Part shown: positions 1 to 64,000 of the stretch, piece after piece | Layout of the letters: every line of letters begins with the position of its first letter | How positions within the stretch are numbered: position 1 is the first letter of the stretch | Source: Mesorhizobium sp. YC-39 | GTDB lineage: Bacteria > Pseudomonadota > Alphaproteobacteria > Rhizobiales > Rhizobiaceae | Assembly: GCF_025753795.1 (NCBI RefSeq) | Contig: NZ_JAOWPS010000001.1 | Location: 1,798,001-1,862,000, forward strand | Length of the DNA stretch: 64,000 nt | Direction of reading: 5' to 3' | The notes under the pieces: generated by a model | Seen by the model: only the letters and a program-made list of their open reading frames with translations | What the model was told of the DNA's origin: nothing | Database searches by the model: none | Position numbers and translations under genes: made by a program

Positions 1-51
1 CGCTTCGCCGCCCGCGCCGTGGAAGTCATCGACGGCGCCCGGCCATGGTGA
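1..51 (+). CDS. C-terminal tail of an upstream gene (partial)
   Basis: The first 16 codons read in frame (RFAARAVEVIDGARPW) to a TGA stop and look like the end of a protein that begins before the window. No domain can be assigned from so little sequence. The 109 bases between this stop and the next start hold no obvious terminator, so co-transcription with the SDR gene is possible. It could also be a chance open frame. Confidence 0.35.
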   Translation, partial: RFAARAVEVIDGARPW

Positions 52-160
52 TGCTCGCAGGCTGCGCTGGTGCCAAGGATTTGCAGGAATACTTTTTCTT
101 GCCTGTCAGGCATCCAGGAGCGACCTTGCCTTGGCCACCATCCAAAAATGGAGAAGCTCC

Positions 161-841
161 ATGACATCCGACGTTGCAGTTATCGCGGGCGCAGGACCGG
201 GATTGAGCGGTTCGCTCGCTCGCCTTCTCGCTAAGGAGGGCTTTCGGGTGGTCCTGGCTGCCCGCAATGTCGGCAAGCTTGCCGCGCTGGTCGAGGAGAC
301 CGGCGCGGTGGCGGTCGAAACGGACGTGGCCGATGCCGCTTCGGTCGCAAATCTGTTCGACGTGGCCGACAAGGCCGGTGCACTGTCGCTTGCGGTGTTC
401 AACGCCAGCGGCCGCACTCGCGGGTCGATCGCCGACCTCGACCCCGAAGCAGTCAGGCAGGCATTGCTGGTCGGCGCTTATGGCGGGTTCCTGATCGGCC
501 AGCAGGCGGCCCGCCGGTTGCTTGCCCGCGGCTCGGGCTCGATCCTGTTCACCGGCGCCACCGCGAGCGTCAAGGGGTTTTCGGGTTCGGCCGGCTTTGC
601 CATGCCAAAGTTCGGCCTGCGCGGGCTGGCGCAATCCATGGCCCGCGAACTGGCGCCGAAAAACATCCATGTCGCGCATTTCATCATCGACGGTGCGATT
701 GCGCCGTCGGGGCAGGCTGATGAATCCGACCGCCGGCTGTCTCCAGACGCGATCGCGCAAACCTATCTTGCCATCCATCGACAGCATCGCAGCGCGTGGA
801 GCTCAGAGCTCGAAATCAGGCCATGGGTTGAGACTTTCTGA
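161..841 (+). CDS. SDR-family NAD(P)-dependent oxidoreductase, atypical active site
   Basis: A 226-residue short-chain dehydrogenase/reductase, probably cytoplasmic. The N-terminal Rossmann motif GAGPGLSG (residues 10-17) binds the dinucleotide, and an NASG (81-84) stands where classical members have NNAG. The active-site tetrad position YxxxK reads F146-A-M-P-K150, so the catalytic tyrosine is replaced by phenylalanine while the lysine is kept. The following segment (GLRGLAQSMARELAPKNIHVAHFIIDGAI) is typical of one SDR subfamily. I chose ATG 161 over the in-frame start at 131 because GGAG lies about 8 bases upstream of it. The substrate is unknown. The next gene is a 2OG oxygenase on the same strand, 182 bases away. 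Confidence 0.85.
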   Translation: MTSDVAVIAGAGPGLSGSLARLLAKEGFRVVLAARNVGKLAALVEETGAVAVETDVADAASVANLFDVADKAGALSLAVFNASGRTRGSIADLDPEAVRQALLVGAYGGFLIGQQAARRLLARGSGSILFTGATASVKGFSGSAGFAMPKFGLRGLAQSMARELAPKNIHVAHFIIDGAIAPSGQADESDRRLSPDAIAQTYLAIHRQHRSAWSSELEIRPWVETF

Positions 842-1023
842 CCTTCGGCCGCGGCGGTTCGCGCGTAGGTCGTGAACATTCGCTCGGACATTATTTGCCT
901 GCTCATCGCCAAACACAGCGCTGACTTTCTTCCATTCGCGTCGAGATTGGATCGGGCGTTGCTTTGATCGCGGCGTCCTGCATGCCACCGTAAGGGTATG
1001 ATCCAAGCGGAAGGAGCCTGACC

Positions 1024-2043
1024 ATGGCCAGGATTGTACCTGTGCTCGATCTCAGCCGTCTCGAACAGGGCGCATCGGAGGAGCGGACCTTTCTGTTCGA
1101 CCTGCGTATGGCCGCCCGCGATGTCGGTTTCTTCTATCTCAGCGGCCATGGCATATCGGCTGCGGAGATCGAGGACGTGCTCAATGCCTCGCGCCGGTTC
1201 TTTGCCTTGGCCGAAGCCGACAAGCTGGCGATCGAAATGGTCAAGTCCTCGCAATTCCGGGGCTATACACGCGCCGGCGGTGAGTTGACCAAGGGCAAGG
1301 CCGACTGGCGCGAACAGCTCGATATCGGCGTTGAGCGCCCGCCCATACCGCAAGGACCGGGCGTTCCCGCCTGGACGCGGCTGCAGGGGCCGAACCAATG
1401 GCCTCAATCATTGCCGGAACTGAAGCCGGCTCTGCTGGCATGGCAGACCAAGGCGACGGCGGTGGCGATCCGCCTGCTGAAGGCCTTCGCGCTGTCGCTC
1501 GACCAGAGCGAGGACGCGTTCGATCCGATCTACCGCGGTGAGCCCAACCACCGCATGAAGATCGTGCGCTATCCTGGCCGGCATTCGACCGGCGACGACC
1601 AGGGCGTCGGCGCGCACAAGGATGGTGGCTTTCTGACGCTCCTGCTCCAGGACGAGAACAAGGGGCTGCAGGTCGACTATGATGGCAGCTGGGTGAATGT
1701 GGATCCGATCCCCGGAACGCTGGTGGTCAATATCGGCGAGCTCCTCGAACTGGCGTCGAATGGCTATCTCAGGGCGACGATCCATCGTGTCGTGACGCCG
1801 CCGGCCGGCGCCGAGCGGATTTCCGTCCCCTTCTTCTTCAGCGCCCGCCTCGATGCGACGATCCCGCTGCTTGCCTTGCCCGAGGAACTGGCGGCCGAGA
1901 CACGCGGGCCGGCGAGCGACCCGGACAATCCGCTGTTTCGCGATGTCGGGACCAATGTGCTGAAAAGCCGCCTGCGCTCCCATCCCGACGTGGCCCGCCA
2001 GCACTATTCGGACTTGCTTGCAACCGGTGCGGCACCGGTTTGA
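1024..2043 (+). CDS. 2-oxoglutarate/Fe(II)-dependent oxygenase, isopenicillin N synthase-like
   Basis: A 339-residue soluble oxygenase of the isopenicillin N synthase/gibberellin oxidase superfamily. The N-terminal DIOX_N domain carries DVGFFYLSGHGI (33-44). The jelly-roll core has the iron triad H198-x-D200 (in GAHKDGG) and H254 (in TIHRVV), and R265-x-S267 for 2-oxoglutarate binding. These are all the residues needed for activity. A strong ribosome site (GGAAGGAG, about 1009-1016) fixes ATG 1024. A TATGAT box about 20 bases further upstream could be part of a promoter. The substrate is unknown. It stands alone rather than in an obvious pathway operon, and a second family member lies at 53.6 kb. 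Confidence 0.9.
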   Translation: MARIVPVLDLSRLEQGASEERTFLFDLRMAARDVGFFYLSGHGISAAEIEDVLNASRRFFALAEADKLAIEMVKSSQFRGYTRAGGELTKGKADWREQLDIGVERPPIPQGPGVPAWTRLQGPNQWPQSLPELKPALLAWQTKATAVAIRLLKAFALSLDQSEDAFDPIYRGEPNHRMKIVRYPGRHSTGDDQGVGAHKDGGFLTLLLQDENKGLQVDYDGSWVNVDPIPGTLVVNIGELLELASNGYLRATIHRVVTPPAGAERISVPFFFSARLDATIPLLALPEELAAETRGPASDPDNPLFRDVGTNVLKSRLRSHPDVARQHYSDLLATGAAPV

Positions 2044-2138
2044 ATCGGGGAGAGTGGGACGGGAATTTCATCTTTGCTTAAGGTTTTGGAATTTTTTCCG
2101 TCGCCAATGCGCCCAAATCAGTTCAAACAGGTAGAATC

Positions 2139-2236
2139 GTTCGGCGGTTTCCTCCCATTCCGCTGAACGGTGTTCCCCTCTGAAGGTTGTAAACCTTCTT
2201 TCTTGGCCGGGCCGCATTCGAGCCCGGCCATTTTTC
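2139..2236 (+). ncRNA. probable trans-acting small RNA with anti-Shine-Dalgarno loop (alpha-r14-like)
   Basis: The region holds three consecutive hairpins. Stem 1 is GTTCGGCGG (2139-2147) with CCGCTGAAC (2160-2168), and its loop exposes CCTCCC. Then comes a linker with CCCCTC (2175-2180), hairpin 2 GAAGGTT/AACCTTC (2182-2198), and a 9-bp GC-rich terminator with a T run (2204-2235). Three hairpins, an anti-SD loop and an intrinsic terminator match the layout of the rhizobial alpha-r14 small RNAs (NfeR1/EcpR1 type) as I know it. The family assignment is an inference. I find no confident promoter and the 5' end is a guess; the transcript may begin up to about 40 bases earlier. Confidence 0.5.
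2204..2235 (+). terminator. Rho-independent terminator
   Basis: A perfect 9-bp stem, TGGCCGGGC (2204-2212) with GCCCGGCCA (2222-2230), has a 9-base loop and is followed at once by TTTTT. It faces the + strand, 160 bases after the oxygenase stop. It most likely ends the small RNA just described and would also stop read-through from the oxygenase. The rest of the 363-base gene-free stretch 2044-2406 holds the small RNA and, from 2236 to 2406, only the unremarkable leader of the next gene. Confidence 0.85.
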
Positions 2237-2406
2237 CGCGCTTCTTGCAAATCGCCTTCGATCAAGGCAGGAGTCTTCCTCGATTCCTGGCTGCGACAAC
2301 GGCTCGATCTTGCCGGGAAAGCCTTGTATTCGCCGAAACGCCTCATGCGCGTCGCGAACAGGTAACGACCGACCAGCAGCGTCAATCCAGAAGACTGAGG
2401 ATATTC

Positions 2407-3585
2407 ATGCAGCTTTCGATGTGGACCTATCCCTGGGATGTTCAGGATCTGGGCCTGGAGACGGTCGAACGCGATCTTGTCGAACGCGCCGGGCTCAACA
2501 TGATCAGCCTCGCCACCTCCTATCATGCCGGCCGCTTCCTGCAGCCGCGCAGCCCGCGCCGGAAGGCCTACTTTCCGGAAGACGGCACCATCTATTTCAA
2601 GCCAACCGCTGCACGCTGGGCCAGTCTCGCCATCCAACCCAAGGTCGCGGACGTGATCACCGAGGGTGGCGACGTGCTTGGCGAACTTGTCCGCAGGCGC
2701 GACGCGGGCGGGCTCGGGGTTTCCTGCTGGACGGTCTGCCTGCACAACACCCGCCTCGGCATGCTGCATCCGCAGGCCGTCACCCGCAATGCCTTCGGCG
2801 ATGCCAACTACTACAATCTCTGTCCGTCGCATCCGGATGCGCGCGCCTATCTCCGCGCGCTGGTCGCCGACGTCACGCACAGCTATAGGCCGGACAGGAT
2901 CGAGCTTGAAAGCCCGTCCTTCATGGGCTTTGCCCATGAGTACCACCACGAGAAGGATGGCGTCGGACTGACGCCGGAAGACGACTTTCTGCTGTCGCTG
3001 TGTTTTTGCCCGTCCTGCCTCGCCCGTGCGGCCCATGCCGGCGTCGATGGCGAGGCGGCGCGCAGGCTCGTCAGCCAATGGATCGTCGAGACCTGCGAGC
3101 ACGCGGTGCCCGAACGGCGCTTCCCCGACTTTCCCGCCAGCGGCCTCGACGCATTTCTGCCCTGGCCGGAACTCCATGCCTATCTCATCTGGCGCTTCGA
3201 GCCGGTGACCAGCCTGGTCGCCGAGCTGCGCGAGGTGGCGCATCCCACGACGAAGGTCGTCGTCATCGACCTGAAAGACGGCTGGCTCGGCGGCTGCGAT
3301 CTGGCAGCGCTCGGCAAGGTCTGCGACGGGGCGATCCTGTGTGCCTACGACATGCAGGCCAGCAATGTCGCAAGCCTGATGGCGGCCGGCCGCGCCGTGC
3401 TCGGAGCGGAAAAATTCCTCGGCGCCGGCTACCGGCTGTTCTATCCGGAAATGACAGGTCCCGACATGCTTGCCTCCAAAGTCAAACCGGCGCTGGCGCC
3501 CGACGTCGACGGCATCAATTTCTACAATTACGGCCTTGTCCCCGCCGCGCGTCTGGACTGGATAGGCGCCGCGCAAGCCGTCTGA
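2407..3585 (+). CDS. conserved hypothetical protein, TIM-barrel/glycoside-hydrolase-like
   Basis: A 392-residue soluble protein that I cannot name. It begins MQLSMWTYPWDVQDLGLETV and has repeated strand-helix spacing with aromatic-rich strands (MISLATSYHAGRF, LGVSCWTVCLHNTRLG, IELESPSFMGFAHEYHHEKDG, GINFYNYGLVP). This resembles a (beta/alpha)8 barrel of the amylase or xylose-isomerase kind. An acidic residue at a strand end (RIELESP) and the His-rich EYHHEKD stretch could be catalytic or metal-binding. A CFCPSC pair suggests a small zinc site. There is no signal peptide. ATG 2407 is preferred because GAGG sits 7 bases upstream; the open frame starting earlier crosses the small RNA terminator. 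A role in sugar or glycoside metabolism is only inferred. Confidence 0.7.
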   Translation: MQLSMWTYPWDVQDLGLETVERDLVERAGLNMISLATSYHAGRFLQPRSPRRKAYFPEDGTIYFKPTAARWASLAIQPKVADVITEGGDVLGELVRRRDAGGLGVSCWTVCLHNTRLGMLHPQAVTRNAFGDANYYNLCPSHPDARAYLRALVADVTHSYRPDRIELESPSFMGFAHEYHHEKDGVGLTPEDDFLLSLCFCPSCLARAAHAGVDGEAARRLVSQWIVETCEHAVPERRFPDFPASGLDAFLPWPELHAYLIWRFEPVTSLVAELREVAHPTTKVVVIDLKDGWLGGCDLAALGKVCDGAILCAYDMQASNVASLMAAGRAVLGAEKFLGAGYRLFYPEMTGPDMLASKVKPALAPDVDGINFYNYGLVPAARLDWIGAAQAV

Positions 3586-3747
3586 GAAAACCGGTCCGCG
3601 TCCGGCTGAATTCCGAAGCCGTGACCTGAAAACCGCACTGCCGGCTTTGTCGCGTAAGTGATCCATATGTGACTGCCTTCCACACTGCACGTGCGGGAGG
3701 CAGCAGATGCGCAACATTGCACGCTCGAAAAAGCCGGGTGACGTCGC

Positions 3748-4383
3748 ATGACAGCCGACGCCCTGTTGTCGCCGGCGATGGTCTCCGGCTTCGTGTTCGG
3801 CCTCGGGCTGATCTTTTCCCTCGGGCCTCAGAACCTCATGCTTATCCAGGCCGGATTGACGCGCAGCCATCCTTTCGCGGTCGCTTCCACCGGCTACGTC
3901 TCGGAGATCGCCCTCGTGAGCATGGGAATTGGCGGGTTTGGAACGTTGCTGACGCACAATCCCGCAATCTCAGGCATGCTGCAGGCGGCATGCGCCGGAT
4001 TTCTCGCCTGGTGGGGCGCGCGCACCTTGCGCGCGGTCAACCGGACATCCGGCATGGAGATTGCCGCAGCAGGCCGCAAGTCGCGATACCAAGCGATCGG
4101 CTCGATGCTTGCCGCCACCTGGCTCAATCCGCTGGTCTGGCTCGAGGCGATGTTTCTCGTCGGCGTGCTTTCGTTCAGCTACGGCAGTGGGGAACAGGCG
4201 GGTTTCGCCGGCGGATTCCTCGCCGCTTCCGCAATCAAGTTCTATGGCTGGAGCCTGGCCGGGTTGAGCCTGTCCCGCCGCTTCGACCGCCCGATCCATC
4301 GCAAGCGGATGGACATCGTCGCGGGCCTTGTTCTGATCCTCGCTGCGCTTGTCTTGGCTGCAAACATTCTGAAAGGCGTTTGA
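3748..4383 (+). CDS. LysE/ArgO-family amino acid exporter
   Basis: A 211-residue inner-membrane protein with about six hydrophobic segments. It carries the LysE hallmark FSLGPQNLMLIQAGLTR near residues 24-40 and a second conserved patch, ATWLNPLVWLEAMFLVG (about 123-139). The family exports basic amino acids such as lysine or arginine, or related small molecules. No LysG/ArgP-type LysR activator, the usual divergent partner, is next to it. The gene converges on the large regulator to its right with a 57-base gap. The exact substrate cannot be read from the sequence. Confidence 0.88.
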   Translation: MTADALLSPAMVSGFVFGLGLIFSLGPQNLMLIQAGLTRSHPFAVASTGYVSEIALVSMGIGGFGTLLTHNPAISGMLQAACAGFLAWWGARTLRAVNRTSGMEIAAAGRKSRYQAIGSMLAATWLNPLVWLEAMFLVGVLSFSYGSGEQAGFAGGFLAASAIKFYGWSLAGLSLSRRFDRPIHRKRMDIVAGLVLILAALVLAANILKGV

Positions 4384-4440
4384 GTGATCGCCGGGCTCAC
4401 GAGGACCCGGAGTTTCGCGCGACCGCGCTGGGAATTTTCG

Positions 4441-7400
4441 TCAGCGCGTCTGCCGCGCGAGATGCGGATCGACCAGAGCGCGTATTTCGGCCGCGGGCCC
4501 GCCTTCGCCAGCGGCACGCAATGCCCGCTCGTAGCGTGCATAGTCGTCGACCGCGCCTTCGAAATCACGGCGCGACAGCCGCTCCTTGATCAGCGCCTTG
4601 AAGAGCGGACCGGCATCCGGATAAAAATCCAATGCTCTGAGATAGACGGAACGCGCTTGATCGGCGTTGCCGGCCGCCTCCAGCCGCTGGCCGATCCGCA
4701 AGCCGAGATCGATCAGGTCGCGACGCACTTTTTCGGAAGCGGCGAGCGACCAGGAATTGGCTCGCTCGTGCAGAAACAATGCGCCGGGGAATGCGAGGAA
4801 GAGTGCCTCCGCGTCGGGGCGCAGTCCGACTGTCCCGCCATTGGCCGTCGCCACTGCTTTGAGCCGTGCATCCCACGCGGCGAGGTCGACCCAGACCTTG
4901 TCCGATGCGAGGCGAAGCCTGCCTTCGCGCTGGGCGATGAGGTCGGTGCGCCCCAGCAGCTTGCGCAGCCGGTGCAGCGCTTGCTCGCACGCCGCCCGCG
5001 CCTGATCGCCGTCAAGATCCGGCCACAACCAGTCCTGCAGGGTTTCCAGCGAACAGGTGTTGTCTTTCGCGATCGCCAGCACCCGCAATATGTCGAGCGC
5101 CTTGGTCGGTGGCTTGGCGCCGAGAGGCAGAGGTTCGCCGTCGAGTTCGAGCCGGAAGCCGCCGAGACCATGGACCTTGAGCGGCCAGGGCCAGGCTGCG
5201 GGCCGCCGCTGCGGCACGTTCAGCCGGCGTTCGCGGATCAGCGATCGGCAGAGCTCCGGTTCGATGCCGCGCTCGAGCGCATCGCCAAGCAATTCGCCGA
5301 GCAGCTCCGGAACGTTGAGCAGCACCATCGGCCAGGAGATTTCGCGCAGCGCCTCCAGGAAGGCCTTCAGCCGGTCGCCATAATGTGGATCGTCGCCCCA
5401 CAAACTTTCCAGCGCCTCGGCCGCCAGGATGCATATCTCGCTCCGCTTGTGGGCGCCGCCGTCCAGCTTGGGCAACAGCTCGCCGAGAAGCGTGGCGGCT
5501 TCGCGCGGCTTCCTGTCGGCGAGCAGCACCTGGAACTTCGTGATGTAATGCGGCCAGCGCTCGACCATGGGCTCGTTGGCGGCCTCGATCGCCGCCATGA
5601 AGCGCTCGCAATCCTGATAGGCGGCTGTGAAATCGCCTTGCCTTGCATGCAGCGCGGCGTGGCAATCGGCGACGACGGCCACCTGCGTGGTGAAGCGGCT
5701 GTCGCCGATCTCGGCCAATCGTGCGACCACCTGGTGGAACTCGGCAAAATCGTTGCGGACCTTCATCTGCATCTGGAGATGGTAGAGCCCACCGAACTCC
5801 ACGCTCCTGAGCGACTCACGCTCGCCAATGGCGATCGCCGCCCGCAACGCCGCTTCGGACGACGGATAGGGAAAATTCCTTCTTTTGTAGGGGAAGTAAC
5901 GGCCACTCTCCGCGCCAAAGGCGACCAGCCACATGCCGAGAATCCAGGGCAGCGCGTCCTTGTTGCTCAAATCGTCGATGACGCTGTCGACGGCCTTGGC
6001 GAACAGATCGGCGCGCATGGTCGACGCCGAAAGATCGATCAGCGTTTCGCTCGCCAGCAACCGCAATCCGCTCGGATCCTGCCTGGCATTCCTGGTCAAC
6101 CGTTCAAGCAGTTCGGTTTCCAGCTTTTGTCCGGCCGGGCTGCTGCGATAGTAATCCTCGGCGAAGTTCAGCGCACGCATCATGCCGATGCGTACCAGCA
6201 TCGCTTCCTCGGCAGGCAGTTCCGGCAGGCCGCGTTGGATCAGCTCGAATGCCCGGCGGGTCCATACGGAAAGGCCTTCGTAGGTGCGCCAGCTGGCCGT
6301 CTTGACCAGGACGGCGCGCGACACTGTAAGACACAGGCCGCGCGGATCGTCGGCCTCGCCAAAGGCCTGCCATGCCTTCGCCAGCCAGCGCTCCGCCGCG
6401 ACGTCGTCCGGCACATGGGCCACGCCCAGCCAATAGAAATGCCAGCCGTTCATCAGCGCTTCCGGCAATCGGCCGCACCAGTCGATGAAAGTCGCCCGGC
6501 CGCCTTGCGCCAGCACAGCCTCCGCGCGGCTCAATATGAGTTTGCCGGCAAGCCCCCAGTCCTCGGCCTGCAAGGCAAGCGGTATGGCTTCATCCAGACG
6601 GCCTGCCTGGATGAGGATCGTCGCCGCCTTTCGTTTCAGCAACCTCTGCTCTTCCCATGGCACGCGCTCAGCGAAACACCGGTCGAGGAAATCCCGCAAC
6701 AGGTCGTGCAGGTAGAAGACGTCACGGCTGCTTTCCGTGCGCGTGACGAGCAACTGACGCCTGTAGAGTCGCTCAAGCAACTTTCCCGCCTCGCCCGATC
6801 CGATCATCTCGTCGGCCAGCCCGGCGCTGATTTCGGGCAGCAGGTTGAGCTTCAGGAGCATGTCCTGGTCGGCGGCGGGGAGGGAAAGGAAGAAGTGGCG
6901 GCCAAGAACATCCAACAGTGCGTTCTGCGCGCCTGGGACGTTCGCGTCATCAGGTCCGACCGTCGAGCCGTGATCGGCGAGCAGGACCAGTCCGATTGCC
7001 CAGCCGCGCGCGGCTTCGACATCGACCGAGACGTTCTTTGAACGCAGTTGGACGAGATCGCGCGCTTCCGCGGTCGAGAATTCAAGCGCCGACCTGTCGA
7101 CGACGGCCATCTGGCCTCTGAGGACGAGGTCGCCCAGTTCCTCCCGTGGCAGCGTTCGCGAGGCGCAGATGCACCGAACCGTGTCCGGAAGCTCCCGGAA
7201 CATCACCGAAAGCACCCCACGAAACTCCGGCGTATCGGCATCGTGCAGATCGTCGAGGACCAGAACGGTGCCGGGTTTCAGCCGCGCGAAATAGGCCCTG
7301 AAGAAGCGCCTGGCGAACTCCTTTGGCTGCTCGGCATATTCGACGCCGAACACCGGCATGTCTGTGGCCGAGTTGAGGGATTGAGCCAGATACTGAAAGA

Positions 7401-7671
7401 AGCGCGCAATGTCCTGGTCGCCCTCGTCGACACGGAACCACACATGCGGCGCCTCGACGCTTTCGAGATAGTCGATGACCGCGGTCGTCTTGCCGTAGCC
7501 CGCTGGCGCCGCTATCCAGCACACGCTCGATCGCGACCTCCGGTCGATCGCTTCGAGAACACGGTTGCGTCTCAGTATCCTGGCGCTGCGCGGCGCTGCC
7601 AGTTTGGCGATCCGGCCCGTGGCCGGGAGCAGGCGCCTCGCATCGGCTTCGATGGCGTCTAGGGGGGTCAT
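4441..7671 (-). CDS. large MalT-like ATPase transcriptional regulator with BTAD-type C terminus
   Basis: A 1076-residue signal-transduction ATPase. The N-terminal P-loop APAGYGKTT is at residues 55-63 and a Walker B-like GTVLVLDDLHD at about 134-144, as in MalT/LuxR-family STAND ATPases. A long helical, TPR-like middle follows (about 350-800). The C-terminal quarter holds a winged-helix segment (LGGFRLELDGEPL...KALDILRVLA) followed by a BTAD-like helical domain (EQALHRLRKLLG onward), the SARP/AfsR arrangement, rather than the LuxR HTH of MalT. I chose ATG 7671 over the longer frame because GGGAG lies 5 bases upstream. No dedicated target is adjacent. The ligand and regulon are unknown. Confidence 0.82.
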   Translation of the reverse strand: MTPLDAIEADARRLLPATGRIAKLAAPRSARILRRNRVLEAIDRRSRSSVCWIAAPAGYGKTTAVIDYLESVEAPHVWFRVDEGDQDIARFFQYLAQSLNSATDMPVFGVEYAEQPKEFARRFFRAYFARLKPGTVLVLDDLHDADTPEFRGVLSVMFRELPDTVRCICASRTLPREELGDLVLRGQMAVVDRSALEFSTAEARDLVQLRSKNVSVDVEAARGWAIGLVLLADHGSTVGPDDANVPGAQNALLDVLGRHFFLSLPAADQDMLLKLNLLPEISAGLADEMIGSGEAGKLLERLYRRQLLVTRTESSRDVFYLHDLLRDFLDRCFAERVPWEEQRLLKRKAATILIQAGRLDEAIPLALQAEDWGLAGKLILSRAEAVLAQGGRATFIDWCGRLPEALMNGWHFYWLGVAHVPDDVAAERWLAKAWQAFGEADDPRGLCLTVSRAVLVKTASWRTYEGLSVWTRRAFELIQRGLPELPAEEAMLVRIGMMRALNFAEDYYRSSPAGQKLETELLERLTRNARQDPSGLRLLASETLIDLSASTMRADLFAKAVDSVIDDLSNKDALPWILGMWLVAFGAESGRYFPYKRRNFPYPSSEAALRAAIAIGERESLRSVEFGGLYHLQMQMKVRNDFAEFHQVVARLAEIGDSRFTTQVAVVADCHAALHARQGDFTAAYQDCERFMAAIEAANEPMVERWPHYITKFQVLLADRKPREAATLLGELLPKLDGGAHKRSEICILAAEALESLWGDDPHYGDRLKAFLEALREISWPMVLLNVPELLGELLGDALERGIEPELCRSLIRERRLNVPQRRPAAWPWPLKVHGLGGFRLELDGEPLPLGAKPPTKALDILRVLAIAKDNTCSLETLQDWLWPDLDGDQARAACEQALHRLRKLLGRTDLIAQREGRLRLASDKVWVDLAAWDARLKAVATANGGTVGLRPDAEALFLAFPGALFLHERANSWSLAASEKVRRDLIDLGLRIGQRLEAAGNADQARSVYLRALDFYPDAGPLFKALIKERLSRRDFEGAVDDYARYERALRAAGEGGPAAEIRALVDPHLARQTR

Positions 7672-7841
7672 CGGGGCTCCCGTTCGACCAATCCTCGGAC
7701 GCCGGTCGTGCCGCCAGGACCGTTCCGCCGCCCACATCTTTCCCCAGCGTAACGCAATCATGCGACAATTCTAGTGGCTTTGCAGGGTGAAGCGGCATGG
7801 CCGATCCGACGCACGGACCTCAATGTCCACGCAGCCGCGAA

Positions 7842-8549
7842 TCAGGATGCGGATGGCGCCGGGTTGCGTGAGGCGGCGGGCGACCGGTGGATCCCGCATT
7901 CCAGCTTCGGCAATCCGCTCCAGCGGCCCACGCGCGGGTTGTCCGCGCTGCCGCCCGCGACCGTGCAGGGCGCGCAACCGATCGAGAAGTAGCCTTTTTC
8001 GAGCAGCGAATGCCGGGGCAGGCGATGGTGATCGAAATAGGCCTCGATCTCAGGGCGCGTGAAGCGGGCGAGCGGGTCGATCTTCAAGCGCCCGTCATCT
8101 TCCTCAAGCGTCGACACATCCGTGCGCAGCCCGCCATGATATCGCTTGCGGCCGGAAATCCAGGCCTTGAACCCGGCCAGGGCTCCTTCGAGCGGCAGAA
8201 CCTTGCGGATGTGGCAGCACCGGTCCGGATTGCGGGAGTGCAGCGATCCCGCAGCGTCCAACGCCCGCAAGGCATCCGCGTTGGGCGTCACCACGCGCAC
8301 ATCGGTCAGGCCGAGCAGCGTTATCAGTTGCGCGCGATAGGCGATCGTCTCGGCAAACAGCTTTCCCGTGTCGAGCGTGATGACGGGAAGCGAACGATCG
8401 ATCGAAGCGGCCATATGCAGCAGCACCGCCGATTCCGCGCCGAACGAGGAGACGAGCGCGATATTTCCGCAAAACAGCCCGGTGACTAGTGGCGCCAGCA
8501 GGTCAGCCCCGTCGAGATCATCCAGCTCTGCGATGACGGCCTCATACAT
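7842..8549 (-). CDS. cysH: adenylyl-/phosphoadenylyl-sulfate reductase (CysH family)
   Basis: A 235-residue cytoplasmic reductase that converts activated sulfate (APS or PAPS) to sulfite. The PP-loop nucleotide-binding region is SSFGAESAVLLHM. The family signature CCHIRKVLPL (Cys 111-112), CAPC (192, 195) and the catalytic ECGIH (Cys 218) are all present. The two Cys pairs are the [4Fe-4S] ligands of APS-type reductases, so APS is the likelier substrate. The start is uncertain: ATG 8549 is used, and a TTG at 8570 is also in frame. It lies just after the YeiH-DHOR fusion on the same strand, which is not the usual cysHDN context and suggests a link to sulfite or sulfate handling there. Confidence 0.85.
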   Translation of the reverse strand: MYEAVIAELDDLDGADLLAPLVTGLFCGNIALVSSFGAESAVLLHMAASIDRSLPVITLDTGKLFAETIAYRAQLITLLGLTDVRVVTPNADALRALDAAGSLHSRNPDRCCHIRKVLPLEGALAGFKAWISGRKRYHGGLRTDVSTLEEDDGRLKIDPLARFTRPEIEAYFDHHRLPRHSLLEKGYFSIGCAPCTVAGGSADNPRVGRWSGLPKLECGIHRSPAASRNPAPSAS

Positions 8550-8588
8550 GGCGGTTCGGCCGATCAGCAACAGCGGGAGGCAGCCGAT

Positions 8589-10019
8589 TCATAGCTTTGC
8601 CACGAAATCGAGGATCGCCTGCCGGTCGGCGTCGCCAAGGTCGAAGAAGCGGTCGCGCACGATCCGCGCAGTCCCGCCATGGGCGAGAACCGCGTCACGC
8701 AGCGTGGTGGCGCGGCCGTCATGCAGATAGCGTTCGCGAAGGTGTATGCCGACGAGTGGTGCGGTTCGCCATTCGGCGCCGATGGCGTCGCCCTGGACGA
8801 TCTTGTCGTCGAGCGCCGGCCCCATGTCGTGCAGCAGCAGGTCCGAGTAGAGCCGGACCTCGCCCTTGACGCCCTCCAGCGCCGGCACATGGCATTTGGC
8901 GCAACCGGTCGAGGCGAAGAGCCTTCCGCCCTGGCTGCCAAGCATCGCGCCTTCGCTCGACGAAGGCGCTGCGGCCTGGAAGGCCGCCGAGAAGGGCATC
9001 AGCGCACCATAGGCCAGCGCTGCCGACAGAACCACCCCGACAAAACCGACACCAATCAGACGCCAGGCGCCGCCGGCCTCCCCGAGCCGCCCGATGCGTG
9101 TGGTGATCCCAAGCGCGACCATCACCATCAGGAACAGGAACTGGTCGACGTCGAGGATCGCGCGGCGCAGTTGCGGATCGAGGGTGATCGCGGAATTGAT
9201 GAGCACGACGCCAACGAACGCGGCGATGAACCACGGGAACGGGATTGGCGCCGCCTCCTGTCCCTTGTTTCGGCCGCGAAGGACCAGGCCGGCGGCGAGC
9301 AGCAGCGGGATGAGCATCAGCACCTTGCTGAGCTTGACCAGCGTGGCGGTGTTCAGCGCCCCGTCCGAGATGGCGAAGGAGGCGCCGTAGACCTGCGCCA
9401 GCTCGAAGATGCTCGCTCCGACGAACACGCCATAGAGGCGGTCGTCGAGATGCGGCAGCCAACCACCCAGGAATAGGACGGGATAGACGAGCAATGCCAC
9501 CGTGCCGCTCAGCGTGATCAAGGCGATGGCGATGCCGGCGCTCTGGTCGCGCGCGCGCACCAGCGCGGCCATGGAAAGGATCGCCGCGGCGCCGCAGACG
9601 GCGCTGCCGGTAGCGACAAGCAGCGCGACCTCGGCGTCGAGCCTGAACAGCTTGCGCGCGACGGCGTAGAGCAGGCTCAGGACCAGGACCAGCTCGATGG
9701 CTGCCACCGCGAGCGGCATGAACCCGAGATCCAGGAACAGCCGCGTGGTGATGCGGAAGCCGACCAGCACCACGGCGAACCGCAACAGATAGCGCTTGGT
9801 GAAGTCGAGCCCCGGGCGCAAGGCGTCCGGACAGGCGAAACTGTTGCCGATCAGGAGGCCGAAGAGCATGGCGACGAGCACCGGATTGCGCGACAGTGGC
9901 TCGCCAAGTCCACCGGCGATCCAGCCGGCCGCAAGGGCGAGCGCGGCGGCAATGATGATGCCCGGCAAGACCGGGCGCGCTTTTCCCGGCGCATCCGAGA
10001 GCGTCAGGGCGAAGCTCAT
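8589..10019 (-). CDS. YeiH-family transporter fused to the C-terminal haem half of a DHOR/DUF1111 oxidoreductase
   Basis: A 476-residue chimera. Residues about 18-345 form a polytopic membrane domain of the YeiH/UPF0324 family (putative sulfate exporter), with typical stretches such as NPVLVAMLFGLLIGN, ATGSAVCGAAAI and FVGASIFELAQVYGASF. Residues about 360-476 are periplasmic cytochrome sequence. A haem site CAKCH (373-377) is followed by LYSDLLLHDMGP, GAEWRTAPL and RYLHDGRATTLRDAVLAHGG, the classic C-terminal half of di-haem oxidoreductases (DHOR, DUF1111). The N-terminal haem half is in the upstream gene, overlapping by ATGA. A strong ribosome site (GGGGAGG) precedes ATG 10019. The job is unknown; an electron-transfer-coupled step on a sulfur oxyanion is inferred. 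Confidence 0.85.
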   Translation of the reverse strand: MSFALTLSDAPGKARPVLPGIIIAAALALAAGWIAGGLGEPLSRNPVLVAMLFGLLIGNSFACPDALRPGLDFTKRYLLRFAVVLVGFRITTRLFLDLGFMPLAVAAIELVLVLSLLYAVARKLFRLDAEVALLVATGSAVCGAAAILSMAALVRARDQSAGIAIALITLSGTVALLVYPVLFLGGWLPHLDDRLYGVFVGASIFELAQVYGASFAISDGALNTATLVKLSKVLMLIPLLLAAGLVLRGRNKGQEAAPIPFPWFIAAFVGVVLINSAITLDPQLRRAILDVDQFLFLMVMVALGITTRIGRLGEAGGAWRLIGVGFVGVVLSAALAYGALMPFSAAFQAAAPSSSEGAMLGSQGGRLFASTGCAKCHVPALEGVKGEVRLYSDLLLHDMGPALDDKIVQGDAIGAEWRTAPLVGIHLRERYLHDGRATTLRDAVLAHGGTARIVRDRFFDLGDADRQAILDFVAKL

Positions 10020-12157
10020 GGCTTGGCCTCCCCGGGCAGGCCGAGCATTCGCAGATAGGAAGCCACCGCGTCGATCTGCGCGGCATCCTGCTCGACCGGC
10101 TGCGCCTGCGCCCCGAGGCCGGTGGCGATCGCGCTGGTGACGCCGAGTTCCCTGGCGAAAGCATCCGCCACCATCTCTTCGAGGTTGGCGATATCAGCCT
10201 TCCAGCCGTAGCGGCCGACCCGCGATGCCCCGTTGGCGTCGACGACATGATGCGCACGGCCCTTGATGCCATCGCCCTTGCTCACCGCCTGTGCCTCGAT
10301 GACGCTGTCGGGGATCTCGTCGATCCTGGCGATACCGTAGAGAGCGGGCGGCATGCGCAGCGAGATCACATTGGCCTGGCGCGGCATCGCCGCCGGCACG
10401 GCCGAGTTGCCGTCGACCAGCGCATAGCGCCTGGCGACCGGGCTGTTGGGATGATCGATCGCAGCCGTGCGCCCGGACCCCGGATCCATATGGGCTATCC
10501 GGCGCGCAAAATGGCTTTCATCGATGCTCGCGCCGCCAGGCCCGGGATGGCAGGCCAGGCAGGACGTTGCGTTGAACCACGGACCGAGACCCGTCTGCGG
10601 GGTGAAATCGGTCTGGAACAGCTGTTTGCCGCGCGCCGCGAGATCGGCGTCGGCTGTTGCGCTTTGCGTCTGTTGCGTCGTCACCGATGCGCCGTGCTCG
10701 TCGAAGGTGGGGATCTCGATGAGCGCGCCGTCGCGACCCGGAAATCCGGGAAGCTTGCCGCCTATTGTTATCCAGATCCGCTGTGCGTCCGCCGAGGTCG
10801 CGATCGCGCGGAGGCGATCGGGTCCCAGAGGCCCGAGGCCGGGAATCTCGATCGTCGCCCGGGCGAGAAGCCGGCCGTCCTGGCTGAGCCGCAGCAGCGA
10901 GCCGTCGCCGCGATTGGCGACGAAGAGATCGGAGCCGCCGGCGAGCGTCGTGTGGCTCGAGAATTGCGGATTGGCGATTTCGGGAATGGCCGGGGCGATG
11001 TCGACCGGACGGTCGAATTGCGGCAGCGCGATCGTACGGGTCCGGGCGACCGTGAAATGCCGCCGGTCGTCATCGAGGTCGAGCAGCACCAGCCGGTCGC
11101 GCCCGGGGTCGGCGACATAGAGGACCCGGTCCGGATTCCACTTGAAGGCGACGCCGATGACGCCGGGATCGTCGCCGATGCCCCGGCCGGTGCTTACCGT
11201 GCCGGGGCCGGCCAGGCCGTCGACGCCGTCCTGGACATGGATCTGGACCACGCCGCCATCAGCCGTGACGGCGGCGAACACGGCAAAGCCGCTGCCGTCC
11301 GGTGACGGACCGAGAAACGCGGTTCCGAGCGCGCCGGTCTGCAATCCGCCTGATGTCAGCTGGCCACTCGTCCGGTAGTTCATGAGCTTGGCGAGCCAGC
11401 CGCTGGGTTGTGCTTTCGGCGTGCGCTCACGATCGGTAAGCCGGCCAAAGAACACGCCGCCGGCCTCGCGGCTCGGCGCGTTGGCAAGCGGGGCTCCGTC
11501 TGGATCGACAACGCTGACGCTGCCTTCGCCATCCATCCCGTTCGGCGCGTTCGCGATCCAGGGCCTGCCGAAGGCATTGTTGATGGAAATGTATCGCGGC
11601 CCGGATGCAGCTGCGAAAAGGGCTGTTCGGGCGCCGCTATTGTAATGCCTGTTGAGAAATGGTTCGCTCTGCGCGGTATAGAGCTGGACCCGGCTGTCCC
11701 GGTTGCCGGTGAGGTCTTCCGGAACGACGATGGTGCTGTCCGGTACGGCCCCCCGCGGATCGATGGACAGGATCGCGCCGACCTCAAGTGCTGGATCGCC
11801 TGGCGGTGCGCCGAAATTGCTGCCCACGGCCACCAGAACCCTGAGCGGATCGAGCTCCCGCCCTTCGCGCGTCGCCATAAGGAATTCTGGATTTCCCGGT
11901 ATAGGTCCGCCGACATGAAAGCGCCCCACCTCGCGCACGCCGGCCACATCCGGCAGCCCGACAGCGACGATGCGGGCGCTCAGGCGCCAACCGGGGGTCC
12001 GCTCTCCAGCGAGCCCCGGGGTCGGCAGCAGGCTGAGAAATATCGCCGTTGCCCTCAGCATGTTCCAGCGAGCAGAAAAACCCGACAGCACGGACCATCG
12101 CCGGGGCTGATGAGTTCCGACGAAATCAGTTCGGGCCACTGCACGGTCTTTTCGCAT
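10016..12157 (-). CDS. secreted protein with N-terminal haem half of a DHOR/DUF1111 di-haem oxidoreductase
   Basis: A 713-residue exported protein. A signal peptide (MLRATAIFLSLLPTPGLA) lies about 33 residues in. Next is a domain of about 450 residues rich in blade-like repeats (VLVAVGSNFG, RVLYVADPGRDRLVLLD, SDLFVANRGDGSLLRL), probably a beta-propeller. The final 200 residues hold one haem site CLACH (533-537) followed by RMPPALYGIARIDEIPD and GRYGWKADIANLEEMVADAF, hallmarks of the first half of DHOR proteins. It stops at ASYLRMLGLPG, exactly where normal family members continue into the second haem. ATG 12157 has GGAGG 6 bases upstream; ATG 12061, right at the signal peptide, is the alternative start. 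Confidence 0.82.
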   Translation of the reverse strand: MRKDRAVARTDFVGTHQPRRWSVLSGFSARWNMLRATAIFLSLLPTPGLAGERTPGWRLSARIVAVGLPDVAGVREVGRFHVGGPIPGNPEFLMATREGRELDPLRVLVAVGSNFGAPPGDPALEVGAILSIDPRGAVPDSTIVVPEDLTGNRDSRVQLYTAQSEPFLNRHYNSGARTALFAAASGPRYISINNAFGRPWIANAPNGMDGEGSVSVVDPDGAPLANAPSREAGGVFFGRLTDRERTPKAQPSGWLAKLMNYRTSGQLTSGGLQTGALGTAFLGPSPDGSGFAVFAAVTADGGVVQIHVQDGVDGLAGPGTVSTGRGIGDDPGVIGVAFKWNPDRVLYVADPGRDRLVLLDLDDDRRHFTVARTRTIALPQFDRPVDIAPAIPEIANPQFSSHTTLAGGSDLFVANRGDGSLLRLSQDGRLLARATIEIPGLGPLGPDRLRAIATSADAQRIWITIGGKLPGFPGRDGALIEIPTFDEHGASVTTQQTQSATADADLAARGKQLFQTDFTPQTGLGPWFNATSCLACHPGPGGASIDESHFARRIAHMDPGSGRTAAIDHPNSPVARRYALVDGNSAVPAAMPRQANVISLRMPPALYGIARIDEIPDSVIEAQAVSKGDGIKGRAHHVVDANGASRVGRYGWKADIANLEEMVADAFARELGVTSAIATGLGAQAQPVEQDAAQIDAVASYLRMLGLPGEAKP

Positions 12158-12360
12158 GGCGACGCCTCCGGCGGTCCTGCGCGCATGGTGACGCTCGCCG
12201 CCCACGGCGCAACCATCGAACACGGGCGCTTACGGATCGCTTACGGCTGCCGGCCAATACTGCCCAATCCGTCGGCGATGCGATGATTTTCGCGTCATCC
12301 GTGCGACTGCTTGAAGCCGCACAGGTCCACAAATGCCGGCCTTTTGGTGCAATTCGGCTT

Positions 12361-12376
12361 TGGCATGCTCCTTGCT
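12361..12376 (+). promoter_or_regulatory. sigma-54 (RpoN) -24/-12 promoter of the guanidine operon
   Basis: TGGCATGCTCCTTGCT matches the sigma-54 consensus TGGCAC-N5-TTGCW, with the invariant GG and GC separated by exactly 10 bases. Transcription would start near 12387, about 10 bases before the conserved riboswitch core, which is where a leader should begin. RpoN control fits a nitrogen-scavenging operon. The 443-base gap 12158-12600 holds this promoter, the riboswitch and its expression platform. In 12158-12360 I see no clear feature beyond room for an activator site and for the divergent DHOR-operon promoter. Confidence 0.75.
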
Positions 12377-12392
12377 TCGTTGACGGTGTGCA

Positions 12393-12502
12393 GAGCGTCT
12401 AGGGTTCCGGCCGCGACAGAGCGGTGCTGGTCCAAGAGATGCGACCGCCAGGGGTGCACTGAGGCATCCGGCGGAACACGGCGGGCCAAAATCCCGGGAG
12501 AA
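12393..12502 (+). ncRNA. guanidine-I (ykkC class) riboswitch aptamer
   Basis: The conserved blocks of the ykkC/guanidine-I motif are present in order and spacing: CTAGGGTTCCGG (12399-12410), CTGGTCCAAGAG (12427-12438, consensus GGTCCGAGAG), ACACGGCGGG (12477-12486), an A-rich CCAAAA, then CCCGGGAG (12493-12500). This riboswitch binds guanidinium and usually turns on guanidine export or breakdown genes. The genes that follow are a transporter and a guanidine hydrolase, which fully agrees. The 5' and 3' limits are approximate. Confidence 0.93.
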
Positions 12503-12600
12503 CCCTGCACGGGTTTGCTGGCGCGAACCTCTCCCGGATGCGCGCTCGTGAACCCCAACAAAAGTCCGGACGCATCCGGATCGCGAACAGGGGTACGCAA
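12494..12600 (+). promoter_or_regulatory. riboswitch expression platform with mutually exclusive helices
   Basis: The aptamer's 3' strand CCGGGAGA (12494-12501) can pair perfectly with TCTCCCGG (12530-12537). Bases 12534-12542 (CCGGATGCG) can instead pair with CGCATCCGG (12571-12579). The two helices share 12534-12537, so they exclude each other. A small AACCC/GGGTT hairpin lies at 12501-12515. The ribosome site AGGGG (12589-12593) can be covered by ACCCC (12552-12556). No T run follows, so control of translation is more likely than termination. Which state exposes the ribosome site is inferred: ligand-bound should be ON. Confidence 0.6.
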
Positions 12601-13665
12601 ATGCTTCGTAAGCTGGCCGCAATCATCCTAGCCGCATCACTCAGCCTTCCCACGATTTCCGCCGCCGACGCGGCGCCCAAGAAAGACTTCAAGATATGCT
12701 GGTCGATCTATGTCGGCTGGATGCCGTGGGGCTATCTTTCCGACAGCGGCATCATGAAGAAATGGGCCGAAAAATACGGCATCAATGTCGAGATCACCCG
12801 CATCAACGACTATGTCGAAAGCATCAACCAGTACACCGCCGGCGGCTTTGACGGCTGCTCGATGACCAACATGGATGCGCTGTCGATCCCCGCTGGCGGC
12901 GGCGTCGATACCACCGCCGTGATCATCGGCGACTTCTCCAACGGCAACGATGCCGTGATCCTCAAGGACAAGGCCGCACTGGCCGACATTGCCGGCCAGA
13001 AGGTCAATCTCGTCGAGCTCTCCGTCTCGCACTACCTGCTGGCGCGGGCGCTGGACACGGTCAAGCTCGCCGAGAAGGACATCACCGTCGTCAACACGTC
13101 CGACGCCGACATGGTCGCCGCCTATGGCACCAGCGACGTCACCTCCGTCGTCACCTGGAATCCGCTGGTTTCCGAGATCGTCGCCATGCCGGGTGCGCAC
13201 AAGGTTTTCGATTCCTCGCAGATTCCCGGCGAGATCATCGACATGATGGTCGTCAACACCGAGACGCTGAAGGACAATCCTGCGCTGGGCAAGGCGCTTG
13301 TCGGCGCGTGGTACGAAGCGATGGACCTGATGACCTCGGACACGCCGGAAGGCAAGGCAGCCAAGGAAGAGATGGCCAAGGCGTCCGGCACGGACCTCGC
13401 CGGCTTCGACGCGCAGCTCGCCTCGACAGCGATGTTCTTCGATCCCGCCAAGGCGGTCGAGTTCACCATCGGCACAGAATTGCCGAAGACGATGGATCTT
13501 GTCCGCAACTTCCTGTTCAGCCACGGCATCCTCGGCACCAATGCGGTGAGTGTCGACGTGGTCGGCATGAGCTTTCCCGACGGTTCCACGCTGGGCGACG
13601 CCAAGAACGTCAAGCTGCGTTTCGATCCAGCCTTCATGGCCGAGGCTGCAACCGCAACGCCCTGA
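12601..13665 (+). CDS. periplasmic substrate-binding protein of the guanidine-riboswitch ABC importer
   Basis: A 354-residue exported solute-binding protein with a signal peptide (MLRKLAAIILAASLSLPTISAADA). The body is of the NitT/TauT/SsuA-like fold (CWSIYVGWMPWGYLSDSGIMKKWAEKYGI, then GGFDGCSMTNMDALSIPAGGGVDT). It belongs to the group usually labelled putative urea ABC transporter binding protein (TIGR03427 type), which often sits beside urea carboxylase or ykkC riboswitches. With this riboswitch upstream and a guanidinase in the operon, guanidine is the best-supported ligand. ATG 12601 has AGGGG 7 bases upstream; an in-frame ATG at 12538 lies inside the riboswitch platform and is rejected. 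Confidence 0.9.
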   Translation: MLRKLAAIILAASLSLPTISAADAAPKKDFKICWSIYVGWMPWGYLSDSGIMKKWAEKYGINVEITRINDYVESINQYTAGGFDGCSMTNMDALSIPAGGGVDTTAVIIGDFSNGNDAVILKDKAALADIAGQKVNLVELSVSHYLLARALDTVKLAEKDITVVNTSDADMVAAYGTSDVTSVVTWNPLVSEIVAMPGAHKVFDSSQIPGEIIDMMVVNTETLKDNPALGKALVGAWYEAMDLMTSDTPEGKAAKEEMAKASGTDLAGFDAQLASTAMFFDPAKAVEFTIGTELPKTMDLVRNFLFSHGILGTNAVSVDVVGMSFPDGSTLGDAKNVKLRFDPAFMAEAATATP

Positions 13666-13677
13666 CGCAGGCGCGAT

Positions 13678-14586
13678 ATGCTGGTCGAGGGAATGAGCGC
13701 CATGAATGCAGTCTCCGAGGCGGACGGGGAGGGCACGCGCCCTTCCCCGCCAAGGCCGAAGGTGCGCCTTCGCCTGATCAATGCGAAGGTCTCGCGCGGC
13801 GGCGCCTTGTTCCTCGGCGGCCTGCCGTTCCTGTTCGTGGCGATCGCCTATCTGATCGCTTCGGCGCAAAGATTGGCGGTCAATCCCAGCGACAAACTGC
13901 TGCCTTCGCCGGCACAGATGTGGTCGGCCTTCCTTGACCTGGCGACGGTGCCGGATAAGCGTTCCGGCGACCTCATCCTGTGGGTCGATACCTATGCCAG
14001 TCTTGTCAGGCTGTTCGCGGGCGTGGGCGTGGCTACGTTCGTCGCGCTTTCGCTTGGCATCGCCATCGGCTTCATCCCACGGGTGCGGGCCTTCCTGCTG
14101 CCTTTCGTCACCGTCGTCTGCGTCATCCCACCACTGGCGCTGCTGCCGATCCTGTTCATCGCGCTTGGCCTTGGCGAAACAGCCAAGATCACGCTGATCG
14201 CCATCGGCGTCGCGCCGGTGATGGTGCGCGACATCGCCAACCGGGTGATGGAGTTGCCGACCGAACTGGTGGCCAAGGCGCAAACGCTTGGCGGCAACAG
14301 CTGGACCATGGTTTTGCGGCTGGTGCTGCCGCAGGTCATGCCGCGCCTCATCACCTGCGTGCGGCTGGCGCTCGGACCGGCCTGGTTGTTCCTGATCGCC
14401 GCCGAAGCCATCGCCTCGACCGAAGGACTGGGCTACCGCATCTTCCTCGTCCGCCGCTATTTGTCGATGGACGTCATCCTGCCCTACGTCGCCTGGATCA
14501 CACTGCTTGCCGTCATCACCGACTGGCTGCTGGTGCGGCTTTCCCAGGCGGTTTCGCCTTGGGCGCATCCGGTGGAGGCCAAATGA
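13678..14586 (+). CDS. ABC transporter permease (guanidine importer)
   Basis: A 302-residue inner-membrane permease of the BPD_transp_1 family, TauC/SsuC-like. It has about six membrane segments and the EAA loop that docks the ATPase (ELVAKAQTLGGNSWTMVLRLVLPQ, about residues 196-219). The N-terminal 45 residues are polar. The true start may be ATG 13702 (MNAVSEAD), which has GAGGG 10 bases upstream, rather than 13678. It follows the binding protein by 12 bases and overlaps the ATPase by ATGA, so the three form one importer. Confidence 0.9.
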   Translation: MLVEGMSAMNAVSEADGEGTRPSPPRPKVRLRLINAKVSRGGALFLGGLPFLFVAIAYLIASAQRLAVNPSDKLLPSPAQMWSAFLDLATVPDKRSGDLILWVDTYASLVRLFAGVGVATFVALSLGIAIGFIPRVRAFLLPFVTVVCVIPPLALLPILFIALGLGETAKITLIAIGVAPVMVRDIANRVMELPTELVAKAQTLGGNSWTMVLRLVLPQVMPRLITCVRLALGPAWLFLIAAEAIASTEGLGYRIFLVRRYLSMDVILPYVAWITLLAVITDWLLVRLSQAVSPWAHPVEAK

Positions 14587-15404
14587 GCCGCATCGTCGTT
14601 CACGGGTTGGAAAAAAGCTACGGCGATGCCCGTGTGCTCGAGCGGGTCAACGTCACCGCCGAGGCCGGCGAATTCCTGTCGCTGGTCGGCGCCAGCGGCT
14701 GCGGAAAATCGACGTTCCTGCGCATCCTGCTCGGCCAGGAGCAGCAGAGCGGCGGTGTGGTTGTCATCGGCGACGGCCCGATCGTGCCCGAGCCGACGCC
14801 GCAGCGCGGCATCGTCTTTCAGCGCTATTCGGTGTTTCCGCATCTGACCGCCATCCAGAACCTGCTGCTGGTCGAGGACTTTCGCTCGGGCGGGCCGTTT
14901 GGCCGCGTCTTCGGCGCCAGGCGCAGAAACGCCAGGCAAGAGGCCGAAGTCATGCTGGAGAGGGTTGGCCTTGCCCATGCGCGCGACCTCTATCCCGCCT
15001 CGCTCTCGGGCGGCATGCAGCAGCGGCTGGCGATTGCGCAGACCTTGCTCGGCCGGCCGCAGATACTGCTTCTCGACGAGCCGTTCGGTGCGCTCGATCC
15101 CGGCATTCGCGTCGAGATGCACGAACTGCTGACCGAGCTCTGGACCGAGCACGGCATGACGGTGGTGATGGTCACCCACGACATCGGCGAGGCCTTCAAG
15201 CTCGGCACCCGCGTGCTGGTCTTCGACAAGGTGCGCCACGACCCGCAGTTCCCGTCCGCCTATGGCGCGACGATTACCTACGATCTGAAGCTCGACCGCA
15301 AGAACCGGGCTTCTTCCCAGGAAGTGGCCAAGGTGGCCGCGATGGTCGGGACGGCCCGGCCGGATAGCGCGATCGCGACGACGGCGTCGCAACGGAGAGT
15401 TTGA
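14583..15404 (+). CDS. ABC transporter ATP-binding protein (guanidine importer)
   Basis: A 273-residue cytoplasmic ATPase powering the importer. It has Walker A GASGCGKST (about 38-46), Q-loop VFQRYSVFPHLT, signature LSGGMQQR, Walker B ILLLDEPFGALD and the switch histidine in VTHDIGEA. This is the SsuB/TauB/NrtD subgroup, apart from an extended C-terminal tail of about 50 residues (TYDLKLDRKNRASSQEV onward). It overlaps the permease stop by four bases, and its own TGA is immediately followed by the hydrolase ATG. Confidence 0.92.
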   Translation: MSRIVVHGLEKSYGDARVLERVNVTAEAGEFLSLVGASGCGKSTFLRILLGQEQQSGGVVVIGDGPIVPEPTPQRGIVFQRYSVFPHLTAIQNLLLVEDFRSGGPFGRVFGARRRNARQEAEVMLERVGLAHARDLYPASLSGGMQQRLAIAQTLLGRPQILLLDEPFGALDPGIRVEMHELLTELWTEHGMTVVMVTHDIGEAFKLGTRVLVFDKVRHDPQFPSAYGATITYDLKLDRKNRASSQEVAKVAAMVGTARPDSAIATTASQRRV

Positions 15405-16613
15405 ATGTCCAGAAATATCCCCGAACGCAGCCACCGCCGGGCAGGGCTCGTCGCCCGGGAGGCCAGGGAACGCTTCCACCACCCGGATTTCGACGCCCGC
15501 GGCACGCAGGGCTGGAAGTCGATCGAGGCCGAAGGAAAGCTGCCGGAAAGCGGCTGGCGCAAGGAGCAGCAATGGGCGCTCGACATGGGCCTGCCGGGAT
15601 CGGAGTCGATCGTCGACAAGTCGATCCCGACATTCGCACGCGGGGAGTTGCCGCATTTCGCCGGCATCAACACCTTTCTCAAGGCGCCCTATGTCGAGAA
15701 CGTCCGCGATGTCGGCAAATATGATGCCGCCGTCATGGGCATCCCTTTCGACAGCGGCACTACCTACCGGCCGGGAACCCGCTTCGGGCCGCAAGGCATT
15801 CGCCGCATCTCGGCGCTCTACACGCCGTACAACTACGAGCTCGGCGTCGACCTGCGCGAGCAGATGACGCTGTGCGACGCCGGCGACGTCTTCACCATTC
15901 CCGCCAACCTCGAAAAGAGCTTCGACCAGATCACCAAGGGCGTCAGCCATGTCGCCTCGTCGGGCGCGCTGCCGATCATGCTGGGCGGCGACCATTCGAT
16001 AGGCTTTCCTTGCGTGCGCGGCATCGCCGAGGTGACCTCCAAGCGCATCGGCATCATCCATTTCGACCGCCATATAGATATCCAGGAAAAGGATCTCGAC
16101 GAGCGCATGCACACCACGCCCTGGTATTGGGCGACCAACCTGCCGAATGTCTCGGCGACCAATCTCGTGCAGCTCGGCATCGGCGGCTGGCAGGTTCCCC
16201 GCTACGGCGTCGCCGAGGCGAGGAAGCGCGGCACCAACGTGCTGACCATTGCCGACATCGAGCAGATGGGTCTCGAGAAGGCGGCGGAAATCGCGCTCGA
16301 ACTCGCATGGAAAGACACCGACGCCGTCTATATCTCCTTCGACGTCGACAGCCTCGATTGCGGTTTCGTGCCCGGCACGGGCTGGCCGGAGCCGGGCGGG
16401 TTCCTGCCGCGCGAGGCGCTCAAGCTGCTTGGACTGGTGACGGCACCCGGCATTTGCGGACTGGAGGTGGTCGAGGTTTCGCCGCCCTACGACACGTCGG
16501 ACATCACGGCGCTGTTCGGCGTGCGGGTCGTCGTCGAGGCGCTCGGCTCGATGGTCGCCCACGGCAATCTCGGCAAGCACAAATCCATCATCGACAAGCC
16601 GGTGAGTTTTTGA
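15405..16613 (+). CDS. gdmH: nickel-dependent guanidine hydrolase (GdmH-like ureohydrolase)
   Basis: A 402-residue cytoplasmic ureohydrolase that should split guanidine into urea and ammonia. Metal ligands of the arginase/agmatinase fold are visible: H197 in GGDHS, D221/H223/D225 in HFDRHID, and D313/D315 in SFDVDSLD. The arginine in HFDRHID, where arginases and agmatinases have HxDAHxD, and the long N-terminal extension (about 100 residues) mark the cyanobacterial GdmH type. So do the blocks DERMHTTPW, QLGIGGWQVPR and VPGTGWPEPGG. The guanidine-I riboswitch and nickel genes in the same operon support this over agmatinase. A GGAGAG ribosome site precedes the start, which abuts the ATPase stop. 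Confidence 0.9.
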   Translation: MSRNIPERSHRRAGLVAREARERFHHPDFDARGTQGWKSIEAEGKLPESGWRKEQQWALDMGLPGSESIVDKSIPTFARGELPHFAGINTFLKAPYVENVRDVGKYDAAVMGIPFDSGTTYRPGTRFGPQGIRRISALYTPYNYELGVDLREQMTLCDAGDVFTIPANLEKSFDQITKGVSHVASSGALPIMLGGDHSIGFPCVRGIAEVTSKRIGIIHFDRHIDIQEKDLDERMHTTPWYWATNLPNVSATNLVQLGIGGWQVPRYGVAEARKRGTNVLTIADIEQMGLEKAAEIALELAWKDTDAVYISFDVDSLDCGFVPGTGWPEPGGFLPREALKLLGLVTAPGICGLEVVEVSPPYDTSDITALFGVRVVVEALGSMVAHGNLGKHKSIIDKPVSF

Positions 16614-16615
16614 CC

Positions 16616-17146
16616 ATGCACGACGATCATCATCACCACAGTCATGACCATGGCTACCATCATCATGGGCCGGATGGCCATCACGACCATCATCCTCTCG
16701 GCCACAACGGACCTGCGGGCAAGCCGCTGCAGTGGCAGACGCCGCATCTGCCGCCCGACCAGGCGCACGAGCCGCCGGTTGATCCAGCGACGGTCGACCT
16801 CGATCTTGTCGAAACCGCCTTCCTCGAAGGCTTTGCGCGGGCGCCGGACCCGTCCAGCTTCCTGCGACTGGCCGGCATACCGTTTGTCGGCGAGATGGCG
16901 GACGGCGTGCGGCTTCATCTGCTTCGCGTCGAGACCGAGGATCTGGTCGACGTCGGCGCGGTCATGCCGCTCGTCGGCGGTACCGGCGTTGCCTATCACC
17001 CGTTGCCGGCGCGCCTGACGTCGCACCGCCGCCGCCTCGCCTTCATCTATCACGATGGCACCGAGCAAAAGCCACTCGGCTTCGCCGCGGCGCGCGCCCT
17101 TGCGGACCGTTCCGCCGCTTCGCAATTCGCCGTCCCCGAGGGCTGA
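16616..17146 (+). CDS. histidine-rich metal-binding protein, putative nickel chaperone for the guanidinase
   Basis: A 176-residue protein starting MHDDHHHHSHDHGYHHHG, with roughly 18 His and several Asp in the first 34 residues. This is a clear divalent-metal (Ni/Zn) binding tail like those of HypB, UreE and CooJ. The rest is an uncharacterised alpha/beta domain (VETAFLEGFARAPDPSSFLRLAGIPF, then DLVDVGAVMPLVGG, RRRLAFIYHDG). It has no P-loop, so it is not HypB, and lacks the HypA zinc Cys pairs. It starts 2 bases after the hydrolase stop and is followed by a HupE-type permease. Nickel delivery to the hydrolase is inferred from context. Confidence 0.75.
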   Translation: MHDDHHHHSHDHGYHHHGPDGHHDHHPLGHNGPAGKPLQWQTPHLPPDQAHEPPVDPATVDLDLVETAFLEGFARAPDPSSFLRLAGIPFVGEMADGVRLHLLRVETEDLVDVGAVMPLVGGTGVAYHPLPARLTSHRRRLAFIYHDGTEQKPLGFAAARALADRSAASQFAVPEG

Positions 17147-17189
17147 AACCAGAAGCCGAACCAGTCATTCTCATCGAACAGGTACAATC

Positions 17190-17774
17190 ATGAAAACATT
17201 TGCAAGACTTGGCACCCTTTCAACTCTCGCCGCCCTTACGCCGTCGCTGGCGTCTGCCCATAGCGGCGGCCCACACGTTCACGGCTTTTTCGCTGGTCTC
17301 GAACATCCGCTCTTCGGCATGGACCATCTGCTCGCCATGGTCGCGGTCGGCATGATTGGGGCTCGCACCGGCGGGCGCAGCGTTGTCCGTGTGCCGCTGT
17401 TTTTTGTCTCGGCCATGGTCGCCGGCGCCTTGCTCGGCATGACCGGCCTCGGCCTGCCTTCCCTTGAAACCGGCATCGCGCTGTCGCTGGTGGTCTTCGG
17501 CGCCATGGTCGGCCTTGCCAGGCCTCTGCCGCTTGCCGCCGCCGCGACGCTGGCGGCCCTGTTCGGCCTCTTCCATGGCAACGCCCATGGCCTCGAGATG
17601 CCCTGGAGCGCCAGCGGCGTTGCTTACGCCGCGGGTTTCATGCTCGGCACCTCGATGCTGCACGCGATCGGCGTGGTGTCCGTCCTCAAGCTGGCTCGTT
17701 GGCCGCTGCCGGTCCGCACCGCAGGCATCGCCACCTCGCTGGTTGGAATGGCCATGGCGGCACAAACTTTCTGA
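17190..17774 (+). CDS. HupE/UreJ-family nickel permease
   Basis: A 194-residue membrane protein with a cleavable-looking signal (MKTFARLGTLSTLAALTPSLASA) and about six membrane segments. The family signature HGFFAGLEHPLFGMDHLLAMVAVG (about 29-52) carries the metal-binding His/Asp residues. A second His cluster occurs in LFGLFHGNAHGLEMP. HupE and UreJ move Ni2+ for hydrogenase or urease; here the only nickel enzyme in the operon is the guanidine hydrolase. The start ATG 17190 has AGG 8 bases upstream. Last clear gene of the riboswitch operon. Confidence 0.9.
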   Translation: MKTFARLGTLSTLAALTPSLASAHSGGPHVHGFFAGLEHPLFGMDHLLAMVAVGMIGARTGGRSVVRVPLFFVSAMVAGALLGMTGLGLPSLETGIALSLVVFGAMVGLARPLPLAAAATLAALFGLFHGNAHGLEMPWSASGVAYAAGFMLGTSMLHAIGVVSVLKLARWPLPVRTAGIATSLVGMAMAAQTF

Positions 17775-17820
17775 GCAGGGCGATCAACGCAGGTAGGCGG
17801 CAAACAGGACTGGAAAGCAG

Positions 17821-17904
17821 ATGAGCCGGAAATGGTTGATGAGGCTGTGGCGCGTTCGCGACATGCTGTACCAGATCCTGAAAATCCGGGCAGAGCGGCT
17901 TTGA
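17821..17904 (+). CDS. possible 27-residue basic small protein
   Basis: A short frame encoding MSRKWLMRLWRVRDMLYQIL and then KIRAERL, with GGAAAG 3 bases before the ATG. The sequence is basic and amphipathic (about 8 Arg/Lys, three Trp/Tyr). It could be a small membrane-associated peptide or the decayed end of a longer gene. It is the only structure I see in the 166 bases between the nickel permease and the convergent GntR gene. Too short for any statistical support. Confidence 0.25.
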   Translation: MSRKWLMRLWRVRDMLYQILKIRAERL

Positions 17905-17940
17905 CAGGGCAGTCTCCACGCCCCGCCGGTCGGCAGGCGC

Positions 17941-18654
17941 TCAGAACTCGAGGGCCTGCCTGAGTGCCGGGCCACTCCTGACGCGGAGATCGAGGTCAGC
18001 CTCGATATGATCGATGTGATGCAGCATCAGGGCGCTGGCCCGTTCGGAGTTGCCGTTTTCAAGCGCTTCCAGAATTTTCATATGCTCGCTATGGCCGCAA
18101 CTGGAGACGCCGGAGCGGCCATAAAGCGCGATCACCAGCGACGAACGCGCCACCAGTTCCTCCATGAAGCGCTGGAGGATCACGTTTCCCGCCACCGACG
18201 CCAGAAGCAGGTGAAAATCACCTGAGGCCTTGATCTCCGATCGTCTCGCGCTCGGTCCGCGTTCGGCAATGAAGCGGCCCTCTTCCTCGAGCTGGGTCTT
18301 GAATGCAACGACATGCGCCAATGTCATGCGCCCAGCGGCAGCGATGGCGATGCCGGGTTCGATGAGCCGGCGTGAGGCGAAGACTTGGCGCGCCTCCTCC
18401 GGCGACGGATTGGCGACGAAGGCGCCGCGATTGCGCTCTGTTCGCACCAATCCTTCGAAGGACAGCATCTGCAACGCCGCGCGCGCCACGGTGCGGCTGA
18501 CATCGAACAGGGTGCCGACCTCGCCTTCGGACAGCTTGGTTCCTGGCGCCAACCGACGGTCGACGATCGCGTCGCGCAACTGGTCGCGGATCGCTTGGGC
18601 GCGATCCTCATTGGCGCTGTCGACAGCAGGGAAAGTCTGGTCGGCTATGTTCAT
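17941..18654 (-). CDS. GntR-family regulator, FadR/FCD type
   Basis: A 237-residue regulator. The N-terminal winged helix (QLRDAIVDRRLAPGTKLSEGEVGTLFDVSRTVARAALQMLSFEGLVRTERNRGAFV) is followed by an FCD ligand domain. Its metal-binding Asp/His set is visible (SGDFHLLLASVAGN, CGHSEHMKILEAL, MLHHIDHIEADL). Such proteins usually repress an adjacent uptake or catabolic operon until a carboxylate ligand binds. It is divergent from the Pot-like transporter operon, with a perfect palindrome in the shared 260-base gap. ATG 18654 is used; the GTG at 18657 is an alternative. Confidence 0.88.
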   Translation of the reverse strand: MNIADQTFPAVDSANEDRAQAIRDQLRDAIVDRRLAPGTKLSEGEVGTLFDVSRTVARAALQMLSFEGLVRTERNRGAFVANPSPEEARQVFASRRLIEPGIAIAAAGRMTLAHVVAFKTQLEEEGRFIAERGPSARRSEIKASGDFHLLLASVAGNVILQRFMEELVARSSLVIALYGRSGVSSCGHSEHMKILEALENGNSERASALMLHHIDHIEADLDLRVRSGPALRQALEF

Positions 18655-18775
18655 CACGGCGGATCCTTACGCCTTTCTATCCTGAATCGGATCGTTTGGA
18701 CGAGAGCTAAAGTGGATACGAGGTGAGAAAATATTGCATACGATTTTTGCGAGGATAGAAAACAATCGCCCATAA

Positions 18776-18792
18776 TTTGTGCATTGCACAAA
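18776..18792. promoter_or_regulatory. operator-like perfect palindrome in the GntR/ABC divergent region
   Basis: TTTGTGCATTGCACAAA is a perfect 8-1-8 palindrome of the TnGT...ACnA type recognised by FadR-family regulators. It lies in the 260-base divergent region between the GntR gene and the transporter ATPase gene, 122 bases from the former and 123 from the latter. An AT-rich block (GAAAATATTGCATACGATTTTTG, 18727-18749) upstream may hold promoter elements. Confidence 0.6.
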
Positions 18793-18914
18793 CATGCCGT
18801 TTCGCCAGGCATCCGACTGCGAGGATGATTTTCTCAAGGATTCAATCGCTTGGGGCGACGCCACGCGACTGGCACGTATGATGCTTTAGTTATCTCGACC
18901 AAAGGGGAAGCCTG

Positions 18915-20003
18915 ATGTCCAAAGCCGCCGAAATCGACATCGTGTCCGTTTCGAAAATCTATGGCGCAACGACTGCCGTCGAAGACATCAGCCTGAAAAT
19001 CCCCGCGGGAACCTATTGCTGCCTGCTCGGCCCGTCCGGCTGCGGCAAGACCTCGACACTGCGCATGATCGCCGGGCACGAGAGCATATCCAGCGGCGAT
19101 GTGCGGCTGGGCAACATTGTGGTCACCGATCTGCCGCCGGCCAAGCGCGGTACCGCCATGATGTTCCAGTCCTACGCGCTGTTTCCGCATCTCGACCTGA
19201 TCGACAATGTTGCGTTCAGTCTCAAGATGAAGGGTGTCGGCAAGGAGGAGCGCCGCGCCAAGGCGCTCGACATGCTGAAGCTGATGCAGATGGAAGCCTA
19301 TGCCAGCCGCCGCCCGGCGCAGCTTTCGGGCGGACAGCAGCAGCGCGTCGCGCTCGCCCGCGCGCTTATCACCGACCCCGAGGCGCTGCTGCTCGACGAA
19401 CCGCTGTCGGCACTCGATCCGTTCCTGAAGATCCGCATGCGGGCCGAGTTGAAGAAGCTGCAGACGTCGCTCGGTATCACCTTCGTCCATGTCACCCACA
19501 GCCAGGAGGAGGCCATGGCGCTCGCCGACCTGATCGTGGTGATGAATGACGGCCGCATCGAGCAGGCGGCGCATCCGCGCATTGTCTTCGAGCGGCCGGC
19601 CACCGCATTCGTCGCCCGCTTCATGGGCGACCACAACGTCGTCTCCGGCCGCGTCACCGGCAGCCGCGACGGCATGGTTGTTTTCGACGTTCCAGGCGGC
19701 GTCTCGCTTGCGGCCAGCGGGCAGGGCAGGGCGATCGGCGAGCCGATCGATATCGCCATCCGTACCGACCATGTGCGCATCGGCGAGGCGCCGGCCGTGG
19801 GCCTGGGCTTCACCGGCATCGTTTCCAACATCGAGTACCGCGGCTCGACCGTGAAGCTCTCGGTCAATGGCGCCGGCATCGAGGATTTCACGGTGATCGT
19901 CGACGACACCAGCTTCTTCGCCAAGCCAGTTGCCGTCGGCGACGCGGTGCCGATCGCCTGGGATGCCGAGGACGCGATCGTCCTCGGCCGCCTCGATTCC
20001 TGA
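18915..20003 (+). CDS. ABC transporter ATP-binding protein, PotA-like
   Basis: A 362-residue ATPase with Walker A GPSGCGKTS, Q-loop MMFQSYALFPHL, signature LSGGQQQR, Walker B LLLDEPLSALD, switch VTHSQEEAMA, and a C-terminal TOBE domain (about 280-355). This is the length and layout of PotA/FbpC/UgpC-class importers. AGGGGAAG sits upstream of ATG 18915. It is the first gene of an operon with a Tat-exported binding protein and two permeases. The substrate is unknown; polyamines or amino-acid derivatives are typical. Confidence 0.9.
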   Translation: MSKAAEIDIVSVSKIYGATTAVEDISLKIPAGTYCCLLGPSGCGKTSTLRMIAGHESISSGDVRLGNIVVTDLPPAKRGTAMMFQSYALFPHLDLIDNVAFSLKMKGVGKEERRAKALDMLKLMQMEAYASRRPAQLSGGQQQRVALARALITDPEALLLDEPLSALDPFLKIRMRAELKKLQTSLGITFVHVTHSQEEAMALADLIVVMNDGRIEQAAHPRIVFERPATAFVARFMGDHNVVSGRVTGSRDGMVVFDVPGGVSLAASGQGRAIGEPIDIAIRTDHVRIGEAPAVGLGFTGIVSNIEYRGSTVKLSVNGAGIEDFTVIVDDTSFFAKPVAVGDAVPIAWDAEDAIVLGRLDS

Positions 20004-20038
20004 ACCAAGACAACCAAACCAGAACAGGGGAACTGACC

Positions 20039-21328
20039 ATGACCAACACCACCGACAAGAAGCCGGGAATTTCCCGCCGCTCGCTGCTCAAGACAGGTGC
20101 TGCCGCCGTCGGTTTTGCCGCCGGCTCGGGCGCCATATCAGGCTTTCCGACCATCTGGGCGCAGTCCAACATCACATTGCGCCAGTTCGGCACCGGCGTG
20201 TCCAACCTCAACGCCATCGCCGACAAGTGCAAGGCCGATCTCGGCATCACGCTGGAGATGACGGCGACCGATTCCGACGCCGCCGCCCAGCGCGCGGTGA
20301 CGCAGCCCGACAGCTACGACATCGCCGACATCGAATACTGGATCGCCAAGAAGGTGTATCCGTCCGGCGTGATGCAGCCGATGGATGTCAAGAAGCTGAA
20401 ATATTACGACAAGATCGTACCGCTTTTCATCACCGGCAAGCTGACGCCCGACAGCGTGATCGCCCAAGGCACCGCGCCGCACACTGTCGGCTTCGTCGAG
20501 GCGCAGAACTCCAAAACCTTCGCCAAGGAACCGACCCAGTGGATGACGATGGTTCCGACCATCTACAATGCCGACACGCTCGGCATCCGCCCCGACCTCG
20601 TCGGCCGCGACATCACCACCTGGGCCGACATCATGGATCCGGCCTTCAAGGGCAAGGCCGCCATCCTCAACATCCCGTCGATCGGCATCATGGATGCGGC
20701 GATGATCATGGAAGCCATGGGCAACATCAAATATGCCGACAAGGGCAACATGACCAAGGAGGAGATCGACAAGACGATCGACTTCCTGATCAAGGCCAAG
20801 CAGGACGGCCAGTTCCGCGCGTTCTGGAAATCGTTCGACGAAAGCGTCAACCTGATGGCGTCAGGCGAAGTGGTCATTCAATCGATGTGGTCTCCGGCGG
20901 TCGCGGCGGTGCGCTCCAAGGGCATCGCCTGCAAATACCAGCCGCTCAAGGAAGGCTATCGCTCGTGGGGTGGCGGTCTTGGCCTGGCAGCGCATCTCGA
21001 GGGCGCCCAGCTCGACGCCGCTTATGAATATATCGACTGGTACCTGTCCGGCTGGGTCGGCGCCTACCTCAACCGCCAAGGCTACTACTCGGCCGCCATG
21101 GATACGGCCAAGCAGTTCATGTCCGAGGACGAATGGGGCTATTGGGTCGACGGCAAGCCGGCAAAGGGCGACATACTGGCGCCGGACGGCAAGGTCATGG
21201 AGAAGGCGGGCGCCGTGCGTGACGGCGGCTCCTTCGTCGAGCGCATGGGCAAGGTCGCCTGCTGGAACTCGGTCATGGACGAGGACCGCTACATGGTGAA
21301 GCGCTGGAACGAATTCATCGCGGCGTGA
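20039..21328 (+). CDS. PotD-like extracellular solute-binding protein with Tat signal
   Basis: A 429-residue periplasmic binding protein. The twin-arginine signal (SRRSLLKTGAAAVGFAAGSG, about 14-33) implies export in folded form. The mature part is of the spermidine/putrescine-binding class (TDSDAAAQRAVTQPDSYDIADIEYW, GEVVIQSMWSPAVAAV, GYRSWGGGLGLAAHLEGAQ). At about 430 residues it is longer than E. coli PotD (about 350). It follows the ATPase by 35 bases and is separated from the permease genes by a palindromic repeat. Confidence 0.88.
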   Translation: MTNTTDKKPGISRRSLLKTGAAAVGFAAGSGAISGFPTIWAQSNITLRQFGTGVSNLNAIADKCKADLGITLEMTATDSDAAAQRAVTQPDSYDIADIEYWIAKKVYPSGVMQPMDVKKLKYYDKIVPLFITGKLTPDSVIAQGTAPHTVGFVEAQNSKTFAKEPTQWMTMVPTIYNADTLGIRPDLVGRDITTWADIMDPAFKGKAAILNIPSIGIMDAAMIMEAMGNIKYADKGNMTKEEIDKTIDFLIKAKQDGQFRAFWKSFDESVNLMASGEVVIQSMWSPAVAAVRSKGIACKYQPLKEGYRSWGGGLGLAAHLEGAQLDAAYEYIDWYLSGWVGAYLNRQGYYSAAMDTAKQFMSEDEWGYWVDGKPAKGDILAPDGKVMEKAGAVRDGGSFVERMGKVACWNSVMDEDRYMVKRWNEFIAA

Positions 21329-21360
21329 TGCAAAGCAGGCGATAGCTAAGATGTTGCATT

Positions 21361-21531
21361 CCTTCGCGCCCCCCTCTGTCCTGCCGGACATCTCCCCCTC
21401 AAGGGGGGAGATTGCGCTGTCATCTCTGCTTTCGCCAATTGCCAACGCTGTTATGGGAGACCCATCGGCGGAGCTGCCAATCTCCCCCCTTGAGGGGGAG
21501 ATGTCCGGCAGGACAGAGGGGGGCGCGAAGG
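21361..21531. repeat. MITE-like palindromic repeat, copy A
   Basis: Two perfectly complementary 54-base arms, 21361-21414 and 21478-21531, flank a 63-base centre. The arms contain CCCCCCTCTGTCCTGCCGG and nested CTCCCCCTCAAGGGGGGAG hairpins. Copy B at 38679-38836 shares the arms and part of the centre (GCTTTCGC...AAT...GCC, CCATCGGC). Such elements are scattered between rhizobial genes (RIME/REP-like). This copy sits inside an operon, between binding-protein and permease genes, where it would form a very stable mRNA hairpin. Confidence 0.93.
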
Positions 21532-21583
21532 ATCACAACTTGCCAGATTGTCGGCCCTCCGCGACACGCCAGGGCTGTTCCAG

Positions 21584-22498
21584 ATGACCGTGGCTCTCAA
21601 CCAGCCTGCAACCGTCACTGCTGCAAAACCCGCCAGACGCCGCCGTCTCTCTCTCGGCGCCATCGCGCCCTATCTGCAGGCGACGCCACTGGCGCTGATC
21701 CTTGGCGCCTTCCTTTTGCTGCCGATCCTGATGATCGCCGTGGTCAGCTTCTGGGACTACGATTTCGCGGCGATGTACCCGGATTTCCTGACCACCAATT
21801 ATTCCGACGTGCTGGGTTCCTGGGTGACCTGGAAGACCTATCTGAACACGCTGAAATACGCGGCGATCGTCTGGGCGCTGACGCTATTCATTGGCTTCTG
21901 GGTCGCCTATTTCCTTGCATTCCATATCAGGACCACGGCCATGCAGATGGTGCTGTTTCTTGTCTGCACGGTGCCGTTCCTGACCTCCAACATCATCCGC
22001 ATGATCTCGTGGATTCCGGTGCTTGGCCGCAACGGCCTGGTCAACTCGACATTGGTTCAGCTCGGACTGATCCCGAAACCGATCGAATGGCTGCTCTATT
22101 CGGAGTTCGCCGTGGTGCTCGCCATGGTGCATCTCTACACGCTGTTCATGGTGACGCCGATCTTCAACACGCTGATGCGCATCGACAGGTCGCTGATCGA
22201 GGCGGCTCGCGACGCCGGCGCTTCCGGTTGGCAGGTCCTGTGGAACGTCATCATCCCGCTCGCCAAGCCCGGCATGGCGATCGGCACCATCTTCGTCGTC
22301 ACGCTGGTGATGGCCGACTTCTCGACGGTGCAGGTGATGTCGGGCGGGCAGAGTGCCTCGGTCGCATTGATGATGAAGAACCAGATGTCGCTGCTGCAAT
22401 ATCCGGCGGCGGCCGCCAACGCGGTCGTGCTCCTGGCACTGGTGCTGTTGATGGTCGCCGGCATCCTGCGCATCGTCGACATCCGCAAGGAGCTGTGA
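21584..22498 (+). CDS. ABC transporter permease, PotB-like
   Basis: A 304-residue inner-membrane permease with about six membrane spans and the EAA motif (EAARDAGASGWQVLWNVIIPLAKPG, about 205-229). The basic N terminus ends in KPARRRR before the first span. ATG 21584 is chosen; the frame stays open upstream to a TTG at 21548, but that is close to the repeat and lacks a ribosome site. It pairs with the next permease. Confidence 0.88.
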   Translation: MTVALNQPATVTAAKPARRRRLSLGAIAPYLQATPLALILGAFLLLPILMIAVVSFWDYDFAAMYPDFLTTNYSDVLGSWVTWKTYLNTLKYAAIVWALTLFIGFWVAYFLAFHIRTTAMQMVLFLVCTVPFLTSNIIRMISWIPVLGRNGLVNSTLVQLGLIPKPIEWLLYSEFAVVLAMVHLYTLFMVTPIFNTLMRIDRSLIEAARDAGASGWQVLWNVIIPLAKPGMAIGTIFVVTLVMADFSTVQVMSGGQSASVALMMKNQMSLLQYPAAAANAVVLLALVLLMVAGILRIVDIRKEL

Positions 22499-22499
22499 C

Positions 22500-23318
22500 G
22501 TGAGCCACGAAAAGCGCACACTCGAATTCTACGTGCTGGCGGTCTTCTTCGCCCTTTTCGTGCTGTTTCTCTACGGCCCGCTTTCGGCGATCCTGATCCT
22601 CTCCTTCCAAGGTGAGAACGGCGGGCTGACCTTTCCGCTGAACGGCGTCTCGCTGCACTGGTTCGCCAATCTGTTCGAGCGCCAGGCGGTCGGCGATTTC
22701 GGCGGCAGTTTCAAACGCTCCTTTTTGCTCGGCCTGATGGTGATGGTCGTCACAGTCGCAGTGTCGCTGCTCGCCGGTCTGGCCTTCCGCCAAAAATTTC
22801 GCGGCGCAACGGCACTGTTCTATCTCGCCGTCGCCAGCCTCGTCGTGCCGTCGATCATCATCAGTCTCGGCATCGGCGTCGTCTTCCAGCAGATCGGCTT
22901 CCGCCCCGCCTGGTACACGTCCGCCTTCGGCGCGCATCTGACCTGGACCTTGCCCTTCGGCGTGCTGATCATGTTTGCCGTCTTCAACCGATTCTCGCCG
23001 GCCTATGAGGAAGCGGCGCGGGATCTCGGAGCGTCATCCTGGCAGACCTTCGCCCATGTCGTCCTGCCAATGATCGCGCCCAGCCTGATCGGCGTCGGTC
23101 TGTTCGGCTTCACCCTGTCCTATGACGAGTTCGCCCGCACACTGATGACATCGGGCACCTTCAACACGCTGCCGCTGGAAATCTACGGCATGACGACGAA
23201 TGTGACGACGCCGGTGCTCTATGCGCTGGGCACCGTGACGACCGTGTTTTCCTTTCTGGTGATACTGCTGACGCTCGGCGCCATCGTCTATGTCGGCCGC
23301 CGCCGGGCGCGTGCGTGA
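22500..23318 (+). CDS. ABC transporter permease, PotC-like
   Basis: A 272-residue inner-membrane permease. The GTG start at 22500 follows the PotB-like stop by one base and has AAGGAG about 8-10 bases upstream. The EAA loop EEAARDLGASSWQTFAHVVLPMIAP (about 162-186) contacts the ATPase. The C terminus ends in VGRRRARA. It completes the PotABCD-like importer; the following racemase frame overlaps its stop. Confidence 0.88.
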   Translation: MSHEKRTLEFYVLAVFFALFVLFLYGPLSAILILSFQGENGGLTFPLNGVSLHWFANLFERQAVGDFGGSFKRSFLLGLMVMVVTVAVSLLAGLAFRQKFRGATALFYLAVASLVVPSIIISLGIGVVFQQIGFRPAWYTSAFGAHLTWTLPFGVLIMFAVFNRFSPAYEEAARDLGASSWQTFAHVVLPMIAPSLIGVGLFGFTLSYDEFARTLMTSGTFNTLPLEIYGMTTNVTTPVLYALGTVTTVFSFLVILLTLGAIVYVGRRRARA

Positions 23319-23329
23319 GCGGAGCCATC

Positions 23330-24076
23330 GTGCAGATCCTCGTTGTCAATCCGAACACCACGGCCAGCATGACCGAAACCATCGACGCCGCTGCGCGCTC
23401 GGTCGCCGGGGCCTGGACGGAGATCGTCGCCGTCACCTCGTCGATGGGGCCGGTTTCGATCGAAGGCTATTATGACGAGGCGCTTGCCGTGCCAGGCCTG
23501 CTGGTCGAGATCGCCGCCGGCGAGCGCGCAGGCGTGCAGGCCGCGATCATCGCCTGTTTCGACGACACCGGCCTCGATGCCGCGCGTGCCATGGCCAACA
23601 TCCCGGTTATCGGCATTTGCGAGGCTGCGCTCAGCATGGCTTCGTTTATTGCCCAGCGTCTCACTGTCGTCACCACGACCGAACGCTCGCGCGTGCCGGT
23701 CGAAGGGCTTGTGCAACGCTATGGCATGGCGGGGCGGGCACGCGTGCGCGCCGCCGACATTCCGGTTCTTGCTCTCGAAGACCCGGCATCGGATGCGCTT
23801 CTGAAGCTGCGGGGCGAGATCGCGCGCGCCATCGAGGAGGATCGCGCCGAAGCCATCGTGCTCGGCTGCGCCGGCATGGCCGATCTTGCGGCCGAGCTGC
23901 AGCGGGAGTTCGGCGTTCCGGTCATCGACGGCGTCGGCGCCGCGGTCAAGCAGGCCGAGGCGCTGATCGCGCTTGGCCTGTCGACATCCAAGCGTGGCGC
24001 CTATGCAAACCCAATCGCAAAGCCCTATCGTGGCGCATTGAAATCCTTCGCCCCCGGTACTCTCGCCGCCGAGTGA
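23330..24076 (+). CDS. Asp/Glu/hydantoin racemase-family protein
   Basis: A 248-residue cytoplasmic protein of the Asp/Glu racemase superfamily, hydantoin racemase branch. Motifs are VNPNTTASMTE at the N terminus, the first catalytic cysteine in IIACFDDTGLDAAR, and the second in IVLGCAGMADL. These support a two-cysteine, cofactor-free racemase. GTG 23330 has GGAG 5 bases upstream; an earlier GTG at 23315 overlaps the permease stop. Co-transcription with the importer suggests the imported compound, or a product of it, is racemised. The exact substrate is unknown. Confidence 0.82.
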   Translation: MQILVVNPNTTASMTETIDAAARSVAGAWTEIVAVTSSMGPVSIEGYYDEALAVPGLLVEIAAGERAGVQAAIIACFDDTGLDAARAMANIPVIGICEAALSMASFIAQRLTVVTTTERSRVPVEGLVQRYGMAGRARVRAADIPVLALEDPASDALLKLRGEIARAIEEDRAEAIVLGCAGMADLAAELQREFGVPVIDGVGAAVKQAEALIALGLSTSKRGAYANPIAKPYRGALKSFAPGTLAAE

Positions 24077-24082
24077 ATCCTA

Positions 24083-24913
24083 ATGCCCCGAACGATCCGA
24101 ACGCTCGCGCTTGATGAAGTGGAAACCCTTGTCGACTGGGCGGCAGCCGAAGGCTGGAACCCCGGTCTCGGCGATGCCAGAATTTTCCAGGCGGCGGATC
24201 CCGAAGGTTTCATCGGCGCCTTCGTCGATGGCGAGATGGTGGCCGGCATTTCCGCGGTCGCCTATGGCGACGATTTCGGCTTCATCGGCCTCTATATCTG
24301 TCGCCCTGACAGGCGTGGCGAGGGCCATGGCAAGGCGGTCTGGGACGCCGGCATGGCGCGGCTTGGCAACCGCACGATCGGTCTGGACGGCGTTGTCGAA
24401 CAGCAAGCCAACTACCGCAGCATGGGTTTTGCGCCGCTCTACCGGACGATACGGTTCAACGGGCCGCTCGATGGCATGGCGGATACCGGCAGTGGCATTC
24501 GCGCCATAGGGCCGGAGCCGGATATAGTGGCCTATGACCGCCGGTTCTTTCCCGGACCGAGACGGTCGTTCCTGGAGCACTGGCTGCGCCCGCCGCACAT
24601 GGCGCTTGCGATCGTTAGCGACGGCGCGATCGAAGGATATGGCGTCGCGCGCCGGTGCCGGGACGGCTGCAAGATCGGCCCGCTCTATGCCGATCGGCTG
24701 GATGCGGCAACTCATCTCTTTTCAGCACTTGCCAGTCTCTGCGGCCCCGAAAATATCCATCTCGACGTTCCCGAAACCAGCGGGGATTTTGCAGCGTGGC
24801 TGTCGTCGGTGGGCCTGCAGCCGGGTTTCGAAACGGCTCGAATGTACCGGGGAAAAGCGCCGCAGCTCGTGCAGTCAGGGGTCTTTGCGATAACCACCCT
24901 GGAGCTTGGTTGA
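24083..24913 (+). CDS. GNAT-family N-acetyltransferase, two-domain
   Basis: A 276-residue acetyltransferase. The N-terminal GNAT fold has the acetyl-CoA loop RPDRRGEGHGKAVWDAG (about 75-91) and the following QQANYRSMGFAPLYRT. The second half (about 140-276) resembles the YitH/acetyltransferase-18 C-terminal domain (LAIVSDGAIEGYGVARRC, then IHLDVPE). It is the last gene of the transporter operon, 6 bases after the racemase. It may acetylate the imported amine or amino acid; that is an inference. Confidence 0.8.
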   Translation: MPRTIRTLALDEVETLVDWAAAEGWNPGLGDARIFQAADPEGFIGAFVDGEMVAGISAVAYGDDFGFIGLYICRPDRRGEGHGKAVWDAGMARLGNRTIGLDGVVEQQANYRSMGFAPLYRTIRFNGPLDGMADTGSGIRAIGPEPDIVAYDRRFFPGPRRSFLEHWLRPPHMALAIVSDGAIEGYGVARRCRDGCKIGPLYADRLDAATHLFSALASLCGPENIHLDVPETSGDFAAWLSSVGLQPGFETARMYRGKAPQLVQSGVFAITTLELG

Positions 24914-24939
24914 GACGGTGGCAGCCGACGAAGCGCCGA

Positions 24940-26232
24940 CTAACCTGCCGCATCCAGTCGGTCGCGCAGCATGCTTAGGGGGAGCAGCATGTTTGGCGCA
25001 TGCCGCATCAGGCCGTGGAACGGGATCGGCGACGGCGGCCCAAAAGGCAGCGGCAAATCCCGGGGCTTCGCTCCACCAGCCCAATCCGCGAGCACCTTGC
25101 CCATGGCCGTGGTCATGGCGATGCCGCGCCCGTTGCAAGCAAAGCCGGCGATTAGGCCAGGCCCGAGATCGACGAGGCGCGGCAGGAAATCGGGCTCGAC
25201 GGCAGCCATTCCCGACCAGCTAAATTCAAGCGGCGGGATTTGCGGGAGATCGAGATGTTTTGCCAGTCGTCGCCAGATCGCCCGCGGCACGCGTGTGTCG
25301 GCGCCGGGGTCAACAATATGCATGCCACCGGTGATCAACCTGTTTTCGGCATCGAAGCGGAAGGTGAAAAGATTGCGCCTGGTGTCGCCGACACCTTGCC
25401 CGCCGGGAAGCAGGCGGGTGCGTATTTCGCGCGGCAGCGGCGCCGTCGCGATCTGGAAGATCTTCAGCGGGAAGTAGGTTCGCTGCAGCGTCTGAAACAG
25501 CGGTCCGCCATAGGCGTTGGTGGCAATAAGGACCTTTTCAGCACGCACCGAACCCGATGCCGTCCTCAAGACCCAGCCATCCCCAATGCGATCGATCGAT
25601 GTGACGCGCGTCTGCTCGAAAATGCGCGCGCCGGCCTTTTCCGCTGCATCGGCGAGCCCGCGCGCATATTCCACCGGATTGAGGACGCCGCCCGACCGGT
25701 CCACCCAGCCGCCGGGATAGCCGCGCACGCCGGTCAGCTCCTCGATCGCCTGCCTGTCCAGTGCAACAGTCGGTTTTCCGCGCTTTGCCCATTGTTCGGC
25801 GCGCGACCTGGTCTTCTCCAATGCGGCCTGCGAATGGGCTGGTTGTATCCATCCATTCTGGACTGCATCGCATTCGATGCCATGCCGCTTGATCAGGCCG
25901 AAGACGAGATCGGCACTGCCGGTCGCGAAATCGACCAGGCGTTCGCCGCGTTCCGGCCCGAGCTGGGCAAGGATGTCGTCTGGGTCCCTTTTTGCGAAAT
26001 TCGGCACCACGAAGCCGGCATTCCTGCCGGTTGCGCCCCAGGCGATGATTTCCGCTTCGAGAACGGCGACCGAGCGGCCTTTTTCGGCGGTGTGTAGCGC
26101 GGTTGAAAGGCCCGAAAATCCGCCGCCGATAATGGCGAGATCGACATCGAGTGCCCCCTCGAGGGCGGGCCGGTCGCGGCGATTGCGGCCGACCGCGTGC
26201 CAGAGGGATTCCTGCCGGCTCCCTTTGTTCAT
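24940..26232 (-). CDS. FAD-dependent amine/amino-acid oxidoreductase (DadA/PuuB-like)
   Basis: A 430-residue flavoprotein. The N-terminal ESLWHAVGR resembles the SxW motif of gamma-glutamylputrescine oxidases. The FAD Rossmann motif is VDLAIIGGGFSGLSTALHTA (about 29-48) with GATGRNAGFV after it, and the C-terminal FAD loop is LIAGFACNGRGIAMTTAMG. It would oxidise an amine or amino acid to an imine, releasing H2O2 or passing on electrons. ATG 26232 overlaps the upstream LivM stop by ATGA, so the enzyme is the last gene of the Liv operon and probably acts on what that importer brings in. Confidence 0.85.
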   Translation of the reverse strand: MNKGSRQESLWHAVGRNRRDRPALEGALDVDLAIIGGGFSGLSTALHTAEKGRSVAVLEAEIIAWGATGRNAGFVVPNFAKRDPDDILAQLGPERGERLVDFATGSADLVFGLIKRHGIECDAVQNGWIQPAHSQAALEKTRSRAEQWAKRGKPTVALDRQAIEELTGVRGYPGGWVDRSGGVLNPVEYARGLADAAEKAGARIFEQTRVTSIDRIGDGWVLRTASGSVRAEKVLIATNAYGGPLFQTLQRTYFPLKIFQIATAPLPREIRTRLLPGGQGVGDTRRNLFTFRFDAENRLITGGMHIVDPGADTRVPRAIWRRLAKHLDLPQIPPLEFSWSGMAAVEPDFLPRLVDLGPGLIAGFACNGRGIAMTTAMGKVLADWAGGAKPRDLPLPFGPPSPIPFHGLMRHAPNMLLPLSMLRDRLDAAG

Positions 26233-27209
26233 GACCCTGTTCCACTCTCGTCCGGAACCACTTTCGCCCCCTTGCCGAACCTTGCACGCCGCGGCCTGTC
26301 GCCGAAGAGGCCGTTCGGCCTGACCAGGAGGATGATGCAGAGCATCACGCCGATGGCGACGATCTGCAGGGCGGCGGCGCGCGCCTGCTGTTCGGGCGGG
26401 AACAGGACGCTGGTCAAGGTCCCCGATCCGGCCCATATCGCCCAGACCAGCACACTGCCGACGACCGCGCCGATGTTGCTGCCCGAACCACCGACGATCA
26501 GCATCACCCAGACCTGGAAGGTCAGGATCGGCAGATAATTGTCCGGGGCGATGAAGCCGGTGAAATGCGCCTGCAGCGCGCCGGCCAGCGCCATGATGGC
26601 GCCGCCGACGGCAAAGGCCTGGACGCGATAGAAACGCGCGCTCTTGCCTAGGGATATCGCGGCTCGCTCATCCTCGCGAAGCGCCTTCAGCACGCGCCCC
26701 CACGGGCTGCGCGACAGATGCTCCAGCGCGAGATAGGCGATCAGCGTCACCACTGAGACGACGGCAAGGTTCGACAGGTTGAACAGCAATGGCGTTTCGG
26801 CAAGGCCGCCGAAGGGACGCGGAATGAAGCCGATGCCGAACGGGCCGCCGGTCAGCTTCTGGGCGTTGAGCGCCACCAGTTGTACCACGACGGCGACGCC
26901 GAAGGTGGTGATCGCCAGATAATCCGATCTCAGGCGCAGCGTGGCGATGCCGGTGATGGCGGCGGCGATACCGCCCACCAGCATGGCACCGAGCCAGCCG
27001 ACAAGGATTGGCAGACCGAAGCCGCCGAGGCGCGCGGCATCGTCGGGCGTGGTCAGCAGCGCCGAGGTGTAGGCGCCGATGGCGACGAAGCCGGCGAGCC
27101 CGACATTGAAGAGCCCGGTCAGCCCCCATTGGAGATTGAGCCCGAGCGTGACGAGCGAAAAGATCAGCGCGGTGGTCAGAAAGAAAGCGCCATAGCCGAG
27201 CAGATCCAT
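26229..27209 (-). CDS. branched-chain-amino-acid-type ABC permease, LivM-like
   Basis: A 326-residue inner-membrane permease with about eight to nine spans. Conserved LivM blocks are LGLNLQWGLTGLFNVGLAGFVAIGAYTSA, LRSDYLAITTFG, SPWGRVLKALREDE and GGSGSNIGAVVGS. It overlaps LivH at its start and the FAD enzyme at its stop, both by four bases or fewer. LivM-type partners import amino acids, amides, urea or aromatic acids, so the family does not fix the substrate. Confidence 0.9.
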   Translation of the reverse strand: MDLLGYGAFFLTTALIFSLVTLGLNLQWGLTGLFNVGLAGFVAIGAYTSALLTTPDDAARLGGFGLPILVGWLGAMLVGGIAAAITGIATLRLRSDYLAITTFGVAVVVQLVALNAQKLTGGPFGIGFIPRPFGGLAETPLLFNLSNLAVVSVVTLIAYLALEHLSRSPWGRVLKALREDERAAISLGKSARFYRVQAFAVGGAIMALAGALQAHFTGFIAPDNYLPILTFQVWVMLIVGGSGSNIGAVVGSVLVWAIWAGSGTLTSVLFPPEQQARAAALQIVAIGVMLCIILLVRPNGLFGDRPRRARFGKGAKVVPDESGTGS

Positions 27210-28117
27210 CAGCGTTCCCTCACTCCGAAAAGGCCGATAGGCCGCACGAACAGCACCGCCATCAGGATGATGAAGGAGACGGCGGCGCGCCATTCGGCGC
27301 CGATCAGCTGCACCGCGCCGGCTTCGGCGAGACCAATGATCAAGCCGCCGAGAACGGCGCCAGGCACGCTGCCGATGCCGCCGAGGATGGCGGCCGCGAA
27401 CATCGGCAGCAGCATGTCGAACCCCATGAACGGGCGGATCTGGATGAGAATGCCGATCATGACGCCGGCGACGCAGGCCAGCGCCCCGCCGATGATCCAG
27501 GTGACGCGCACCACCTTGGCGACGTCGATGCCGACAATGCGGGCCAGTGCCGCGTTCTGGCTCAATGCCTGCATGGAGCGGCCGGTCTGGGTGCGTGTCA
27601 TCAAAAAATGCACGCCGAGCACGAGAACGGCGGTCAGCAGCAGCAAGGCGATCTGGTCGGGAGTGACGCGAATGCCGAAGCCGACCGGCATGGCGATCTG
27701 GATCGCCCGGCTGAAATAGGTCGGGCGCGAGGTGAAGACGAATTCGAGCAGGCTCCTCAGCGCCATCGAGGCGCCGAAGCTCGCCATCACCACGATGATC
27801 GCCTGACCCTTGGCCCGCAGCCGCGCGAACAGCACCAGGTCGAGCAGCAGCGCCAGCAGGCCGGTGATCGCCATGCCGATGATGAGCGCGGCGATCAGCG
27901 GCCAGCCGAAGGAGAGCGGAGCGATCGGCGCGATCTTGCCGAACATCGCGCCGATGGCGCCGACGACGGCGAGCGTCGCATAGGCGCCCCAGGCCATGAA
28001 GTCGCCATGGGCGAAGTTCGAGAAGCGCAGGATCGAATAGGTGAGTGTCACGCCGATGGCGCCGAGGCCGATCATCGAACCCGCCAGCAGTCCGTCGATG
28101 ACAAATTGCAGGTTCAT
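27209..28117 (-). CDS. branched-chain-amino-acid-type ABC permease, LivH-like
   Basis: A 302-residue inner-membrane permease. It begins MNLQFVIDGLLAGSMIGLGAIGVTLTYSIL and has the LivH hallmark RFSNFAHGDFMAWGAY (about 31-46), plus GGIGSVPGAVLGGLIIGLAE near the C terminus. It forms the membrane channel with LivM. Its stop overlaps the LivM start, and its ATG overlaps the LivF stop by four bases. Confidence 0.9.
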   Translation of the reverse strand: MNLQFVIDGLLAGSMIGLGAIGVTLTYSILRFSNFAHGDFMAWGAYATLAVVGAIGAMFGKIAPIAPLSFGWPLIAALIIGMAITGLLALLLDLVLFARLRAKGQAIIVVMASFGASMALRSLLEFVFTSRPTYFSRAIQIAMPVGFGIRVTPDQIALLLLTAVLVLGVHFLMTRTQTGRSMQALSQNAALARIVGIDVAKVVRVTWIIGGALACVAGVMIGILIQIRPFMGFDMLLPMFAAAILGGIGSVPGAVLGGLIIGLAEAGAVQLIGAEWRAAVSFIILMAVLFVRPIGLFGVRER

Positions 28118-28866
28118 GCCGCGCTTCCTTTGCTTTCAGAATCGAGGCGGCGCTGGCCAAGATAGAGTTCGGCGACGACCGGATCGTTCCAGAGCTCGGA
28201 GGCGACGCCCTCATGCCGGTCCTTGCCCTCGACAAGCACATAGGCGCGATCGCCGATGGCAAGCGCGGCCCTGGCGTTCTGTTCGACCAGCAGGATGGTG
28301 ACGCCGGATTTGCGGATGCCGGCCAGCATCTCGAACACCGTCGACACGAATTTCGGCGACAGGCCGGCCGAGGGTTCGTCAAGCACCAGCACCTTGGGAT
28401 GGACGATCAAGGCCCGGGCCACCGCCAGCATCTGCCGCTGGCCGCCCGACAAATTTCCGGCAACGGTCTTGCGCTGGCGAGCGAGATCGGGGAAGGCCGC
28501 ATACATTTCCTCGATGCGGGCAGGGGTCTCGCGCGGTTTCAGGATGCCGCAGGCAACCCTGAGATTGTCCTCGACCGACATCAGCGGGAAGATGTTTTCT
28601 GTCTGCGGCACGAAGGCAAGGCCGAGCCGGACCATGGTGTGGGCGGGTGCGGCGGTGATGTCCTTGCCGTCCAGCAGCACCGTACCGCGGGTGATCGGCA
28701 CCAGCCCGGCGATGGCCTTGATCAGGCTCGACTTGCCGGCCCCATTAGGGCCGAGCACGACAACGATCTCGCCCTTGTTGACGATGATCGAGGCGCCGCG
28801 CACGATCGGCACGCCGGGCTCATAGCCGGCTTCGAGGTCGCGGACATCGAGAACGGCCTGGCTCAT
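28114..28866 (-). CDS. branched-chain-amino-acid-type ABC ATPase, LivF-like
   Basis: A 250-residue ATPase with Walker A GPNGAGKSS, Q-loop FVPQTENIFP, signature LSGGQRQM, Walker B VLVLDEPSAGLS and switch histidine replaced by the LivF-typical LLVEQNARAAL. ATG 28866 is chosen over the upstream extension, which lies inside LivG. It works as a heterodimer with LivG. Confidence 0.9.
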   Translation of the reverse strand: MSQAVLDVRDLEAGYEPGVPIVRGASIIVNKGEIVVVLGPNGAGKSSLIKAIAGLVPITRGTVLLDGKDITAAPAHTMVRLGLAFVPQTENIFPLMSVEDNLRVACGILKPRETPARIEEMYAAFPDLARQRKTVAGNLSGGQRQMLAVARALIVHPKVLVLDEPSAGLSPKFVSTVFEMLAGIRKSGVTILLVEQNARAALAIGDRAYVLVEGKDRHEGVASELWNDPVVAELYLGQRRLDSESKGSAA

Positions 28867-29660
28867 GCCGCGCCTCCGAGATAGGCCTCGATGACGCGCG
28901 GATCGCGCGCCACCTGGTCGGCGGTGCCTTCGCACAAGAGCTGTCCGCTCGCCATGACCAGCACGCGGTGGCAGAGCCGCGTCACCATGTCGATATTGTG
29001 CTCGATCAGCAGGAAGGTGATGCCGCGCGCGTTGATGTCGCGGATGCGGTCGATGATGACTTCGAGCAGCGTCGCGTTGACGCCGGCCGCCGGCTCATCG
29101 AGCAGGATGATCGCCGGATCGGCCATCATGACCCGGGCGAGTTCGAGCAGCTTGCGCTGGCCGCCGGAAAGCACGCGCGCCGGTTCATGCGCAAGGTGGG
29201 CAAGCGCGACCAGCTCGAGCAATTCGATGGCTCTCGTCTGGGCAGCTCGCTCCTCGGCGGCGACTCGCCAGGGCGTCAGAAAATTGGCGAGCAGTCTTTC
29301 TCCGGCCTGCCCCTGCGCGGCCAGCATGACGTTCTCGATCAGGGTCAGATTGGGCAGCGGACGTGGAATCTGGAAGGTGCGGCCGAGGCCGCGGCCGATG
29401 CGGCGGTGCGCGGCTTCGCCCGAGACCAAGGTGCCGTTGAGAAAGATCTCGCCGCTGGAAGGCAGGATGCTGCCGGCCAGCAGATCGAACATCGTCGTCT
29501 TGCCGGCGCCGTTCGGGCCGATGAGGCCGAGGATCTCTCCTGGCCGGACGTCGAACGAGACATTGTTGACCGCGACGAGGCCGCCGAAGCGTATGACGAC
29601 ATTCCTGGCCGTCAGAACCGGCGCGCCGATCTCCCCTTGCCGTTCGGTCGTGTCGCTCAT
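28863..29660 (-). CDS. branched-chain-amino-acid-type ABC ATPase, LivG-like
   Basis: A 265-residue ATPase with Walker A GPNGAGKTT, Q-loop RTFQIPRPLPN, signature LSGGQRKL, Walker B IILLDEPAAGVN and LLIEHNIDMVTRL. The LivG C-terminal helix ends VIEAYLGGAA. First gene of the leftward livGFHM-oxidase operon. ATG 29660 is chosen because the longer frame runs into the divergent promoter region. The cognate binding protein is probably the + strand gene at 32.9 kb, across the divergent GntR operon. Confidence 0.9.
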   Translation of the reverse strand: MSDTTERQGEIGAPVLTARNVVIRFGGLVAVNNVSFDVRPGEILGLIGPNGAGKTTMFDLLAGSILPSSGEIFLNGTLVSGEAAHRRIGRGLGRTFQIPRPLPNLTLIENVMLAAQGQAGERLLANFLTPWRVAAEERAAQTRAIELLELVALAHLAHEPARVLSGGQRKLLELARVMMADPAIILLDEPAAGVNATLLEVIIDRIRDINARGITFLLIEHNIDMVTRLCHRVLVMASGQLLCEGTADQVARDPRVIEAYLGGAA

Positions 29661-29708
29661 CAATCCCTCTGGCCGAAAGCGATCGTCGCCGCTTTCTGAT
29701 TTTTGATT

Positions 29709-29733
29709 TGTGATCACACTTGCTTTGATCACG
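29709..29733. promoter_or_regulatory. paired GntR operator-like sites between liv operon and regulator
   Basis: The perfect palindrome TGTGATCACA (29709-29718) is followed, one and a half helical turns on, by a second related site TTTGATCACG (29724-29733). Both lie in the 136-base divergent gap between livG and the GntR gene, 49-73 bases upstream of livG. FCD-type GntR proteins commonly bind such paired half-palindromes to control both directions. Confidence 0.6.
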
Positions 29734-29796
29734 CTATTCGGCTTTAATTTCTTCCGCAAGCCGAAAACAGGCCAAACGGCGACGACCGGGAATGTC

Positions 29797-30525
29797 ATGC
29801 AGAAGGCTGCTATCGAAAAGAACAATGAGGTGATTGCAGCCCAGCTTACGCCGGTCGGCCGCGAGACCGTGCAGGATCGCGTCTATTCGGAGCTGCGCCG
29901 GGCGTTGATCGGCGGCCTTTTCGAGCCGAGCCAGGTTCTGACCATCCGTGGCCTCGCCGATGCGCTGGTCACCAGCACCATGCCGGTGCGTGAGGCACTC
30001 GGACGGCTGATTACCGAAAAGGCGCTGGAGGCGCTTCCCAACCGCTCCGTGCGCGTGCCGCCGATCACGCTGGAGCGTATCGATGATCTCCTGCGCGCCC
30101 GCTCCCTCATCGAGGGCGAAGCGATCGCGCTTGCCGCCACGCGCATGAACCCGCGCCAGATCGCTTCGGTCGAAGCCATGCTTGCCGAATGGGACGAGAT
30201 GCGGGCGCTGAAGCACAAGAAGGACATCGACCGCGAGGCGACGCTCAACCAGAGCTTCCATTTCGAGATCTACCGCTGCTGCGGATCCGCCGTGCTGATC
30301 CCGATGATCGAGAGCCTCTGGCTGCAATCCGGACCCTGCATCCGTGTCGCCATCTACGCGTTTTCCGATGCCGGCGAGGTCGATACCGCCCACTACCACC
30401 GCAGCATCGTTGCAGCGTTGGCCAAGCAGGATGCCCAAGCCGCGCGTGAGGCGCTGGTGGCCGACATCAGCCGGCCCTTCGCCTTCCTGCGCGACAAGCT
30501 CCAATCGGCGAAAGACCCGATATGA
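29797..30525 (+). CDS. GntR-family regulator, FCD type
   Basis: A 242-residue regulator. The winged helix is ETVQDRVYSELRRALIGGLFEPSQVLTIRGLADALVTSTMPVREALGRLITEKALEALPNRSVRV. The FCD domain has SFHFEIYRCCGSAVLIPMIESLW and HYHRSIVAAL. ATG 29797 gives the normal length; earlier starts would include an unlikely hydrophobic leader. Its stop overlaps the DUF3830 gene by ATGA, so it is cotranscribed with the catabolic set. It faces the liv operon, and it is the likely ligand-responsive controller of both. Confidence 0.88.
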   Translation: MQKAAIEKNNEVIAAQLTPVGRETVQDRVYSELRRALIGGLFEPSQVLTIRGLADALVTSTMPVREALGRLITEKALEALPNRSVRVPPITLERIDDLLRARSLIEGEAIALAATRMNPRQIASVEAMLAEWDEMRALKHKKDIDREATLNQSFHFEIYRCCGSAVLIPMIESLWLQSGPCIRVAIYAFSDAGEVDTAHYHRSIVAALAKQDAQAAREALVADISRPFAFLRDKLQSAKDPI

Positions 30526-31010
30526 CCAAGCCTGCCATAGGGATCACCGAGCCGCGCTCGAACCTGTCCGTGACGGCGCTGCTGTTGCCGGAAAAAGCGC
30601 CCGACAACGCTGCATTCCTGCTGGCCTATCTCGATCAGCCGCGCGTCGTTGCCGGCATCCATGCGATGTGGACCGGGCCTGAGATTTCCTGCCCGGTTCC
30701 ATCAGCACATCTGGATGGCCAGGCCTATGCCAAACCACTGCCGGCGGAGAACGCCACGCTGACGCCGCAGCCGGGCGATATCGTCCTGTCCTATGTGCCG
30801 CCGCGCATGTGGGGCGGCAATCCCAATGCGATCTTCGACATCGGCCTCTACTACGGGCCTGGCGCGCGCCTGCTGTTCCCGATCGGCTGGCTCGCCGGCA
30901 GCGTGGTCGCTCAGGTGGTGCCTGAGGAGCGCGACCGGTTCGCCGCAGCCTGTGGCGTGATCCGCCGCAACGGCGCCTGCGAAATCACCTTCACCCGGGT
31001 GGAGATCTGA
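30522..31010 (+). CDS. DUF3830-family cyclophilin-like protein
   Basis: A 162-residue protein with the DUF3830 pattern: an N-terminal strand with LLLPEKAPDNAAFLLAYL, then IVLSYVPPRMWGGNPNAIFDIGLYYGPGARLLFPIGWLAGSVVAQV. The family has a cyclophilin-like barrel and no established biochemical activity. Members typically lie in amino-acid or hydantoin/allantoin-type catabolic operons. Here it is second in a GntR operon whose other genes are metabolic. Confidence 0.75.
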   Translation: MTKPAIGITEPRSNLSVTALLLPEKAPDNAAFLLAYLDQPRVVAGIHAMWTGPEISCPVPSAHLDGQAYAKPLPAENATLTPQPGDIVLSYVPPRMWGGNPNAIFDIGLYYGPGARLLFPIGWLAGSVVAQVVPEERDRFAAACGVIRRNGACEITFTRVEI

Positions 31011-31370
31011 ATGGCTGAGAGCGACGACAGTTTCGAACTCTTCGACCTTCGTGTCGAGGCGGTCATCCCCGAGGGCAAGCCGATCTATTGTGGCGCCAAG
31101 GCGGGTGACTATTTCGAGCTCAAGGGCGAGATGCTGTCGATGCCAGCGGGGCAAGGTTTTTCGATCTACTCGATTGCGGCGGTGTTGCCGCTGCTGGCGG
31201 CCAAGCAGCGCCCGACACACAGGAACGACTGGATGACATCGGACGCCGAGATCGCCTGTCCCGATCCCAATTGCGCCAGTCGCCTGCGGATCGTCAGGAC
31301 CGGCAAGCGGCGGTTCAGCCATGCCGAGACCACGGCGGTGCCGCTGCCGAAGGAGCAGAACGAGACATGA
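31011..31370 (+). CDS. TIGR04076-family small protein
   Basis: A 119-residue protein with the pattern of TIGR04076: FDLRVEAVIPEGKPIYCGAKAGDYFELKGEMLSMP, then YSIAAVLPLLAAKQRP, and two Cys in IACPDPNCASRLRIV. The function is unknown. It directly follows the DUF3830 gene (no gap) and overlaps the aldo/keto reductase by four bases. In this type of neighbourhood it often sits beside aldo/keto reductases. Confidence 0.7.
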   Translation: MAESDDSFELFDLRVEAVIPEGKPIYCGAKAGDYFELKGEMLSMPAGQGFSIYSIAAVLPLLAAKQRPTHRNDWMTSDAEIACPDPNCASRLRIVRTGKRRFSHAETTAVPLPKEQNET

Positions 31371-32422
31371 CCGCCAAGACTTTCGAACTCAGCCCCGGCT
31401 ATACGATCTCGCGCGTCATTCGCGGCGGCTGGCAGCTGGCCGGCGGACATGGCGCCATCGACCGCGAACAGGCGGTGACCGACCTGATCGCCACCTTCGA
31501 CGCCGGCATCAGGACCTATGATTGCGCCGATATCTATACCGGCGTCGAGGAACTGATCGGTGCGGCGCGGCTGCGGCTGGCCAACGAGCGCGGTCTCGAC
31601 GCCGCCGCCAGGATGAAGGTGCATACCAAGCTGGTGCCCGACCTCGAACGGCTTTCCAACATCAGCCGCGACTATGTCAGAGGCATCGTCGACCAGTCGC
31701 TGCGGCGGCTGAAGACCGAGCGGCTCGATCTCGTGCAGTTCCACTGGTGGGATTATGCGCTGCCCCGCTATGTCGATGCGATGGGCTGGCTCAACGAGCT
31801 TCGCCTGGAAGGCAAGGTGCGCAATGTCGGCACCACCAATTTCGACACACAGCATTTGGCCGAGATTCTGGCGGCCGGCGTGCCGCTGGTCAGCCAGCAG
31901 CTGCAATATTCCGTGCTCGACCAGCGGCCGGCGAACAGCCTTGCAGCGCTGGCCGAACAGAACGGCATCAGCTTCCTCTGCTATGGTTCGGTGGCAGGCG
32001 GCTTCCTCAGCAACAAATGGCTTGATGTCGCAGAGCCGCGGACGCCGCTCGAAAACCGGTCGCTGGTCAAATACAAGCTGATCATCGACGATTTCGGCGG
32101 CTGGGAGCTTTTCCAGGAGTTGCTCAGAGCGCTGAAGGCGGTCGGCGACCGCCACGGCGTCGACATCGCCACCATCGCCAGTGCCTGGGTGCTGGAGCAG
32201 CCGCAAGTGGCGGCCGTCATCGTCGGCGCCCGCAACCAGGCGCACGCCCTTGCCAATGCCAGGATCATGGACGTCGCGCTCGATGCCGAGGACCGCGCGC
32301 GGATCGCCGCCGTCATCGCGCAAAGCCGCGGCCCCCTTGGCGATGTCTACACGCTGGAGCGTGACCGTCACGGCCGCCATGGTTCGATCATGCACTACAA
32401 TCTGAACGCGGGCCGGATATGA
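31367..32422 (+). CDS. aldo/keto reductase
   Basis: A 351-residue NADPH-dependent reductase of the AKR barrel fold. The catalytic tetrad is recognisable: Asp and Tyr in TYDCADIYTGVEEL, Lys in VHTKLVPD, and His in LVQFHWWD. The cofactor site is in the C-terminal part (QPQVAAVIVGARNQAHALAN). There is a DUF-like C-terminal extension ending in SIMHYNLNAGRI. It is tightly coupled by overlaps to its neighbours. The aldehyde or ketone substrate is unknown, perhaps a product of the FAD oxidase across the divergent promoter. Confidence 0.88.
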   Translation: MTAKTFELSPGYTISRVIRGGWQLAGGHGAIDREQAVTDLIATFDAGIRTYDCADIYTGVEELIGAARLRLANERGLDAAARMKVHTKLVPDLERLSNISRDYVRGIVDQSLRRLKTERLDLVQFHWWDYALPRYVDAMGWLNELRLEGKVRNVGTTNFDTQHLAEILAAGVPLVSQQLQYSVLDQRPANSLAALAEQNGISFLCYGSVAGGFLSNKWLDVAEPRTPLENRSLVKYKLIIDDFGGWELFQELLRALKAVGDRHGVDIATIASAWVLEQPQVAAVIVGARNQAHALANARIMDVALDAEDRARIAAVIAQSRGPLGDVYTLERDRHGRHGSIMHYNLNAGRI

Positions 32423-32847
32423 GCGCAAAGCCCTCCCTGTTTTCGCGTGCGAGCGCCGAGGTCGTCGATCTCCACCGCTTCTTCGTCGACTGGTTCGTCG
32501 AGGCGCGCGCGAACAGAGTGGATTTCGGCCGCTTCGAGCGTGTGATGGGCGAAGGTTTCAGCATGATCGCACCGAGCGGCCAGGTCCTCGATCGTGACGC
32601 AGTCGTGGGTCATGTCCGGGAAAGCCGCGCCACCTGTGACGACGGCTTTGCCATCTCGATCGAGGATATCCGGCCAGGCTGGCAGACCGGCGACACGATC
32701 GTCGTCAGCTACATCGAAGCACAGCAACGCGCCGGCAAGCACAGTCGCCGTCGCTCGAGTGCCGTTTTCACCACCAGTTCATTGGCGCCCAACGGCGTTG
32801 AATGGCGACATCTGCATGAAACCTGGCTGCAGGTGCCGGAAGGCTGA
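32419..32847 (+). CDS. SnoaL/NTF2-like small protein
   Basis: A 142-residue protein with the alpha-helix/beta-sheet order of the NTF2-like superfamily: LHRFFVDWFVEARANRVDFGRFERVMGEGFSMIAPSGQVLDRDAVVGHV, then strands ending in EWRHLHETWLQV. Members act as small hydrolases, isomerases or binding proteins. It overlaps the aldo/keto reductase by four bases. Function unknown. Confidence 0.65.
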   Translation: MSAKPSLFSRASAEVVDLHRFFVDWFVEARANRVDFGRFERVMGEGFSMIAPSGQVLDRDAVVGHVRESRATCDDGFAISIEDIRPGWQTGDTIVVSYIEAQQRAGKHSRRRSSAVFTTSSLAPNGVEWRHLHETWLQVPEG

Positions 32848-32895
32848 ACAGGCTCAAGACGTGAATGAGAGTCGTTTAACGAAAGGGGAACAACA

Positions 32896-34155
32896 ATGAC
32901 AAAGACGATACTTCAAATCACCACCGCGCTGGCTCTGCTGACGGCAGCCGGTGCTGCGCAAGCCGCCGATTGCAAGATCACTGTCGGCCTCGTCATGGAA
33001 CTGACCGGTCCGGCCGGCGAATACGGCCAGGCCGGCGCCAAGTCAGTCGAAATGGCCTTCCGCGACATCAATGCAGCCGGCGGCGTGCGCGGCTGCGATC
33101 TCGCCACCGACACGCGTGACAGCCAGAGCCAGGGCAACATTGCGGTCGACGCCGCGACCCAACTGGTGCAGGTCAAGAAGGTGCCGGTGATCATCGGCGG
33201 CATCATCTCCTCGGTATCGATCCCGATCCTGACCTCTGTCACAGCGCCGGCCAAGATCGTCCAGGTATCGCCGGCTTCCTCGTCGCCGACGCTGACGGCG
33301 CTCGGCCGTGACGGCAAGACCAACGGCATCTTCTTCCGCACCATCACCTCGGATGCGCTGCAGGGCGTCGCCGCCGCCAAATATGCCATCGACAAGGGTT
33401 TCAAGAAGCTCTCGGTCATCCATGTCAACAACGACTTTGGCGTCAACATGGTGGCGGAATTCTCGCGCGCCTATAAGGCGCTCGGCGGCACCATCGTCTC
33501 CGACACGCCCTACAATGAAAAGCAGTCGAGCTATGCGTCGGAAGTGACCGCGGCCATGGCCGGCGAGCCGGACGGGCTTTATCTCGTCAGCACGCCTGTC
33601 GATGGCGCCACCATCGCCCGCGCCTGGATTTCGCAGGGCGGCGTGCAGAAATTCCTGCTCAATGACGGCATGAACAGCCCGGACTTCATCGAATCCGTCG
33701 GCGCCGACTATCTGAAGGATGCCTATGGCACCTCTTCTGGCACCAGCCCGACCGCATCGACCGAGTATTTCACCAAGAACTACAAGGAATTTTCCGGCAT
33801 CGAGCCGACCAACCCGGCGGCCGATCGCTCCTATGATGCCGGCGCCATCGTCGGGCTGGCCATCGCCATCGCTGGCTCCGAGGATCCGGCCAAGATCAAG
33901 GACGCGATGTACAAGGCCGTCGACCCGGCCGGCACGCCGATCTTTGCCGGCAAGGACGAGTTCGCCAAGGCGCTCGGCCTGATCAAGGATGGCAAGCCGA
34001 TCCGCTACGAAGGCGTCATCGGTCCGGTCGCCTTCGACAAATATGGTGACATCACGGGCCCGTTCCGGCTGTGGAAGATCGTCGACGGCAAGGTGACGAC
34101 CGACGGCGAAATGACCACGGATGATGTCAACGCGCTCCAGGCGAAGCTTCAGTAA
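32896..34155 (+). CDS. Liv-type periplasmic substrate-binding protein
   Basis: A 419-residue exported binding protein with a signal peptide (MTKTILQITTALALLTAAGAAQAA). The Peripla_BP_6 fold has ITVGLVMELTGPAGEYGQAGAKSVEMAFRDINAAGG, KVPVIIGGIISSVSIPILTSV and VIHVNNDFGVNMVAEF. This is the missing binding protein for the livGFHM operon on the other side of the GntR regulator. GAAAGGGG lies upstream of the ATG. Substrate unknown, presumably the same amine or amino acid handled by the FAD oxidase. Confidence 0.9.
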   Translation: MTKTILQITTALALLTAAGAAQAADCKITVGLVMELTGPAGEYGQAGAKSVEMAFRDINAAGGVRGCDLATDTRDSQSQGNIAVDAATQLVQVKKVPVIIGGIISSVSIPILTSVTAPAKIVQVSPASSSPTLTALGRDGKTNGIFFRTITSDALQGVAAAKYAIDKGFKKLSVIHVNNDFGVNMVAEFSRAYKALGGTIVSDTPYNEKQSSYASEVTAAMAGEPDGLYLVSTPVDGATIARAWISQGGVQKFLLNDGMNSPDFIESVGADYLKDAYGTSSGTSPTASTEYFTKNYKEFSGIEPTNPAADRSYDAGAIVGLAIAIAGSEDPAKIKDAMYKAVDPAGTPIFAGKDEFAKALGLIKDGKPIRYEGVIGPVAFDKYGDITGPFRLWKIVDGKVTTDGEMTTDDVNALQAKLQ

Positions 34156-34168
34156 GCGCCCTGTTGTA

Positions 34169-34207
34169 TCCGGCATCGATCCCAGTTCATCGGGGGTTGA
34201 TGCCGGA
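34169..34207. terminator. hairpin between convergent genes
   Basis: TCCGGCATC (34169-34177) pairs perfectly with GATGCCGGA (34199-34207) across a 21-base loop that can extend the stem. It lies between the convergent binding-protein and Lrp genes and has no T run in either direction. It may stop or stabilise both transcripts, but its terminator role is only suggested by position. Confidence 0.4.
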
Positions 34208-34244
34208 CAGTTACCGGCCTCGATCCCTGAATGTCGATTGGCCC

Positions 34245-34784
34245 TTAATACAACGGCTTGGCCATGTGCCGGGGTGTCGGCCATTCCGTCGTGATCCCGG
34301 GCTGCACCGGCCGCTCGAGATAGGTTGACAGCACCACATAGCTTCGCGTCGAGGTGACGCCGGGCGTTTCGTAGAGACGCGACAGCAGGCCTTCGAGTGC
34401 CCTTGTGTCCTCTGTGCGGACCTTGATCAGCATGCAGGTGTCGCCGGCCACCGAATGGATCTCCTCGACTTCCGGGTGTTCGGAAATTGCCATCAGTTCC
34501 GGCGTCTTTCCCCAGCCCTTGGTGTCGATGTGCACGAAGGCAAGCAGCGGCTTCTTCACCGCCTTGGGATCGATGATCGCGGCGGTGTTGCGGATGGCGC
34601 CGCTGCGCCGCAGCCGCTTCACCCGTTCATGCGCTGCTGGCGGCGACAGGCCGACGCGATCGCCGAGATCGGCATAGCTGATCGTGGCGTCGTCGACGAG
34701 GACGCCTAATATCCTTCGGTCGGTCGCGTCGAGGTCGCGGGTGGCTAGCCTGTTCTGCGGAATGCCATCTGTTTCTTCATCCAT
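34245..34784 (-). CDS. Lrp/AsnC-family regulator
   Basis: A 179-residue regulator. The N-terminal winged HTH is LDATDRRILGVLVDDATISYADLGDRVGLSPPAAHERVKRLRRSGAI. The C-terminal RAM/AsnC ligand domain follows (HIDTKGWGKTPELMAISEHPEVEEIHSVAGDTCMLIKV). Such proteins sense amino acids and act locally on a divergent transporter. The divergent neighbour here is an MFS exporter only 48 bases away, so control of that gene and of itself is likely. Confidence 0.88.
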   Translation of the reverse strand: MDEETDGIPQNRLATRDLDATDRRILGVLVDDATISYADLGDRVGLSPPAAHERVKRLRRSGAIRNTAAIIDPKAVKKPLLAFVHIDTKGWGKTPELMAISEHPEVEEIHSVAGDTCMLIKVRTEDTRALEGLLSRLYETPGVTSTRSYVVLSTYLERPVQPGITTEWPTPRHMAKPLY

Positions 34785-34832
34785 ATTGAAATTCCTTATT
34801 GATACGGAATTTGATACGGCCATTATTGTCGT
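34785..34832. promoter_or_regulatory. Lrp/MFS divergent promoter with direct repeats
   Basis: The 48-base gap holds two TTGATACGG direct repeats (34799-34807 and 34811-34819), 12 bases apart. An ATTCC/GGAAT inverted pair (34791-34795 and 34806-34810) overlaps the first. These are plausible Lrp-type binding sites controlling both genes. Confidence 0.45.
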
Positions 34833-36017
34833 ATGTCGAACAGTGATCAAGTCGTAACATTGGCAGCAAGGCCGTCCATTCCGACGCTCGCCTACCTCCT
34901 GACCGGCTGCATCGCCGTGATCGGCTCGAACTCGCTGGTCCTCGGCCCGATTGCGCCGGCGGTAGCGACGTCGTTCGGAGCAAGCGTCCCGGCTGTCATG
35001 GCGGCGTCCGCGGCCTTCGGCCTCGGCACCTCGGCAAGCGCCCTGTTCCTCGCCCGCTATATCGACCGGGTCGGAGCGCGGCGCATGCTCCAGGGCGCGT
35101 TGCTGCTGCTGGCGATAGCGCTGGTCGCCAGCGCGCTGGCGCCGACGGTGATCATGCTTGTCGCCGCCCAGTCCGTCGCCGGCATCGCTGCCGGCGTCGC
35201 CATGCCTGCCATATACGCCAGCTCGGCGGCGATCGCGCCGCCTGGCCGCGAGAGCGGCACCATCGGCGTCGTGCTGACCGGCTGGACGCTCTCCATGGTG
35301 GCCGGCGTCTCGCTGTCGGCCGTGCTTGCCGATCTGGTGCATTGGCGCGCCGTTTTCGCCGCTGTCGCGCTGCTCGCTGCCCTTGCCGTGGCCGGCCTGT
35401 CACTGAGCTCGCTGAGCGATGCCAGGAAGAACGGCCCGGCGCCGACGCCACTCGGCGCCCTGGCCGTTCTCGGCATCGTGCCGCTCCTCATCGCCTGCGC
35501 TGCCTTCATGACCGCGTTTTATGGCGTCTATGGCTATCTCGGCGATCACCTCCATAGCGGCCTGGGCGAGCCCGTCAGTGCCAATGGGTGGGCAGCACTT
35601 GCCTATGGCGCAGGCTTCGGCGCGGCGGCACTTCTTGATGGCGTCATCGATCGCCTGGGCGCGCGGCGCGTCATGCCCTTCGCCTATCTTCTGGTGGCGC
35701 TCGTCTACGTGGCGATGGCCCTCGCAAGCACCAGTTTCGGCCTGACCCTGGCGATGGTGGCCATCTGGGGCCTCGCCAACCATTTCGGGCTGAACGTGCT
35801 GGTGATGCGCCTTACCGCGCTCGATCCGTCGCGTCGCGGTACCATCATGGGCCTGAACAGTTCGGTGACCTATCTTGCGGTCTTTGTCGGCACGACCGGC
35901 TTCGGACCGCTTTACACCGGCTTTGGTTTTGCCGCCTGCGCGATAGCAGCGGCCTTGCTGATGCTGGTCTCGGCCTCGGCGGCGGCATGGCGTTCGCCAC
36001 CACCCGTGCTGCCGTAA
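34833..36017 (+). CDS. MFS transporter
   Basis: A 394-residue major-facilitator protein with about 12 membrane segments. The loop 2-3 motif is present as LARYIDRVGARRMLQGALLL, and its repeat in the second half as LLDGVIDRLGARRVMPFAYLL. The N-half motif GIAAGVAMPAIYASSAAIAPP fits drug or metabolite:H+ antiporters of the DHA1/AraJ type. It is divergent from an Lrp regulator and so is probably an amino-acid or metabolite exporter. It begins at ATG 34833 only 48 bases from the regulator. Confidence 0.85.
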   Translation: MSNSDQVVTLAARPSIPTLAYLLTGCIAVIGSNSLVLGPIAPAVATSFGASVPAVMAASAAFGLGTSASALFLARYIDRVGARRMLQGALLLLAIALVASALAPTVIMLVAAQSVAGIAAGVAMPAIYASSAAIAPPGRESGTIGVVLTGWTLSMVAGVSLSAVLADLVHWRAVFAAVALLAALAVAGLSLSSLSDARKNGPAPTPLGALAVLGIVPLLIACAAFMTAFYGVYGYLGDHLHSGLGEPVSANGWAALAYGAGFGAAALLDGVIDRLGARRVMPFAYLLVALVYVAMALASTSFGLTLAMVAIWGLANHFGLNVLVMRLTALDPSRRGTIMGLNSSVTYLAVFVGTTGFGPLYTGFGFAACAIAAALLMLVSASAAAWRSPPPVLP

Positions 36018-36076
36018 AGCTTGCGTCCTCATCCCGTCCATGGATAAGGCTTGGCCGACAACCGAGCCGAGGTGCG

Positions 36077-36502
36077 ATGAAGACGACGCTTGAGACCACC
36101 GCAGATCCCCTGCCGGAAGAGCTCGCCTTTCTGGCCGAGCGCCTTTCATCCTTCAACGACAGCGATGTCGGCGCATCGGGCAGGAAGGCACTCGCCGTCT
36201 TCGTGCGCGACGAGAAGGGCAAGGTCGTCGCCGGCATTTCGGGCTATACCGCCTGGGGCTGGCTCTATGTGCAATGGCTCTGGGTCGACGAAAGGCTGCG
36301 CGGCCAGCATATGGCAGGCCAGATGCTGGACGCGGCCGAGCAGGAGGCGATCGCTCGCGGCTGCCATGGTGCCTGGATCGACACGTTCAATCCCAAGGCG
36401 GCCAAAGCCTATGAGCGCCAGGGCTATCGGCCCTTCGGCATTCTTCCCGACTTCCCCGTCGGCCGCGGCCGCCTCTTCCTGCAGAAGAAGCTGCTGTCTT
36501 GA
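36077..36502 (+). CDS. GNAT-family N-acetyltransferase
   Basis: A 141-residue single-domain acetyltransferase. The acetyl-CoA loop appears as LWVDERLRGQHMAGQMLDAAEQEAIARG (about 74-101), followed by AWIDTFNPKAAKAYERQGYRPFG. ATG 36077 has GAGG 5 bases upstream; the longer frame overlaps the MFS gene. It converges on anmK with no spacing. Substrate unknown. Confidence 0.82.
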   Translation: MKTTLETTADPLPEELAFLAERLSSFNDSDVGASGRKALAVFVRDEKGKVVAGISGYTAWGWLYVQWLWVDERLRGQHMAGQMLDAAEQEAIARGCHGAWIDTFNPKAAKAYERQGYRPFGILPDFPVGRGRLFLQKKLLS

Positions 36503-37621
36503 TCAACCGGCGAGCCGGCCGCCGCGCATTGGCTGTGGCACGCCGGTGGTGCTGGGGAAGCTGATCGGCAGGCCGCGCAGCACACGCACCGCCAGGAAAG
36601 CAAAACACTCCGCCTCGACCGCGTCGCCTTTCCAGCCAAGCGTCTCGGCCGGCACGGCTTCCACGCCGGCGCGGCTCGCGAGCATCGCCATCATCGTCGG
36701 ATTATGCCGGCCGCCACCGCTGACCACCAATCTCCGGGGCCGATGCGGCAGAAGATCGAGCGCCTTGCCGACAGCGGCGGCGGTGAAGGCCGTCAGCGTT
36801 GCCGCACCATCTTCTGCATTCAGGCCGTCGGCCATCGCCGCGCCAAAGTCGAAGCGGTCGAGCGATTTCGGATAAGGCTTGGTCAGGTAAGGATGTTGCA
36901 GCAGCTTGGCCAGCCGGGCCTCATCCACCGTGCCGGCGCTTGCCAGCTCGCCGTTGTGATCCATGTCGCCAAGCCCTTTCGACTTGATGAAATCGTTGAG
37001 CGGCGCATTGGCCGGCCCGGTGTCGAAGGCGATCACATTATCCTTGCCATCCCACCAGGTGATGTTGGCGACGCCGCCGAGATTGAGCACCGCCATGTCG
37101 CCGCTGGCGTCCGCCGCACGCAAGAGCGCGGTGTGATAGGCGGCCGCCAGTGGCGCACCTTGGCCGCCGGCGCGCATGTCGGCCGAGCGGAAGTCGTAGG
37201 CGACCTTGGTGCCGAGGATGGCGTGCATCAACTCGCCGTCGCCGAGCTGGCGGGTCTCACCAAGCCGGCCGGCCTGCGGCGCGCGATGCAGCACGGTCTG
37301 GCCATGGAAGCCGACGACACCGATGTGGGCCATGGTCAGCCCGTAGCTCTCGACGAGGTCCTTGACCGCCGCGGACTGCGCGCGCGTGAGCGCGTCCTCG
37401 GCCTCGTGGAAGATCGCCGGCTCCGGTCCGGTGAAATTCCAGACCCTTGCTTGGCGCAGCGTCTCCTCCAGCAAGGTGCGGATCGATTGCGGGTAGGGCG
37501 CCAGCGTATAGGTGCCGAAATCCGCGATGCGCTCGCCATCGGTCTTGATCAGCGCGACGTCGATATTGCCGTCCAGCACGGTGCCGGTCATCAGGCCGAC
37601 GGCCCAGATTGGTTGCATCAT
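36503..37621 (-). CDS. anmK: anhydro-N-acetylmuramic acid kinase
   Basis: A 372-residue cytoplasmic kinase that opens and phosphorylates 1,6-anhydro-MurNAc to MurNAc-6-phosphate in cell-wall recycling. Family blocks are [18 protein letters not shown] at the N terminus, [27 protein letters not shown] (about 193-204), [14 protein letters not shown] and [14 protein letters not shown]. An AGGAG site lies 4 bases before ATG 37621; ATG 37618 is equally possible. MurNAc-6-phosphate would feed the MurQ etherase encoded at 44.1 kb. Confidence 0.93.
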
Positions 37622-37628
37622 CTAGCTC

Positions 37629-38639
37629 CTAAGCTCCATTGACGAGATCGCCGACCGCCTGGCGAAGCGTAGCGATCCCGCTGTTGAAATGACGTGTCGG
37701 GTGGATCCGGTTGGTGAGTAAGGTCCATGCCTTGCCCTTGTCGAAATCGATCCATAGCCCGGTGCCGGTAAAGCCGGTATGGCCGATCGTGGCGGGGCTG
37801 CACAGCCTGCCGCCGGACCAGTTTTCGTAAGGGCGCTCCCAGCCATGGGTGCGGGTGGCCGACAGCGGCGTACGCATCAGCGCGATCGAGGCCGGCGAGG
37901 CGCCGGTTCCGTCCAGCAGCCCTTGCGCGAAATCGAGGATAGAGGCTGCGGTGCCGAATAGGCCGGCGTGGCCGGCGCCCTGCAGAGCCGAGCAATTGTC
38001 GTCATGCACTTCGCCTGAGAGCACGCGGTGGCGCCAGGTGCAGTCCTCCGTTGCCGCCGCCTGATCCGGCTCGGCGGAGAAGGCAAAGCCCGGGCCGGGG
38101 TCAATGTCGCGAAGGGTCTTTCCCGACAGGCGCTCCAGCGCGAAGCCGAGCAGGATGAAGTTGATGTCGGAATAGACCGGCTCACCGCGCTGCCATTCGC
38201 GCTGCAGGATAAAGGCGCGCAGCAGATCCGCGTCTCGCCCGTAAGTGTAGATCGGTGCGACGGCGGGGAAGGGCGTCTGGTGGCCGAGGCACTGGCGAAA
38301 CGTCACCTTCCGCTCCCAGGCCTTTTCGTCATACTGGCGAAGATCCGGCAGCACCGAGATCAGCGGCGCATCGAGGTCGATGACGCCCTCTTCCGCCAAT
38401 GCCAGGATGCGCGGCGTGGTGAAGATGACTTTGGTTAGCGACGCCAGGTCGAACCAGGTATCTTCATGCATCGGCCTGGCATTGGGCACGATTTGGGCAG
38501 AGCCGATTGCCCGGACGATGCAGGCACCGCCGCGCTCGACCATGCCTAGCACGCCGCCGGGAATGCGGCCTTCGTTCACCGCCGCTTCGAGAGGGGCGAA
38601 GGCGCGGCCGAAGAGTTGGGTGAGGGCAGTCAATTCCAA
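37629..38639 (-). CDS. serine hydrolase, class C beta-lactamase/penicillin-binding-protein fold
   Basis: A 336-residue serine hydrolase. The SxxK motif is SLTK (about residues 68-71), a YxN-like element is YSDIN (about 155-159), and HTGFTG (about 290-295) stands in the KTG position. No signal peptide is evident, so a cytoplasmic role is likely. It sits 7 bases upstream of anmK in a wall-recycling locus, so it may trim peptides from imported muropeptides or remove D-amino acids. That is an inference; resistance to beta-lactams is not implied. Confidence 0.82.
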   Translation of the reverse strand: MELTALTQLFGRAFAPLEAAVNEGRIPGGVLGMVERGGACIVRAIGSAQIVPNARPMHEDTWFDLASLTKVIFTTPRILALAEEGVIDLDAPLISVLPDLRQYDEKAWERKVTFRQCLGHQTPFPAVAPIYTYGRDADLLRAFILQREWQRGEPVYSDINFILLGFALERLSGKTLRDIDPGPGFAFSAEPDQAAATEDCTWRHRVLSGEVHDDNCSALQGAGHAGLFGTAASILDFAQGLLDGTGASPASIALMRTPLSATRTHGWERPYENWSGGRLCSPATIGHTGFTGTGLWIDFDKGKAWTLLTNRIHPTRHFNSGIATLRQAVGDLVNGA

Positions 38640-38678
38640 CTCCCCGTGTCATCAATCTGAAAAGCTGGCGATCCTTCC

Positions 38679-38836
38679 CACCCCCCTCTGTCCTGCCGGA
38701 CATCTCCCCCGCAAGGGGGGAGATCGGCTGTCGCGACCGCTTTCGCTAATCGCCCACGTTGCAGGAGGAGCGCCATCGGCAAAGCTGCCAATCTCCCCCC
38801 TTGCGGGGGAGATGTCCGGCAGGACAGAGGGGGGTG
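38679..38836. repeat. MITE-like palindromic repeat, copy B
   Basis: Perfectly complementary 46-base arms, 38679-38724 and 38791-38836, surround a 66-base centre. The arm core CCCCCCTCTGTCCTGCCGG and part of the centre match copy A at 21361-21531. The nested hairpin differs by two compensating changes (CTCCCCCGCAAGGGGGGAG here, CTCCCCCTCAAGGGGGGAG in copy A), so pairing is conserved. It lies in the 238-base gap between the ABC ATPase and the serine hydrolase genes. Confidence 0.93.
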
Positions 38837-38877
38837 CTGTCCCGCCGAGTTTGGAGACGTTTGGGCGGCATTACGCA

Positions 38878-40626
38878 TCACGCCTCCACCCTCACTCTGT
38901 GATCCGCCCCGAACTGCTCCCACCGTGCCGGACCCGGCTCGAATCCCAGCGGCCGCACCAGCGAAGGCACCTGCCGGGTATCCACCTCGAAATGCTCGCG
39001 CCTCCGATCGATGGTCGGCACAGCCGCGATAAGCTTCTTCGTGTAGGCATGCTTCGGCGCCGACAGCACGGATTTCGCATCGCCGATCTCGACGATCTGG
39101 CCGGCATAGATGACAGCGATCCGGTGCGCGATGCGCTCCACGACCGCCATGTCGTGCGAGATGAACAGATAAGCCAACCCGAACTCGCGCTGCAGGTCGA
39201 CCAGCAGCTCCAGCACCCGGGCCTGGACCGAAACGTCGAGCGCCGAAACCGCTTCGTCCAGCACGACGACGGAAGGGTTGAGCATCAGCGCGCGCGCGAT
39301 GCACAGCCTTTGCCGCTGACCCCCCGAGAATTGATGCGGATAGCGCTCGAGGCTGTTTTCCGGCAGGCCGACGCGCTTCAGCAGCGTCGCCATCTTCGCC
39401 CGCGTCGCCGCATCGACGCGGCCGCCGGTGGCGATCACCGGCTCGGCGAGAATGCTCTCGATGGTGAGCCTGGGATTGAGCGAGGCATAGGGGTTCTGGA
39501 ACACCATCTGGATCGGCAGTGCGCTCTGTCCGGCGGCCGCCTTGCGCACACTGGCCGAGAAGCTGCCACGCGTCGAGCGCACCAGCCCAAGCACCGCGCG
39601 CGCCGTGGTCGATTTTCCCGAACCGCTCTCGCCGACAATGGCCAGCGTCTCGCCTTGCATCAGGTCGAAATCCACGCCATCGACGGCGTGCACGGCGCCC
39701 GTAGCGCGGCCGAAAAAACCGGACTTGACGGGAAACCGCACCACGAGGTCGTTCACTTTCAGCGCCGGCTCGGTGTCAGTCGCCTTGTCGCGCCGTCCGT
39801 CCGAACGCGTGGCGCGGCCGCTGGCGAAATGCGGCACGTCCTGCAGCAAATGCTGGGTGTAAGGGTGCTGCGGCTGGTCGAGGATCTGGTTCAGCTCGCC
39901 TTGCTCGACGCCCTCGCCGTTCTGCATCACCATGATCTTGTCGGCGATCCCGGCGACGAGGCCGATATCGTGGGTGATGAAGATCATCGACATGCCGGTT
40001 TCACGCTTCAGCTCGGCGAGCAGCGCCATGATCTGCGCCTGCACCGTGACATCGAGTGCGGTCGTCGGCTCGTCGGCGATCAGCAGGCGCGGATTGCAGG
40101 CGAGCGCCGTGGCGATCATCACCCGCTGCAGCATGCCGCCGGAGAGCTGGTTCGGCGTGTATTTCAGGCGTCGCGCCGCATCGGGAATGCGGACGCGGTC
40201 GAGCGCGTCCTTCGCCGCCGCGGTCGCCTGCCGGCCGGTCAGGCCGCGATGCAGCCGAAACGATTCCTCGATCTGCGTGCCGATGGTCAGCACTGGATTG
40301 AGCGAGGTCATCGGCTCCTGGAAGATCATGCCGATCTCGGCGCCGCGGATCCTTGTCAGCTGCGGCTCGGACGCCGCCGTCAGGTCGAGGACGCCGCCGT
40401 CGGCGCGCTTGAGTTTGATCGCGCCGCCGGTGATGCGGCCACCGCCAAAATCAACGAGGCGGTTGATCGACAGCGCGGTGACCGACTTGCCCGAACCGCT
40501 TTCGCCGACGATGGCCAGCGTCTCGCCGTCGGCAAGCTCGAAGCTGACGCCGCGCACCACTTCGTTGGCTTGCGGCGTGCGGCCGAAACCGACGCTGAGA
40601 TCGGATACGGAAAGCAGCGGGATCAC
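38878..40626 (-). CDS. double-domain oligopeptide ABC transporter ATPase (YejF/DppDF-like)
   Basis: A 582-residue protein with two fused ATPase modules. Each has Walker A GESGSGKS, a signature (LSGGMLQR in the first, FSGGQRQR in the second) and Walker B (LLIADEPTTALD and VVVLDEAVSALD). Both carry the oligopeptide-transporter C-terminal segments (GVEQGELNQILDQPQHPYTQHLL and VEIGDAKSVLSAPKHAYTKKLI). The fusion resembles YejF/GsiA. In Agrobacterium and Brucella, Yej-type importers take up muropeptides, so this system is a good candidate importer for the surrounding recycling enzymes. Its start overlaps the permease stop by ATGA. Confidence 0.9.
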   Translation of the reverse strand: MIPLLSVSDLSVGFGRTPQANEVVRGVSFELADGETLAIVGESGSGKSVTALSINRLVDFGGGRITGGAIKLKRADGGVLDLTAASEPQLTRIRGAEIGMIFQEPMTSLNPVLTIGTQIEESFRLHRGLTGRQATAAAKDALDRVRIPDAARRLKYTPNQLSGGMLQRVMIATALACNPRLLIADEPTTALDVTVQAQIMALLAELKRETGMSMIFITHDIGLVAGIADKIMVMQNGEGVEQGELNQILDQPQHPYTQHLLQDVPHFASGRATRSDGRRDKATDTEPALKVNDLVVRFPVKSGFFGRATGAVHAVDGVDFDLMQGETLAIVGESGSGKSTTARAVLGLVRSTRGSFSASVRKAAAGQSALPIQMVFQNPYASLNPRLTIESILAEPVIATGGRVDAATRAKMATLLKRVGLPENSLERYPHQFSGGQRQRLCIARALMLNPSVVVLDEAVSALDVSVQARVLELLVDLQREFGLAYLFISHDMAVVERIAHRIAVIYAGQIVEIGDAKSVLSAPKHAYTKKLIAAVPTIDRRREHFEVDTRQVPSLVRPLGFEPGPARWEQFGADHRVRVEA

Positions 40627-41462
40627 GCGATCGCCCTCCGCATTCTGGGGTCGAATATGTCGCGCAAGGCATCGCCAAGCAGGTTGAAGCCGAGGATGCT
40701 GATCATGATCGCCACGCCGGGGAAGATCATCAGCCAGGGCGCCGTTTCCATCAGGTTGCGGCTGTCGCTCAGCATCAGTCCGAGCGACGCCGCGGGCGGC
40801 TGCGTCCCGAGCCCGAGAAAGCTCAAGCCGGCTTCGGTCAGCAGCGCCCAGGCCAGCGCCAGCGTAATTTGGACGGTCAAGGGCGCAACCAGATTGAGCA
40901 GCAGATGCCTGGTCAGGATATAGCTCGAACTGCTGCCGAAAGTGCGCGCGGCGTCGACGAATTCACGTGCTTTGAGCGACAGAGCAGGGCCGCGCACCAC
41001 GCGCGTGAATATCGGCGTGTAGACGATGGCGATGGCGACAATGCTCGTCCGGGTTCCCGGCCCGGCGACGGCGACGATCAGCAGCGCCAGAAGGATCGCC
41101 GGGAACGCGAGCAGCACATCCATGAGGCGCATCAGGACGCCATCCCAGCGGCGTCCGAACCAGGCCGCGGCGAGGCCCAAAACAGTCCCGGCGAGCGCGG
41201 CAAAGGCGACCGAGAAGAAAGCCACGGTGAAGGACTGGCCAATGCCCATCATTAGCCGGCTCGCCACATCGCGGCCAAACAGGTCGGTGCCCATCCAGTA
41301 GGTGCTGTCAGGCGCATGCAGCCGGTCGATGCGGTACTGCATCAGCGGGTTGTGCGGCGTCAGCCCGAGCAGGCCAAGCACGGCAAGCAGCAGATAGAGC
41401 GCGACGATGACGCCGCCGATGCGGCCGCTGGGATGCGCGAAGACGGCCCGCAGCATGCGCAT
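40623..41462 (-). CDS. oligopeptide-type ABC permease, DppC-like
   Basis: A 279-residue inner-membrane permease with about six spans. The DppC/OppC N-terminal block MQYRIDRLHAPDSTYWMGTDLFGRDVASRLMMG (about 41-73) is present. The EAA-type loop is REFVDAARTFGSSSSYILTRHLLLN. ATG 41462 overlaps the DppB stop. Together with DppB and the double ATPase it forms the importer. Confidence 0.9.
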   Translation of the reverse strand: MRMLRAVFAHPSGRIGGVIVALYLLLAVLGLLGLTPHNPLMQYRIDRLHAPDSTYWMGTDLFGRDVASRLMMGIGQSFTVAFFSVAFAALAGTVLGLAAAWFGRRWDGVLMRLMDVLLAFPAILLALLIVAVAGPGTRTSIVAIAIVYTPIFTRVVRGPALSLKAREFVDAARTFGSSSSYILTRHLLLNLVAPLTVQITLALAWALLTEAGLSFLGLGTQPPAASLGLMLSDSRNLMETAPWLMIFPGVAIMISILGFNLLGDALRDIFDPRMRRAIA

Positions 41463-42421
41463 CACTGTTCCCCCAGCCGGATGCGCGGGTCGAGCGCGAC
41501 GTAGGTGAGATCGACCAGGAGATTGACGATCATGAAGTTGAAGGCAATGAACAGCACGCATCCCTGCACCAGCGCATAGTCACGCTGCAGGATCGCGTCC
41601 AGCACCAGCCGTCCGAGGCCCGGCAGCGCATAGATCTGCTCGACGATGACGGCGCCGCCCAGGAGATAGCCGAACTCGATGCCGCTCAGCGTGACGACGG
41701 GGATCAGCGCATTGGGCAAGGCGTGGCGCCAGATCACGCCGCGTGCCGAGACCCCCTTGCTGCGGGCGGTGCGGACATAGTCGTCGCTCAACACATCGAG
41801 CATGGCCGAACGCGATACGCGGGTGACCGAGGCGGCGAAGGCAAAGCCGAGCGTGATGGCCGGCAGGATCAATTGGCCGAGATTGCGCAGGGGATCCTGC
41901 CATAGCGGCGAAAATTCCCCCATTGCCGGCAGCACGCCAAAGCCTGCCGACAGCGTGTAGATGATCAATAACGCCAGCACGAAGTTCGGCGTCGACTGGC
42001 CGATCATGGCGGCAACGCGCACGCCGAGATCGGAGAATTTCTCATTGTGCGTGGCGGCAAAGACGCCCGCCGGCACGCCGACGACAAGCGCGATGATCAT
42101 CGACAGCAACGCCAGCTCGAGCGTCAGCGGGAAGCGTTCAAGGATGACGTCGAGCACCGGCTTGCCATAGGTGGAGGAGATGCCGAGATTGCCGTGCAGC
42201 AGGCCGGCGAGCCAGCGCCCGTACTGGACGAACCAGGGCTGGTCGATGCCGAAATAGGCGGCGAGCGCCTCACGCTGCGCCGGCGTCAGCAGGCCGGCCT
42301 CGGTCCCCAGCATCGCCGTGATCGCATCGCCCGGAACCATCCGGATCGCCACGAACACGACGATGGAGACGCCGATCAGAACGAGAGGAAACACCGCCAG
42401 GCGTCGCAGCAGATAGGTCAC
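41462..42421 (-). CDS. oligopeptide-type ABC permease, DppB-like
   Basis: A 319-residue inner-membrane permease starting MTYLLRRLAVFPLVLIGVSIVVF, the usual DppB/OppB opening. Later blocks are FGIDQPWFVQYGRWLAGLLHGNLGIS, DDYVRTARSKGVSARGVIWRHALPNALIPVVT (EAA loop, about 210-241) and ALDPRIRLGEQ at the end. It follows the binding-protein gene by 34 bases. Confidence 0.9.
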   Translation of the reverse strand: MTYLLRRLAVFPLVLIGVSIVVFVAIRMVPGDAITAMLGTEAGLLTPAQREALAAYFGIDQPWFVQYGRWLAGLLHGNLGISSTYGKPVLDVILERFPLTLELALLSMIIALVVGVPAGVFAATHNEKFSDLGVRVAAMIGQSTPNFVLALLIIYTLSAGFGVLPAMGEFSPLWQDPLRNLGQLILPAITLGFAFAASVTRVSRSAMLDVLSDDYVRTARSKGVSARGVIWRHALPNALIPVVTLSGIEFGYLLGGAVIVEQIYALPGLGRLVLDAILQRDYALVQGCVLFIAFNFMIVNLLVDLTYVALDPRIRLGEQ

Positions 42422-42455
42422 GCGAAGAACACCTCCCGTCTGGCGGCAGAAACGG

Positions 42456-43991
42456 CTACTGGATCGTCACCTTGCTCAGGCTGAACAGCGTGCCGGTCGG
42501 CGTCGGCACGAATCCGCTGACGTTCTTCTGCTGCGCCGTATAGCTGTAGGAGGTGTAGAGCCAGATCCACGGTGAAACCTCGGCGAGATGCTTTTCGAAA
42601 TCGGCGAAGATCGCCTTGCGCTTGGCCGGGTCGGTTTCGGCGCGGCCCTGCTGCATCTGGCTGTCCAGCGTGTCGTCGATATAGTTCGCCACCTTCTGCA
42701 GATTGCCCGCTTTGGTCCAGTAACGATTGTACATTGTGTAGGGGTCGGCCCTGCCGCCATTCAAGGCGATGGCCATGTCGAAATCGCCCTTCAGCCAGGC
42801 GTCGACATAGACGTTGAGCTCCATCATTTTGATGTCGAGCTTGACGCCGATTTCGGCGAGCTGCGACTGGATCACCTGGGCTTCCGCCGCCGCCGTCGGC
42901 GGCTCGCCGGTGGCACCGATCACCGTCGCCGAAAAACCGTCGGCATACCCGGCTTCAGACATCAATTGCTTGGCCTTCTCGACATCGCGCTTGTAGCAGA
43001 ACAATTGGCTGGGATCGGTGGCGAGCGATGGGATGGTCAGCGGCCCCGTCACCTTGCCTTCGCCGAGCGAGGCGGTGTCCAGCACTTCCTGCCGGTCGAT
43101 GGCACAGGAGATCGCCTGCCGCACCTTGAGTTCGGTCATCGGCTTGCGCGACGGATTGAGCTGCAGAACGTGGTAGGCAAGCACCGGCACGCGGTTGAGC
43201 TGCAGGCTGGCCTCCTTCGGCACCAGCGTGGCGACCAGCGGGTCGTTGAGCAGCGCGAAATCGATCTGCTTGGTGCGCATCGCCGCCAGGATCGCCGTTT
43301 CATCCGGTAGCACCGAGATTTCGATACCGTCGACACCGGTCGCGCCGCCGGCCCAGTCCTTGTTGGCGCTGAGCACCTCCTTGGCGTTCGGATCCCATTT
43401 GTCGAGCTTGAACGGGCCTGAGCCGATCGCCTTGGTGCCGACCGAGCCGGCGGCGATTTCGCTGGCCGGAACAATGGCCGCGTTGACGTCGCTCATTGCC
43501 GTCAGGATCGGCACGTCCGGCTGCGACAAATGAAAGACGACGGTGGCCGGATCGGGCGTGTCGATGCTGGCGATCGACAGGAAATTGGCGCGGGCGGCCG
43601 CACCTGTCTTTTCATCGAGGATGCGTTCGAAGGAGGCCTTGACGTCAGCCGAGGTGACGGTGGCGCCATTCTGGAATTTGGCTTTCGGATCGAGCTTGAA
43701 GGTCAATTCCTTGCCGTCCGGAGAGAACTGCCAGGACGTGGCGATGGCCGGCACGATCTGCAGGCTGGCATCGACCCTGACCAGCGGTTCGTAGATGAGC
43801 TCCAGCAGCCTGAGCGACGAAAAGGCCGTCTGCTTGTGCGGATCAAGCCCGGTGGCGTCCTGCGACCAGGCCATGTGCAGCGTCGCGGCACTTGCCTGGA
43901 CCGGAACGGCGGCGATGCCGAGCATGGCCGCCAGGGCGATGCCAGGCAACGCCATGCCGGAAAGCAGTTTCCTCGTGAGATGCTGTACCAT
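42456..43991 (-). CDS. oligopeptide-type periplasmic binding protein (DppA/family 5)
   Basis: A 511-residue exported binding protein. The signal peptide is at residues 1-34 (ending VPVQASA). The SBP_bac_5 core includes LHMAWSQDATGLDPHKQTAFSSLRLLELIYEPLVRVD and LTFKLDPKAKFQNGATVTSADVKASFERIL. GGGAG lies upstream of ATG 43991. It is encoded between murQ and the permeases on the same strand. Muropeptide or anhydro-MurNAc peptide is the inferred ligand from context; dipeptides are the default for the family. Confidence 0.88.
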   Translation of the reverse strand: MVQHLTRKLLSGMALPGIALAAMLGIAAVPVQASAATLHMAWSQDATGLDPHKQTAFSSLRLLELIYEPLVRVDASLQIVPAIATSWQFSPDGKELTFKLDPKAKFQNGATVTSADVKASFERILDEKTGAAARANFLSIASIDTPDPATVVFHLSQPDVPILTAMSDVNAAIVPASEIAAGSVGTKAIGSGPFKLDKWDPNAKEVLSANKDWAGGATGVDGIEISVLPDETAILAAMRTKQIDFALLNDPLVATLVPKEASLQLNRVPVLAYHVLQLNPSRKPMTELKVRQAISCAIDRQEVLDTASLGEGKVTGPLTIPSLATDPSQLFCYKRDVEKAKQLMSEAGYADGFSATVIGATGEPPTAAAEAQVIQSQLAEIGVKLDIKMMELNVYVDAWLKGDFDMAIALNGGRADPYTMYNRYWTKAGNLQKVANYIDDTLDSQMQQGRAETDPAKRKAIFADFEKHLAEVSPWIWLYTSYSYTAQQKNVSGFVPTPTGTLFSLSKVTIQ

Positions 43992-44090
43992 TGTCGTCTC
44001 CCATTCTTGTCGAACTTGATTTGCAGTTCCCCGGACCGCTTCACAGGGACACGGCACCCCGGAATGTCGGCCCAGAATTTCCGCGCGGCT

Positions 44091-45035
44091 TCACACCGTC
44101 TTTTCGCCGATTGCCTTGCGCAGGAACCCTCCAGCCTTGCCGAGTGCCTCGCGCGCTTCCTCAACCTCCATGCCAGTGATGAGCACCAGGATCGCCAGCT
44201 TCACATCCTTGCCGGTCACTTCCAGTGCATGGCGGGCCTGTTGCGCCGTGCAGCCGCTCGTCTGCATGACGATCCGGACCGCCCTGGCGACCAGCTTCTT
44301 GTTGGAAGGGTTCAGGTCCACCATCAGGTTCTCAAAGCTCTTGCCGATGCGGATCATGCTGGCGGTCGTCAGCATGTTGAGCACCAGCTTCTGCGCTGTG
44401 CCCGACTTCAGCCGGGTCGAGCCAGTGAGGACTTCGGGGCCGACGACCGGCGAGATGGCGATGTCGGCAATGCCGGCGATGGTCGAGCGCGGATTGCAGG
44501 ACAGCGCCACGGTCGTCGCACCGACTTCTCTGGCATAATTCAGGCCGCCGATAACATAGGGCGTGCGGCCGCTGACGGCGATGCCGACCACGACGTCGTC
44601 GGCGGTCAGCCTGATGTCTTGCAGGTCACGGACTCCTTGTTTCGGATCGTCCTCCGCGCCTTCCGCGGCCCGCATCAGCGCTTCGGAGCCGCCGGCGATC
44701 AGCCCCACCACCATGGTCTCGGGCACACCGAAGGTGGGCGGACATTCCGAAGCGTCGAGAACGCCAAGCCGGCCGCTGGTGCCTGCGCCCAGATAGATCA
44801 GCCGCGCGCCTTTCTGGAACGCGAGCACGATCCGGTCCACCGCTGCCGATATCTCCGGGATGACCTTCTCGACGGCGGCTGCAACGCCTTTGTCTTCGTC
44901 ATTGATCCTGCGCAGCACGTCGATGGTCGGCAGCAGGTCGATATCCATCGTCCTTGGGTTCCGGTCTTCGGAAACCAGCCGCTCCAGCTCCGACATCAAC
45001 GCTTGTTCGCTCATCCACTTGCTTTCAAACTTCAT
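44091..45035 (-). CDS. murQ: N-acetylmuramic acid 6-phosphate etherase
   Basis: A 314-residue SIS-domain enzyme that removes D-lactate from MurNAc-6-phosphate to give GlcNAc-6-phosphate. Diagnostic blocks are [46 protein letters not shown] (sugar-phosphate site with the catalytic Glu), [15 protein letters not shown] and a C-terminal helical domain ([28 protein letters not shown]). The start is uncertain between ATG 45035 and ATG 45014. It acts just after AnmK. The palindrome at 45169-45183 lies about 135 bases upstream of its start. Confidence 0.94.
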
Positions 45036-45168
45036 GCCGTCAGCAGGAATGTGACGCAAAGCGCGACCTTGACCAGTACCGGCGAGACATTGGCTTCTCG
45101 TGCCGGCGGTTTGGTTTCCGTCTCGTTAACTTTCTAGAATTGGATATTCATGGTGTCAACGAGATACT

Positions 45169-45183
45169 GGAATAAAATATTCC
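45169..45183. promoter_or_regulatory. RpiR/MurR operator-like palindrome upstream of murQ
   Basis: GGAATAAAATATTCC is a GGAATA-N3-TATTCC palindrome. The same motif recurs at 47454-47468 beside the RpiR gene and nowhere else that I noticed. It lies in the 163-base gap between murQ and the kinase gene, so the murQ-transporter-anmK part of the locus probably has its own promoter controlled by the same regulator. A half-related GAATTGGATATTC lies 20-odd bases closer to murQ. Confidence 0.65.
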
Positions 45184-45198
45184 TATTGCTGATGGGCG

Positions 45199-46086
45199 CT
45201 AAGTAGCATCAAGCGACTTCTTGGCCAGGATGATCGCGCCGGAAACGGCATCGCCGTCGGCGGGCTTCAGCCGGCGGCGCACGTCGGGCGCAAGCCATGG
45301 TTCGAGCGGGCTGGAAAGGCCGCCGAGCAGCGTCACCCGTGGCGCGCCTTTCTCGAACAACAGCCGTACGAATGTGTCGACGTGTTCGGCGGCGCTCTGC
45401 ACGATGCGCCGCCCGACCGCATCGCCCTGGTCGGCATGGCGGATCACCATCGGGGCGAGGGCGGCGTAGTCGGTGGCGGTGGCGCGGTCCATCCAGGCGA
45501 CGGCTTCCATCGGATCGTCCTTGAAACGCTGCATGACTTCGCTCAGCAACGCTGTCCGCTCATGCCTTCCGTCATGGGCGCGCAAAGCGAGTTGCACCGC
45601 CCTCAGGCCGAGATCGGCACCACTGCCCTCGTCGGAGATTGGAAAGCCGTAGCCGCCGACACGCAAATCGCGCCCGTCGGCGAAGCCGAGGCCGATCGAG
45701 CCGGTGCCGGCAATGACGATGGCGCCGTCGCGACCAGAATGCGCGCCAAGGCAGGCGCCGACGCCGTCGCTGACAAAGGCGATGCTGGCGAAGGGATGCG
45801 CGATCGCCTTGAACGCCTCCAGCGCGCCTTTGCGGCCGATACCGGCAAGACCGACGCCCGCGTGGATCCGGGCGATCTCTCGCTTGCCGAAACCTGCCTC
45901 CTCGATTGCCGCGCCGAAAGCTCTCGCAACCGACGCCCAGGCCGCGTCGATGCCGAGCCGTGTCGTTGCCGGGCCTGACAGGCCTTGCCCAAGCACGGTG
46001 CCCGCCTCGTCCTCGATGCGGGCGCGACAGCCGGTGCCGCCGCCATCGACGCCGAGAAAATAGGGCGCGGATGCCGCGTCGCTCAT
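45199..46086 (-). CDS. BadF/BadG-family amino-sugar kinase (GlcNAc/MurNAc kinase)
   Basis: A 295-residue kinase of the BadF/BadG/BcrA/BcrD ASKHA family. The phosphate-1 loop is YFLGVDGGGTGCRARIED (about 9-26), and the phosphate-2 and adenosine regions are AIVIAGTGSIGLGF and RVTLLGGLSSPL. N-acetylglucosamine kinases and the clostridial MurNAc/GlcNAc kinase MurK belong here. In a wall-recycling locus it would phosphorylate GlcNAc and/or MurNAc released from muropeptides; the precise sugar is inferred. Its ATG overlaps the murA stop by four bases. Confidence 0.85.
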   Translation of the reverse strand: MSDAASAPYFLGVDGGGTGCRARIEDEAGTVLGQGLSGPATTRLGIDAAWASVARAFGAAIEEAGFGKREIARIHAGVGLAGIGRKGALEAFKAIAHPFASIAFVSDGVGACLGAHSGRDGAIVIAGTGSIGLGFADGRDLRVGGYGFPISDEGSGADLGLRAVQLALRAHDGRHERTALLSEVMQRFKDDPMEAVAWMDRATATDYAALAPMVIRHADQGDAVGRRIVQSAAEHVDTFVRLLFEKGAPRVTLLGGLSSPLEPWLAPDVRRRLKPADGDAVSGAIILAKKSLDAT

Positions 46087-47339
46087 GCGCTGATCCGCTC
46101 GATCTCGGCGCCACAGAGGCGCAGCTTGCGGTCGAGCTGCTCATAGCCGCGGTCGAGATGATAGACCCGGTTGATCGTCGTTTCGCCTTCGCAAACCAGT
46201 GCCGCCAGCACCAGCGAGACCGAGGCGCGCAGATCGGTCGCCATCACTTGTGCGCCCTTCAGCCTCTCGCCGCCGCGCACCAGCGCCGTGGTGCCCTGCA
46301 GCTTGATGTTGGCGCCGAGCCGCATCAGTTCCGGCACATGCATGAAGCGGTTTTCGAAGATCGTCTCGCGCAGCAGCGAAGCGCCCTCGGCGCAGCACAT
46401 CAAGGCCATGAACTGGGCCTGGAGATCGGTCGGAAAACCAGGATAGGGTTCCGTCGTCAGGTCGGCCGCCTTGAGCGGCCCATCCCTCGACACGATCAGG
46501 CCGCGATCACTCGGCCAGATCTTCACGCCGGTCGCCTCGAGAAGCTGCACCACCGATGCCATGTGTTCGAGCCGCGCATGGGTCAGTTCGAGTTGGCCGC
46601 CGGTGATGGCAGCCGCGACAGCGTAGGTGCCGGCCTCGATGCGGTCTGGAATGATGTGGTGCGTAGCGGCGCGCCAGCTCGAGCCACCCTCGATCAGGAT
46701 GCGGTGCGTGCCGGCGCCTTCGATCCGCGCCCCCATGGCGTTGAGGCAAGCGGCAAGGTCGGCTACCTCCGGCTCGCGCGCCGCGTTGAGGATCTCCGTC
46801 TCGCCTTTTGCCGTCGTCGCCGCCATCATCGCGGTCTCGGTCGCCCCGACTGATGGCGAGCTCAGCACGATGCGCGCGCCTCGCAATCCGCCGGGAGCAG
46901 AAGCGACGATCAATCCGTTTTCAATAGCGATGTCGGCGCCGAGCGCGGCGAGCGCCGCGACATGCATGTCGACCGGCCGCGCACCAATCGCGCAGCCGCC
47001 GGGCAGCGAGACCCTGGCATGGCCGAAGCGGGCAAGCAGCGGCCCGAGCACCAGCACCGTCGCACGCATTTTTCTGACGGTGTCGTAAGTTGTCTCCTTG
47101 GAAACGGCCGTACTGGTGTCAATCGTCGCGGCATGGGTCGACCGGGTGACCACGGCGCCGTGAAGACCGATCACGCCAAGCATGTTTGCGACATCCGTCA
47201 CGTCAGGCAGGTTGGTCAGTTCCAGCGGAAGGGGGCTGAGCAGGGCGGCCGCGATCTGCGGCAACGCCGCATTCTTGGCGCCGGAGATCGTAACCGCGCC
47301 CTCAAGCCGTCGTCCGCCGACAATCCGCAATTTGTCCAT
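46083..47339 (-). CDS. murA: UDP-N-acetylglucosamine 1-carboxyvinyltransferase
   Basis: A 418-residue enolpyruvyl transferase for the first committed step of peptidoglycan synthesis (UDP-GlcNAc + PEP). It has the substrate lysine in SGAKNAA (K22), the PEP/fosfomycin-reactive cysteine C116 in LPGGCAIGARPVDMH, and the C-terminal TDLRASVSLVLAALVCEGET block. All catalytic features look intact. It is odd to find murA inside a MurNAc recycling operon. In Rhizobiales the housekeeping copy normally lies elsewhere, so this may be a second, regulated MurA. It is divergent from the RpiR regulator. Confidence 0.92.
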   Translation of the reverse strand: MDKLRIVGGRRLEGAVTISGAKNAALPQIAAALLSPLPLELTNLPDVTDVANMLGVIGLHGAVVTRSTHAATIDTSTAVSKETTYDTVRKMRATVLVLGPLLARFGHARVSLPGGCAIGARPVDMHVAALAALGADIAIENGLIVASAPGGLRGARIVLSSPSVGATETAMMAATTAKGETEILNAAREPEVADLAACLNAMGARIEGAGTHRILIEGGSSWRAATHHIIPDRIEAGTYAVAAAITGGQLELTHARLEHMASVVQLLEATGVKIWPSDRGLIVSRDGPLKAADLTTEPYPGFPTDLQAQFMALMCCAEGASLLRETIFENRFMHVPELMRLGANIKLQGTTALVRGGERLKGAQVMATDLRASVSLVLAALVCEGETTINRVYHLDRGYEQLDRKLRLCGAEIERISA

Positions 47340-47453
47340 GGCTCTGAACCTGATCCGACGTGCTCAATCCAAGCGCAGTTTCGATGTCGATTCCTGACCG
47401 AACCTGCACGCGCTTGACAGTCGATCGATCATTCTTGGCTGTCAATTGGATTT

Positions 47454-47468
47454 GGAATAATTTATTCC
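47454..47468. promoter_or_regulatory. RpiR/MurR operator-like palindrome between murA and its regulator
   Basis: GGAATAATTTATTCC is a perfect palindrome matching GGAATA-N3-TATTCC, 61 bases before the regulator ATG and overlapping an AT-rich possible -10 region. Also in this 190-base divergent gap is a 7-base inverted repeat, TTGACAG (47414-47420) and CTGTCAA (47439-47445), whose two TTGACA ends could be opposed -35 boxes. Confidence 0.65.
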
Positions 47469-47529
47469 TTAAAATCGCATCGCCGATCGCCGGCCATTAG
47501 CCGGCATCGTCAACGCCGCAGGGGAATGC

Positions 47530-48390
47530 ATGTCCGTCCTGAAGAAGATCGAGGCCAAGCTCGAGACGATGGCGCCCGGCGATCGCGAGATCGGCCAATA
47601 CATCGTCGGCAATCCCGACCAAATGCTGCGCCTGTCGACGGCCGCACTCGCCGCCGAGATCGGCCGCAGCCAGTCGAGCGTCGTCAAATTCAGCCAGAAG
47701 CTCGGCTATGCCAGCTACCAGGAACTCAAGCTCGCGGTCAGTGAGGCCAAGGCGCAGGAATGGCAGGTGCCGGTCGGCGTGATCCACGGCTCGATCGAGG
47801 TCGGCGACGGCTATCAGGTCATTCTGAAGAAACTGATCGGCAGCAAGCTTCTATCGATGCAGCAGACCGTCGCCGCCAACAGCGAACGGATCATCTCAAG
47901 GGCGCTGGAAATGCTGGATGGCGCGCGCCGCATCCATCTGGTCGGCGTCGGCGCGTCCTCGCTGGTGGCGCGCGACTTCTCCTACAAGCTGATGAAGCTC
48001 GGCCGCAACGTGCTGCACGACAGCGACAGCCATGTGCAGATGGCCAATGTCTCGACGCTCGGACCCGGCGACGTGCTGTTCGCGCTCTCCTATTCCGGCG
48101 CCAGCATCGAAACCCTGCGCATTGCCGAGCTTGCGCGCAAGCGCGGCACGACGGTGATCGCCGTCACCGGCCTGCACGACAATCCGCTGAGCCGCGTCGC
48201 CGACATCCGCCTCTACACCATCGCCGACGAAGAGCGCGCGCGCTCCTCATCGATCACCGCGCGCGATGCGCAGCTGACGCTGACCGACCTGCTGTTCATC
48301 CTGCTGGTGCAAAAGCAACCCGACGCCAATGACTATGTCCACAACAGCGAAATGGCCGTGTCGGTGCTGAAGGCGGACCGAACCTCGTAG
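47530..48390 (+). CDS. RpiR/MurR-family transcriptional regulator
   Basis: A 286-residue regulator with an N-terminal HTH_6 domain (DREIGQYIVGNPDQMLRLSTAALAAEIGRSQSSVVKFSQKLGYASYQELKLAV) and a C-terminal SIS sugar-phosphate-binding domain (about 130-260; RRIHLVGVGASSLVARDFSYKL, GDVLFALSYSGASIETLRIAELA). MurR of E. coli, the regulator of murQ, is in this family and senses MurNAc-6-phosphate. Its position opposite murA and the shared palindromes make it the probable controller of the whole recycling locus. Confidence 0.9.
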   Translation: MSVLKKIEAKLETMAPGDREIGQYIVGNPDQMLRLSTAALAAEIGRSQSSVVKFSQKLGYASYQELKLAVSEAKAQEWQVPVGVIHGSIEVGDGYQVILKKLIGSKLLSMQQTVAANSERIISRALEMLDGARRIHLVGVGASSLVARDFSYKLMKLGRNVLHDSDSHVQMANVSTLGPGDVLFALSYSGASIETLRIAELARKRGTTVIAVTGLHDNPLSRVADIRLYTIADEERARSSSITARDAQLTLTDLLFILLVQKQPDANDYVHNSEMAVSVLKADRTS

Positions 48391-48438
48391 CGTCGCATCG
48401 CCAGGCTCGAGGCAATCGGTGCGCAACGGCGCAAATGT

Positions 48439-49437
48439 TCAGGCGGTCATCCGCCCCTGCTGAAACACTTCCACCCCCTGGCGCAACCCCGTCGCGACGA
48501 CCGAGACCCTGAACTTTCCTGCCAGCGCCTTATCGAAAATGGCGCCGACGATGATATCGGCGTCGGTGTCGACTTCCTCGCGTATACGGGTAGCCGCTTC
48601 ATCGACCTCGAACAGCGTCATGTCGGTGCCCCCCGATATCGAGACAAGCACACCCTTGGCCCCAGCCATGGAGGCCTCGTCGAGAAGCGGGTTGGCGATT
48701 GCCGCTTCGGCCGCTTTTTTGGCACGGTCTTCGCCCGTGGCTTCGCCTGTGCCCATCATCGCGCGGCCCATGTCCCGCATCACGGATTTCACGTCGGCGA
48801 AGTCGAGATTGATCAGCCCTTCCTTGACGATAAGGTCGGTGATGCAGCCGACACCGGCATAGAGGACGCGGTCCGCCATGATGAACGCGTCCGCGAACGT
48901 CGTCTTGGCATCGGCGACCCTGAACAGATTCTGGTTCGGGATGACGATCACCGTATCGGCGCTCTCGCGCAGCCGTTCGATGCCTTCGTCGGCCGATTGC
49001 ATCCGGCGTTTCCCTTCGAAGGTAAAGGGCTTGGTGACAACCGCCACCGTCAGAATTCCTGCTGCCCGTGCAGCGTGCGCGATAACAGGTGCGGCGCCGG
49101 TACCGGTTCCGCCGCCCATGCCGGCCGTCACGAAACACATATGCGTTCCGGCAAGGTGATCCATGATCTCGTCGATCGTTTCTTCGGCTGCCGCACGGCC
49201 GACCTCGGGCAGGGATCCGGCACCCAAGCCCTCCGTCACATGGGCTCCCAGCTGGATCAGCCGGGATGACTTGGACATGGTAAGCGCCTGGGCATCGGTG
49301 TTGGCGACGATGAACTCCGCGCCCTGCAGGCCTTCGGCGATCATGTTGTTGACGGCGTTGCCGCCGCCGCCGCCGACGCCGATAACCGTTATCTTCGGTC
49401 TCATCTCGGAGATTTCCGGCCTCTTCTTGACGTTCAC
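48439..49437 (-). CDS. ftsZ: short FtsZ paralogue lacking the C-terminal tail
   Basis: A 332-residue tubulin-like GTPase. The GTP-binding segments are intact: [16 protein letters not shown], the tubulin signature [10 protein letters not shown], the T5-T6 region [12 protein letters not shown], and the T7 loop [11 protein letters not shown]. It ends right after the core domain ([12 protein letters not shown]), without the long linker and C-terminal peptide that recruit FtsA/ZipA-type partners. Rhizobia are known to carry such a second FtsZ beside the roughly 590-residue one. The GTG at 49437 is chosen because GGAGAG lies 6 bases upstream; earlier in-frame codons lack a site. It is next to the peptidoglycan genes but convergent with the regulator. 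Confidence 0.9.
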
Positions 49438-49631
49438 TGCCGTCTCTCCATTGAAAATATCGGGTGCTGCGAGCAATCAGATGCTTTCCAAAACCGTACG
49501 GGATCCGATGCGGCTAGCGCGCGAATCAGGCCATGCTCCCCACCACCAAGGAATCAGAGGGCGAACGCGCCCGCAAGTGCCGCTGTGAGTTTTGCCCTGC
49601 TCAACGCCGCTGGCGCCGCTGCGCGTTTCCG

Positions 49632-50414
49632 TCAGAAGCGGTGGATGCGCAGCCCCAGTACCTTCTCCGACACGATCACCACCACCAGCGTCAGCACAAT
49701 CGACACGGTCGAGACGGCTGCGGCTTCGGGCGTGAAATTGGTGCGCAGGTAGTCGAAGAGCTGGATCGGCAGCGTCGACGTGCCGATCCCCTTCAGCATG
49801 AACGAGATGGTGAAGGTGTCGAAGGAGATGATGAAGGCAAACAGCGCGCCGCCGATGACGCCGGGCTTGATCAGCGGCAGCATGATGCGGCGGAAGCGGG
49901 TCAGGCGGTCGGCGCCCAGCGAGCGCGCCGCCATGTCCCAGGACGGATCGAAGCTTTCCAGCGAGGCCGAGACGTTGATGAAGACGAAGGGCAAAGTGAT
50001 CAGCACATGGCCGGCGATCATGCCGATCATGGTCGTGGTGCCGATGCCGATCGCATAGACGAAGAACAGCAGCGCGATCGCCGTCAGCACTTCCGGCAGC
50101 AGCAGCGGCGCCAGCATGGCGATGCGCACCGCCTCCTTCCAGCGGCCGGCGTGCTGGACGTAATAGAGCGCTGCCATGGTGCCGATGGTTCCGGAAATGA
50201 CGGTTGCCACAGCCGCCACCCACAGCGAGGTGCGGATCGCGCGCATGAACACGTCATTGTGGAAGAAGGTCACATACCAGCGCGGCGACAGGCCCTGTGG
50301 CGGGAATGTCAGGAAATTGCCGGCATTGAAGGAGGCGCCGACGACCACCAGGATGGGCGCCAGCAGAAACGCGTAGACCAGCAGGCAGTAGAGCGTGAAC
50401 ACCGGCCGCTTCAT
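49632..50414 (-). CDS. ABC transporter permease, PotC-like
   Basis: A 260-residue inner-membrane permease beginning MKRPVFTLYCLLVYAFLLAPILVVVGASFN. The EAA loop is WDMAARSLGADRLTRFRRIMLPLIKPG (about 166-192). It overlaps the PotB-like gene by ATGA and is the last gene of the second Pot-type operon. The 194 bases to ftsZ hold nothing I recognise. Confidence 0.88.
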   Translation of the reverse strand: MKRPVFTLYCLLVYAFLLAPILVVVGASFNAGNFLTFPPQGLSPRWYVTFFHNDVFMRAIRTSLWVAAVATVISGTIGTMAALYYVQHAGRWKEAVRIAMLAPLLLPEVLTAIALLFFVYAIGIGTTTMIGMIAGHVLITLPFVFINVSASLESFDPSWDMAARSLGADRLTRFRRIMLPLIKPGVIGGALFAFIISFDTFTISFMLKGIGTSTLPIQLFDYLRTNFTPEAAAVSTVSIVLTLVVVIVSEKVLGLRIHRF

Positions 50415-51277
50415 GGTCGCGCCACCTTCCATTTCATGCGCGTCAGCCGTGCGAAGATGACGACGCAGAGCGCCCCGGTGACGGACAGCATCAGCGCCAG
50501 CGCCGAGCCCCACGGCCACTGGAACGTGTCGATCAGCGCGTCGACGACGGTGACGGCCATGGTCTTGACCCTGAGACCACCGATCAGCGACGGCGTCACA
50601 TAGGCGCTGAGCGACAAGACGAAGACGAGGATGCAGCCGGCCTGGATGCCTGGTGTGCACAGCGGCAGCACGATGCGGCGGAATGCGGTGAAACGCGATG
50701 CGCCGAGCGAGCGCGCCGCCGATTCCAGCGCCGGGTCGACGCCCTGGATCGCCGCCATGATCGGCAGGATCATGAAGGGCAAAAAGACATGCACCAGCGC
50801 GATGACGATGCCGAGCGCATTGTACATCAGCGGCAGCGGGCGATCGATCAGGCCCATGCCGGTCAGCGTGCGGTTGATGAGGCCGGCATTGCCCAGGAGA
50901 ATCGTCCAGCCATAGGAGCGGATGACGATGCCGACCAGCAGCGGCGACAGCACCAGCCCATAGGCCAGGGCGCGAAAGCGCATGGCGCCACGGGCCAGTT
51001 GCCAGGCGACGGGGAAACCGACGACGAGGCAGATGGCCGTGGTGATGAGGCCGATCCACAGCGTGTTGGCGACCTGCAGCAGGTAGAAACTGTCGGCGAA
51101 GAACTTTGTGTAGTTGCCTGTGGTGAAGCCCGGACCGTAAGGCGTGCCTTGCCCCGGCGTGCGAAAGCTCATCACCACGATGTTGAGATAGGGCAGAACG
51201 AGGAATACGCCGAGCAGCACGGCCGCCGGCGCGATCAGGACAAGCGGCCCAAGGCCCTTGCGGCGCGCCGCCGTCAT
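50411..51277 (-). CDS. ABC transporter permease, PotB-like
   Basis: A 288-residue inner-membrane permease with a first span at about 12-34 (GPLVLIAPAAVLLGVFLVLPYLNIVVMS) and the EAA loop LESAARSLGASRFTAFRRIVLPLCTPG (about 176-202). Both ends overlap neighbours by four bases, giving tight coupling with the ATPase and PotC-like genes. Confidence 0.88.
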   Translation of the reverse strand: MTAARRKGLGPLVLIAPAAVLLGVFLVLPYLNIVVMSFRTPGQGTPYGPGFTTGNYTKFFADSFYLLQVANTLWIGLITTAICLVVGFPVAWQLARGAMRFRALAYGLVLSPLLVGIVIRSYGWTILLGNAGLINRTLTGMGLIDRPLPLMYNALGIVIALVHVFLPFMILPIMAAIQGVDPALESAARSLGASRFTAFRRIVLPLCTPGIQAGCILVFVLSLSAYVTPSLIGGLRVKTMAVTVVDALIDTFQWPWGSALALMLSVTGALCVVIFARLTRMKWKVARP

Positions 51278-52335
51278 TTTGCCGCCCCGAGCAGCCAGAA
51301 TCCGTCGGCTGGCGCATGCACACTGACACGGTCGCCCTCGGCAATCCTGATGTTGGGAAAGGTCTGGACGTGCAGCGTCTCGCCCGAATCCAGCGCGATG
51401 CGATAGTCGATGATGCTGCCGGAATAGTAGCGCGCCGTGACCTTGCCCTGCGCTCCGCCTTGGCCCGCTGCTTTGAGCTCGATCGCCTCCGGGCGCAGCG
51501 ACAGCGTGACAGTGGCGCCCGGCGCGTGGTCCGTGCGGCTGTCGACGGCGACTTCACCAAAGACGGATGCGACGCGGCTCTTGCCGGCTCCGGCCGCCGC
51601 AGTGATCGTGCCCTTGACCAGGTTCACCTGGCCGACGAATTGCGCCACCTCAAGGTTCTCGGGACGCTCATAGATGTCGGACGGCGCGCCGATCTGGGCG
51701 ATGCGGCCGCCGAACATGACCACGACCCGGTCGGACATGGTCATCGCCTCGGCCTGATCATGCGTGACATAGACGGTGGTGATGCCGACACGCCGCTGCA
51801 GGTCGCGGATGAAGACGCGCATTTCCTCGCGCAGCTTGGCGTCGAGATTGGCGAGTGGCTCGTCGAGCAGCAGGATCTTCGGTTCGATGACCAGCGCGCG
51901 GGCAAGCGCCACACGCTGCTGCTGGCCGCCGGAAAGCTGGTTCGGATAGCGGTCGGAATAGCCGCCGAGCTGCACCATGTCGAGCACCTTGGCGATGCGC
52001 TCACGCATCTCGGGCTTGGCGATCTTGCGCATCTCCAGCCCGAAGGCGAGGTTCTGGTCCACCGTCATATGCGGAAAAAGCGCGTAATTCTGGAACACCA
52101 TGCCGATGTCGCGCTTTTCGGCCGGCACGTTGACGACATCCTTGCCGTCGAAGCGGATCGCACCTTCGCTCGCCTCCTCGAAGCCGGCGATCATCTTCAG
52201 CGTCGTCGTCTTGCCGCAGCCCGACGGACCGAGCAGCGAAATGAATTCGCCATCGGCGATGCGGATCGAGATGCAGTCGACCGCGCGCGCGCTGCCGAAG
52301 GTCTTGGTCAGCCGCTCGATGCTAACCTCGGTCAT
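51274..52335 (-). CDS. ABC transporter ATP-binding protein, PotA-like
   Basis: A 353-residue ATPase with Walker A GPSGCGKTT, Q-loop MVFQNYALFPHM, signature LSGGQQQR, Walker B ILLLDEPLANLD, switch VTHDQAEAMTMSD and a C-terminal TOBE domain (VTLSLRPEAIEL onward). It is standard for polyamine/iron-class importers and overlaps the permease start by four bases. The binding protein is encoded upstream across a gap of about 100 bases. Confidence 0.92.
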   Translation of the reverse strand: MTEVSIERLTKTFGSARAVDCISIRIADGEFISLLGPSGCGKTTTLKMIAGFEEASEGAIRFDGKDVVNVPAEKRDIGMVFQNYALFPHMTVDQNLAFGLEMRKIAKPEMRERIAKVLDMVQLGGYSDRYPNQLSGGQQQRVALARALVIEPKILLLDEPLANLDAKLREEMRVFIRDLQRRVGITTVYVTHDQAEAMTMSDRVVVMFGGRIAQIGAPSDIYERPENLEVAQFVGQVNLVKGTITAAAGAGKSRVASVFGEVAVDSRTDHAPGATVTLSLRPEAIELKAAGQGGAQGKVTARYYSGSIIDYRIALDSGETLHVQTFPNIRIAEGDRVSVHAPADGFWLLGAAK

Positions 52336-52438
52336 GAATGCTCCACTTCACGGGCGATCGACCGCCACCGCAGTTGCGGCGCGGCGGGCGGAGGCGCGCC
52401 TGAAAAGCGAGACGCGCCATCCCGGTTCAATATCAGCC

Positions 52439-53476
52439 TTAGAGGATCGTCTTGGCCCAGCGCTCGGCCAGCTCGCCCTGCTTCTCGTTGACGAAATCCC
52501 AATCCCAGGTGAGGATCTTGGTCATTGCCTCGCCCGACACCGGCACGTCGGCCTTGAGGTCGTCGGGAATGATCACCTTCGAGTTCGTCGGCGACACGAA
52601 GAATTCCTTCGCCATCAGCATCTGGGTTTCCGGCGACAGCAGAAAGTCAGCATATTGATAGGCCAGCTCCTTTTCCGGGCCATTGGCCAGGATCGAGACT
52701 GTCTGGTCGAACATGAACATGCCTTCCTCGGGAACGACGCAATCGACCGGCAGGCCCTGCTTGCGCAGCCGTGCGATCTCGCCGAAATCAAACGGCGCGA
52801 CGACGATCTCGCCCGAGGACAGGGCCGTGGACAGGTTGAAGTCGACCTGGATCACTTGGCCCAGCTTGGCGAGGGCGTCAAAGCCGGCGTCGACATCGTA
52901 CTGGTCCTTGCCGAAGATCTTCGAGGCCAGCAGCAGCTCCATCTTGCCGGCGCTGTTGGCGAAATTGTAGAGGCCGATCTTGCCCTTGAATTCCTCGTTG
53001 TTCCAAAGGTCCTTCCAGGCCTTGGGCGGCGTCTTCACCAGATCGGTGCGGTAGCCAATGCCGATCGGTGAGATGGCGCCGGTGGCGCCGAAACCATCGG
53101 CGATCTTGGCCAGCGGATAGAGGTCGTTGTAGTTCGGCAGCTTCGCCAGGTCGAGCTTTTCGAAAAAGCCCTCCTTGCGCAGGCCGGAGGCGAAGACCTC
53201 ATTGGTCATGATGATCGAATAGGGCGGCTTGTCGACGCCGGCGGCGCGCAGATTGGCGCCGAAGACGCGGCCATTGCCGACGTCGAGCGTCACCTTGGCG
53301 CCGGAGGCCTTCTCGAAGGCTGGCGCGATGGTCGAGCGCCAGAACTGCTCCCAGACCCCGCCGAGCGTCGGCACGATCAGCGTCTTTTCCTGGGCGATAG
53401 CAGGCATTCCGATGAGCCCGGCGGCACCGAGCGCGCCCATTCCGGCAAGCGTCTGTCGTCTGGTCAGTTTCGTCAT
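52439..53476 (-). CDS. PotD-like extracellular solute-binding protein with Tat-type signal
   Basis: A 345-residue exported binding protein. The leader MTKLTRRQTLAGMGALGAAG has the twin-arginine TRRQTL pattern and ends near AIAQ. The mature sequence is of the SBP_bac_8/PotD class (KTLIVPTLGGVWEQFWRSTIAPAFEKASGAKVTLD, GEIVVAPFDFGEIARL). ATG 53476 has AGGGG upstream; a GTG at 53479 is the alternative. It leads the operon, preceded by the 2OG oxygenase on the same strand. Substrate unknown. Confidence 0.88.
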   Translation of the reverse strand: MTKLTRRQTLAGMGALGAAGLIGMPAIAQEKTLIVPTLGGVWEQFWRSTIAPAFEKASGAKVTLDVGNGRVFGANLRAAGVDKPPYSIIMTNEVFASGLRKEGFFEKLDLAKLPNYNDLYPLAKIADGFGATGAISPIGIGYRTDLVKTPPKAWKDLWNNEEFKGKIGLYNFANSAGKMELLLASKIFGKDQYDVDAGFDALAKLGQVIQVDFNLSTALSSGEIVVAPFDFGEIARLRKQGLPVDCVVPEEGMFMFDQTVSILANGPEKELAYQYADFLLSPETQMLMAKEFFVSPTNSKVIIPDDLKADVPVSGEAMTKILTWDWDFVNEKQGELAERWAKTIL

Positions 53477-53581
53477 CACAATTCCCCTTGTTGATTTCTT
53501 TCAATCAATTCGTTCTTTGGGACGGCCGAAGCCCTCCATCTGAATTTGGCGAGGGCAAATCTGCGCCCGCGCCGGTTTCGG

Positions 53582-54547
53582 TCAGCGGCCGAAAGCCTGT
53601 CGGGTCTTCAGCTCGATATAGTCTCCATAGGTGATCGGCTCGTATTTGGCCTGCTTGCCATCCGCGCAGAACGGCTCCAGGCAGGAGATCAGCGTCTCCT
53701 TGCTGGGGTTGACGAAGAACGGGATCGACTGGCGGCGCGAGCTGCCTTTCTTGTTGCGGGGCGGGTTGGCGACGCGGTGCGGCGTCGACACCCATTCGTC
53801 GTTGCTCCAGCGCATGAAGGCGTCGGCGATGTTGACGACGTAGGCGCCGTCGATCGACGGCGCATCGAGCCAGCGGCCGTCGCGGGTCTGCACCTGCAGG
53901 CCACCGGACGAGGCCTCCGACCGCAGGATGGTCATGAAACCATAGTCGGTGTGAACGCCGGCGCGAAGCTGGCCGGGCAGGGGATCCACATCTTGCTCGG
54001 GATAATTGATGACCCGCAGTGCCGACAGATGGTTCTCGAAGGCCGGCTCGAAATAGTCGGGTTCGAGGCCGATCGCCTGGCAGAAGATGCGGCGCAAATG
54101 TTTCGCCAGCGTCTCCATCTCGGAGAAATAGTCGCGAAAGGTGCTCTCGATGCCTTCGGGCTGGTTCGGCCATGCGTCGCCCTTGAGGCGCAGGCCGAAA
54201 TTCAGGCTTTCCTTGTAGTCGCCGGGCGTCTTGATGCCCTTGGTGGCGGCCAGCGCCTCGTCGGCGATCGGCGAAAAGGCCATCCCGCCGGCCAAGGCGG
54301 TTCCGCGACCATGGCTACGCTTGTAATCCTCGGGCAGATCGAAGAAGGTGCGCGCCAGATTGTAGAGCCGCATCGTCCTTTCCGGCGACACGCCATGGCC
54401 GGTGACCAGGAAGAAACCGGTATCCCGGCAGGCGGTCTCGATAGCCCTGACGACAGCGTCGGCGCCGGCCTCGCCGCGAATGAAGGGCCCGACATCGATG
54501 ACGGGAATTCCCTGATCTGTTGCTTCGACTTGAGGCGCGGGCTGCAT
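53582..54547 (-). CDS. 2-oxoglutarate/Fe(II)-dependent oxygenase
   Basis: A 321-residue soluble oxygenase of the isopenicillin N synthase superfamily. It has N-terminal IPVIDVGPFI and DTGFFLVTGHGV, iron ligands H199-x-D201 (GVHTDYGF) and H257 (STPHRV), and R272-x-S274 (RQSIPFF) for 2-oxoglutarate. It lies 105 bases upstream of the Pot-like binding protein on the same strand and is divergent from the PfkB/psuG genes. Its substrate may be what the importer brings in, for example a modified nucleoside or N-alkylated compound. That is a guess from position. Confidence 0.9.
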   Translation of the reverse strand: MQPAPQVEATDQGIPVIDVGPFIRGEAGADAVVRAIETACRDTGFFLVTGHGVSPERTMRLYNLARTFFDLPEDYKRSHGRGTALAGGMAFSPIADEALAATKGIKTPGDYKESLNFGLRLKGDAWPNQPEGIESTFRDYFSEMETLAKHLRRIFCQAIGLEPDYFEPAFENHLSALRVINYPEQDVDPLPGQLRAGVHTDYGFMTILRSEASSGGLQVQTRDGRWLDAPSIDGAYVVNIADAFMRWSNDEWVSTPHRVANPPRNKKGSSRRQSIPFFVNPSKETLISCLEPFCADGKQAKYEPITYGDYIELKTRQAFGR

Positions 54548-54721
54548 GATCGCGATCACCTTCCTGTTGGAACTGTCATACGCAGAAGGCGAAAACCAGG
54601 CATGGCCGCTTCAGAGTATTGAAGCAGTGAAAGCGGGCAGGGCGGATGACCTCGCATGCGCATCGCTATGCCTTCCCTTGTGCCTTGTCCGGCCTCGAAA
54701 GAGGCGGGGGAAACGCCGGTT

Positions 54722-54779
54722 GAACGAAACGTTATCGTTACAAACGAATGTTGACAAGATCATCTGTTGTTGTCCATAT
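54722..54779 (+). promoter_or_regulatory. candidate promoter and operator of the psuK-like/psuG operon
   Basis: TTGACA (54751-54756) and CCATAT (54774-54779), spaced by 17 bases, resemble the rhizobial CTTGAC...CTATAT promoter and would start transcription about 36 bases before the ATG at 54822. Just upstream, AACGAAACGTTATCGTT (54723-54739) is a near-palindrome that could bind a regulator, possibly the HTH domain of the kinase itself. The remainder of the 274-base divergent gap shows nothing else distinct. Confidence 0.5.
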
Positions 54780-54821
54780 CGAAAATATTCAGCCACGAAT
54801 TTGCACGGGCCGGGTGGGACG

Positions 54822-55931
54822 ATGGACGACCTTGGAGCACAGGAACAGGCGGTTCTGGATCTCATCGCCGCGAACCCGTTCGCCGGCCAGCAGGACATAG
54901 CAACCGCGCTCGGCATCGCCCGCTCGACCGTCGCCGCCCACATCGTGCAACTTGTCAACAAGGGCTACATTCTCGGCCGCGGCTACGTGTTGCCGGCCTC
55001 CAAGCGCATGATCTGCATCGGCGGCGCGGTCCTGGACCGCAAATACCACGCCAAGAAGGATCTGATCTTCGAGACGTCGAACCCGGTCGACGGCTATCGC
55101 AGCTTCGGCGGCGTCGCCCGCAACGTCGCCGAGAACCTTGTCCGCCTCGGCGTCGACGTCAGCTTCGTCTCGATTGTCGGCGATGACGAAACCGGCCGCT
55201 CGCTGGTGCGGCATCTGCGCGACCTCGGCGCCGATGTCAGCCAGGTCATCACCACCACGGAGCGGCCGACGGCCGAATATGCGGCCATCCTCGATCTCAA
55301 CAACGATCTCGTGCTCGGCATTGCCGACATGGAGATCTTCGATCTGTTCTCGCCGTCCTATCTCGACCGCTTCTGGCCGCATCTGGCATCGGCGACCTGG
55401 GTGTTCATCGACTGCAACCTGCCGGCAGCCACCATCGAAGCGCTGATGTCACGCAAGCAGGGCGCGCGCTTCAAGCTCGCCGTCGACACCGTATCGTCAC
55501 CGAAATCGGCGCGCTTGCCGAAGGACCTGACCGGCATCGACCTGTTGTTCACCAATCACGACGAGGCCAATTCGATGCTCGGCATCACCGATGCCGACAA
55601 GCGGCTGAAGCCGAAGGAGGCGGCAGCGGCGCTGCGCGCGGCAGGTGCTGCTGAAGTGATCGTGACCATGGGCGCGCACGGATTTGCGGTGGCGACCGAG
55701 AGCGGCGTGGCGACGATGCGCTCCGTTCCGGCCAGGGCTGTCGACATCACTGGCGCCGGTGATGCGATGATTGCCGGCACTATGTACAAGGTGCTTTCGG
55801 GAGATCCCGTGCCGCATGCCGCGCGCACCGGCGCGCTGCTCGCCACGCTGACCACCGAGAGCGAATCCAGTGTTCATCCCGATCTGTCGCCGCGCTTCCT
55901 CACCGCCGGCATGTACCGCATCCCCGCCTGA
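54822..55931 (+). CDS. PfkB-family kinase with N-terminal winged helix, probable pseudouridine kinase
   Basis: A 369-residue protein. Residues 1-60 form an HTH (EQAVLDLIAANPFAGQQDIATALGIARSTVAAHIVQLVNKGYILGRGYVL). The rest is a PfkB kinase with GGAVLDRKYHAKKDL, the substrate motif GGVARNVAENLVRLG and the C-terminal ATP/anion-hole signature DITGAGDAMIAGTM. HTH-PfkB fusions occur among pseudouridine kinases (PsuK/YeiC-like). The next gene is psuG, so phosphorylation of pseudouridine is the likely reaction. The HTH suggests it also regulates its own operon. Confidence 0.85.
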   Translation: MDDLGAQEQAVLDLIAANPFAGQQDIATALGIARSTVAAHIVQLVNKGYILGRGYVLPASKRMICIGGAVLDRKYHAKKDLIFETSNPVDGYRSFGGVARNVAENLVRLGVDVSFVSIVGDDETGRSLVRHLRDLGADVSQVITTTERPTAEYAAILDLNNDLVLGIADMEIFDLFSPSYLDRFWPHLASATWVFIDCNLPAATIEALMSRKQGARFKLAVDTVSSPKSARLPKDLTGIDLLFTNHDEANSMLGITDADKRLKPKEAAAALRAAGAAEVIVTMGAHGFAVATESGVATMRSVPARAVDITGAGDAMIAGTMYKVLSGDPVPHAARTGALLATLTTESESSVHPDLSPRFLTAGMYRIPA

Positions 55932-55958
55932 AAGCGGGACGACCCTGAAAGCGAGACC

Positions 55959-56891
55959 ATGAAACCTTCTTCCCTTGTTTACCTGAATGATGAGGTTGCG
56001 GCAGCCCTTCGCGAGGGCCGTGCGGTGGTGGCGCTGGAATCGACGATCATCACCCACGGCATGCCTTATCCCGCAAATCTGGAGACCGCGCGAGGCGTCG
56101 AAGCCGTGGTGCGCGAGAACGGCGCGGTGCCAGCGACGATCGCCGTGGTCGCGGGCAAGATCAAGGCAGGGCTCGACGACACCGAGCTGGAAAAGCTGGC
56201 GGCGGCAAAGGACGTGGTCAAGGCATCCGGGCGTGACCTCGCCGCCATCATGGTGCGCGGCGGCTCGGCCGGAACCACGGTCTCGGCAACGATGCGGATT
56301 GCCGCCCTTGCCGGCATCGGCATTTTCGCCACCGGCGGCGTCGGCGGCGTGCATCGCGGCGCCGAAGCCACTTTCGACATCTCGGCCGACCTGACCGAAC
56401 TCGGCCAGACCGGCACCACCGTCGTCTGCGCCGGCGTGAAATCGATCCTCGATATGGCCAAGACGCTGGAATATCTGGAGACCCAGCGCGTGCCGGTGAT
56501 TGCTTACCAGAGCGACGATTTTCCGGCCTTCTATACCCGATCCAGCGGGCTCAAGGCCGATCATCGCCTCGATACGCCGGAAGAGATTGCGCAGGCCATG
56601 CTGCTGCACGAGCAGATGGGCTCGGGCACCGGCATCCTCGTCGCCAATCCCATTCCGGAGGCTGACGCGCTCGACCCGGCCTTCATCGACGGCACGATCG
56701 CGGCTGCGGTGGCGGAAGCCGAGCAACGCGGCATCGGGCGCAAGGAATTGACGCCGTTCCTGCTCGCCCGCATCAACGAGCTCTCGCAAGGCCGCAGCCT
56801 GAAGGCCAACATCGCGCTGGTCCGCAACAACGCCGCGCTCGCCGCCAGGATCGCCGTGGCGCATGCGGAATCGAAGCGCGAGGCAGCGTAG
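55959..56891 (+). CDS. psuG: pseudouridine-5'-phosphate glycosidase
   Basis: A 310-residue enzyme that cleaves the C-C glycosidic bond of pseudouridine 5'-phosphate to uracil and ribose 5-phosphate. Family blocks are VVALESTIITHGMPYPANLETA (about 23-44), the lysine-bearing VVAGKIKAGL, GIGIFATGGVGGVHRGAE, VVCAGVKSILDMAKTLEYLET and GSGTGILVANPIPE. It follows the kinase by 27 bases; together they complete pseudouridine salvage. Confidence 0.95.
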   Translation: MKPSSLVYLNDEVAAALREGRAVVALESTIITHGMPYPANLETARGVEAVVRENGAVPATIAVVAGKIKAGLDDTELEKLAAAKDVVKASGRDLAAIMVRGGSAGTTVSATMRIAALAGIGIFATGGVGGVHRGAEATFDISADLTELGQTGTTVVCAGVKSILDMAKTLEYLETQRVPVIAYQSDDFPAFYTRSSGLKADHRLDTPEEIAQAMLLHEQMGSGTGILVANPIPEADALDPAFIDGTIAAAVAEAEQRGIGRKELTPFLLARINELSQGRSLKANIALVRNNAALAARIAVAHAESKREAA

Positions 56892-56933
56892 AGGTCCACT
56901 TCCTCTGATTTTCGAAGTTCCCAGGAGAACCGC

Positions 56934-57755
56934 ATGAGCGCACAGGCCAGCTACGAGACGATCCTTTACGAGAAGGATGCAACCGACAAGTTCGCGACGA
57001 TCACCATCAATCGTCCCGACAAGCTCAATGCGATGAACAAGACGGTGATCCGCGAGATCGACAAGGCGCTCGCTGCCTCCGTCGCCGATCCGGATGTCAA
57101 CGCGCTGGTGATCACCGGCGCTGGCCGCGCCTTCTCCTCCGGCTACGACCTGCAGGGCGGCGACTTCGATGTCGACATCGATTTCTGGCGCGCGGACATG
57201 GGCGAGAACGCCGAGGCGCTGCTCAACATCTGGCGCGCGCCGATCCCGGTCATCGCGTCGGTCAACGGCTATGCGCTGGCCGGCGCGCTGGAATTGATGA
57301 TGTGCTGCGACCTGGCGATCGCCGCCGACAATGCAAAATTCGGCGAACCCGAGGTGCGCCACAATTCCGGCCCGCCGGCGCTGATGATGCCCTGGCTGCT
57401 CGCCACCCGCGACGTGCGCTGGCTGATGTATACAGGCGACCTGGTCGACGCCGAGGAGGCGCTGCGCATGCATCTGATCAACAGGATCGTGCCGGCCGAT
57501 CAGTTGAAGAAAAAGACCGAAAACCTCGCCCGCAAGCTGGCGCGCATGCCGGTGCCGGCGTTGAAATTCACCAAGGCGTCGATCAACAACCAGCAGATGG
57601 TGGCCGGGCTGCTGCCGTCCTTCCAGTACAATATCGAGGCGATCGCGGCACTGCACGTCACCAGGCAAGGCCGCGAATGGATGGCCAATCTCGCCAAGAT
57701 GAGCCTCAAGGAATATCTCGCTTTCCGCGACGATCCTTTCAAGGGCCTCGACTGA
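56934..57755 (+). CDS. enoyl-CoA hydratase/isomerase-family protein
   Basis: A 273-residue crotonase-fold enzyme. It has TITINRPDKLNAMNKTVIREI, the oxyanion-hole segment VITGAGRAFSSGYDLQGGD (about 60-78) and VNGYALAGALELMMCCDLAIAADNAKFGEPEVRHN. Glu-type catalytic residues appear in the usual EPEVR region. AGGAG lies upstream of ATG 56934. It is followed three bases on by an acyl-CoA synthetase, so the pair probably activates and converts an organic acid. Substrate unknown. Confidence 0.88.
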   Translation: MSAQASYETILYEKDATDKFATITINRPDKLNAMNKTVIREIDKALAASVADPDVNALVITGAGRAFSSGYDLQGGDFDVDIDFWRADMGENAEALLNIWRAPIPVIASVNGYALAGALELMMCCDLAIAADNAKFGEPEVRHNSGPPALMMPWLLATRDVRWLMYTGDLVDAEEALRMHLINRIVPADQLKKKTENLARKLARMPVPALKFTKASINNQQMVAGLLPSFQYNIEAIAALHVTRQGREWMANLAKMSLKEYLAFRDDPFKGLD

Positions 57756-57758
57756 GCC

Positions 57759-59891
57759 GTGACCGGCTCTGCCGCTTCGCACGAGGCGATGCGGGCGCTG
57801 ATGGCGCCGCGCTCGGTCGCCGTCATCGGCGCGACCGAACGCGCCGATGCGTCGTCGAGCTACGTCATGCGTAATCTGTTGGCGTTCGGATTTTCCGGCG
57901 CCATCGTCCCGGTACATCCGAAGGCCGAAACGGTGTTCGGTATTCCCGCCATTCCCTCGCTCGACCGGCTCGATGCGCCGGCGGACGTTGCGGTGATCGG
58001 CATCGGCGCGGCGCACGTTCTGACCGCGCTCGAAGATGCCGGCAAGGCCGGCGTCAAGGCGGCTGTCGTGCTGGCCAGCGGCTTTGCCGAGACCGACGGG
58101 GAGGGCAAGGCGCGCCAGCAGGCGCTGGTCGCGATCGCGCGAAAATACGGCATGGCGATCTGCGGGCCAAACTGCCTCGGCCTGTTCAATCTGCAAAGCG
58201 GCGCAGCGCTTTATTCCTCGACGCTGTCGCCCAACCTGAAGAGGGGCGCGCTCGCCATTCTGTCGCATTCGGGCGCCAGCGCCATTGCACTCGCCAATAG
58301 CGGGCGCTTCGGCTTGAGCCACATCGTCTCCTGCGGCAACAGCGCGGCGACCGATCTTCCCGACTATCTCTCCTATCTCGCCGGTGACGAGGCGACACGT
58401 GTCATTGGACTTGTCGTGGAAGCCATCCGTGATCCCGCCGCCTTCACCTCCGCGATGCAGGCGGGGCATGTCGCGGGCAAGCAGGTGATTGCCTTGCGCG
58501 CCGGCAAGTCGAGCAAGGGCGCGGAAGCCGCCGCGGCGCATACCGGTTCGCTCGCTGCCGCGAACGAGGCCTATGAAGCCTTCTTTCGGCGGACTGGAAT
58601 CATTGAGGTCGCCGACATGGACGAGTTCGTCGAAACCGCGACGCTCTGCCTGTCGCTGAAGGCGAGGCCGGCGCGCAAGGGTGTCGCTGTTGTCGGCGTC
58701 AGCGGTGGCGGTGTTGCCCATGTCTCCGACATCGCCGAGCAGGTCGGCATCGAGCTGCCGGAATTTTCACAAGATACCATCGCGCGACTGAAGGCCCTGC
58801 TGCCGCCTTTCGCGACGCCGCAGAATCCGGTCGACACCACGGGCGTGGTTTTCGCCGATAGCGGGGTCTATCGCAGCGTGCTCGCCATCCTAGCGCAGGA
58901 TGCCTCGGTCGGCCTGATCGTCGCCGCGCAGGACGCGCCTGTCGGCCTCGATGCTGATGGCGCTGCTGAATATGTCGGCATTGCCGATGCTGTCGCCTCC
59001 TACGCGAAGCACGCGACCGTTCCGGTTGCCTTCATCAGCAACCTGTCCTCCGGGCATCATCCCGCGGTCCGTGAACGCCTTGCCGGCGTCCCGGTGCTCA
59101 ACGGCACGCGCGCTTCGCTCAATGCCGTGCGAGGGGCGCTGGACGCCACCGGCGCCACGATACCGAACGCCCCGGCGATCGAACCAGCCGACGAAAACGA
59201 TCCCTGGTCAAAGCGCCTCGCCACCGGTGGGAACTTGACCGAACGGGAGGCCAAGCAATGGCTGGCTGACAACGGTCTGAGAGTGACCCGCGAGCGGCTG
59301 GCCGTCACCGCGCAAGAGGCAGTCGAGGCGGCCGAGGCGATCGGTTTTCCGGTCGTGCTCAAGATCGAATCGCCCGATATTCCCCACAAGACCGAAGCCG
59401 GCGGCGTGCGGCTCGGCATAGCCAATGCCGCAGAAGCGGCTGAAGCCTTCACGGCGATCATGCAAAGTGCTCGCGCTCACGCCCCGGATGCCGAATTGCG
59501 CGGCGTCGTGGTGCAGGAAATGGCTGGGCGCGGCGTCGAAGCGCTGGTCGGCCTGGTCCGGCACGAGCCGTTCGGCCTGGGGATCGTCGTCGGCGTCGGC
59601 GGCGTTCTGGTCGAGCTGGTCAAGGACGCCGCTTTCGATCTGCTGCCGGTCGACCGCGACGCTGCCGATGCGCTAATCGACCGGACGCGATTGGCCGCTC
59701 TGCTTGGGGGTTATCGCGGCGCGCCGCCAGCCGACCGGGAAGCGCTTGTCGAGACGATTATGGCGCTGTCGAATTTCGCCAGCCGCTACGGCCATCTGAT
59801 CGAGGCCGTCGACCTCAATCCGGTCGTCGTGTTCGAGAACGGCGCCTGCGTTCTCGATGCATTGGTGATCCCGGCCAACAATACTCGATAG
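57759..59891 (+). CDS. ADP-forming acyl-CoA synthetase (acetate-CoA ligase family)
   Basis: A 710-residue fusion of the alpha and beta subunits of NDP-forming acyl-CoA synthetases. The CoA-binding Rossmann domain is PRSVAVIGATERADASSSYVMRNLLAFGFSGAIVPVHPK. The phospho-histidine domain has CGPNCLGLFN and SHSGASAIAL. The ligase domain has AHTGSLAAANEAYEAFFRRTGII. The C-terminal ATP-grasp domain (about 490-700) has FPVVLKIESPDIPHKTEAGGVRLGI and VGLVRHEPFGLGIVVGVGG. The GTG start at 57759 lies 3 bases after the hydratase stop. The acid used is unknown. Confidence 0.9.
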   Translation: MTGSAASHEAMRALMAPRSVAVIGATERADASSSYVMRNLLAFGFSGAIVPVHPKAETVFGIPAIPSLDRLDAPADVAVIGIGAAHVLTALEDAGKAGVKAAVVLASGFAETDGEGKARQQALVAIARKYGMAICGPNCLGLFNLQSGAALYSSTLSPNLKRGALAILSHSGASAIALANSGRFGLSHIVSCGNSAATDLPDYLSYLAGDEATRVIGLVVEAIRDPAAFTSAMQAGHVAGKQVIALRAGKSSKGAEAAAAHTGSLAAANEAYEAFFRRTGIIEVADMDEFVETATLCLSLKARPARKGVAVVGVSGGGVAHVSDIAEQVGIELPEFSQDTIARLKALLPPFATPQNPVDTTGVVFADSGVYRSVLAILAQDASVGLIVAAQDAPVGLDADGAAEYVGIADAVASYAKHATVPVAFISNLSSGHHPAVRERLAGVPVLNGTRASLNAVRGALDATGATIPNAPAIEPADENDPWSKRLATGGNLTEREAKQWLADNGLRVTRERLAVTAQEAVEAAEAIGFPVVLKIESPDIPHKTEAGGVRLGIANAAEAAEAFTAIMQSARAHAPDAELRGVVVQEMAGRGVEALVGLVRHEPFGLGIVVGVGGVLVELVKDAAFDLLPVDRDAADALIDRTRLAALLGGYRGAPPADREALVETIMALSNFASRYGHLIEAVDLNPVVVFENGACVLDALVIPANNTR

Positions 59892-59942
59892 GATGCCCAA
59901 AGGGCACGGCTGCGCCTTGAATCTGCTTCTGAAGTGGAAACG

Positions 59943-62900
59943 CTAAGCCGCTGTTTCCAGACGGCTTTCCTTGCCCAGCCTTTCCAGAAGCGCCGCCTTC
60001 TTCTTCTCGAAGCGTTCGACCGCCGCCACCTTGACGTGGCCGAAGCCGCGCACCTCTTCCGGCAATCGGGCAAGCTCGGTCGCCACGGCATGATTGCCCT
60101 GCGTCAGCCGCGCCGAAAGATCCGATATCAGGTTTTCATAATCAGCGATCATCCGCCGTTCCATCCGCCGCTCTTCGGTGCGCCCGAATGGATCGAAACG
60201 TGTTCCGCGCAGGCCCTTCAATCGCGCCAGCATCGCGAAGACGGGATTGATCCAGGCGCCGAAGGCGATCTTGCCGGGATGGCCGGTGCGCGGGTCGATG
60301 CGTGAAATCATCGGCGGCGCAAGATGATGCTTGATCTTGAAATCGCCCTCGAACTGTTCGGCCAGCTTTTTCCCAAATGATTGGTCGCGATGCAGCCGCG
60401 CCACCTCATATTCGTCCTTGTAGGCCATCAGCTTGAACGCCCCCATTGCCACGGCTTTGGCGAAGTCCTCGGAGCCGGCCGAGACCCTGGCTTCGGCCGC
60501 GCGGGCTGTGTCGACCAGCTTGCGGTAGCGGTTCGCATACGCGGCGTCCTGGTAGCCGGTCAGGAATGCCATCCGGCGCGCGATCATGGCATCGAGCGTC
60601 TCCGGTTTCGGCGCTTCTACGCTGCCTGTTTGCGCAGCGTCCAGCACCGCCGCAAGGTCGATCGCGGCGCGGCGGCCCCAGCCGAAGGCGGCGCGGTTCA
60701 TGGCTACGCCGGCGCCGTTCATCTCGATCGCCCTGTCGATCGATGCGAGGCTGATCGGCACCAGGCCGCGCTGCCAGGCATTGCCGAGCAGGAACATGTT
60801 GGCGGCAATCGCATCGCCCAACAGCGCGAGGCCGAGCCGCGTCGCCGGGATCAGCGTGATCGCCTCCTCGCCGGCCGCCCGCCGCAATTGCTTCAGCGTC
60901 GCCTCCTGGCCGAAGTCGATCGCGGTGTTCTGCACGAAGGACGCGGTCGGCGCGAAATGATCGTCGAGCACGGCTCTTGTGCGGCCTTGCGCGAAGGTCG
61001 CAAGCGAAGCTGCGGCCGCCGACACGACGATGTCGAAGCCAAGCACAAGATCGGCCTCGCCGGGGCCGATCCTGACTGTGTTGAGCAACTCGGGATCGCG
61101 CGCCAGCCGGATATGCGAGACCACCGCGCCGTTCTTCTGCGCCAGCCCGGTCTGGTCGAGGGTTAGCAGGCCGAGCCCGTCGAGATGCGCTGCCTGGGAC
61201 AGGATGGCGCTGACCGTGATGACGCCGGTGCCGCCAATGCCGGCCAGCAGCATGTTGTAGGGGCGATCGAGCGCCGGCAGTGCCGGCATCGGCAGGTCGT
61301 CGGAGCCAGCCGCTACCGCACGCACCTTCGGCTTGCGGATCGTGCCGCCTTCCACCGTCACGAAGCTCGGGCAAAAGCCCTTGATGCAGGACAGGTCGGT
61401 GTTACAGCTCGACTGGTTGATCCTGCGCTTGCGGCCGAACTCGGTTTCCACAGGCTCGATCGAAATGCAGTTGGAGACGGCCGAGCAATCGCCGCAGCCT
61501 TCGCAGACCAGCTCGTTAATGAAGGCGCGTTTTGGTGAGACCGGATAGGCGCCGCGCTTGCGGCGGCGGCGTTTTTCGGCGGCGCAGACCTGGTCGAAAA
61601 CCAGCACCGTCACGCCCGCGATCTCCCTGAGCTCGCGCTGCACGGCGTCGAGCTCGTCGCGGTGGTGGATGGTCACGGATCGCGGCAAGAGCCCCGCCCA
61701 GGCCTCGGGCTTTTCGGAAACGACGACGACGCGTTTCGCGCCCTCCGCCAGCGTCTGCTCGACGATGGAGGGAACCGAAACCTCGCCGTCATGCCGCTGG
61801 CCGCCGGTCATGGCGACGGCGTCATTGTAGAGGATCTTGTAGGTGGCGCTGACCTTGGCGGCGATGGCGGCGCGGATGGCGAGCAGTCCGGAATGGAAAT
61901 AGGTGCCGTCGCCCATATTGACGAAAATGTGCTTCTCGTCGGTGAAAGGCGACAGGCCGATCCACGAGCCGCCTTCGCCGCCCATCTGGGTGAAGGTGGA
62001 GGTCTCGCGCTCCATGCCGATGACCATCATGTGGCAGCCGATGCCGGTCGAGGCGCGACTGCCGTCTGGCACCACGGTGGAGACCGAGTGCGGGCAGCCG
62101 GAGCAGAAATAAGGCTCGCGCTTCAGTGCGATCACCTCGCCGGGTGCCGACGCCGCGACGGTCTCGATCGTCTTGATGCGCCGGCCAAGCTCTGCGTCCG
62201 GCTCACCGAGCCGCGAGACGATGGCGCGGGCGACCGAAACAACGCTGATCTCGCCGATGGAAGGCAGCAGCGGTGCGCCGCGCTCGTCCGTCTTGCCGAA
62301 GACGCGCGGGCGACCCGGCGCGTTGAACAGCAGCGCCTTGATCTGGTCCTCGAGCACCGGCCGCTTCTCCTCGACGACGAGGATTTCTTCCAGTCCCTCG
62401 CTGAAAGCCCTGAGCCCTCGCGGCTCGAGCGGCCAGACCATGCCGACCTTGTAAAGCCGGATGCCGAGTTCGGCCGCGCGCTTCTCGTCGATGCCCAGCG
62501 CCGCCAACGCGCCAAACAGGTCGAGCCATGACTTGCCGGTCGAGACGATGCCGAGCCGCGCCTTACCGCCGCCATGCAGGATGCGGTCGATGCCATTGGC
62601 GTGGGCAAAGGCATGCACCGCCGCCATCTTGTGTTCGATGCGGCGCTCCATCGCATGCGGACCGTCCGGCCAGCGCAGGGACAGACCGTCGGCGGGCAGC
62701 GCCAGCTCCGGCATGACGATGCCGAGCAGCATTGGGTCGACATCGACGGTGGCCGTGCATTCGACGATCTCGGTCTGGCACTTGAAGCCGATCCAGGCGC
62801 CGGAATAACGGCTCATCGCCCAGCCGAGCAGGCCATAGTCGATATATTCGCCGACGCCGCCCGGCGACAGCAGCGGCACCATGGCCGAGATCAGATTGTG

Positions 62901-63413
62901 CTCGCTCTGGTGCGGCAGCGTCGAGGAGACGGCGCCGTGGTCGTCGCCGACCAAAAGCAGCACGCCGCCATGGCGATTGGTGCCGACGGCATTGGCGTGG
63001 CGGATGACGTCCATGGTGCGGTCGACGCCCGGACCCTTGCCGTACCACATGGAAAACACGCCATCATAACGCGAGCCGGGAAACATGCCGGTCTGCTGCG
63101 TGCCCCAGACCGCGGTTGCGGCCATGTCCTCGTTGAGGCCGGGATGGAAGACGACATGGTTGGCTCTCAGATATTTGCCGGCGCGCTGCATCTCGCGGTC
63201 GAAGCCGGCCAGCGGCGAGCCGCGATAGCCCGAGACATAGCCTGCGGTATTGAGGCCTGCGGCAAGGTCGCGCTGGCGCTGGACCAGCGGCAGCCGCACC
63301 AGCGCCTGCGTGCCTGAGACCAGGATGCGGCCGCGTTCCAGAACATAGCGGTCGTCAAGGCTGGCCGGAACCGCATTCGCTCGTCCGCTTTTCGGGAGAG
63401 CGGCAGCCGTCAT
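59943..63413 (-). CDS. indolepyruvate ferredoxin oxidoreductase-family protein, fused subunits
   Basis: An 1156-residue 2-oxoacid:ferredoxin oxidoreductase. The N-terminal pyrimidine-binding domain has GLNTAGYVSGYRGSPLAGFD. The TPP domain is signalled by PYFCSGCPHSVSTVVPDGSRASTGIGCH and FVNMGDGTYFHSG. A cysteine cluster CEGCGDCSAVSNC with a further CNTDLSCIKGFCPSF can hold a [4Fe-4S] centre. The gamma-like domain follows (AGIGGTGVITVSAILSQAA, about 730-900). Such fused enzymes in aerobic proteobacteria oxidatively decarboxylate aryl or branched-chain 2-oxoacids to acyl-CoA. It converges on the acyl-CoA synthetase gene and overlaps the FAD oxidase stop at its start. Confidence 0.92.
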   Translation of the reverse strand: MTAAALPKSGRANAVPASLDDRYVLERGRILVSGTQALVRLPLVQRQRDLAAGLNTAGYVSGYRGSPLAGFDREMQRAGKYLRANHVVFHPGLNEDMAATAVWGTQQTGMFPGSRYDGVFSMWYGKGPGVDRTMDVIRHANAVGTNRHGGVLLLVGDDHGAVSSTLPHQSEHNLISAMVPLLSPGGVGEYIDYGLLGWAMSRYSGAWIGFKCQTEIVECTATVDVDPMLLGIVMPELALPADGLSLRWPDGPHAMERRIEHKMAAVHAFAHANGIDRILHGGGKARLGIVSTGKSWLDLFGALAALGIDEKRAAELGIRLYKVGMVWPLEPRGLRAFSEGLEEILVVEEKRPVLEDQIKALLFNAPGRPRVFGKTDERGAPLLPSIGEISVVSVARAIVSRLGEPDAELGRRIKTIETVAASAPGEVIALKREPYFCSGCPHSVSTVVPDGSRASTGIGCHMMVIGMERETSTFTQMGGEGGSWIGLSPFTDEKHIFVNMGDGTYFHSGLLAIRAAIAAKVSATYKILYNDAVAMTGGQRHDGEVSVPSIVEQTLAEGAKRVVVVSEKPEAWAGLLPRSVTIHHRDELDAVQRELREIAGVTVLVFDQVCAAEKRRRRKRGAYPVSPKRAFINELVCEGCGDCSAVSNCISIEPVETEFGRKRRINQSSCNTDLSCIKGFCPSFVTVEGGTIRKPKVRAVAAGSDDLPMPALPALDRPYNMLLAGIGGTGVITVSAILSQAAHLDGLGLLTLDQTGLAQKNGAVVSHIRLARDPELLNTVRIGPGEADLVLGFDIVVSAAAASLATFAQGRTRAVLDDHFAPTASFVQNTAIDFGQEATLKQLRRAAGEEAITLIPATRLGLALLGDAIAANMFLLGNAWQRGLVPISLASIDRAIEMNGAGVAMNRAAFGWGRRAAIDLAAVLDAAQTGSVEAPKPETLDAMIARRMAFLTGYQDAAYANRYRKLVDTARAAEARVSAGSEDFAKAVAMGAFKLMAYKDEYEVARLHRDQSFGKKLAEQFEGDFKIKHHLAPPMISRIDPRTGHPGKIAFGAWINPVFAMLARLKGLRGTRFDPFGRTEERRMERRMIADYENLISDLSARLTQGNHAVATELARLPEEVRGFGHVKVAAVERFEKKKAALLERLGKESRLETAA

Positions 63414-64000
63414 TGGGACACTCCTTCACGCGCAACATCCACCGGGGCGAGGTCGAAGACGCGACCGGCATTGAGGATATTGTTCGGGTCGAAGGCTGCT
63501 TTCAAGCGCCGCATGGCGGTGATCTCGGCATCGCTGCGCGCCAGGCGCAGCCACTGCTTCTTGTCGAGGCCTATGCCATGTTCGGCCGAGACGCCGCCGC
63601 CGGCGGCAGCGACGCCTCGATAGACGATAGCGTGCGCTGCCGCCGGATCTACGGTGCGGACCTGATAGTGCAGATTGCCGTCGCCGAGATGGCCGAAGAC
63701 ATAGATGTCGGCGTTGCGGTCGATGGCCTGGATCGCGGCTTCCGCTTCGCGAAGGAAAGTCCCCATCCGCGCCAGCGGGATGCTGATATCAACGCCGATC
63801 AGGCCTTTAATCGAAAACAGGAAACGATTGGCGTCTTCTCGCACCGCCCACAGCGCGCGGAATTCGCGCGGCGACTGCGAGACGACCACGTCGTCGATCA
63901 CACCGTCCTCGACCGCCTGCATCAGCACAGCGCCAAAACGCTCGCCGTCGCGGTCGGGCTCGCTGCCCTGTATCTCGGCGAGCACATAGACGGGCGAGCC
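63410..64000 (-). CDS. FAD-binding oxidase, GlcD/D-lactate dehydrogenase type (C-terminal part)
   Basis: The last 196 codons of a gene whose 5' end lies beyond the window. The frame is open to the edge (GSPVYVLAEIQGS at the cut), so it is truncated by the window and not broken. The FAD-oxidase C-terminal domain shows ISIPLARMGTFLREAEAAI, VFGHLGDGNLHYQVRT, GGVSAEHGIGLDKKQWL and ALKAAFDPNNILNAGRV-like MRRLKAAFDPNNILNAG. Such enzymes oxidise D-2-hydroxy acids to 2-oxoacids. Coupled by a four-base overlap to the 2-oxoacid oxidoreductase, it may provide that enzyme's substrate. Confidence 0.88.
   Translation of the reverse strand, partial: GSPVYVLAEIQGSEPDRDGERFGAVLMQAVEDGVIDDVVVSQSPREFRALWAVREDANRFLFSIKGLIGVDISIPLARMGTFLREAEAAIQAIDRNADIYVFGHLGDGNLHYQVRTVDPAAAHAIVYRGVAAAGGGVSAEHGIGLDKKQWLRLARSDAEITAMRRLKAAFDPNNILNAGRVFDLAPVDVAREGVSQ

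Follow-up and report, generated by a model that had tools for sequence, protein, structure and literature searches.

The locus described here raises the question of whether two adjacent genes, each holding one half of a di-haem oxidoreductase (DHOR) domain, together encode one enzyme, and what such an enzyme would do at a transporter-like membrane domain. The window is the whole 64,000-nucleotide stretch of Mesorhizobium sp. YC-39 DNA that was analysed (C1:1798001-1862000 of a 7.36 Mb genome), and the features given below with coordinates in it lie on its minus strand. Gene A (10016..12157, 713 aa) has a signal-like N-terminus, a propeller and an N-terminal DHOR part, as judged from sequence, Pfam, a DHOR profile and fold comparison. 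Gene B (8589..10019, 476 aa) joins a YeiH domain to a C-terminal DHOR part, as judged from sequence and Pfam. The two genes overlap by ATGA at 10016-10019, which provides both the stop of A and the start of B.

B carries a nearly complete domain of the YeiH/PSE family (PF03601, TIGR00698), a family that has been linked to sulfite in the cited excerpts of PMC12880088 and PMC12423496. PF03601 matches residues 19-316 (9072..9965) over profile positions 1-297 of 304, near full length, with 222.1 bits against a gathering score of 24.5 (E 1e-65). In stand-alone YeiHs nothing follows the membrane domain (frames of mostly 340-400 aa among the matches listed), whereas B adds a haem tail, and its TIGR00698 score of 162.8 bits is below the NCBIfam subfamily cut-off of 232.6. 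B retains 49/112 of the columns that are invariant in stand-alone YeiHs (six rows, with L023 and L055 representing the same gene), including core stretches such as G-x-x-x-C-G-A and E-x-A-Q-V. The C-terminal haem part, residues 363-476 (8592..8933), is matched by PF06537 at residues 364-475, profile positions 366-498 of 499, scoring 70.6 bits where the cut-off is 22. It contains the second haem-binding motif, CAKCH (B 373-377, 8889..8903), whose C373, C376 and H377 are invariant in alignment A1. Both Pfam families are matched by 33/33 B rows scanned. The predicted structure of B is too poor to use, and its Foldseek matches are meaningless.

A residues 52-491 (10685..12004) are predicted to form a six-bladed beta-propeller. 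Comparison of the model with DFPase/Drp35/SMP-30-type propellers supports this fold, although identity to them is 14-20% and the propeller of A is fused to a haem part. That haem part, residues 504-713 (10019..10648), includes the first haem-binding motif, CLACH (A 533-537, 10547..10561), with its C, C and H columns invariant in alignment A2, and GRYGWK (A 648-653, 10199..10216), which is retained from intact DHORs. PF06537 matches A weakly, at 20.9 bits against the cut-off of 22 with its best stretch at 58-85, and reaches E 1e-3 or better in 19/34 A rows scanned; an NCBIfam scan of A returned no family. In the predicted structure of A alone, the DHOR part has a pLDDT of 29-55 in most 10-residue blocks from 520 on. 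The signal-like N-terminus is a reading of the sequence. The real start of A probably lies near residue 33, before the signal-like stretch, and the relative P0122 begins about there.

Single-chain DHOR/DUF1111 proteins (PF06537) have the same two haem domains as A and B together, in the same order and with the same key motifs. There they form one chain, whereas here they are spread over two proteins, with the propeller before the first half and the YeiH domain before the second. The preliminary description had placed the first haem half at the end of A and the second behind the YeiH domain of an overlapping gene, with the break separating the two. This is confirmed: A has CLACH and GRYGWKADIANLEEM, B has LLLHDMGP, EWRTAPL and RYLHDGR along with CAKCH, and the domain-database search finds YeiH followed by the C-terminal DHOR part in B. 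A profile was built from 18 single-chain DHORs, one being the genome's own intact copy and the other 17 coming from further genomes of the bacterial family. Gene A covers it at 121-139 and 238-327 and gene B at 386-512; the matches follow each other in order and do not overlap. Of the intact relatives found, the short single-chain DHOR of L058 (421 aa once trimmed) is the closest. The A tail, to its final residue, aligns with L058 residues 69-295, and the B tail with residues 302-421 at 48% identity. The break is a single point within a linker of about six residues. At the sequence level, the comparison demonstrates that the break falls between the two haem domains, that the halves are complementary and that neither protein holds a whole DHOR domain. 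By domain content, membership of the DHOR family holds only for A and B as a pair, neither chain having both haem domains. Residues kept from intact DHORs are found on both sides of the break (GWK in A; HDMG, WRT, LHDGRA and HGG in B). Near-invariant columns of intact DHORs are kept at 32/114 positions in the N half and 38/74 in the C half, and B lacks three Trp that are invariant in the C half.

The split recurs in relatives. Protein searches matched 1341, 655 and 220 proteins, and the best 120 of each were listed, giving 120 B-type proteins and 172 A-type proteins (120 and 52 additional ones, counting the own protein). A complete di-haem domain was sought in them, and two CxxCH motifs occur in 0/172 A-type and 0/120 B-type proteins listed; exactly one is present in 168 and 119, respectively, and four A-type proteins have none. 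The one B-type protein without CxxCH, P0081, has a tail that reads as a frame change. Together with the profile coverage, this rules out that each protein is a full di-haem domain. Conservation over these listed proteins also excludes chance. The source names among the matches listed include Mesorhizobium, Rhizobium sp. 007, Roseateles, Rhodoferax, Caldimonas, Nostoc sp. FACHB-892 and an Ardenticatenaceae MAG; for the last two, A alone is seen among the matches listed, those of B type being the best 120. Much of the evidence for the pair is metagenomic. B-type matches on contigs of 3.5 kb or longer number 82, and 31 of them pair with an A-type match on a contig of exactly equal size, while an offset control gives a mean of 0.5 and a maximum of 3.

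Sixteen loci were compared, ten of them from Mesorhizobium, and 15 have both genes. A lies directly ahead of B in 15/15 of these, and the genes share a 4-base [AG]TGA overlap in 13/15; the exceptions are L005, with both genes in one frame, and L016, with an overlap of 8 or 11 bases. The remaining locus, L015, starts inside B, and no A match was found in its genome. A search of 146 Mesorhizobium genomes, the own genome among them, found A in 13 at E up to 1e-30 and B in exactly those 13 at E up to 1e-100. The genes are adjacent by coordinates in 13/13, A being broken over two contigs in G248. The two genes travel together across these relatives. That the normal state is one fused chain is rejected: an A-through-B reading is present in one MAG alone (L005 = G240), where it follows a frame change close to the end of A and may be an assembly error.

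Outside these genomes the pair is scarce. Among the matches listed from a family sample of 151 genomes, full-length A and B occur in the own genome only, and the other genomes have DHOR-type frames of mostly about 500-690 aa and YeiH-type frames of mostly about 340-400 aa. An intact DHOR and a separate YeiH, the arrangement that would speak against a split, do both occur in family genomes, but they are different proteins from A and B. In a phylum sample of 398 genomes A is found in the own genome only. In 349 genomes of Ideonella's family no A with a propeller was found, the one match being the short single-chain DHOR already described for L058. These wide surveys are nearly empty, so few of the genomes sampled carry the pair. 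A tblastn search of B against plasmids (232 records) gave no match covering 80% of B, so plasmid-borne spread found no support there. DHOR and YeiH are both known families, and comparison of the relatives confirms their split and fused pairing as a conserved system. No print description of this split or fusion was found in open-licence literature.

An intact DHOR is also encoded in the own genome, about 0.76 Mb from the pair, and an imelysin gene comes after it. This resembles the DHOR-imelysin (Efe-like) sets, in which DHOR occurs with periplasmic partner proteins (cited excerpt of PMC3143127). The DHOR of those sets is intact, whereas the A-B pair is split and has no imelysin among its scanned neighbours.

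A cysH-type gene (7842..8570; PF01507, PRK02090) lies directly after B and is probably on the same transcript. It is a paralogue, since another CysH-type protein is encoded elsewhere in the own genome (C2). The gene begins 12-27 bases past B in 10/10 Mesorhizobium loci, and the CC, CxxC and ECG[IL]H motifs are present in the own copy (as ECGIH) and in 9/10 loci. In L003 there is a premature stop in A and an altered cysH end, and B is open. cysH is absent after B in L012, L013 and L015, each with 4 kb or more after B. None was seen in L011-L016, three of these six loci being too short after B to tell. Outside Mesorhizobium no sulfur gene lies beside the pair in the loci compared.

Taken together, A and B quite probably reassemble as a membrane-anchored di-haem enzyme. 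Periplasmic reassembly of the halves on a membrane transporter was the interpretation given in the preliminary description, and it is partly supported. A CxxCH motif receives haem c in the periplasm, and the B tail must be periplasmic if its CxxCH is to receive haem c. A would be exported and then bind B, with one c-type haem on each half. The di-haem unit would be completed as A docks where the YeiH domain of B opens to the periplasm, and the propeller may provide a substrate- or partner-binding face. Electrons would leave via the two haems to a periplasmic cytochrome c. In the published work, as excerpted, PF03601 has been modelled with 9 (or 11) helices and the N-terminus inside (PMC8396727), a YeiH model is available (PMC4602095), and the YeiH C-terminus is predicted to be periplasmic (PMC12880088). 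A periplasmic B tail agrees with this topology.

What the reassembled enzyme acts on is a more tentative matter. cysH-type reductases produce sulfite in the cytoplasm. TsdA is a di-haem enzyme acting on thiosulfate, and we know of no di-haem protein that oxidises sulfite. Sulfite is proposed as both cargo and substrate because stand-alone YeiHs are tied to it and because the cysH paralogue is linked to the pair in Mesorhizobium. As substrate it is a candidate, somewhat less likely than not. The YeiH domain may still transport, with sulfite as its cargo, and the reassembled enzyme would then oxidise the sulfite that this domain exports. The model as a whole, in which the split DHOR halves rejoin at the YeiH domain and likely oxidise exported sulfite, is plausible, if somewhat short of an even prospect. 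Weighing against it are the low pLDDT of the A haem part, the many intact-DHOR and YeiH columns lost, the TIGR00698 score below its cut-off, the weak correlation between the two haem halves, the loci L012, L013 and L015 with no cysH beside B, and the genome of L015 with no A match. The excerpted literature describes YeiH as the main sulfite-resistance factor in Salmonella (PMC12880088) and names it a sulfite exporter in Hyphomicrobium (PMC12423496). The sulfur link, which we infer, is an addition to the reading of the preliminary description.

The pair could instead be a membrane-tethered di-haem peroxidase, with the YeiH domain carrying another solute or mainly serving as an anchor and sulfite uninvolved; this has a real, if minor, chance of being correct. 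Pfam names PF06537 'putative peroxidase', and DUF1111 proteins are called di-haem peroxidases in the cited excerpt of PMC3143127. The two-haem layout is that of MauG and the di-haem cytochrome c peroxidases, to which the B tail has weak sequence resemblance (E 0.037 and above). The lack of a sulfur gene at the loci outside Mesorhizobium also fits such a peroxidase. MauG and its relatives are single-chain and soluble, unlike A and B, in neither of which the CCP_MauG Pfam domain is matched at E up to 1. The constant cysH paralogue in the 10/10 Mesorhizobium loci and the conserved YeiH core columns speak against a tethered peroxidase without sulfite.

A further alternative is suggested by the urate oxidase PuuD, in which a transporter-like membrane domain is fused to a C-terminal periplasmic cytochrome c and which is described in the cited excerpt of PMC4562309 as an oxidase and not a transporter. 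By analogy, the membrane domain of B would be the catalytic part, no longer a transporter, and the haem parts would only carry electrons away. Over half of the columns that do not vary among stand-alone YeiH rows are changed in B, which suits this reading. The membrane domain of PuuD is of another family, however (DUF989 has no Pfam match in B at E up to 1), and PuuD is mono-haem and without a partner half, whereas here two complementary di-haem halves and a propeller are present rather than one cytochrome. A PuuD-like role is improbable.

It is comparably improbable that the halves stay apart, A and B being two mono-haem proteins of one operon whose DHOR origin is mere history. Each has one CxxCH, and many intact-DHOR residues are lost in the N half. 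Distances within the 31 contig pairs correlate between parts of the two proteins at 0.52-0.84 over six combinations, with 0/500 permutations reaching any of these values, and the two haem halves give the lowest correlation, 0.52 versus 0.65-0.84 for the other combinations. These points would suit separate proteins, but the DHOR-specific residues retained on both sides and the constant pairing of overlapping genes speak for reassembly. That the split reflects a recent break of one gene, or an error of assembly, is exceedingly improbable and is rejected, for while single loci show breaks (L003, P0081), the same split is present in every listed relative with both motif regions, across genera, and in 13/13 Mesorhizobium genomes with the genes.

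An extension of the preferred reassembly model is a redox-gated exporter, in which the di-haem active site is divided between the periplasmic propeller protein and the YeiH mouth, so that the enzyme would exist only once the propeller protein docks. Export and oxidation of a sulfur oxyanion would then be coupled in a single step, and the gate would be controlled by docking or by the redox state of the haems. This version is conceivable and on balance unlikely. In the literature, as excerpted, neither the DHOR nor the YeiH family has a settled biochemical function. The conserved sharing of one DHOR domain between a protein of the periplasm and a membrane protein of YeiH type links the two families and names a testable substrate. 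If reassembly is true, a haem enzyme would sit on the mouth of a transporter and act on the cargo. It would also be a case of an enzyme domain that stays in two pieces, cut at its domain border and with a membrane protein placed at the cut.

In the window, urea-type transporter and arginase-family genes run divergently from A. The Mesorhizobium loci, with no more than about 3.9 kb before A (nothing in L007), showed neither. A large protein with weak AAA matches (4441..7761; PF13191 30.3 bits, below cut-off) may be a regulator. Its counterpart is further downstream in 10/10 Mesorhizobium loci, and in L005 it lies about 3.9 kb beyond cysH.

Among the relatives found, the intact protein closest to the split pair A-B (A with the predicted propeller and N-terminal haem part of the DHOR domain, B with YeiH and the C-terminal part) is a short single-chain DHOR in genome G825 (locus L058, 1153-2565). 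The frames adjoining this gene resemble sensor kinases, as judged by eye. The YC-39 genome itself encodes an intact DHOR of 535 aa followed by an imelysin gene (PF09375; locus L018, 283-2969, near 1,048,000 of the same contig), an order that resembles the DUF1111-imelysin sets described in PMC3143127.

A and B share one 1237-aa frame in a Mesorhizobium MAG (locus L005, 3724-7431), which arises after a frame change close to the end of A, and is either a natural fusion or an assembly error. In Mesorhizobium mediterraneum USDA 3392 (locus L003, 3797-8124), A carries a premature stop and the end of the cysH paralogue is altered, whereas the B frame stays open, a state that may reflect decay of the operon. 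In Mesorhizobium sp. STM 4661 (locus L010, 8260-11568), two separate frames replace the single one for the large protein encoded downstream of cysH.

On the plus strand at 12538-16613, genes diverging from A encode an ABC transporter of the urea type (TIGR03427, binding-protein-dependent permease) together with a member of the arginase family. These genes were not found beside A in ten other Mesorhizobium loci, within the sequence available ahead of A (up to about 3.9 kb; none in L007).

The A-type protein P0278 (1099 aa) matches PF01145 (band 7) and has an N-terminus that looks membrane-like before the propeller, perhaps an alternative tether for A.
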